Part shown: one piece after another, positions 1 to 24,198 of the stretch
Position numbering within the stretch: position 1 is the stretch's first letter
Layout: every line of letters begins with the position of its first letter
Origin: a virus
Reading direction: 5' to 3' (one strand)
Length of the DNA: 24,198 bases
IMG/VR virus record: IMGVR_UViG_3300042691_003760
Span: 1 to 24,198 of that record
Translations under genes and position numbers: made by a program
The notes under the pieces: model-generated
What the model saw: only the letters and a program-made list of their open reading frames with translations
Databases searched by the model: none
Told to the model about the DNA's origin: nothing

Positions 1-2
1 AC

Positions 3-290
3 GGTGAGAGCGAAACCTACACAGCACATACACGTAATGCAACTGGAGTTGTTGACGTTCGTTCACGCCCTATGTATCGAGAGTGGGCAGCAATGCTACG
101 TGTTCGTTATGACATGGATCAGTTCACTGCACAGGACGTTTACAACTTGGTGTCGCGTGTAGGTTTACAGGTTGGTATTGGTGCAGGTAGACCAGACTCC
201 AAAGCATCAGCAGGTTGTGGCTTTGGTTTGTTTGAAGTTGTACCGAATGATCAGCAGAAAGCATTGATCAAGAAATTCGGCATTAAGTAA
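3..290 (+). CDS. conserved phage protein of unknown function, 5'-truncated
   Basis: The frame is open from base 3 to the TAA at 288-290, so the true start lies left of the window. The visible 95 residues include YREWAAMLRVRYDMDQFT and VGLQVGIGAGRPDSK. I recognise this as a type of conserved phage protein of unknown function, often seen in early/recombination regions. An internal ATG at 72 is available but unlikely as the start, because conserved-looking coding sequence runs upstream of it. No catalytic motif is visible. It is followed at once by the G-rich repeat region. The coding call is firm; the function is unknown. Confidence 0.7.
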   Translation, partial: GESETYTAHTRNATGVVDVRSRPMYREWAAMLRVRYDMDQFTAQDVYNLVSRVGLQVGIGAGRPDSKASAGCGFGLFEVVPNDQQKALIKKFGIK

Positions 291-870
291 TCGCAGCAGG
301 CCCGTTACGTTGCGGCTGGTTCAGGACCGGCGGGGTATGGCAGGTTGGGCAAGTCCGGTTCAGGCGCGGTTAGGTGAAGCATGGCAGGCGGAGCTAGGAA
401 TGTTGCGGTGCGTTACGGTTGGTCACGGCAGGTCAGGCGAGGTTTGTTGGGGAATGGTGCGGTGCTTTGCGGTATAGCAGGTGAGGCGCAGCGTGGTTCG
501 TCGTGGTTTGGAGTGGTTACGACAGGCATGGAGGGGAGTGGCAAGGCAGGCAGGGCGCTGAATGTATCGGCGAGGTAAGGCGGGGTTTGTTCCGGCAGGT
601 GGCGAAAGGCACGGCTCGGCGCGGTTCGGCAGGTTCTGGTCTGGCAAGGCAGGCATGGCTCGATTAGTTATGGAGTCGCAGGGCAGGGCAGGTACGGCTG
701 GTCGAGGAATGGTTGGTATCGGTTAGGTAAGGCAGGCGTGACAAGGTGGGGCGAGGTTGTGATAGGCGAGGCAGGCATGTCGGGGACGGGAACGGACTGG
801 TTAGACTGGTTTTGGATCGGCAGGCGAGGAGTGGCACAGAGTGGTACGGTCGGGCGGGGTGAGGCAGGCA
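291..870 (+). repeat. G-rich degenerate pentamer-like repeat region without a credible gene
   Basis: This stretch of about 580 nt has no credible gene. The top strand is strongly G-rich and C-poor: I counted 54 G and 16 C in 661-780. GG dinucleotides recur at spacings of mostly 4-6 nt, giving a degenerate GGNNN texture. The word AGGCAGGC occurs exactly at 544, 647, 730, 769 and 862. The last copy lies just before the next gene and may supply part of its ribosome binding site. The short frames inside are Arg/Gly-rich readings of the repeat. The role is unknown; origin, recombination site or structured RNA are all possible. Confidence 0.75.
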
Positions 871-888
871 AACTTTATGGGGATTGAT

Positions 889-1356
889 ATGGAAAACATG
901 AAAGCAGAAAGAAAGTTCTTAGAGCAACTAGCCAAGCAGCATGGCGGTATGCTAATGGTGGAGGATGTACTTGGTGTAGCGAGAGACCCTCGTTGTATCT
1001 TGCACAAACATTTCCAGTGGGATGACACGAAAGCAGCCGAAGCATTCCGTCGGATGCAGGCACGACAGCTCATTCAGAAATGCACAGTCACAATTGAGAA
1101 GGCGCCAGACATTCCTATTCGCGCATTTGTCAGCCTGTCTTCTGATCAGTACTCCGGTGGTGGTTACCGTATGACAGCAGATGTTTTATCTGATGATGAT
1201 TTAAGAAATCAATTATTCCAAGAAATGGTTTACACCATATCTAAGTGGAAGACACAATTGTCATTAATGGACAAAGAAACAGCAGCAATCATTGACATGT
1301 TGGATGAGATTGTTGTCCGTAAAACTAAAGGCAAGCGCAAGGAGGCAAGAGCATGA
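889..1356 (+). CDS. conserved phage protein with a WDDTKAAEAFR motif
   Basis: The product is about 155 residues. The segment near residues 40-55 reads HFQWDDTKAAEAFRRMQARQ, which I recognise from a widespread phage family of unknown function found near recombination and replication genes. The C-terminus is basic (KTKGKRKEAR). The start is uncertain: ATG 889 follows GGGG at a suitable distance, while 877 and 898 are in-frame alternatives, and a GTG at 841 lies inside the G-rich repeat and is unlikely. It overlaps the next gene by ATGA. Confidence 0.75.
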   Translation: MENMKAERKFLEQLAKQHGGMLMVEDVLGVARDPRCILHKHFQWDDTKAAEAFRRMQARQLIQKCTVTIEKAPDIPIRAFVSLSSDQYSGGGYRMTADVLSDDDLRNQLFQEMVYTISKWKTQLSLMDKETAAIIDMLDEIVVRKTKGKRKEARA

Positions 1357-1544
1357 GTAGCTTTGATGAATACACAATAGTGTTTAGTGCCACAGTAGCC
1401 ATACCTAAAGGCGAGAAGCTGGGCTTAGAAACATTATTAGATGCATTGACTAGACGTTTAGAGACAGCAGGGCATGAGAAGTTTTTAGTAGGCAATAGCA
1501 GCATTCATGCGGTAAATGAAAATGAAAAACGAGAACCTTTTTGA
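1353..1544 (+). CDS. small hypothetical protein (63 aa)
   Basis: A 63-residue protein with no recognised domain. Its ATG overlaps the stop of the gene before it (ATGA), and GGAGG about 11 nt upstream can act as the ribosome binding site, so translational coupling is likely. The sequence alternates a beta-type N-terminus (YTIVFSATVAI) with one amphipathic helix (LETLLDALTRRLETAG). It overlaps the next gene by 29 nt. Its place in an unbroken chain of overlapping frames supports it being real. Confidence 0.6.
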   Translation: MSSFDEYTIVFSATVAIPKGEKLGLETLLDALTRRLETAGHEKFLVGNSSIHAVNENEKREPF

Positions 1545-1722
1545 TTTTTTAATTTATGTTGTCTGTGTATTGGTGGCATGTGTGTGTACAGCATTCTTTG
1601 TGTACGTTATGAAGCATCAGCGGGGGTATAGGGTAGACTGCACGACCTACGAGTTTAATCCTGACGCAACACAAACTCAAAAAGATATATGTAGGGGGGC
1701 AAGATGGAGGCACACGAAGTAG
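1516..1722 (+). CDS. small single-pass membrane protein
   Basis: A 68-residue protein with one hydrophobic segment near residues 9-31 (FLIYVVCVLVACVCTAFF) and a short polar tail containing C-x3-EFNPDATQTQKDIC-RGAR. Small phage proteins with one membrane helix followed by a Cys, 'NPD' and 'CR' tail are familiar to me, but their function is unknown. ATG 1522 is a possible alternative start. It overlaps the genes on both sides, which fits a compact early operon. It may act at the inner membrane; nothing more specific can be said. Confidence 0.6.
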   Translation: MKMKNENLFDFLIYVVCVLVACVCTAFFVYVMKHQRGYRVDCTTYEFNPDATQTQKDICRGARWRHTK

Positions 1723-1823
1723 CAAGCCTGCTTTTGTTTTTGGCAGGCGTACTAGTAGGAATTGGATTGGCACTAGGAGGATTGGCTGCCATTGTTTATT
1801 TAGGTTTAACACGATTTCGTTGA
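1704..1823 (+). CDS. tiny membrane protein (39 aa)
   Basis: A 39-residue frame. After a nine-residue polar start (MEAHEVASL) it is almost entirely one long hydrophobic, glycine-rich helix with GxxxG-like spacing (GVLVGIGLALGGLAA), ending in TRFR. A strong ribosome binding site (AGGGGGG) precedes the ATG. The start overlaps the end of the previous gene and the stop lies 10 nt before the ParB-like gene, so it fills the gap exactly. It is a predicted single-pass inner-membrane peptide of unknown function. Confidence 0.6.
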   Translation: MEAHEVASLLLFLAGVLVGIGLALGGLAAIVYLGLTRFR

Positions 1824-1832
1824 GGATAAATA

Positions 1833-2675
1833 ATGCATATAAGTTTAGATAAAATCCGCATCGATTGCGGCACACAGTCTCGTAAGGAGATTGACTGGGT
1901 AGTGGTCGATGACTACGCAGAGAAGATGTTGGCAGGGGAAGTATTTCCACAGGCCACAGCGTTCTATGATGGTACTTATTACTATCTTGGCGATGGTTTC
2001 CATAGGTTTCATGCTAACCAAAAGGTTGGCGCACCTAGCATGGACTGCAATGTTATTGAAGGATCATTGCGCGATGCCATCCTGTTTTCCTATGGCGCTA
2101 ATGCCAAGCATGGCAAACCAAGAACTAATGCTGACAAGATTTACATAGTAACAAGTATGTTAAATGACTTTGAGTGGGGTGGCTGGAGTGATCGTGAGAT
2201 TGCTAGACAGTGCGAGGTTAGCCACACATTTGTTGCCAAGATTCGTAAAGAGTTAAATCAGGGTGAAGATGATGCTCTGGGCTCAGATGAGCGTAAGTTT
2301 GAGCGCGACGGCAAGACCCATGTCATGAAAAAGAAGGACGAAAAAGTTGCCAAAAATTCCCATCTGGAAACGTTGCCAGATGAGCCGGAGGTTGACGACG
2401 AGAAAGAACAGCTATTCGATGCAGTTGAATTGCTGAAAGCAGAGAACGAAGCGTTGACAGATAAGTTGGCAGTGGTGTCGGTTAGCCCAGAGCAGGCCGA
2501 GCGCGAGATGACTCAGTCATTGATCGCAGAGTTGCGTGCGAAGATTCGTGTGTTGGAAATAGAATTGAAGTCAGCACGACAGTCACGCGACACATATCAA
2601 TCTGAGAAAGCACAGTTGATGAAACAGAATGCCACACTCCAGAAGAAGTTAAAGCAATACGAAAGCGGTAAATGA
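1833..2675 (+). CDS. ParB-like protein with HTH and C-terminal coiled coil
   Basis: The product is 280 residues. Residues 1-80 look like a ParB/Srx-type domain: LDKIRID near the start and the phage-style loop YLGDGFHRFHA near residue 52-62. A helix-turn-helix follows at about 118-140 (WSDREIARQCEVSHTFVAKIRKEL). Residues from about 185 to the end form a charged coiled coil rich in E, K, Q and L. It is probably a sequence-specific DNA-binding protein acting in regulation or replication; partition is not implied, since no ParA is visible. A ribosome binding site (GAGGA) precedes ATG 1833. A 22-bp near-palindrome lies inside the gene at 2361-2382. Confidence 0.85.
   Translation: MHISLDKIRIDCGTQSRKEIDWVVVDDYAEKMLAGEVFPQATAFYDGTYYYLGDGFHRFHANQKVGAPSMDCNVIEGSLRDAILFSYGANAKHGKPRTNADKIYIVTSMLNDFEWGGWSDREIARQCEVSHTFVAKIRKELNQGEDDALGSDERKFERDGKTHVMKKKDEKVAKNSHLETLPDEPEVDDEKEQLFDAVELLKAENEALTDKLAVVSVSPEQAEREMTQSLIAELRAKIRVLEIELKSARQSRDTYQSEKAQLMKQNATLQKKLKQYESGK
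2361..2382. promoter_or_regulatory. 22-bp near-palindrome inside the ParB-like gene
   Basis: The arms are CATCTGGAAAC and GTTGCCAGATG, with one mismatched pair in 11. The inner 20 bp match 19 of 20 with the perfect palindrome at 11915-11934. The central AACGTT with flanking TGG/CCA arms has the form of a LacI/GalR-type operator (inference). It may be a protein-binding site embedded in coding sequence. Confidence 0.45.
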
Positions 2676-2923
2676 CACGCGAGGAGATATACCTAGCGTT
2701 GCATGATCACATGGTGGAAGTCCCGCACTTAGGGGGCAGCCATGTGGTTTATGAGTTCTCTCCGCAAGAGTTACTCAACAAGGTGCAAGCATTACTATCA
2801 TTAGAGCGTGATCGATGCGCAACAGTGTGCGAGAAGATTGGTGATAGTTGGAAAGAAAACTATCAACCAATAAAAAGTTCCGCAGCAGATGACTTAGCTG
2901 ATATCATTAGAAGACTGAAGTGA
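2672..2923 (+). CDS. small hypothetical protein (83 aa)
   Basis: An 83-residue, predicted mostly helical protein. Its start overlaps the stop of the ParB-like gene (ATGA). The C-terminal half, ERDRCATVCEKIGDSW followed by AADDLADIIRRLK, follows a pattern I have seen in many small phage proteins of unknown function (ERxRCAxVCE ... AAxxIRxL). The two cysteines in CATVC are a possible metal or redox pair, but this is weak. It probably belongs to the same operon as the helicase. Confidence 0.65.
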   Translation: MTREEIYLALHDHMVEVPHLGGSHVVYEFSPQELLNKVQALLSLERDRCATVCEKIGDSWKENYQPIKSSAADDLADIIRRLK

Positions 2924-2966
2924 AACGCTGAGGTTGGCCAGCATGTGTGCCAACAGTGGAGACCAC

Positions 2967-4436
2967 ATGTTAAATCTACGACCGTATCAAGAGAAGACTC
3001 TTGACGAATTACGGAAGGGCTTCCTCTCTGGAAAGAGAGTGCAAATCCTTTACGCGCCTACAGGTGCAGGCAAGACCGAGATGGCGATTGCTTTGATGGC
3101 AGCAACCAAATCAAAAGGTAACAAGGCAGCGATGCTATTAGATCGTGTAGTCCTATGCGATCAAACATCTGGAAGGCTAGAGCGTTACAACATCGATCAT
3201 GGTGTGATGCAAGCAGGCCACTGGCGTTATCGTCCATACGAAGAGATACAAGTTTGTTCAGCACAAACATTAGAGCGTCGTGGTTCATTCCCCGGACTCA
3301 ATCTTCTGATTGTAGATGAATGCCACCAGACTCGCGCACAGACTATGGACTTCATCAAGAACAATCCAGACATCAGAGTGATTGGTCTTACTGCCACACC
3401 ATTCACAAAAGGTTTAGGCCGCGTGTATGAGAACGTGATCAGCACAGTCACAACCAAAGAGTTGGTTGAAGACAAAGTGCTGGTGCCATTACGTGTATTC
3501 ATTGCCAAAGAAATAGACATGACTGGCGCGAAGAAGGTAGCTGGTGAGTGGTCGAATGCTGAAGCAACAAGCAGAGGCAAGAAGATTACAGGTGATGTAG
3601 TTGATGAGTGGATTAAGAAGACGCACGAAGTATTCGGTGAACCACGTAAGACTATTGTGTTTGCGGCAGGCGTAGATCATGGCGCAGACTTGGCTAAGAA
3701 ATTCCAAGAGCATGGCCATAACTTCATATGCATCAGCTACAAAGATGATGACGAGTGGAAGAAGCAAGTGATCGAGGACTTCTCTAAAGCAGACACAGAG
3801 ATAACAGGATTAATTGCCACTGACATTCTGACTAAAGGGTTTGACGTACCAGATGTAATGATTGGCATATCAGCTAGACCATTCAGTAAATCATTGTCAT
3901 CACACATACAGCAAATGGGTCGCGTCATGCGTGGTCATGAGGGTAAAGAGTTTGCGTTGTGGTTGGATCATTCAGGTAACTATCTACGTTTCCGTAAGGA
4001 TTGGGAGAACGTATATAGCGATGGTGTACACGAACTTGATGAAGGTAAGGAGAAGGTAAAGCCTGAACCTACGGAGCGTGAGAAGAAAGAATCAAAGTGT
4101 CCGTCATGCAGTGTGCTGTGGTCTGGTGGTGATACTTGTTACAACTGTGGCTATGTAAGAGAGCGTACTAACAAGGTGATTGATGTAGCCGGTGAGTTGG
4201 AAGAATTATCTGGTGCTATGGGTCACGTTAGTAAGCAAGAGTTCTGGTCGATGATGCAGTATTACATTCGATATAAAGGATGGTCGAAAGGTAGGGCTGC
4301 CAATACTTATAAAGATAAGTTTGGTGTGTGGCCTAGATTACTTGATGACTCACAAGTAGTAATGCCAAGTAAAGAAGTAGAAAAGTTTGTACAGAAAAAA
4401 CTATATGCATTCTTAAAAAAGACAGGGAGAAAGTAA
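2967..4436 (+). CDS. SF2 DEAD/DEAH-type helicase with C-terminal zinc ribbon
   Basis: The product is 489 residues. In order it shows an N-terminal LRPYQ motif, Walker A PTGAGKT (about 31-37), Walker B DECH (about 117), TATP (about 142), GFDVPD (about 292) and the arginine-finger motif QQMGRVMR (about 315-322). This is a complete SF2 helicase core of the UvsW or type III restriction helicase type. A C-x2-C-x9-C-x2-C zinc ribbon follows at about 378-394, with a further 95 residues after it. ATG 2967 was chosen because GGAG lies 5-6 nt upstream; ATG 2943 and TTG 2934 are weaker. It probably unwinds DNA during phage replication or recombination. Confidence 0.9.
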   Translation: MLNLRPYQEKTLDELRKGFLSGKRVQILYAPTGAGKTEMAIALMAATKSKGNKAAMLLDRVVLCDQTSGRLERYNIDHGVMQAGHWRYRPYEEIQVCSAQTLERRGSFPGLNLLIVDECHQTRAQTMDFIKNNPDIRVIGLTATPFTKGLGRVYENVISTVTTKELVEDKVLVPLRVFIAKEIDMTGAKKVAGEWSNAEATSRGKKITGDVVDEWIKKTHEVFGEPRKTIVFAAGVDHGADLAKKFQEHGHNFICISYKDDDEWKKQVIEDFSKADTEITGLIATDILTKGFDVPDVMIGISARPFSKSLSSHIQQMGRVMRGHEGKEFALWLDHSGNYLRFRKDWENVYSDGVHELDEGKEKVKPEPTEREKKESKCPSCSVLWSGGDTCYNCGYVRERTNKVIDVAGELEELSGAMGHVSKQEFWSMMQYYIRYKGWSKGRAANTYKDKFGVWPRLLDDSQVVMPSKEVEKFVQKKLYAFLKKTGRK

Positions 4437-4844
4437 ATGAGAAAAGAAAAATTAGTACCATTCAACACACTGCTTGGTCTTACGCCACGCGTTATACATG
4501 TCAATGATCACGACAATGAAATTGAAATACAAACAGAGTGTGGTCGTCTGTTTAAGTTATTACACGAGCGAGATTGTTGTGAGCAAGTATATATAGAATC
4601 AGTTGTTGGTGATTGGGTAGACCTTATCGGCAATCCCATATTGCTTGCGGAAGAATCATCAAAGGAAGGTACTGAAAAAGATTGTCCTGACGGTGATAGG
4701 TACTACGAAGGCTCATCAACGTGGACGTTTTATAAACTTGCAACCATCAAAGGTTATGTAGACATACGTTGGTATGGCGAATCAAATGGATACTACAGTG
4801 AATCAGTTGATCTTTTTGAGATACTTCCAGAGGAAAATAAATGA
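4437..4844 (+). CDS. DUF7448-like phage protein
   Basis: A 135-residue protein that begins directly after the helicase stop, with ribosome binding site GGGAG. Features I recognise from the DUF7448-type phage family are CCEQVYIESVVGDWVDLIG, PILLAEE, then TWTFYKLATIKGYVDIRWYG and SNGYYSESVD. The family is common beside phage replication genes and its function is unknown. The pattern suggests a compact alpha/beta domain with many aromatic residues. It overlaps the next gene by ATGA. The family number is recalled, not searched. Confidence 0.75.
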   Translation: MRKEKLVPFNTLLGLTPRVIHVNDHDNEIEIQTECGRLFKLLHERDCCEQVYIESVVGDWVDLIGNPILLAEESSKEGTEKDCPDGDRYYEGSSTWTFYKLATIKGYVDIRWYGESNGYYSESVDLFEILPEENK

Positions 4845-4999
4845 CAACACGCAACGATATAACAGGCGATGAGATAAAAACAAAAGAGATCACCGATAAG
4901 TATCGAGAGAACTTTGATCTGATCTTTGGAAAGCCACAACCAAAAGAGCAGCCAAAAGAAAAGTTAAAGCCATGCCAGTTACATGGAGAGGATGAGTAA
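4841..4999 (+). CDS. conserved small phage protein (52 aa)
   Basis: A 52-residue frame starting in the ATGA overlap with the previous stop. It begins MTTRNDITGDEIKTK, followed by YRENFDLIFGK and a lysine/proline/glutamine-rich tail. The pattern 'NDITGD ... Y ... W/FDxIFGK' is familiar from many phage genomes and is without known function. The chain of overlaps, and the 2-nt gap to the following primase, place it in the replication operon. No domain can be named. Confidence 0.65.
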   Translation: MTTRNDITGDEIKTKEITDKYRENFDLIFGKPQPKEQPKEKLKPCQLHGEDE

Positions 5000-5001
5000 T
5001 C

Positions 5002-5826
5002 GTGGACTTCATAGACTTTGCTCGCTCGTTTGGCATCATCATCAATGACTATCCACCTATTGGTGTATGGAAAAGATATCCAACTGAAGATCATCCGCGC
5101 TCAAAGAATGGTGCAGTGAAGTACATGGGTACACATGGGTTCGTGCAGAACCATGCGATGGATACTGTCGTGTCCATCTGGAAACCAGACCGCGATGCTG
5201 TCGTAGATCGTACAGGTATGGCTGCATCAATCAAGAAGGCCGCAGATGATGTGCGTAATAAACAGAACGACGCATCGATGAGAGCAGTTACCATGCTGAA
5301 TAATTCTGGTATGTGTAGTCATGCATACTTAGATCGAAAGGGATTCCCTGACGAGCAGGGTAACGTACTTCATATAGCAGGTAAGCCAGTGCTGCTTATA
5401 CCTATGCGTGTTGCTGGTTCGGTCGTCGGATGTCAGATGATTGATGAAGATGGCACGAAGAAGTTTTTATATGGCCAGCGTACAAGTAATGCCACGTTCA
5501 CGTTTGGTCGTGGTGATTTAAATATCTTGTGCGAAGGATATGCAACTGCACTGTCGGTACGCATGGCGATGAAACAATTAAAGCGGCCATGTTCTATCCA
5601 TGTATGTTTCAGTGCAGGCAATATGCTGAAGGTGGCAGAGGGATTGGTAGAGGGTTTGGTAATCGCTGACAATGATGCCAGCGGTACCGGACAATCAACT
5701 GCTGAAAAGATTGGTTGGAAATATTGGATGAGTGATACTGTGGGAGAGGATGCTAATGATTATCACAAACGAGTAGGCCTGTTTAAGTTTTCCCAGAGCC
5801 TGACTCGTTCAATGCTGTGCGTCTGA
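5002..5826 (+). CDS. stand-alone Toprim primase
   Basis: The product is 274 residues from a GTG start at 5002, with purine-rich GGAGAGGATGAG upstream. The N-terminus (GVWKRYPTEDHPRSKNG, then HGFVQN and SIWKPD) matches phage primase-like proteins that lack the Cys4 zinc finger. Two Toprim signatures follow: CEGYATALS (about 176-184), with the catalytic glutamate, and VIADNDASGTGQ (about 220-231), with the DxD-type metal site. The end (EDANDYHKRVGLF) is typical of the group. No helicase domain is fused. It should make primers for phage DNA replication. Its last 18 nt overlap the convergent gene, and its TGA stop lies inside a copy of the repeated 11-mer. Confidence 0.85.
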   Translation: MDFIDFARSFGIIINDYPPIGVWKRYPTEDHPRSKNGAVKYMGTHGFVQNHAMDTVVSIWKPDRDAVVDRTGMAASIKKAADDVRNKQNDASMRAVTMLNNSGMCSHAYLDRKGFPDEQGNVLHIAGKPVLLIPMRVAGSVVGCQMIDEDGTKKFLYGQRTSNATFTFGRGDLNILCEGYATALSVRMAMKQLKRPCSIHVCFSAGNMLKVAEGLVEGLVIADNDASGTGQSTAEKIGWKYWMSDTVGEDANDYHKRVGLFKFSQSLTRSMLCV

Positions 5827-6021
5827 TCTCACCGGATGAGCCACGCTCAAGCGGCCTTCGGTGAATGGTTGAATGAGTGCAAGGGTATTGAGAATCTCAG
5901 TACCCAAGCGCAAGACAATCTCTCCTTCTCCGGTATAGTCTGTTATTGCTTCGACATAACCGGAGTCGGATTCAATCAGGTGAATAGTAAACATTTTTCT
6001 ATTGCTTAGTTCTTCTGACAT
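5809..6021 (-). CDS. small hypothetical protein, last gene of leftward block (70 aa)
   Basis: A 70-residue protein started by ATG at 6021 with a good ribosome binding site (GGGAGG). The core MFTIHLIESDSGYVEAITDYTGEGEIVLRL looks beta-rich; ATG 5994 would be a shorter alternative with a poor site. It ends inside the primase gene on the opposite strand (18-nt convergent overlap). Its last codons, encoding VRSDAQ, contain an exact copy of GAGATCAGACG. No function is recognised. Confidence 0.55.
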   Translation of the reverse strand: MSEELSNRKMFTIHLIESDSGYVEAITDYTGEGEIVLRLGTEILNTLALIQPFTEGRLSVAHPVRSDAQH

Positions 6022-6022
6022 A

Positions 6023-6229
6023 CTAGTCCTCCCGTTCTTTCCTTCTTCTCTCGTCCTGTACTACGCCTGTTGCCATTGTGCTTCTGATCTCGATGTCACA
6101 ATCAAGTCCAAATTCCTTCCGCATATCTCTGTGCGCGAAGTATTCGGCCTGCTCGTCGTCCACTGCCTCGACGGAAACAGTCTTGACATAGGTAATGGTA
6201 ACGTCCACATCATACTCGTATTTTTTCAT
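6023..6229 (-). CDS. small hypothetical protein (68 aa)
   Basis: A 68-residue protein whose start is preceded by GGAGATCAGACG plus one base. The N-terminus alternates polar and aliphatic residues as a beta strand (KKYEYDVDVTITYVKTVSVEA), followed by an amphipathic helix (DDEQAEYFAHRDM) and a highly charged tail (DERRRKERED). It looks like one of the small phage proteins with a single beta-alpha unit. A near copy of the 11-mer lies inside at 6081-6091, where it encodes EIRS. Function unknown. Confidence 0.65.
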   Translation of the reverse strand: MKKYEYDVDVTITYVKTVSVEAVDDEQAEYFAHRDMRKEFGLDCDIEIRSTMATGVVQDERRRKERED

Positions 6230-6245
6230 TCGTCTGATCTCCTTG

Positions 6246-6431
6246 TTAGTCTATTAGCGAATCCCAGAGGCGGGTGTACCCAACTAGGAACCCAAACTGG
6301 AAGTCTGTAAGGTCTGGCCGCAGTGCTAGTTCGTCGGCACTCTCAAATGGCAGGTCGTTCTCTCGGCAAAACTTTAATAGCTCGGCCGACATGATTACTG
6401 CTACGTATTCATTGCGTAATTGTGCTGTCAT
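6246..6431 (-). CDS. small hypothetical protein (61 aa)
   Basis: A 61-residue protein. The ATG at 6431 overlaps the upstream stop (ATGA) and follows GGAGATCGAGGA, a variant of the block's start-associated motif. The sequence (AELLKFCRENDLPFESADELALR, then DFQFGFLVGYTRLWD) predicts two to three helices. An internal ATG (MSAELLKF) exists but lacks the motif. No domain recognised. Confidence 0.6.
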   Translation of the reverse strand: MTAQLRNEYVAVIMSAELLKFCRENDLPFESADELALRPDLTDFQFGFLVGYTRLWDSLID

Positions 6432-6739
6432 TCCTCGATCTCCTCTATCTCGTCTTCGTCGCGCTCATCAGCTACGTTATCAATGTGTACATCCATGCTG
6501 TACCAATTGATGCCTACTTCGCAGTCGTGATACCTTTCCATGCAGTCCAACACTTCGCGAGCCTCTTCGTCGGATAGCTCTATACCGTTTTCTTCTGCGC
6601 GTTCCTGTACGTCTGATATGTGCCACCAAGATGCGAGCCAGTCTCCACTCGCTAGTTTCTCAGCGTCGTATATAAGATTAGATATATTGAGAGCGTTAAA
6701 ATTCTCAGGCACTTCTATTTCAATGGTAATTTTTTTCAT
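6428..6739 (-). CDS. conserved small phage protein (103 aa)
   Basis: A 103-residue acidic protein. The N-terminus KKITIEIEVPE is a beta strand. The middle shows WWHISDVQERAEENGIELSD, EEAREVLDCMERYHD and GINWYSMDVHI, a pattern I recognise from widespread phage and plasmid proteins of unknown function (W-x-I-x-DV ... EEAxxVL ... GINW). The tail is a run of D and E, and its final codons form part of the next gene's leader. The start overlaps the upstream stop (TAATG) and follows GGAGATCGAATA. Confidence 0.7.
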   Translation of the reverse strand: MKKITIEIEVPENFNALNISNLIYDAEKLASGDWLASWWHISDVQERAEENGIELSDEEAREVLDCMERYHDCEVGINWYSMDVHIDNVADERDEDEIEEIEE

Positions 6740-6909
6740 TATTCGATCTCCGTAACTTCGTTAATGTGCCAGTCAAAATTTTCATTTGATGGTTTGAATT
6801 CGCCACCGTCCATATCTTTCGCTAATTTGTAGGCCTGCTCTGCATTATCAGCTTCAATAATCGCTGTGCAATATGTGTAGTAAACTGCAGTCGCTTTAAA
6901 TTTTGCCAT
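6739..6909 (-). CDS. small DpnD/PcfM-like protein (56 aa)
   Basis: A 56-residue frame that completes the chain between its neighbours. The sequence runs KFKATAVYYTYCTAIIEA, DNAEQAYKLAKDMDGGEF, then DWHINEVTEIE. Strand, helix and 'DGGxF ... W-I-V-I' recall the small DpnD/PcfM-type domain common on phages and plasmids; this likeness is by eye. The start overlaps the end of the upstream gene by 14 nt, with only a weak site (AAAGAG), making it the one start in this part of the block without the GGAGATC leader. Confidence 0.65.
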   Translation of the reverse strand: MAKFKATAVYYTYCTAIIEADNAEQAYKLAKDMDGGEFKPSNENFDWHINEVTEIE

Positions 6910-7108
6910 CTCTAGCTCTTTCTAATTGATAACGAATTGCGGAGTGCCACATTCCTAGTGCGTCCATTATTGGGGTATATTCCCAAGAGTAATCAACATC
7001 TTCCCCACTTTCATAACGCGCTACAAAATCAGCAACTATTTTGTCGTCAATACCTGAAACGTGTGTACCAAAAGCATCAACGAAAGCAGCTTGTTCTAAT
7101 TTATCCAT
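6896..7108 (-). CDS. small antirestriction-like or hypothetical protein (70 aa)
   Basis: A 70-residue acidic protein directly preceded by TAGGAGATCAGACG and ATG 7108. The sequence contains AAFVDAFGTHVSGID, VADFVARYESGEDVDYSWEY and MDALGMWHSAIRYQL. It is predicted mostly helical. The small acidic character could suit a DNA-mimic or inhibitor role, but no antirestriction signature is seen, so it is best called hypothetical. Its ribosome binding site begins within the stop codon of the upstream gene. Confidence 0.6.
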   Translation of the reverse strand: MDKLEQAAFVDAFGTHVSGIDDKIVADFVARYESGEDVDYSWEYTPIMDALGMWHSAIRYQLERARDGKI

Positions 7109-7119
7109 CGTCTGATCTC

Positions 7120-7350
7120 CTATAGTTCTTCTACTGGTATAAAATCGTATGGCACCAAAGTCTCTGACAATAAGTCACCATCTACACTAATAACAATTAC
7201 ACTAAAATTCTGCGCATCATCATCCTTAGTTATGCGTACATAACCACCAACATGAGAAGGTTGTTTTGATTTTTGATTGTATTGGTTGAAATTAATAATC
7301 ATTGTTTGATTATCGAATACGTTTTCATCAATTTCTATTGCTGCTTTCAT
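7120..7350 (-). CDS. small hypothetical protein (76 aa)
   Basis: A 76-residue, predicted beta-rich protein (QTMIINFNQYNQ, GGYVRITKDDDAQNFSVIVISVDGDLLSE). The start at 7350 follows TAGGAGATCAGACG with no gap, and the TAG that ends this gene at 7120 begins the identical leader of the next one. No homologue is recognised. The lower GC content compared with the right end of the leftward block suggests a separate origin, but this is only an impression. Confidence 0.6.
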   Translation of the reverse strand: MKAAIEIDENVFDNQTMIINFNQYNQKSKQPSHVGGYVRITKDDDAQNFSVIVISVDGDLLSETLVPYDFIPVEEL

Positions 7351-7361
7351 CGTCTGATCTC

Positions 7362-7625
7362 CTAGTTTAAGTTAGCTAAATGTTTGGCCTTGACTATTGC
7401 CTGCGCGAGCGAAGTAAATCTATAGTAGTGATTCAACGTCTCGTTAGCGTCAAGGTCATGTAATGCGACTGTGTATCCGGTATCTGTTTGGAATACTCGT
7501 GCCTGAATCCCGAATTTTTCATTGGTGTATTCTTCAATTTGTTTCATCGTCTGATCTCCGATTAATTGCCGATTAAATTCACAATCTGCTAGTCCATACT
7601 GTTGCATTTCTTGAAGTAAACTCAT
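7362..7625 (-). CDS. small hypothetical protein with two motif-bearing in-frame starts (87 or 61 aa)
   Basis: An 87-residue frame from ATG 7625. A second in-frame ATG at 7547 would give a 61-residue form (MKQIEEYTNEKFGIQARVF...). Both starts are preceded by GGAGATCAGACG; at the inner one the motif is read through as GDQT followed by M. The inner form has the usual beta-alpha pattern ending in a helix (SLAQAIVKAKHLANL). The outer 26 residues (SLLQEMQQYGLADCEFNRQLI) may be an old separate leader peptide fused by lack of a stop, or an N-terminal extension. Which form is made is unclear. Confidence 0.6.
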   Translation of the reverse strand: MSLLQEMQQYGLADCEFNRQLIGDQTMKQIEEYTNEKFGIQARVFQTDTGYTVALHDLDANETLNHYYRFTSLAQAIVKAKHLANLN

Positions 7626-7637
7626 GCGTCTGATCTC

Positions 7638-7784
7638 CTAGTTAATGCCCAATTTTTTTAGGGCGATGTGGTGTAGTAATACGTGCGTGCGTGTCATGTA
7701 TGCGTTTGGATTTGCTGCGCTGCGTCTGATCTCGGCTGGTGTCATTAGTCTCAATAAATTATTTAGGTAGGTGCGTCTTGTCAT
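7638..7784 (-). CDS. very small hypothetical protein (48 aa)
   Basis: A 48-residue basic frame: MTRRTYLNNLLRL, then TPAEIRRSAANPNAY and HVLLHHIALKKLGIN. It starts at 7784 in the overlap with the upstream stop and follows GGAGATCAAGAC, a variant of the block's leader. Its stop (TAG) begins the leader of the next gene. The codons for EIRR are an exact copy of GAGATCAGACG. The fit to both neighbours supports it; function unknown. Confidence 0.55.
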   Translation of the reverse strand: MTRRTYLNNLLRLMTPAEIRRSAANPNAYMTRTHVLLHHIALKKLGIN

Positions 7785-7942
7785 GTCTTGATCTCCTTGT
7801 TGTAAGTAATGCGATATCCATTGTCTAAAATTATTGTGTAATAGTTGCTCGTCTGATCTCGCGGTTTAAGTTCTACGGCCTGCGGTTTTTCGCGCTGGTT
7901 TGTGGCCGGTGGTGGTGCGGAAAATAGGTCGGTCTGCATCAT
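7781..7942 (-). CDS. very small hypothetical protein (53 aa)
   Basis: A 53-residue frame from ATG 7942 (ATGATG; 7939 is equally possible), overlapping the stop of the Cys-rich gene. The N-terminal half is proline-rich (DLFSAPPPATNQREKPQ). The C-terminal half (SNYYTIILDNGYRITYN) predicts two beta strands. An exact copy of GAGATCAGACG lies at 7850-7860, where it encodes RDQT. The final TGA overlaps the next start. No known domain. Confidence 0.55.
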   Translation of the reverse strand: MMQTDLFSAPPPATNQREKPQAVELKPRDQTSNYYTIILDNGYRITYNKEIKT

Positions 7943-8619
7943 GCGGCCTGTAAGATAGGTATAACGCGTCTGGCCTTCGCGTCGGTTTGTTTGGCATTAT
8001 TTCCATGCGCCCTGAATCCGATAATCGCTTTTCTGTCGGCCTTCTGGCAGAGCTGGCAGACCGAGCAGGTCATATACTCGCGGGTTTGTGCTGGGCAGAT
8101 AGTGATCGGCCTTCCGGCCGGTGTCATGCTGCGCTCTGGTGTATCCATCGGGACTATGCAAACAGTTGGAAGGCCTGTCGCGGCCAGCGTGTCGGCCTCT
8201 CCTGCGTCGTCGGCTGATAGGTTTACAGTAAAACCCCACTCGGTCGCGTGTCTCGCCCACTTGATCGCGTCGGCTGATTTCTTGTGCGTGTAAGTAAAAC
8301 CGCGTCGGCCGATATTGGCCTTGACTAGTTCGCCCAGTGCGGCCGCGTCAACGGCCTCACCTACTCCGGCCAAGTCTCCGGCCACATTGTGGCGCCATAT
8401 CTGGCCGTCTGGCAGTGCTGCGATTTCCTTGCATAGGTCGGCCAGTGATAGGCCGCGTTGTGGAACCTGATTCCAATTTAATCGCGTGTGGAAGTCTTCC
8501 GCATAGCAGGTCGAGCGATACTGCGGGCAGGAAGGCGGGCAGGTATCGCGCTCGCTGTAAGTGGTCGGTATTGTGCCGGTCTTTTTATTATTTGATTTTT
8601 TAATGAAGTGTACTTTCAT
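7939..8619 (-). CDS. Cys-rich phage protein, DUF7227-like
   Basis: The product is 226 residues. Cysteines cluster at both ends: CPPSCPQYRSTC near residues 27-38 and CPAQTREYMTCSVCQLC near 174-190, suggesting a metal site or iron-sulfur cluster. Between them lie GQIWRHNVAGDLAG and FTYTHKKSADAIKWA. The pattern 'KTGxIP ... T-x6-C-P-x2-C ... CYAE' matches a common phage family I recall as DUF7227; no function is established. GGGGAAAAA precedes ATG 8619. The gene is unusually rich in GGCC (17 copies by count). Confidence 0.75.
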   Translation of the reverse strand: MKVHFIKKSNNKKTGTIPTTYSERDTCPPSCPQYRSTCYAEDFHTRLNWNQVPQRGLSLADLCKEIAALPDGQIWRHNVAGDLAGVGEAVDAAALGELVKANIGRRGFTYTHKKSADAIKWARHATEWGFTVNLSADDAGEADTLAATGLPTVCIVPMDTPERSMTPAGRPITICPAQTREYMTCSVCQLCQKADRKAIIGFRAHGNNAKQTDAKARRVIPILQAA

Positions 8620-8636
8620 TTTTTCCCCGAATTTTT

Positions 8637-8993
8637 TTATGTGATTATTATTTCTAGTCGGCCTGCTGCGTGTAGTGCTGCTGCTGCTGGAATTTTTAAC
8701 AAGGCCTTTTCCAGTGCCTGCTCTATTTTGTGGTGCGCTTTGTTGTATTGGTCATAATTCCGCACGCGTGAGCGGTCGCTGATACGGTCGCGTAATACTG
8801 GGTCATGTCCGAATCGGTCATGGTATGCATTAAAAAATAGGCATAGGTCGCAATCTTCTTCAAGGTATCCGAACCCAGCGCGATAGTAAGAATAGTGCGA
8901 CACCTTGTCGGCAATATCCAGCGCGATCAGTAATGACACTGGCACCTTAACCCAGCCATGTCCGGCATCTTGTATATAGTCGAATCGTTTCAT
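8637..8993 (-). CDS. conserved phage hypothetical protein (118 aa)
   Basis: A 118-residue protein that starts in an ATGA overlap with the upstream gene. The N-terminus FDYIQDAGHGWVKVPVSLL, then IADKVSHYSYYR and AYLEEDCD-like GYLEEDCDLCLF, and RSRVRNYDQYN are features of a family seen in phages and plasmids, with no known function. The C-terminus ends in an alanine-rich helix (IPAAAALHAAGRLEIIIT) that seems less conserved. It is probably a soluble cytoplasmic protein. Confidence 0.7.
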   Translation of the reverse strand: MKRFDYIQDAGHGWVKVPVSLLIALDIADKVSHYSYYRAGFGYLEEDCDLCLFFNAYHDRFGHDPVLRDRISDRSRVRNYDQYNKAHHKIEQALEKALLKIPAAAALHAAGRLEIIIT

Positions 8994-9151
8994 TCTGTGG
9001 CCTCGTATTTGTAGGTAAAAAATTCGTCATGCTCGTTTAGAAAATCGATTAGTTCTTCAAGTGAATATAGATACCAGTATGCCTCGACTTCGTGGTTATA
9101 GACTGCAATAGGAAAATCCTTTGGGGCTTGGTTGTTTGTTTGTACGATCAT
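8990..9151 (-). CDS. small hypothetical protein (53 aa)
   Basis: A 53-residue frame that fills the gap between its neighbours. The sequence reads PKDFPIAVYNHEVEAYWYL, then YSLEELIDFLNEHDEFFTY. It is acidic and aromatic, with one clear amphipathic helix. GGGAG stands 8 nt before ATG 9151, inside the end of the upstream gene, and its stop overlaps the next start (ATGA). It is too short for a family call. Confidence 0.6.
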   Translation of the reverse strand: MIVQTNNQAPKDFPIAVYNHEVEAYWYLYSLEELIDFLNEHDEFFTYKYEATE

Positions 9152-9154
9152 TTT

Positions 9155-9292
9155 TTACTCTCCCATTAAAATTTTTTTTAATTCGGCCACTGATTTGCCG
9201 GTCATGCGTGAAAGTGTGGCCAGCGTTAAATCTGGGTGCTGGTCGTAATATTCATTTATTTCTTCATTTGTCCAGTCGTGCGGGTTTTCCAT
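9155..9292 (-). CDS. small HTH-like conserved phage protein (45 aa)
   Basis: A 45-residue frame: DWTNEEINEYYDQHPD, then LTLATLSRMTGKSVAELKKILM. The second half has helix-turn-helix character (LSRMTGKSVAELKKIL) and matches a family of tiny phage proteins I recognise with 'LTLxxLxxxTGxxVxELKxILM'. The start overlaps the upstream stop by one base (TAATG). It may bind DNA, but the domain is minimal and the role is unproven. Confidence 0.65.
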   Translation of the reverse strand: MENPHDWTNEEINEYYDQHPDLTLATLSRMTGKSVAELKKILMGE

Positions 9293-9699
9293 TATTCGGC
9301 CTCATTCATTAATTGATTGCTTGCATTAAGAGCAGAGATAATTACAGCGCGCATATCTGCCGTTTTGCTCTCGTTTATTTCTTCGCGGCCTTCGTTGAAT
9401 AAGCGATCTACTATCTGCCAGTCTTTGCCGATAACATAAACCCCGTTATCGTAGTTGTGCTGGTCTAGTTGCTTTACTGCACCGATTCCGACCGATAATC
9501 CATCGGTAAAAAAAGCGCTTATAACTTGTGTAAGTCTTGCCATTGCATAACTAGGGTCGCATTCTGGGTCGCGGTATCCTAGTTCTTTGCATACCTGTAA
9601 AAAGGCCTCGACACTTGCGCGGCCACCGTTCCAGTGAACATAGATGCCAGCGTTATTGTCGTTATATGGTGCGTAAGTAATAACAGCTCTATTTCCCAT
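9292..9699 (-). CDS. conserved MGNRAVITY-type protein (135 aa)
   Basis: A 135-residue protein beginning MGNRAVITYA, then AGIYVHWNGGRASVEAFLQVCKEL. This is a characteristic start of a widely distributed phage and plasmid family of unknown function. Later parts include YAMARLTQVISAFF, GVYVIGKDWQIV and a C-terminal helix (TADMRAVIISALNASNQLM). GGAGGAATC precedes ATG 9699. No catalytic motif is visible. Confidence 0.75.
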   Translation of the reverse strand: MGNRAVITYAPYNDNNAGIYVHWNGGRASVEAFLQVCKELGYRDPECDPSYAMARLTQVISAFFTDGLSVGIGAVKQLDQHNYDNGVYVIGKDWQIVDRLFNEGREEINESKTADMRAVIISALNASNQLMNEAE

Positions 9700-9701
9700 A
9701 A

Positions 9702-9902
9702 TTAGATTCCTCCATTGTTTTCAAGTAATGCATTGCAAATAGTGTTTACCAGTACCTGAGCGCCCGTAAGAACAAAAGCGCCCTCACCGTTGCTGCTCTC
9801 GGCTAATTCCAGCAAATAATCGTAAGCGGCCTTGATGTCGGTTCCTTTGTTGCCGTATAGGTCGCACCGTAAGCGCTTTATAAGTTCTGTATTAAGTTGC
9901 AT
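9702..9902 (-). CDS. small hypothetical protein (66 aa)
   Basis: A 66-residue helical protein: MQLNTELIKRLRCDLYGN, DIKAAYDYLLELAE, then TGAQVLVNTICNALLENN. AGAGGAAATC precedes ATG 9902. It lies 9 nt after the upstream gene and 2 nt before the next ATG. No family is recognised. Confidence 0.65.
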   Translation of the reverse strand: MQLNTELIKRLRCDLYGNKGTDIKAAYDYLLELAESSNGEGAFVLTGAQVLVNTICNALLENNGGI

Positions 9903-9911
9903 GATTTCCTC

Positions 9912-10112
9912 TTATGCGGTTTGTAAGTGTTTAAAAGTCTTGAATGTTTGCTCTGCGATCTCGATCTGGTATCCGAGCGCCTCGATGTGGCGCAAAGTGT
10001 CGCGGGTGAGTGTTTTGGTGCCAGCGATTCGGGAAAATAAAACGGCCTTGTCGCATACTGGATAAGCGGTCTCAATGCCATAGTTGTTAGCGATTCTGAT
10101 TTCAATTTTCAT
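9912..10112 (-). CDS. small hypothetical protein (66 aa)
   Basis: A 66-residue protein from ATG 10112, chosen because it follows AAGGACTAATCAAA, almost identical to the leader of the gene upstream; a longer frame from 10136 has no site. The sequence KIEIRIANNYGIETAYPVCDKAVLFSRIAGTKTLT, with RDTLRHIEALGYQIEI, is familiar from small phage proteins (ANNYG ... YPVC ... A-x4-TLT). Function is unknown. Confidence 0.7.
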   Translation of the reverse strand: MKIEIRIANNYGIETAYPVCDKAVLFSRIAGTKTLTRDTLRHIEALGYQIEIAEQTFKTFKHLQTA

Positions 10113-10126
10113 TTTGATTAGTCCTT
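10107..10126 (-). promoter_or_regulatory. repeated translation leader, copy 1
   Basis: The minus strand reads AAGGACTAATCAAA immediately before ATGAAA. It is identical in 19 of 20 positions to 10273-10292, the leader of the next gene upstream. It contains the ribosome binding site AAGGA at about 9 nt spacing. It differs from the GAGATCAGACG motif, so the leftward block has two leader types. Confidence 0.6.
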
Positions 10127-10137
10127 TATTTAACAAA

Positions 10138-10278
10138 TTAAGCCAGCCAGATATGAATGCCTGTTGCTGTGGGATGCACTCTCATGATCATTTCTTGCAC
10201 TCGCTCGCGGGATGAAGCCCAAAATTCACCGGCTTGATTTTTATATTCTGCATGGTAGTTAAAATAAAATAATTTCAT
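10138..10278 (-). CDS. very small hypothetical protein (46 aa)
   Basis: A 46-residue frame: MKLFYFNYHAEYKNQ, then GEFWASSRERVQEMIM and GIHIWLA. It resembles the small phage beta-alpha-beta proteins in which a short strand is followed by 'A-x-S-x2-R/E' and a helix. ATG 10278 follows AAGGATTAATCAAA, the second copy of a repeated leader. It fits exactly between its neighbours. Function is unknown. Confidence 0.6.
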   Translation of the reverse strand: MKLFYFNYHAEYKNQAGEFWASSRERVQEMIMRVHPTATGIHIWLA

Positions 10279-10292
10279 TTTGATTAATCCTT
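10273..10292 (-). promoter_or_regulatory. repeated translation leader, copy 2
   Basis: The minus strand reads AAGGATTAATCAAA before ATGAAA and differs from the copy at 10107-10126 at one base only. It includes the stop codon TAA of the upstream gene. Confidence 0.6.
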
Positions 10293-10457
10293 ATGTTTAT
10301 TTCTTGCGTCGATCAATAGGCCTAGAATCTGCGCGAGTAGTGCGATTAAGACTAGACCGATACCTACAGTTGACGATACAGCGCCAATGATTACACCGGC
10401 CAATATCGCGAAAAGACTAGTCCAACAAGCCAGCGAAAAAAGTCGGGAAATATTCAT
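10284..10457 (-). CDS. small membrane protein with two hydrophobic segments (57 aa)
   Basis: A 57-residue frame starting in an ATGA overlap with the upstream stop. It has two hydrophobic stretches with a very short turn: about 8-29 (LACWTSLFAILAGVIIGAV) and 31-50 (VGIGLVLIALLAQILGLL), then a charged end (DARNKHKD). This is a helical hairpin topology for the inner membrane. Holins can look like this, but no lysis genes are nearby and the setting is accessory, so a holin call is not supported. Confidence 0.6.
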   Translation of the reverse strand: MNISRLFSLACWTSLFAILAGVIIGAVSSTVGIGLVLIALLAQILGLLIDARNKHKD

Positions 10458-10669
10458 AGTCCGAATCCTTCTCCGTCCTCCAGCGCTGTAACCAGTCCGT
10501 CGAAGTCTTCAGTGCTACCGAGTATTGATGCCATTGCATAGACTGTTTGCTTGTCTATTCCGAAGTCTTCCGCGAGCGAGTCAAGATAATCTCTCCGGCT
10601 CGCGTAACCGTAGTCTTGATAAATATTGGTATATCGCTCTACATAATCCGTTGATCTGATTGTTGTCAT
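10454..10669 (-). CDS. small hypothetical protein (71 aa)
   Basis: A 71-residue acidic protein. ATG 10669 is chosen because GGGAG stands about 7 nt upstream and it lies 11 nt after the upstream stop; longer frames run back through the neighbouring gene. The sequence RRDYLDSLAEDFGIDKQTVYAMASILG has a weak helix-turn-helix look, followed by DFDGLVTALED. No family was identified with certainty. Confidence 0.7.
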   Translation of the reverse strand: MTTIRSTDYVERYTNIYQDYGYASRRDYLDSLAEDFGIDKQTVYAMASILGSTEDFDGLVTALEDGEGFGL

Positions 10670-10680
10670 TGTTTGCTCCC

Positions 10681-10878
10681 TTACCATCTTGCGTTTGATT
10701 GCATTTCTGCATAATGAGTGGCGATCTTTTCCATCTTGCGTATTGCACCAGCTGCTGTACGACAACCTTTGATCTCGGCCGCGATTTCCTCATCGCTCCA
10801 GCACTCCGCTATGTAATCCCAGCCATTAGAGAATTTCTCGTCTGCGTGCTGCTTTACTGCTTTTACTAAATCTTTCAT
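10681..10878 (-). CDS. first gene of the leftward block (65 aa)
   Basis: A 65-residue helical protein: MKDLVKAVKQHADEK, then GWDYIAECWSDEEIAAEI and TAAGAIRKMEKIATHYAEM. The 'GWD-x-I-x-ECWSDEEI' segment resembles small plasmid and phage proteins of unknown function. GTGAGGAACCT precedes ATG 10878. It is the first gene after the divergent control region. Confidence 0.65.
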   Translation of the reverse strand: MKDLVKAVKQHADEKFSNGWDYIAECWSDEEIAAEIKGCRTAAGAIRKMEKIATHYAEMQSNARW

Positions 10879-10921
10879 AGGTTCCTCACTTGTTGTTTAC
10901 GGGGTTTGTTACTGAGACTGT

Positions 10922-10950
10922 ATGCTGTCAATAATATTGTATTGTGTCAA
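10922..10950 (-). promoter_or_regulatory. possible promoter region for the leftward block
   Basis: On the minus strand TTGACA occurs twice, 19 bp apart, at 10950-10945 and 10931-10926, within an AT-rich stretch upstream of the first leftward gene. TACAAT and TATTAT lie between them but at poor spacing to either hexamer. Location and hexamers suggest a promoter; the exact -10 cannot be fixed. Confidence 0.3.
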
Positions 10951-10979
10951 GAGGTTTGCAATACCATATGTTAATTAAG

Positions 10980-11015
10980 TTGATTGTATTTATTAATCAA
11001 TACTGGTTTATTGAT
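10980..11015. promoter_or_regulatory. operator-like dyad repeats in the divergent control region
   Basis: ATCAATA (10996-11002) and TATTGAT (11009-11015) form a perfect 7-bp dyad with a 6-bp spacer. TTGATT (10980-10985) and AATCAA (10995-11000) form a second, overlapping dyad. They stand just upstream of the rightward -35 and within reach of the leftward promoter, which suits a repressor or activator site for both directions. Confidence 0.4.
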
Positions 11016-11020
11016 AGATT

Positions 11021-11049
11021 TTGCATTTCCGGTTTTGTACTGGTAGAAT
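11021..11049 (+). promoter_or_regulatory. sigma70-like promoter of the late (terminase-head) module
   Basis: TTGCAT (11021-11026), a spacer of exactly 17 bp, then TAGAAT (11044-11049). This is a good match to the sigma70 consensus and predicts a transcript start near 11056, some 25 nt before the terS ATG. Confidence 0.55.
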
Positions 11050-11080
11050 CGCGCGGGTTGGAATAGCGAAGCGAGATAGC

Positions 11081-11866
11081 ATGACATCGAAGCCAGTAAA
11101 GACTATAGGAAGACAAGCTATAAGGGAGACACTAAAGGAAGTGCCGATAGAATCCGTTTTGCTCTTAGGTAAATCCGAACTTACCACCAAGCAAAAGGAA
11201 TTTGCACGCAATGTCGCAATGGGCGAGACCGGAGCGGAGAGCTACCGAAAAGCCTACAATTCAAAAGGTAAAAAGAAAACTCAGGGAGATAATGCAAGTC
11301 GCTTGAAGGCCGATAGCAGAATCCAAGCTGAGATCGACGCGTATAAGCTGGCAATACAGGCAGAATCATATCGCTCTGCTGCTGGCTTGAGATCGCTTGT
11401 TTTACATTCACTCACTCAAGTATTAATCGATCCAGCTACTAAACCAGCGCAAAAGATACAGGCAGCGCGCGTGCTGGGGCAAGTGACAGAGGTTGCGGCC
11501 TTCACCGAAGTTAAAAAGATCACTCACGTTAATGGCAGTGATGAGATCAAAGCGCAGATCATGAGTCAATTGAAAGGCCTCATGCTATCGGCAGGCCAGT
11601 CTGGTGATGTGGTCGACGTGACCGCCAATGAATTACTGGAAGAATTGGCCAGTACGGGTAATGATTTGGCCGAGTCCGAACCCCACTATACCCCCACCGA
11701 CCCAACTGCAAACGACGCGGAGCCAGCTCCCATACATACTATTCCACCCAAAGTCTCACCAAATATTGTCGAAAGTGAAATAAATTCCCTGCAATCCGAC
11801 TTAAGTGCTGATATAGGAACCCACCCCCATGTCTTTCCAAATGAGGATGGGGAGGGGGGTATATAA
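11081..11866 (+). CDS. terminase small subunit (terS-like)
   Basis: The product is 261 residues. Residues 35-90 (LTTKQKEFARNVAMGETGAESYRKAYN, then ASRLKADSRIQAEID) match the N-terminal DNA-binding part of terminase small subunits (Terminase_2 type): a KQKxFA helix and the xGxTGAxSYRxAY signature. The middle is helical; the C-terminal 80 residues are low-complexity and acidic. It should recognise phage DNA and hand it to the large subunit. ATG 11081 is chosen; a TTG-started longer frame would run through the promoter. The ribosome binding site is weak (GAAGCGAG). A TerL gene follows about 1.2 kb later. Confidence 0.85.
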   Translation: MTSKPVKTIGRQAIRETLKEVPIESVLLLGKSELTTKQKEFARNVAMGETGAESYRKAYNSKGKKKTQGDNASRLKADSRIQAEIDAYKLAIQAESYRSAAGLRSLVLHSLTQVLIDPATKPAQKIQAARVLGQVTEVAAFTEVKKITHVNGSDEIKAQIMSQLKGLMLSAGQSGDVVDVTANELLEELASTGNDLAESEPHYTPTDPTANDAEPAPIHTIPPKVSPNIVESEINSLQSDLSADIGTHPHVFPNEDGEGGI

Positions 11867-11882
11867 AAAAAATGGCGACTAT

Positions 11883-11908
11883 AGTTATCAAAAAAACAGT
11901 TATCAAAA
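11883..11908 (+). repeat. direct repeat AGTTATCAAAA, two copies
   Basis: AGTTATCAAAA occurs at 11883-11893 and again at 11898-11908, a 15-bp period, directly upstream of the palindrome at 11915. Together they look like a compact regulatory site between terS and the LexA-like gene. Confidence 0.4.
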
Positions 11909-11914
11909 CTTTGC

Positions 11915-11944
11915 ATCTGGCAACGTTGCCAGATAGGATTTTTT
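11915..11944 (+). terminator. perfect 20-bp palindrome followed by T-run (terminator or operator)
   Basis: ATCTGGCAAC is followed at once by its exact complement GTTGCCAGAT (11915-11934), then AGGA and six T (11939-11944). As RNA this is an 8-bp stem with an ACGT loop and a U-run, so it can be an intrinsic terminator after terS. The same palindrome, with one change, lies in the ParB-like gene with no T-run, so a DNA-binding site is an equal or better explanation. Confidence 0.5.
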
Positions 11945-12016
11945 GACAACATTATGAAAACGATATTAATTAATAAGGACATGGCGACCAAGTCTAGGAT
12001 GACGAGGGAAGAGTGT

Positions 12017-12253
12017 ATGGAGATGGATATGACACCGGCGCAGAAGGAAGTGTTTATAGTTGTAGATGAGTGGTGGAAGAAGTTTGGGTATGGTCCGTCT
12101 ATACGGGATATCTGTACGGTGAGGCAGAAGACTGGGATGGGGAATACTAAGGAAATTATAGACAGACTAGTCAGACTAGGAGTGTTAAAGAGATTGAAGG
12201 GCGCGGGACGGAGTGTACGTCCGGTGTATTTAAACTTTAGGAATATAGAATGA
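12017..12253 (+). CDS. LexA-like winged-helix DNA-binding protein without peptidase domain
   Basis: A 78-residue protein. MTPAQKEVFIVVDEWWKKFGYGPSIRDI, then a variable turn, and NTKEIIDRLVRLGVLKRL match the N-terminal DNA-binding domain of LexA (LTxxQxxVL ... GYxPSxREI ... LxxLxxxGxLxR). The Ser-Lys peptidase half is absent, so RecA-driven self-cleavage is not possible. ATG 12017 follows GAGGG at 8 nt; ATG 11954 would add 21 residues but has no site. A TTGACA at 11943 could belong to a promoter. It probably regulates nearby phage genes. Confidence 0.75.
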   Translation: MEMDMTPAQKEVFIVVDEWWKKFGYGPSIRDICTVRQKTGMGNTKEIIDRLVRLGVLKRLKGAGRSVRPVYLNFRNIE

Positions 12254-12486
12254 TGGATGACAATATTTTGAAATTTGAAAAGCACCCGGTTCTTGGCGAG
12301 AAGGAATTGTGGTTGTATAAGAATGCGCTGCGCGTGGATACATTGACTATGGCGTTGGCAATAGTTAGAGGTTGCTCGAATTTGGAGATGGCGATTGGCT
12401 CGTTGCAGATTGAACGCGATTCTCATGCTGTGTCGTCATGGCCGGGCGGGTTGAGAAAAGACGAGAGTACTGACCATCAGTTATGA
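12250..12486 (+). CDS. small hypothetical protein (78 aa)
   Basis: A 78-residue protein starting in an ATGATG overlap with the regulator's stop. It contains ILKFEKHPVLGEKELWLYKN and LRVDTLTMALAIVRGCSNLEMAIGSLQIERD. Predicted helical in the middle, no known domain. It overlaps the next gene by 4 nt, so the small genes between terS and terL form a coupled chain. Confidence 0.55.
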   Translation: MMDDNILKFEKHPVLGEKELWLYKNALRVDTLTMALAIVRGCSNLEMAIGSLQIERDSHAVSSWPGGLRKDESTDHQL

Positions 12487-12629
12487 AAAGCATACATCAC
12501 GGGAATGCAGCGGCAAACCTAAAGTTAAAGGGTAAGCTGGAGAAGCTTCTGCCGTGTAAGTGCTGTGTAATGCAGAATTGGAAATGGCGGGAGCGGGTGA
12601 AGGAAGCTAAGAAGGAGATGAAGATATGA
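12483..12629 (+). CDS. small basic protein with CxCC motif (48 aa)
   Basis: A 48-residue, very basic frame. KSIHHGNAAANLKLKGK is followed by LLPCKCCVMQNWK and a lysine-rich helix. The pattern 'H-x-N ... LKGK-x2-K-LPCxCCVxxN' is one I have seen in many short phage proteins located near terminase genes; the Cys/His set may hold a zinc ion. Start and stop both overlap neighbours by 4 nt. Function unknown. Confidence 0.6.
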   Translation: MKSIHHGNAAANLKLKGKLEKLLPCKCCVMQNWKWRERVKEAKKEMKI

Positions 12630-12805
12630 CTTCATTCATGAAGGGGTTCTGCGAAGGCTCGGCGGTTTTCTTAGCGCTTTGGGGTGTCTTTGGGTTTGTG
12701 ATGATGAACTGGGATGTAACGAGTTGGGATGTGGCTGATAGGTTGGCGTTAATTTTTTTGGGCGGGATAGCTTGGGTTATGAAGATTCAGTGGGACAGGA
12801 TATAA
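12626..12805 (+). CDS. small membrane protein with two segments (59 aa)
   Basis: A 59-residue frame coupled to the previous gene (ATGA), with AAGGAGATGAAGAT upstream. Hydrophobic segments lie at about 12-27 (SAVFLALWGVFGFVMM) and 43-55 (ALIFLGGIAWVM), separated by a tryptophan-rich polar loop (NWDVTSWDVADR). It is an inner-membrane protein by prediction. The topology is compatible with a small holin, but no lysis gene is next to it. Confidence 0.55.
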   Translation: MTSFMKGFCEGSAVFLALWGVFGFVMMNWDVTSWDVADRLALIFLGGIAWVMKIQWDRI

Positions 12806-12840
12806 AATAAATTTTTTCGCTACGCGAAGGAGAGGGAGAC

Positions 12841-13035
12841 ATGGATGCGCTGGAGAAATTTGTTCGGGTCTTTAATAAATCTGGTGTGGTATGGACGAAC
12901 GAAATGTGGGACGCGTGGAGGGAGTTGGACGCGGAGTACCAAGCAATGAAGCCAAATCCAGTGCCGGATACTTTGTCTCCCGCAGATATGAAGCGAGCAA
13001 CTAATACCCCTTGGCATGATAAAGCTAGTTACTAA
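12841..13035 (+). CDS. small hypothetical protein before terL (64 aa)
   Basis: A 64-residue protein with a strong ribosome binding site (AGGAGAGGGAGAC). It is helical at the start (DALEKFVRVFNKSG, MWDAWRELDAEYQ) and ends in a proline-rich tail (NPVPDTLSPADMKR). It overlaps the terL start by one base (TAATG), so the two are probably translated together. No family recognised. Confidence 0.6.
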   Translation: MDALEKFVRVFNKSGVVWTNEMWDAWRELDAEYQAMKPNPVPDTLSPADMKRATNTPWHDKASY

Positions 13036-14525
13036 TGAATATTGAGCAATCTACTATTGAGCGTTTGATCGCCCAGCTTCCACTCCCTGAACAGGAGAAG
13101 CTGTTGGAGTTGGCGAGCCAACACAGTAATGCGTTGGTGCGTGAAAAAGCGCAAAAGAACTTTATGGCTTTCGTAAAAGAAATGTGGCCGGGATTTATTC
13201 ACGGGCGACACCACGCTTTAATGGCTAAGAAGTTCGAGGAGATCGCCGAAGGGAAACTAAAAAGGCTAATTATTAATATGCCGCCTCGTCATACTAAGTC
13301 TGAGTTTGCATCGAATATGTTGCCAGCTTGGTTCTTGGGAAGGTTCCCAGATAAGAAGGTAATTCAATGTTCCAACACGGCGGATTTGTCTGTTGGCTTT
13401 GGTAGGAAAGTGAGGAACCTAGTTGACTCAGAACAATACTCGAAGATTTTTCCCAATGTCTCGTTACGCGCAGACTCAAAGGCCGCTGGTCGATGGGCTA
13501 CTAGCCATAACGGGGATTACTTTGCTATCGGCGTTGGCGGTACTGTTACTGGTAAGGGTGCCGATCTACTTATTATTGACGATCCGCACTCCGAACAAGA
13601 AGCTAGGTTAGCGCAGGGTGACCCAACCGTCTTTGATTCTGTGTATGAATGGTATACATCAGGACCACGGCAACGTTTACAGCCGGGCGGCGCAATTATT
13701 ATCGTGATGACACGCTGGTCAGACAAAGATTTGACCGGAAAAGTGTTAAAGAATGACGCTTCCGAGTGGGAAGTTATTGAATTACCGGCAATAATGCCGT
13801 CTGGCAGACCGCTTTGGCCTGAGTTTTGGTCGTTAGAAGAGCTATCTGCACTAAAAGAAGAGCTTCCACCGTACAAATGGAACGCTCAGTACCAGCAAAA
13901 ACCCACTGGAGAAGAGGGTGCCATCGTAAAAAGAGATTGGTGGCGTCGTTGGGAGAGTGATAGACCACCAAGATGTGAGTTTATTATTCAAAGCTGGGAC
14001 ACTGCGTTCACTAAATCACAACGCGCCGACTATTCTGCGTGTACAACGTGGGGAGTTTTTCATTTAAACGAGGATGAGGGTGATGTGAACATCATATTGC
14101 TTGATGCTTTGAAGGAAAAGTGGGAATTTCCTGAGTTAAAGGACAATGCCAAGAGAATGTATGATGAATGGCAGCCAGATGCTTGTATTATTGAGGCTAA
14201 AGCTGCTGGAGCGCCACTGATTTTTGAATTAAGACGGATGGGCGTGATGGTTTCAGACTATACGCCGGTACGTGGCAACGATAAGTTTGTACGTCTAAAT
14301 TCAGTTACAGATTTATTTAGATCAGGTAAAGTATGGGCGCCAGAAACCCGTTGGGCTGACGAACTTATTGAAGAGATGGCAAGGTTTCCAAACGCCGAGC
14401 ATGATGACTTAACTGACTCCGCGACACAGGCACTGATTAGATTCAGACAGGGCGGATTTTTACGACTAGATTCAGACGAAGCAGATGAGGATCTCGGCTT
14501 TCGTCGCAAACGGTCTTACTACTAG
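13035..14525 (+). CDS. terL: terminase large subunit
   Basis: The product is 496 residues, the usual TerL length. The ATPase half has the Walker A-like PPRHTKSE (about 83-90) and Walker B LLIIDDPH (about 178-185), then the coupling region IIIVMTRWSDKDL. The nuclease half has SWDTAFTK (about 322), with the first metal-binding aspartate, IIEAKAAG (about 387) and HDDLTDS (about 456). It powers DNA packaging and cuts the concatemer. It belongs to the Terminase_6/RNase H-like nuclease type and is followed 8 nt later by the portal gene. Confidence 0.95.
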   Translation: MNIEQSTIERLIAQLPLPEQEKLLELASQHSNALVREKAQKNFMAFVKEMWPGFIHGRHHALMAKKFEEIAEGKLKRLIINMPPRHTKSEFASNMLPAWFLGRFPDKKVIQCSNTADLSVGFGRKVRNLVDSEQYSKIFPNVSLRADSKAAGRWATSHNGDYFAIGVGGTVTGKGADLLIIDDPHSEQEARLAQGDPTVFDSVYEWYTSGPRQRLQPGGAIIIVMTRWSDKDLTGKVLKNDASEWEVIELPAIMPSGRPLWPEFWSLEELSALKEELPPYKWNAQYQQKPTGEEGAIVKRDWWRRWESDRPPRCEFIIQSWDTAFTKSQRADYSACTTWGVFHLNEDEGDVNIILLDALKEKWEFPELKDNAKRMYDEWQPDACIIEAKAAGAPLIFELRRMGVMVSDYTPVRGNDKFVRLNSVTDLFRSGKVWAPETRWADELIEEMARFPNAEHDDLTDSATQALIRFRQGGFLRLDSDEADEDLGFRRKRSYY

Positions 14526-14533
14526 GAATTAAC

Positions 14534-17029
14534 ATGGCTACTAATTTTGACAAAGCATTGTATCAAGCACCACTTGGTATGGACCAAGAGGTAATGGACC
14601 CTGATATTGAAATAGAGATTGAAGACCCGGAGTCAGTAACTATAGGACTTGGTGGATTAGAGATTCAGATTGAGCCAGATGTTGAGTCTACTGACGACTT
14701 TGATGCAAACTTAGCTGAGTATATTAGTGAAGATGAATTAACTACTATAGCTGGCGATTTGTTAGCTGATTACGATGATGACGTATCGTCGCGTAAAGAT
14801 TGGATGCAAACATACGTTGATGGCTTAGAGCTATTAGGTATGAAGATTGAAGAACGTGCTGAACCTTGGGAAGGAGCATGTGGTGTATATCATCCCCTTT
14901 TATCTGAAGCTCTGGTCAAGTTCCAAAGCGAAACGATCATGGAAACTTTTCCTGCATCGGGTCCTGTCAAGACGCAGATTATCGGTAAGGAAACCCGCAA
15001 GAAGAAGGAAGCCGCGGAAAGAGTAAGAGATGATATGAACTATCAGCTCACAGAGAAGATGCCTGAGTATCGTCCAGAGCAAGAGCGTTTATTGTGGGGC
15101 TTGGGTTTATCAGGTAACGCATTTAAGAAAGTTTACTTTGATCCATCGTTGAATAGACAAGTAGCTTTATATGTACCAGCGGAAGATATCGTTGTGCCGT
15201 ATGGTGCAAGTGATTTGGAGTCAGCACCGCGTGTAACACATGTGATGCGTAAGACACAAAATGAATTAAGAAAGTTACAGGTAGCAGGCTTCTATAGAGA
15301 CATCGAGTTAGGTGAGCCAACTAATACGTTGGATGATGTAGAGAAGAAGATTGCAGAGAAGATGGGATTCCGTGCTACTGCGGATGATCGTTATAAGATT
15401 TTAGAAATGCAAGTAGACCTTGATCTTGAAGGCTACGAAGATAAAGATGAAGATGGTAATCCTACAGGTATAGCATTGCCTTACATCGTTACGATTGAAA
15501 AAGGCACGACAGAAGTTCTAGCTATTCGTCGTAACTGGCACCCTGATGATGAGATGAAACAAAAGCGTGTTCATCTAGTTCACTATCCATATATACCGGG
15601 CTTTGGTTTCTATGCGTTTGGTTTGATTCACTTGATTGGCGCGTTTGCTAAATCAGGTACATCAATCATTCGTCAGTTAGTTGATGCTGGTACGTTATCT
15701 AACTTACCCGGTGGTTTAAAGACTAAGGGTATGCGTGTTAAGGGTGACGATACACCTATTAGTCCCGGCGAATTTAGAGATGTTGATGTAGCGTCAGGCA
15801 CCATACGCGATAACATTTTACCTCTACCATATAAAGAGCCAAGTCAAGTGTTGTTGACTCTGATGAATCAGATTGTAGAAGAAGGTCGTCGCTTTGCTTC
15901 TGCTGCTGATTTAAAAGTATCGGACATGTCTGCCAACTCACCAGTTGGTACAACACTAGCTATATTAGAGCGCACGTTAAAAGTGATGAGTGCAGTACAA
16001 GCACGTATTCACTATGCAATGAAACAAGAGTTCCGCTTGTTAAAAGAAATCATTGCTAACTATACGCCTGAAGAATATAGCTACGATCCAGTTGATGGTC
16101 CACGTAAAGCTAAGAAGTCTGATTATGATTTAGTGGAAGTAATGCCAGTGTCTGATCCTAATGCGGCAACAATGTCGCAGAAGGTTGTGCAGTATCAAGC
16201 AGTCATGCAGATGGCTCAAGCTACTCCACAGATATACGACATGGTTGAGTTGAACCGTCAGATGCTTGAAGTCTTAGGTGTCAAGAACATTGGCAAGTTA
16301 GTGCCGAGTGCTGAAGATCAGAAACCAAAAGACCCTGTATCAGAGAACATGGCTCTATTAAATATGAAGCCTGTTAAAGCATTCGTGTATCAAGATCATG
16401 AAGCACATATAGCTGTACATACAGCAGCTATGAGAGATCCAAAGATGGCGCAAATCATTGGACAAAATCCACAAGCTCAAACAATTATGGCTGCTGCGAT
16501 GGCTCATATTAATGAACACGTTGCATTCCAATATCGTAAAGAGATAGAGCAAATGATGGGTATTCCTATGCCAGAGATGGACAAGGAGATGGAGCCAGAA
16601 ATGGAAGTCGAGATTTCCAGAATGATGGCAATGGCTTCACAAAAACTGTTGCAGAAAGACACAGCGGAGATGGCGCAAAAGCAAGCCGAACAGGCAGCGC
16701 AAGATCCAGTTGTTCAGATGCAGCAGCAAGAGTTGCAGTTGAAGGCACAGGAAGTCGAGATAAAGAAACAAAAACTTTTGATCGATGCAGCAGCAAAGCA
16801 AGACCAAATACGGGTCGAAGAAGAACGCATTGCAGCACAGAAAGAAATTGCAGGTATGCAGCTCGGAGCCAAAGTAGGCAACGACAAAGCAGTACTAGAA
16901 GCAAAGCAAGCAATGGAAGGTGCGCGTATAGGAGCAGAAGTTGCACGAACCACAGCTCAGATGGCGCAACAAGAAAGAGTATCACTAAGGCAATCGCAAC
17001 AATCCAACAAACCAAAGAAGGGTGAATGA
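14534..17029 (+). CDS. portal protein (P22-like size)
   Basis: The product is 831 residues. It has an acidic N-terminus, a conserved core (KEAAERVRDDMNYQL, RLLWGLGLSGNAFKKVYFD, VPAEDIVVPYGASDLES near 216, PRVTHVM) and a long Q/A/E-rich C-terminal helix (about 690-831) like the barrel or coiled-coil ends of P22-type portals. It should form the dodecameric ring at the capsid vertex, through which TerL packages DNA. The ribosome binding site is weak (AGGAATTAAC). Position after terL and before the co-chaperonin and scaffold is typical. Confidence 0.92.
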   Translation: MATNFDKALYQAPLGMDQEVMDPDIEIEIEDPESVTIGLGGLEIQIEPDVESTDDFDANLAEYISEDELTTIAGDLLADYDDDVSSRKDWMQTYVDGLELLGMKIEERAEPWEGACGVYHPLLSEALVKFQSETIMETFPASGPVKTQIIGKETRKKKEAAERVRDDMNYQLTEKMPEYRPEQERLLWGLGLSGNAFKKVYFDPSLNRQVALYVPAEDIVVPYGASDLESAPRVTHVMRKTQNELRKLQVAGFYRDIELGEPTNTLDDVEKKIAEKMGFRATADDRYKILEMQVDLDLEGYEDKDEDGNPTGIALPYIVTIEKGTTEVLAIRRNWHPDDEMKQKRVHLVHYPYIPGFGFYAFGLIHLIGAFAKSGTSIIRQLVDAGTLSNLPGGLKTKGMRVKGDDTPISPGEFRDVDVASGTIRDNILPLPYKEPSQVLLTLMNQIVEEGRRFASAADLKVSDMSANSPVGTTLAILERTLKVMSAVQARIHYAMKQEFRLLKEIIANYTPEEYSYDPVDGPRKAKKSDYDLVEVMPVSDPNAATMSQKVVQYQAVMQMAQATPQIYDMVELNRQMLEVLGVKNIGKLVPSAEDQKPKDPVSENMALLNMKPVKAFVYQDHEAHIAVHTAAMRDPKMAQIIGQNPQAQTIMAAAMAHINEHVAFQYRKEIEQMMGIPMPEMDKEMEPEMEVEISRMMAMASQKLLQKDTAEMAQKQAEQAAQDPVVQMQQQELQLKAQEVEIKKQKLLIDAAAKQDQIRVEEERIAAQKEIAGMQLGAKVGNDKAVLEAKQAMEGARIGAEVARTTAQMAQQERVSLRQSQQSNKPKKGE

Positions 17030-17220
17030 TGGATAGAGTACTACAAGTAGTAGTAGAAGAAATAAGAGAGAAGCGAACTATGGTTACGGAAGCTATGGCT
17101 CGTGGAGCAGCAAAAGACTTTCCGGAGTATCAAAAACTATGCGGAGTAATACAAGGCTATTCTGCAATAGAAGGCTACATCCTTGACCTTGCAAAAACTA
17201 TGGAGCATTCAGATGAGTGA
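17026..17220 (+). CDS. small conserved protein after portal (64 aa)
   Basis: A 64-residue helical protein in an ATGA overlap with the portal stop. DRVLQVVVEEIREKR, then GAAKDFPEYQKLCGVIQGY and ILDLAKTME match a small protein type I have often seen directly after phage portal genes ('D-F-x-EY-x-LCGxIxG'). Function unknown; a role in head assembly is only guilt by position. It overlaps the next gene by 8 nt. Confidence 0.7.
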   Translation: MMDRVLQVVVEEIREKRTMVTEAMARGAAKDFPEYQKLCGVIQGYSAIEGYILDLAKTMEHSDE

Positions 17221-17614
17221 AATAGCCATCGCGACAGACAGCGGTGAAACATCAACTCTTCCGCAAACGGCAGAAGAGAAGGCGAAACAACTTCCAGAAC
17301 CATGCGGCTACCACATCTTGGTAACGTTGCCGGAAGCAGAAGAGAAGTACGACAGTGGAATTATCAAAGCGGATGAAACCCGTCGTTACGAAGAAGTATT
17401 AGCTACTGTATTTTTTGTAGTTAAGTTAGGTCCTGATGCATACAAAGACGAGAAGAAGTTTCCTACTGGTCCTTGGTGTAAGCAGGGTGATTTTGTATTA
17501 GCCAGACCAAACTCTGGTACGAGGTTGAAGATTCATGGCCGAGAGTTTCGGTTATTGAATGATGACACCATTGAAGCAGTTGTCGATGACCCGCGCGGAA
17601 TAAGCCGTGCTTAA
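17213..17614 (+). CDS. GroES-like co-chaperonin
   Basis: The product is 133 residues from ATG 17213; a longer frame from 17183 lies within the upstream gene. After a 27-residue N-terminal extension the GroES (Cpn10) fold is visible: PCGYHILVTLPEAEEKYDSGI, a mobile-loop-like EKYDSGIIKADET (about 44-56), then VVKLGPDAYKDE, CKQGDFVLARPNSGTRLKIHG and the closing LLNDDTIEAVV. Phage co-chaperonins such as T4 gp31 replace host GroES so that GroEL can fold the capsid protein. The setting between portal and scaffold fits this. No GroEL gene is in the window. Confidence 0.85.
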   Translation: MSEIAIATDSGETSTLPQTAEEKAKQLPEPCGYHILVTLPEAEEKYDSGIIKADETRRYEEVLATVFFVVKLGPDAYKDEKKFPTGPWCKQGDFVLARPNSGTRLKIHGREFRLLNDDTIEAVVDDPRGISRA

Positions 17615-17623
17615 GGAGAAGAT

Positions 17624-18586
17624 ATGAACGAAGAGTACAAGTTCCCCGATGAAGTCGAGGATAAAGACTCTAAACTTTCTGCCGAAAATCAGGAAGAAGA
17701 GTTTGAGTTAGAGATTGAAGACGATACCCCGCCACTGGATCGTGGTCGTAAGCCACTACCAAAAGAAGTTCGTGATGAACTTGAGAATGATGATTTGGAG
17801 AAGTATTCCGAAGACGCTCAAGCCAAGTTACGAGCATTGAATAAAGTTTGGCACGATGAACGTAGAGAGAAAGAACAAGCTTTACGTGAACGCCAAGCTG
17901 CTGAAGACATGGCACAGCGCATGTTTGCGGAGAATAAACAGCTTAAATCCAAGCTTTCAAATGGAGAACAAAGCTATTTAAACACTTACAAAAATGCTGC
18001 TGAATTAGAGTTAAATGCTGCAAAACGTGCATACAAAGAAGCGTATGACATGGGTGACTCGGATCGTTTGGTAGAGGCGCAACAGCAAATTGCTGATGCT
18101 AATTACAAACTTCGTCGTGCGGAAGAATATGTTCCGGCTAGACATGAAGAAGAAAGTGTTGTACAAAGCGTACCTGAAGCACAAGTGCCTCGTCCTGACC
18201 AAAGGACTGTTGCGTGGCAAGAGCGCAATGACTGGTTCGGTAAAGACGAGGAGATGACAAGTCTTGCACTTGGCTTACACCAAAAGTTGGTGAAACAGTA
18301 CGGCGCTAGTTATCCATCTACTGATGAATACTGGCAAAAGGTGGACGATACGATGCGTCGTCGTTTTCCTGATTACTTTGAAGATGAGCAAGAAGTTGAG
18401 GTAACGCAGCGGAATAAGCCGCAACGTACCGAACGAGTTTCAACGGTCGTGGCACCCGCGACTCGCAGCACACCGTCCAAGAAGGTGAAGCTTAAGCAGT
18501 CAGAGGTAAATATAGCCAAGCGTTTGGGATTAAGTCCTGAACAATATGTCCGTGAAAAACTAAGAATGGAGGCCAACAATGGCTGA
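17624..18586 (+). CDS. probable scaffolding protein
   Basis: The product is 320 residues, with AAGGAG upstream of ATG 17624. The N-terminus is very acidic (EEEFELEIEDDTPP). The middle is a long charged coiled coil (about 60-165). The C-terminus is basic and mixed (KKVKLKQSEVNIAKRLGLSPEQYVREKL). Position between portal and capsid genes, helical composition and charged ends are those of phage scaffold proteins; there is no sequence signature proving it. The terminal LSPEQYVREK helix may bind the capsid protein. Confidence 0.65.
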   Translation: MNEEYKFPDEVEDKDSKLSAENQEEEFELEIEDDTPPLDRGRKPLPKEVRDELENDDLEKYSEDAQAKLRALNKVWHDERREKEQALRERQAAEDMAQRMFAENKQLKSKLSNGEQSYLNTYKNAAELELNAAKRAYKEAYDMGDSDRLVEAQQQIADANYKLRRAEEYVPARHEEESVVQSVPEAQVPRPDQRTVAWQERNDWFGKDEEMTSLALGLHQKLVKQYGASYPSTDEYWQKVDDTMRRRFPDYFEDEQEVEVTQRNKPQRTERVSTVVAPATRSTPSKKVKLKQSEVNIAKRLGLSPEQYVREKLRMEANNG

Positions 18587-19028
18587 AAGTAGAACACCAC
18601 GTAGTATAGAAACGCGTTCCGAAACTGAGCGTCCAAAGCAGTGGGCGCCACCAGAGCTTCTGCCTGAACCAGACAGACAGCCCGGTTACGCATATCGATG
18701 GGTTCGCGTCTCAACGCTGAACAATGCTGATCCACGTAATATCTCGGCAAAAATGAGAGAAGGGTGGGAGCCTGTAAAGCTAGAGGAGCAACCAAAATTT
18801 CAACTGCTAGCTGACCCGAATAGTCGTTTTAAAGACAATATCGAAGTCGGTGGATTGTTGTTATGCAAGACCCCAATTGAGTTTGTGGAGCAGCGCAACG
18901 GCTACTACCAGAAACAAGCCGAAGGGCAGATTGAGGCTGTAGACAACAATTTGATGCGTCAAAACGATCCTCGTATGCCGCTCTTTAATGAACGGAAAAC
19001 AGAGGTTACTTTTGGCAAAGGCAAGTAA
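18579..19028 (+). CDS. conserved head-module protein of unknown function (149 aa)
   Basis: A 149-residue protein with GGAGG before ATG 18579 and an 8-nt overlap with the scaffold gene. YRWVRVSTLNNADPRNISAK, then REGWEPVK and VGGLLLCKTPIEFVEQRN resemble proteins found just before capsid genes in uncultured phages. It is followed by a polar region ending near TEVTFGKGK. It is probably a virion or assembly factor. No catalytic site seen. Confidence 0.7.
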   Translation: MAESRTPRSIETRSETERPKQWAPPELLPEPDRQPGYAYRWVRVSTLNNADPRNISAKMREGWEPVKLEEQPKFQLLADPNSRFKDNIEVGGLLLCKTPIEFVEQRNGYYQKQAEGQIEAVDNNLMRQNDPRMPLFNERKTEVTFGKGK

Positions 19029-19050
19029 CTTTTAATTTTTGGAGTCAATT

Positions 19051-19878
19051 ATGGCATATCCTGTTGTAGACAAGCCTTACGGCCTACAGCCAGTGAATTT
19101 GATTGGTGGACAAGTATTTGCAGGTTCAACCCGCATGTACCCTATCATTTACGGTTATTCAACCGACATTTTCTATGGCGATTTTGTTACTTTATCACGC
19201 GGTCGTTTACAGCGAGTATCAGTAACTACTGGTACTGATTTAAACCAAACCGTTGGTATTTTCTTGGGCTGCACTTTTACTAGCCCTGTTACTAAGCAAA
19301 AGCAGTTCAGCCAATACTGGCCTTCTGGTACTCTGGCTGGCGATGCACAAGCTTACGTATCTGATGATCCAGATGCAGTGTTTAAAGCTGCTGTTTGTTC
19401 TTCTGGTGTAGTTATGGCTTCTGGCTCAAATGCAATCGTTGGTTGCAACGTCAGCGCTATCAACAACACTGGCAGCACAAATACTGGTAATTCAGCAAAT
19501 GCTGTTTTAGCGCCTACTGATACCCCAGTAACAACCACTCTACCATTACGTGTAGTTGGTGTTGTTCCTGATACTGCTGTTAGTTTAGGCAGTGCAGTAT
19601 ACGCAAGCATTTCTACCAACACGATCACTGTTTCTGCATTACCTTTTGCGTTACCGGTAGGAACAGACGTTGCTTCAGTTGCAGCTAATGGTCAGATCAT
19701 TGCTTCAGGTTCATTTGTTGATACCGCTGCTTCTGCGGGCGCAACTACTGTTGTGTTGAATCAGCCGCCTGCAACTGCATTTGTTGCAAGCTCAACAATC
19801 GTATTCACCCAGTACCCAGAAGTCTTGGTTAAGTTGAACCAAGGTTTGCATGGCTACTATTCTGCCACTGGTGCTTAA
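19051..19878 (+). CDS. putative capsid-associated (decoration-type) protein
   Basis: The product is 275 residues from ATG 19051, preceded by GGAG; the TTG at 19039 is not needed. It begins AYPVVDKPYGLQPVNLIGGQVFAGSTRMY and is rich in Ala, Thr, Val, Ser and Gly, with repeated beta-strand patterns and few charges (ASVAANGQIIASGS, AGATTVVLNQPPAT), as in surface structural proteins. It sits directly before the major capsid gene, where decoration or head-stabilising proteins are common. Function is inferred from composition and position only. Confidence 0.65.
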   Translation: MAYPVVDKPYGLQPVNLIGGQVFAGSTRMYPIIYGYSTDIFYGDFVTLSRGRLQRVSVTTGTDLNQTVGIFLGCTFTSPVTKQKQFSQYWPSGTLAGDAQAYVSDDPDAVFKAAVCSSGVVMASGSNAIVGCNVSAINNTGSTNTGNSANAVLAPTDTPVTTTLPLRVVGVVPDTAVSLGSAVYASISTNTITVSALPFALPVGTDVASVAANGQIIASGSFVDTAASAGATTVVLNQPPATAFVASSTIVFTQYPEVLVKLNQGLHGYYSATGA

Positions 19879-19888
19879 GGAGTAAATA

Positions 19889-20800
19889 ATGGCTATTTCA
19901 CGCGCACAACTACTGAAAGAACTCTTACCGGGCTTGAACGCTCTGTTTGGTCTTGAATATGCTCGCTACGGCGAAGAGCATAAAGAAATCTACGAAACCG
20001 AAACATCGGAACGTAGCTTTGAAGAAGAAACAAAACTGTCTGGCTTCTCAGCCGCACCTGTTAAAAACGAAGGCTCTGCTATTCGTTACGACAACGGTCA
20101 AGAAGCTTGGACTGCTCGCTATAACCACGAAACAATCGCTCAGGGTTTCTCTCTGACCGAAGAAGCAATTGAAGATAACTTGTACGACTCTTTGTCTGCA
20201 CGTTATACAAAAGCTTTGGCTCGTTCGATGGCTTATACCAAGCAAGTTAAAGCTGCTGCAATTTTGAACAACGGCTTCAGCTCCGCCTACACTGGTGGTG
20301 ATGGCGTTGCATTGTTCTCAACTGCACATCCTTTAGTTTCTGGTGGCACCAACAGCAACACACCATCAACCGCTGCCGACTTGAATGAGACTTCTTTGGA
20401 AGCCGCTGTAATTCAAATCGCTGGTTGGACTGATGAACGTGGTCTGTTAATCGCTGCTAAACCACGCAAGCTGATCGTTCCACCAGCTCTGCAATTCGTT
20501 GCAACTCGTCTGTTAGAAACCGAACTCCGCGTCGGTACAACTGATAACGATATCAACGCATTGAAGAACAATGGTTCGATTCCAGAAGGCTACACAGTAA
20601 ATCACTTCTTGACCGATACAAACGGCTGGTATTTAACTACCGACGTTCCTAACGGCATGAAGCACTTTGTTCGTAGCCCACTGGCTCAATCAATGGACGG
20701 CGACTTCGATACTGGTAACGTTCGTTACAAGGCTCGTGAGCGTTATTCGTTTGGTTGGTCTGATCCACTCGGTATGTTTGCATCACCGGGCGCTGCGTAA
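19889..20800 (+). CDS. major capsid protein, Mu gpT-like
   Basis: The product is 303 residues, with AAGGAGTAAATA before the ATG. Features of the Mu gpT-like major head subunit family are the N-terminal LLPGLNALFGLEYARY, the region GQEAWTARYNHETIAQGFSLTEEAIEDN, then LFSTAHPLVSGG, KPRKLIVPPALQFVA and the C-terminal KARERYSFGWSDPLG. It is expected to have the HK97 fold and form the icosahedral shell. It is followed by a strong terminator, which suggests it is the most highly expressed gene here and ends the main head transcript. Confidence 0.9.
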   Translation: MAISRAQLLKELLPGLNALFGLEYARYGEEHKEIYETETSERSFEEETKLSGFSAAPVKNEGSAIRYDNGQEAWTARYNHETIAQGFSLTEEAIEDNLYDSLSARYTKALARSMAYTKQVKAAAILNNGFSSAYTGGDGVALFSTAHPLVSGGTNSNTPSTAADLNETSLEAAVIQIAGWTDERGLLIAAKPRKLIVPPALQFVATRLLETELRVGTTDNDINALKNNGSIPEGYTVNHFLTDTNGWYLTTDVPNGMKHFVRSPLAQSMDGDFDTGNVRYKARERYSFGWSDPLGMFASPGAA

Positions 20801-20808
20801 GTAGCAAT

Positions 20809-20837
20809 AAAAGGGGAGCTAAAAACTCCCCTTTTTT
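20809..20837 (+). terminator. strong rho-independent terminator after the capsid gene
   Basis: AAAAGGGGAG (20809-20818), a 7-nt loop, then CTCCCCTTTT with a six-T run at 20832-20837. The 10-bp perfect stem with a U-run is a textbook intrinsic terminator. It separates the capsid transcript from the HNH gene. Confidence 0.93.
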
Positions 20838-20854
20838 GTGGTATATTTCCTCAC

Positions 20855-21322
20855 ATGCGAAAATCAAATCCAATACGAGATGAAGCAATTGCTTTAGGAT
20901 TATCAACCTATACAACAGGAGTTTCATGTAAACATGGACATATGTCTCCAAGATATGTAAAAAACCATGCATGTATTACATGTTGTAGAAAATTATCTAC
21001 TGAATGGAATAAAGCAAATCCAATTAAAGCACTTGAATCTGGTAGAAAAACTTACGCAAAAGATCCAAGTAAAGCAGCAGCTAGATATGCCAAACGTAGG
21101 GCCGCAAAAAAACTTGCCACTCCAATATGGGCGGATATAAAAGAAATAGAAAAAATATACAAACTAGCGAGACAAAAAACTATTAAATCTGGGATGTCTT
21201 GGGAGGTAGATCATATCGTCCCATTAAGCAGTAAATTAGTATGTGGACTGCATGTTTCTTGGAATTTACAAGTAATACCAATTACTGAAAATAGGCGCAA
21301 AAGAAACGTATTGACCGAATAG
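20855..21322 (+). CDS. HNH endonuclease (homing-type)
   Basis: The product is 155 residues. The HNH motif is clear near the end: EVDHIVPLSSKLVCGLHVSWNLQVIP (positions about 116 to 141; catalytic H in DHIVPL), then the final asparagine in ENRRKRN. The N-terminus has a zinc-finger-like set C25, H29, C40, C43 (SCKHGH, ACITCC). The gene looks more AT-rich than the capsid gene, has no ribosome binding site, and sits between the capsid terminator and an RNA leader, as expected for a free-standing homing endonuclease gene. It should nick or cut DNA, probably at the matching site in related phages. Confidence 0.88.
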   Translation: MRKSNPIRDEAIALGLSTYTTGVSCKHGHMSPRYVKNHACITCCRKLSTEWNKANPIKALESGRKTYAKDPSKAAARYAKRRAAKKLATPIWADIKEIEKIYKLARQKTIKSGMSWEVDHIVPLSSKLVCGLHVSWNLQVIPITENRRKRNVLTE

Positions 21323-21349
21323 CAAACTAAGAGTATAAATGTATTTAAT

Positions 21350-21425
21350 CCGGGATTCCGGTGTATCTAACAGCCCCGGCTGACGACATGCAGATAGATA
21401 CGCCTAACTTGCATGTGAGGAAAAT
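21350..21425 (+). ncRNA. pseudoknotted leader RNA, candidate Mu-gpT-DE motif
   Basis: A long stem pairs 21360-21369 with 21395-21404 (GTATCTA/TAGATAC core, 10 bp with one G-U). Inside it, CAGC/GCTG at 21371-21382 forms a hairpin with a 4-nt loop. ACATGCA (21386-21392), within the loop of the long stem, pairs perfectly with TGCATGT (21410-21416) beyond it, giving a pseudoknot. CCGG/CCGG (21350-21361) may form a 5' hairpin. GAGGAAAA follows and serves the ATG at 21431. Position and form match my memory of the Mu-gpT downstream element RNA; not searched. Confidence 0.65.
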
Positions 21426-21430
21426 TTATC

Positions 21431-21904
21431 ATGGGTTTCGCTACGCACCTAGGTCCTTGGTTATTAGGCACCGTTAAGAACACCACTGGCACTACTGCCG
21501 GTACCATCCGTAATATGGGCGCAACTGTTGTTGCTCAAACTATTCCTGTAACTTTCAATACGTTTACTAATTTGACTGGCACTTTGGGTTCAATTCCTGC
21601 TGGCTCGTTAATTACTGGCGTTCAGATCATTACGTCTGCTGACTTTAGTTCCGCTACTACATTGAAGATAACGATTGGTGGTACTGATGTAGCTACAGCT
21701 TCTACTATTACTAGCGCTGGTTTTATTAATGTAACGATTGCTTCTACTTTCGCTGCTCTTGCTGCTAATACTGGTACTACTGACGACTTGATTACTTACA
21801 CTGCTACTGGTACATCATTAACTACTGGTGCTGCTACTGTTGTAATTCAGTATGTTGTTCGTGACACTAATGGCAACGCTAACCCTACTGCTACTCAAAA
21901 CTAA
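21431..21904 (+). CDS. probable virion structural protein (157 aa)
   Basis: A 157-residue protein starting just after the RNA leader with GAGGAAAA. It begins MGFATHLGPWLLGTVKNTTG and is then made of Thr, Ala, Ile, Val, Gly and Ser with repeated beta-strand patterns and very few charged residues. This composition suits a surface beta-sandwich protein such as a capsid cement or fibre-like protein. Its start MGFATHLGPW is typical of uncultured phage head modules. Function is inferred from context only; the RNA leader suggests regulated expression. Confidence 0.65.
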   Translation: MGFATHLGPWLLGTVKNTTGTTAGTIRNMGATVVAQTIPVTFNTFTNLTGTLGSIPAGSLITGVQIITSADFSSATTLKITIGGTDVATASTITSAGFINVTIASTFAALAANTGTTDDLITYTATGTSLTTGAATVVIQYVVRDTNGNANPTATQN

Positions 21905-21920
21905 TTAGGGAGGCATCATC

Positions 21921-22202
21921 ATGATGCAAACAGACGTTAAGTCAGCACACCTAACAGCATCAGGCACTGCTTTTAATGGTAGAACACGCCTAAAAAGCGT
22001 GTCTTATCGTGGGAATGCATCCGATGGATTTGTTAAATTTCGTGACGGCGGTTCTACTGGTCCAGTCCTTTGTGAGCTTGATGTAGGTACTAGTGATTCG
22101 TTTACTATTTACGTGTTGATTCCCGGTGAGGGGATTGTTTTCCAAACAAGTCTATACGTAGACCTATCTAACGTAAATGCAGCGACGGTGTTCTATGGCT
22201 AA
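21921..22202 (+). CDS. small probable virion protein (93 aa)
   Basis: A 93-residue protein, ATG 21921 (or 21924), with GGGAGG upstream. Predicted all-beta: RTRLKSVSYRGNASDGFVKFRDGG, VLCELDVGTSDSFTIYVLIPG and GIVFQTSLYVDLSN. It looks like a small jelly-roll or beta-barrel structural protein. It overlaps the next gene by 8 nt. I recognise the pattern from phage head modules without a proven role. Confidence 0.65.
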   Translation: MMQTDVKSAHLTASGTAFNGRTRLKSVSYRGNASDGFVKFRDGGSTGPVLCELDVGTSDSFTIYVLIPGEGIVFQTSLYVDLSNVNAATVFYG

Positions 22203-22449
22203 GAAAACTCCATCCCTTGCAGTAGGTCGTGGCGAGAAGCTACCGGTCGCTAAAGGGGCGGGGTTGACTGCCAAAGGTCGTGCAAAGTACAACAAAGCAA
22301 CTGGATCAAACTTAAAGGCTCCACAGCCTGAAGGTGGTCCACGTAAGAAATCATTCTGTGCGCGTATGAGTGGAATGCCGGGTCCGATGAAGGACGAGAA
22401 AGGTAGACCAACTCGTAAGGCAGCCAGTTTAAAGAGATGGAAATGTTAA
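22195..22449 (+). CDS. DUF6321-like protein (84 aa)
   Basis: An 84-residue, very basic protein (start MAKKTPSLAVGRGEK at 22195; a longer frame from 22177 is embedded in the previous gene). GLTAKGRAKYNKATGSNLK, then RKKSFCARMSGMPGPM, KDEKGRPTRKA and LKRWKC are the hallmarks of the DUF6321 phage family as I recall it. The strong positive charge suggests DNA contact or an internal virion role, both unproven. Confidence 0.75.
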   Translation: MAKKTPSLAVGRGEKLPVAKGAGLTAKGRAKYNKATGSNLKAPQPEGGPRKKSFCARMSGMPGPMKDEKGRPTRKAASLKRWKC

Positions 22450-22451
22450 GC

Positions 22452-22700
22452 ATGGAATTTACAGTTGCTTGGACTGGCGGATTGACGCTGTTTACTGGTC
22501 TATTTGCTTACATAGCGCACGAAAAGTTCTCTGAACTTGCGCGCATTACGATCTTATTGAATAAGACTCGTGAGGAGATTGCCCGTGATAACGTTACTAA
22601 AGCAGAAGTTGAAAGAATTACAGACCACATTGATCAACGCTTCAATCGTTTGGAAGCAAAAATTGATCAACTTATTGGGCAAGGAGTAGGGCATGGCTGA
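22452..22700 (+). CDS. membrane-anchored coiled-coil protein (82 aa)
   Basis: An 82-residue protein. ATG 22452 is chosen because homologues I recall start MEFTVAWTGGLT; 22443 and 22437 are alternatives. One hydrophobic segment (about 3-21) is followed by a helical heptad region (LNKTREEIARD, VERITDHIDQRFNRLEAKIDQLIG). The anchor-plus-coiled-coil layout recalls XhlA-like phage proteins that help a holin, but it sits in the head module here, so its role is open. Confidence 0.6.
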   Translation: MEFTVAWTGGLTLFTGLFAYIAHEKFSELARITILLNKTREEIARDNVTKAEVERITDHIDQRFNRLEAKIDQLIGQGVGHG

Positions 22701-22968
22701 TTTAATTCAAATGCAAAACAAGATTCGTGAACTTGAATCTCGTCGCGCTAAAGGCGAAAGCGTTCCAGAACTTGATCGTTTGTACGACAAGATGGATGCT
22801 ATGCAAAACAAAGGCTACGAAGATACTAAAAAGAATCTGAGTGGTGAAACATTGGTTAATCCTAAAGCACCTACTACTCCGGTAATTAAAAAAGCCAAAG
22901 GTGGTTCTGCTTCCAGCCGCGCTGATGGTTGCGCTGTGCGTGGTAAGACCAGAGGAAAGATGTACTAA
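22693..22968 (+). CDS. virion-module protein with C-terminal tag, member 1 (91 aa)
   Basis: A 91-residue protein with AAGGAG upstream of ATG 22693 and an 8-nt overlap with its neighbour. The N-terminal half is a helix or coiled coil (LIQMQNKIRELESRRAKG, ELDRLYDKMDAMQ). After a linker it ends in KKAKGG and SSRADGCAVRGKTRGKMY. The same terminal motif ends or nearly ends two of the next three genes. It overlaps the next start by one base. Confidence 0.65.
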   Translation: MADLIQMQNKIRELESRRAKGESVPELDRLYDKMDAMQNKGYEDTKKNLSGETLVNPKAPTTPVIKKAKGGSASSRADGCAVRGKTRGKMY

Positions 22969-23486
22969 TGCCTACCGTTAGTAAAAAGCAAGAAAGGTTT
23001 ATGCAGGCGGTTGCCCACAATCCTGCATTTGCTAAGAAGGCCGGAGTGCCACAATCTGTGGGTAAAGAGTTTACGAAAGCGGGTGGTGGTATGGCTGAAT
23101 CTAAAGCAATGGTTAAAAAGGAAGTAGCTTTCATGAAAAAGAAAGGTGCTTCTAAATCTATGATTAAACACGAGGAGTCTGAAATGAAAAAGATGTCTAA
23201 GGGTGGTGCTACCAAGAAGATGGCTATGGGTGGTTATGCTGATGGTGGTATGCCTATGGTTATGAAAGATGGTCAGAAAGTACCGGCATTTGCAGCGGAT
23301 GGCAAAGGCAAGATGGCTAAAGGTGGAATGGCTGCTAAGAAGATGGCTTCAGGCGGCATGACAGCTATGGGTAAAGTTAAAACTGCTGCTCCTAGCCGTG
23401 ATGGCGTTGCTGTTAAAGGCAAAACCAAAGGCAAGATGATTGTAATGGCAGGCAACAAAGGCATGAAAAAAGGCGGGTACTGCTAA
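22968..23486 (+). CDS. Lys/Gly/Met-rich virion-module protein with tag, member 2 (172 aa)
   Basis: A 172-residue protein with two parts. The N-terminus SKKQERFMQAVAHNPAFAKK, then VPQSVGKEFTKAGGG is a conserved phage segment I recognise from head-module proteins. The rest is low-complexity, rich in Lys, Gly, Met and Ala, with loose repeats such as SKGGATKKM, AKGGMAAKKM and ASGGM. Near the end comes SRDGVAVKGKTKGKM, then GMKKGGYC. The basic, flexible body suggests nucleic acid or capsid lining contact (inference). Confidence 0.7.
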   Translation: MPTVSKKQERFMQAVAHNPAFAKKAGVPQSVGKEFTKAGGGMAESKAMVKKEVAFMKKKGASKSMIKHEESEMKKMSKGGATKKMAMGGYADGGMPMVMKDGQKVPAFAADGKGKMAKGGMAAKKMASGGMTAMGKVKTAAPSRDGVAVKGKTKGKMIVMAGNKGMKKGGYC

Positions 23487-23740
23487 TGATGGCCTCTCGT
23501 GGTATGGGTGCGATCCGCCCTTCCAAAATGCCCGGTGGTGAAAAAAAGCCCCGTCGGGATGAGACCGACTTTACTCAATATAAAGATGGTGGAGAGGTGT
23601 GGGATAAGGCTCGTCCTAAAGATTTAGGTAAGCCAAAGAAGTTAACCTCAGCTAAGAAGAAGTCAGCTAAGGCTATGGCGAAAGCTGCTGGTAGACCGTA
23701 TCCAAATCTCGTTGATAATATGAGAGCTGCGAGGAAATAA
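23486..23740 (+). CDS. small basic conserved phage protein (84 aa)
   Basis: An 84-residue basic protein starting ATGATG in a one-base overlap. The core EVWDKARPKDLGKPKKLTS, then AKAMAKAAGRPYPNLVDNMRAA is a conserved pattern I have seen in head modules of uncultured phages ('WDKxRPKxLG ... AGRPYPNLVDN'). It also has the KDGGE element seen in neighbouring proteins, but lacks the C-terminal tag. Function is unknown. Confidence 0.7.
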   Translation: MMASRGMGAIRPSKMPGGEKKPRRDETDFTQYKDGGEVWDKARPKDLGKPKKLTSAKKKSAKAMAKAAGRPYPNLVDNMRAARK

Positions 23741-24045
23741 TGGCTAATACAGCAGCATCGCAGAATACTTTTCGTGTTGTGGATGGTAAATATGTACACA
23801 ACAATGAAGAGATTTCTAAAGCAGAGTTTGATAAGCGAAAAGCTGATGTAGATAGCGCTATACGTAATATTCGCGGTTCTTCTAATAGCTCTGGGCAAAA
23901 TAGTAAGTCAATGACACCGGAAGAGCGAAAAGCAAAAGCGTTTGCTGAGATGGATGGTATGAAAAAAGGCGGCAAGGTAAAATCAGCATCATCTCGTGGT
24001 GATGGTATTGCTCAACGTGGTAAGACTAAAGGAAGAATGGTTTAA
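23740..24045 (+). CDS. virion-module protein with C-terminal tag, member 3 (101 aa)
   Basis: A 101-residue protein overlapping its neighbour by one base. The N-terminus FRVVDGKYVHNNEEISKAEFDKRK is a short beta-alpha unit. A polar Ser/Asn-rich linker follows, then MTPEERKAKAFAEMDGMKKGG and the terminal tag SSRGDGIAQRGKTKGRMV. The tag is shared with the genes at 22693 and 22968. Probably a minor virion or assembly protein. Confidence 0.65.
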   Translation: MANTAASQNTFRVVDGKYVHNNEEISKAEFDKRKADVDSAIRNIRGSSNSSGQNSKSMTPEERKAKAFAEMDGMKKGGKVKSASSRGDGIAQRGKTKGRMV

Positions 24046-24047
24046 TT

Positions 24048-24198
24048 ATGGCAGTAACTACTTCTACCACTGCATTTAATCCTGATCTCAATGAGTTGAT
24101 GGAAGAGGCGTATGAGCGCTGTGGTGTGGAGCTGCGTACTGGATATCAATTCCGTACTGCTCGCCGTAGTTTAAACCTGCTTATTACCGAGTGGGCTA
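24048..24198 (+). CDS. head-tail connector, gp4-like, truncated at the window edge
   Basis: Fifty codons are visible before the window ends. FNPDLNELMEEAYERCGVELR, then TARRSLNLLITEWA match the N-terminus of a conserved phage protein often annotated as a head-tail adaptor of the P22 gp4 type ('D-x-x-E-L-x-E-E-A-F/Y-ERCG-x-E-LR-x-G ... TARRSLN-L'). It follows the previous stop by 2 nt. If correct, it binds beneath the portal ring to begin tail attachment. The family call is recalled from pattern. Confidence 0.7.
   Translation, partial: MAVTTSTTAFNPDLNELMEEAYERCGVELRTGYQFRTARRSLNLLITEWA

Follow-up and report, generated by a model that had tools for sequence, protein, structure and literature searches.

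A conserved start-associated leader appears to mark the joints of exchanged small-gene units in uncultured, mostly aquatic bacteriophages

Several small leftward genes in a fragment of 24,198 bases from an uncultured tailed phage (hereafter, the window) begin directly behind one and the same sequence, GGAGATCAGACG, which raises the question of what the fixed bases beyond the GGAG of its Shine-Dalgarno core are for. A preliminary description of this DNA had offered three roles, namely a binding site for an RNA-binding regulator, an extended contact with the ribosome and a recombination seam, and had named the start-associated sequences (SAS) of cluster K mycobacteriophages as the nearest parallel. 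Judging from comparisons among related phage sequences, the motif appears to mark joints where whole genes, and even a promoter, were added, lost or swapped between phages.

The window opens with a rightward block, extending to 5.8 kb, that holds a helicase-like gene among others; next come small genes in a leftward block (5.8-10.8 kb), followed by a rightward packaging and structural block that includes terL (Table 1). Among named phages, the terminases nearest to that of the window are 52-57% identical (DSL-LC04, 023Pt_psg01, HTVC027P and HTVC023P). All five starts reported to lie 0-1 nt behind exact GGAGATCAGACG were located on the minus strand, and the three reported junctions of the form TAGGAGATCAGACG(c)ATG are present. 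The GGAGATC variants described at 6431, 6739 and 7784 stood up only in part: that at 7784 looks like a true near-copy, whereas the other two overlap the final codons of upstream genes. ORF 7362-7625 contains start 7547 in frame and, because homologues begin at the MKQI.. of this start, initiation at 7625 adds a short N-terminal extension in the same frame, in which the motif is translated as GDQT. A sigma-70 scan across the window array gave scores no better than those of shuffles.

Counted across the 24 kb window, the exact 11-mer GAGATCAGACG occurs eight times on the minus strand and never on the plus strand, the pattern read backwards has no occurrences, and GATCAGACG at one mismatch or fewer occurs 15 times compared to 4.2 expected, a number matched by none of 100 shuffles. 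Three of the eight 11-mer copies (5820, 7723 and 7850), absent from the preliminary description, are away from starts, all of them within ORFs and in three different reading frames; the copy at 7723 is perhaps a coding coincidence, and homologues of 7638-7784 retain EIRRS or EIKRS using other codons. A separate IMG/VR contig (L059) is 100% identical to the window across 7381 bp and is therefore not independent of it; this contig sat in the pooled sets used below, where it was mostly dropped through context deduplication.

Table 1. Motif copies, motif-led genes and landmark genes of the window.
Feature	Position	Strand	Remark
In-ORF copy TGAGATCAGACG	5820..5831	-	C-terminus (..PVRSDAQH*) of 5809-6021
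Small gene led by motif, 68 aa	6023..6229	-	
Exact GGAGATCAGACG	6231..6242	-	gap 1 to ATG 6229
GGAGATCGAGGA	6432..6443	-	at start 6431; overlaps upstream gene's end (..EIEE*), probably coding
GGAGATCGAATA	6740..6751	-	at start 6739; overlaps upstream gene's end (..TEIE*)
Small gene led by motif, 70 aa	6896..7108	-	
Exact GGAGATCAGACG	7109..7120	-	gap 0 to ATG 7108; overlapped by upstream gene's TAG stop
Small gene led by motif, 76 aa	7120..7350	-	
Exact GGAGATCAGACG	7351..7362	-	gap 0 to ATG 7350; overlapped by TAG stop
Small gene led by motif, 87 aa	7362..7625	-	61 aa counted from conserved start 7547
Exact GGAGATCAGACG	7548..7559	-	gap 0 to ATG 7547 (MKQI.. family start); GDQT in frame of ORF 7362-7625
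Exact GGAGATCAGACG	7627..7638	-	gap 1 to ATG 7625
In-ORF copy CGAGATCAGACG (EIRR)	7723..7734	-	within 7638-7784
Near-copy GGAGATCAAGAC	7785..7796	-	at start 7784
In-ORF copy CGAGATCAGACG (RDQT)	7850..7861	-	middle of 7781-7942
DUF7227 gene	7939..8619	-	array's promoter-proximal edge; without motif
Terminase large subunit	13035..14525	+	terL; motif-independent anchor for finding relatives

An IMG/VR scan for GGAGATCAGACG(N)ATG returned at least 120 stretches, many of which hold several copies, and among the stretches listed the copies of multi-copy loci always lie on one strand. Because selection by the motif had to be avoided, relatives were fetched by their terminase alone. These often carry 2-11 copies in a single orientation, mostly within an array of 1-4 kb; in those with enough upstream DNA, 2-10 copies often lie on the strand opposite terL, approximately 3-7 kb upstream of it. 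Nearly all copies fall in one cluster in whole-record searches, and the motif, rather than being equally common away from starts throughout these genomes, is almost confined to the arrays. The motif-bearing group consists of uncultured, mostly aquatic bacteriophages; AGATCAGAC is absent from 34-41 kb stretches of each of the isolated relatives HTVC027P, HTVC023P, DSL-LC04 and 023Pt_psg01. A host-borne motif was considered and rejected, 84,980 bacterial and archaeal genomes having returned 32 stretches, each with a single TAGGAGATCAGACG(N)ATG. One of these, a single-cell Bacteroidetes contig (L353), carries two AGATCAGAC copies on the same strand.

The idea of a start motif universal to all relatives was likewise rejected, the motif being strong only in the GATCAGAC group. 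There is also a weaker group of relatives with GGAGCTTAMAC, and in a related lineage (L193, L194, L195 and L196; terminase about 75%) the start-associated leader, AGGAGCTTAMAC, is weaker. The closest motif-free terminase, 89% identical, belongs to record G001, which carries an array of paralogous genes (W-GLTDEE .. AKLKEKNT; L288-L291, oriented 45.6-49.0 kb) whose joints are repeated AAGGAGAAGAACACATGA. Two further loci, L146 and L147, which are placed among motif bearers in the terminase tree and have near-identical terminases, also lack the motif. On this tree, presence and absence of the motif take five changes, at least three of which are forced by well-supported branches. The motif-free relatives and these changes together point to arrays that were probably gained, lost or replaced as whole blocks.

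Altogether, 254 of 308 distinct AGATCAGAC sites are linked to a start, which is ATG at 245 of the 254; the GG ahead of AGATCAGAC is kept at 97-98% of start-linked sites, and the full 12-mer mostly ends 0-2 nt from the start codon. Conservation extends beyond GGAG. Among 664 orthologue pairs from 35 families, motif positions differ at rates of 0.00-0.06 (0.14 at the last position), compared to about 44% in the flanks (0.39-0.51 at most flank positions, with exceptions of 8% at -1 and 25% at -3) and 0.44 at fourfold sites, and a set restricted to terminase-only targets behaved much like the full one (0.00-0.13). Array leaders are bimodal: of 120 starts, 61 have the exact sequence, 30 have one mismatch, two have two, and the rest have four or more. 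Homologues of array genes in motif-free genomes diverge at a number of spacer bases (60% at the ninth and 74% at the twelfth), and their leaders resemble the other leaders of the genomes in which they reside; the leader therefore follows the array, not the gene.

The motif-led genes belong to 58 unrelated small-protein families. Tandem duplication of genes together with their leaders does hold for another repeat, that of G001, where the AAGGAGAAGAACAC joints are those of a paralogous family, but as an explanation of the present motif its chances are close to nil, because the 58 families are non-homologous and the motif genes of the window show no mutual similarity and are not paralogues.

Copies are also found away from starts. 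The arrays contain 43 distinct non-start copies in the orientation of the array and none in the reverse orientation (mean of 0.6 for shuffled 9-mers). These fall in different reading frames, about half of them lack the GG, and a stop codon lies within 25 nt of 19 of the 43, compared to 15% expected. Several array proteins end in GDQTI, GDQTV, RDQTL, RSDAQH, RSDE, VDQTLTERT, IDQTVLSSGHE or EDQTVLSCAND because their ORFs read into the motif, and some mid-ORF copies may be coding coincidences. Other non-start copies precede a promoter block that recurs in 11 loci ahead of five gene families, with the layout motif, about 23 nt, TTGACA box, second motif, and then one of five different genes; the first motif carries one or two mismatches in a few of the 11 loci. 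This promoter-like block (TTGACAATT..) is conserved in L002, L005, L010, L011, L013, L022, L033, L055, L064, L114 and L120. An inverted repeat, TCACGCTTSACAA..GAGCGTGA, perhaps an operator, lies downstream of the -35 box in several of these loci and was seen only at the promoter block, the tabulation of leaders having spanned columns -15 to -1.

The non-start copies bear on two readings in which the motif acts solely on mRNA. An extended ribosome site and nothing more, with a spacer optimal for the host ribosome or for S1, would be consistent with the nearly invariant GGAG, the predominance of ATG and the short gap at starts. We nevertheless consider it improbable: copies exist without a start and often without GG, different spacers are found on leftward genes elsewhere in these genomes and in the closest relatives, and the motif array occurs in none of the bacterial genomes searched. 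Because there are 43 non-start copies and none reversed, many of them at ORF ends and others just before the promoter block, a ribosome site alone would not account for the motif, and the extended ribosome contact that had been suggested is a weak proposal in light of the copies lacking both GG and a start. Even less probable, by a good measure, is a target for a GGAG-specific endoribonuclease like T4 RegB that shuts off early mRNAs. The RegB/S1 consensus, GGAGRAYARAA (PMC3014915), matches GGAGAUCAGAC at 9 of 11 positions by eye, but GG is missing from about half of the non-start copies and there is no RegB_T4 (PF10715) match among 12 records.

We then compared 61 array loci in pairs, a set in which overlapping or near-identical records make the event counts non-independent and for which event windows were chosen while exploring, and obtained 72 distinct gain or loss events in 122 kb of array, compared to 72 in 468 kb outside. 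Both ends fell at the motif in 51 of the 72 array events (permutation mean of 2.1, maximum of 9), and the homology at the junctions had a median of 20 nt for motif-ended events, compared to -3 and 3.5 elsewhere. When expressed per unit, gene-precise events numbered 39/124 between motif starts and 17/319 between non-motif starts, a six-fold difference, although approximately three-quarters of array starts carry the motif, such that the motif would often stand at both ends of a gene-precise change, whatever its mechanism. In the clearest case, a 197-bp unit is present in L002 and L010 and missing from L013, where a single motif is left and the flanks are 96-99% identical. Comparison with L209, from a genome whose terminase is 99% identical to that of the window, shows insertion or replacement of several motif-led units among neighbours that keep their order. 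Gene gain and loss at or close to gene starts also occurs in motif-free relatives, with short overlaps and little homology. As the counts are non-independent, the windows exploratory and array genes may be more dispensable than others, the counts locate the joints and not the cause of the joining.

In a further reading, a trans-acting regulator, of phage or host, would act on the motif in RNA or DNA to control translation or transcription of the array, with shuffling as a by-product. The fixed distance to ATG, the strong conservation and the single orientation would all agree with such a site, as would the restriction of non-start copies to the same strand, the other leaders found on homologues in motif-free genomes, and a small excess of identical tails within a genome. 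On the other side, BLAST comparison of eight motif-bearing and five motif-free records found no gene shared by all of the former and absent from the latter, and hence no repressor candidate specific to motif genomes. Moreover, L146 and L147 are without the motif despite their near-identical terminases, which means that the regulator and all of its sites would have to move together, and neither the read-through copies at ORF ends nor the copies before the promoter block would be expected. We thus regard regulation by a trans-acting factor, including the RNA-binding regulator proposed at the outset, as rather unlikely.

Instead, we propose that GGAGATCAGACG is probably a shared Shine-Dalgarno leader that doubles as the recombination joint of the small-gene array. 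The leader, made up of GGAG and a fixed spacer, would be used by the array genes for translation, and each unit would consist of the motif and a payload, which can be a promoter. Recombination at the short identical joints would allow units to be gained, lost and exchanged between phages, and an inserted payload would acquire the ribosome site of the array itself. We infer that crossovers would take place within the motif, carried out by an Erf-type annealing protein and a PD-(D/E)XK nuclease of the phage, and that exchangeability would help to keep the copies identical. By BLAST, each of the eight near-complete motif genomes has an Erf homologue, as do some motif-free genomes; G021, one of the motif genomes, carries an Erf match (PF04404, 1.9e-26) as well as a PD-(D/E)XK nuclease. 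In a lambda assay, the recombination efficiency of Erf/Exo from phage D3 was similar to that of Red for identical and diverged DNA alike (PMC3945230). Among the roles first suggested, the seam gains direct comparative support, from motif-ended gain and loss of units, a motif-bounded unit holding only a promoter, and read-through copies at ORF ends. The motif is likely to serve as a seam, and this role may be a cause of its conservation; however, a neutral seam need not lie 0-2 nt from ATG, and translation or regulation must therefore matter too. More tentatively, and with some doubt on our part, the motif could be a self-reinforcing universal adaptor, in which joints matching the consensus exchange more, spread and stay uniform, giving an integron-like cassette array without a site-specific integrase, of which SAS elsewhere are perhaps a weaker form.

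What emerges is a start-associated sequence under strong conservation in phages of a new group, and the evidence that it marks the joints of exchanged units is unusually direct. Since 2011, SAS have been catalogued with no function assigned to them, and it has long been asked whether phage mosaicism is driven by short conserved joints; one natural system with many copies, close relatives and precise empty sites makes both testable together. If the seam role is true, it would explain how a phage accepts new small genes and expresses them at once.

Several known systems resemble the motif in part. The stoperators of cluster A mycobacteriophages (PMC3029335) are, like the motif, about 13 bp long, asymmetric and present in many copies of one orientation, but they are bound by a repressor and mostly intergenic, whereas the motif keeps a fixed spacing to ATG. 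The PeSL cassettes of T4-like phages (Arbiol 2010; Comeau 2014; cited in PMC4503421) are repeated intergenic regulatory elements said to mediate gene shuffling; they combine a promoter and a stem-loop, whereas the repeat here is a 12-nt ribosome leader and a promoter is just one kind of payload. The boundary sequences of lambdoid phages (Susskind and Botstein 1978; Clark et al. 2001) are, according to PMC3029335, short, conserved, located at module joints and proposed as places of homologous recombination. A short identical sequence is likewise present at both ends of the modules exchanged in 51/72 array events, and both kinds of sequence lie at module joints, but one sequence is common to the array joints here and is also the ribosome site.

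The closest system by description is the SAS of cluster K mycobacteriophages (PMC3203893; PMC12699233) and of cluster EF Microbacterium phages (PMC7302621). Both SAS and the motif are short fixed sequences at the ribosome site that go beyond the need for 16S pairing, keep one orientation and precede non-structural genes of many unrelated families. The motif is conserved near starts, conserved beyond the Shine-Dalgarno core and found before many non-structural families, as are SAS. The phages are unrelated and the sequences differ, GGAGATCAGACG sharing only the Shine-Dalgarno core with the SAS consensus GGGATAGGAGCCC (cluster K) or GGGAAAGGACCCC (cluster EF), and the motif copies are dense, standing at almost all genes in an array of 1-4 kb. 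About half of SAS are linked to an inverted repeat upstream (ESAS); nothing resembling it was noticed beside the motif within the leader columns tabulated. The parallel with cluster K that had been drawn thus fits by ribosome site, orientation and gene content, and fails by sequence. When the event comparison was applied to nine cluster K genomes (W01-W09; L372-L389), SAS lay at both ends of two of the 32 gain or loss events and at one end or more of 10 (permutation means of 0.01 and 1.4), the two both-ended cases sharing one insertion in Unicorn (W05); this signal has the same direction as that of the motif arrays and is weaker. The motif works like SAS yet is distinct from the actinophage element.
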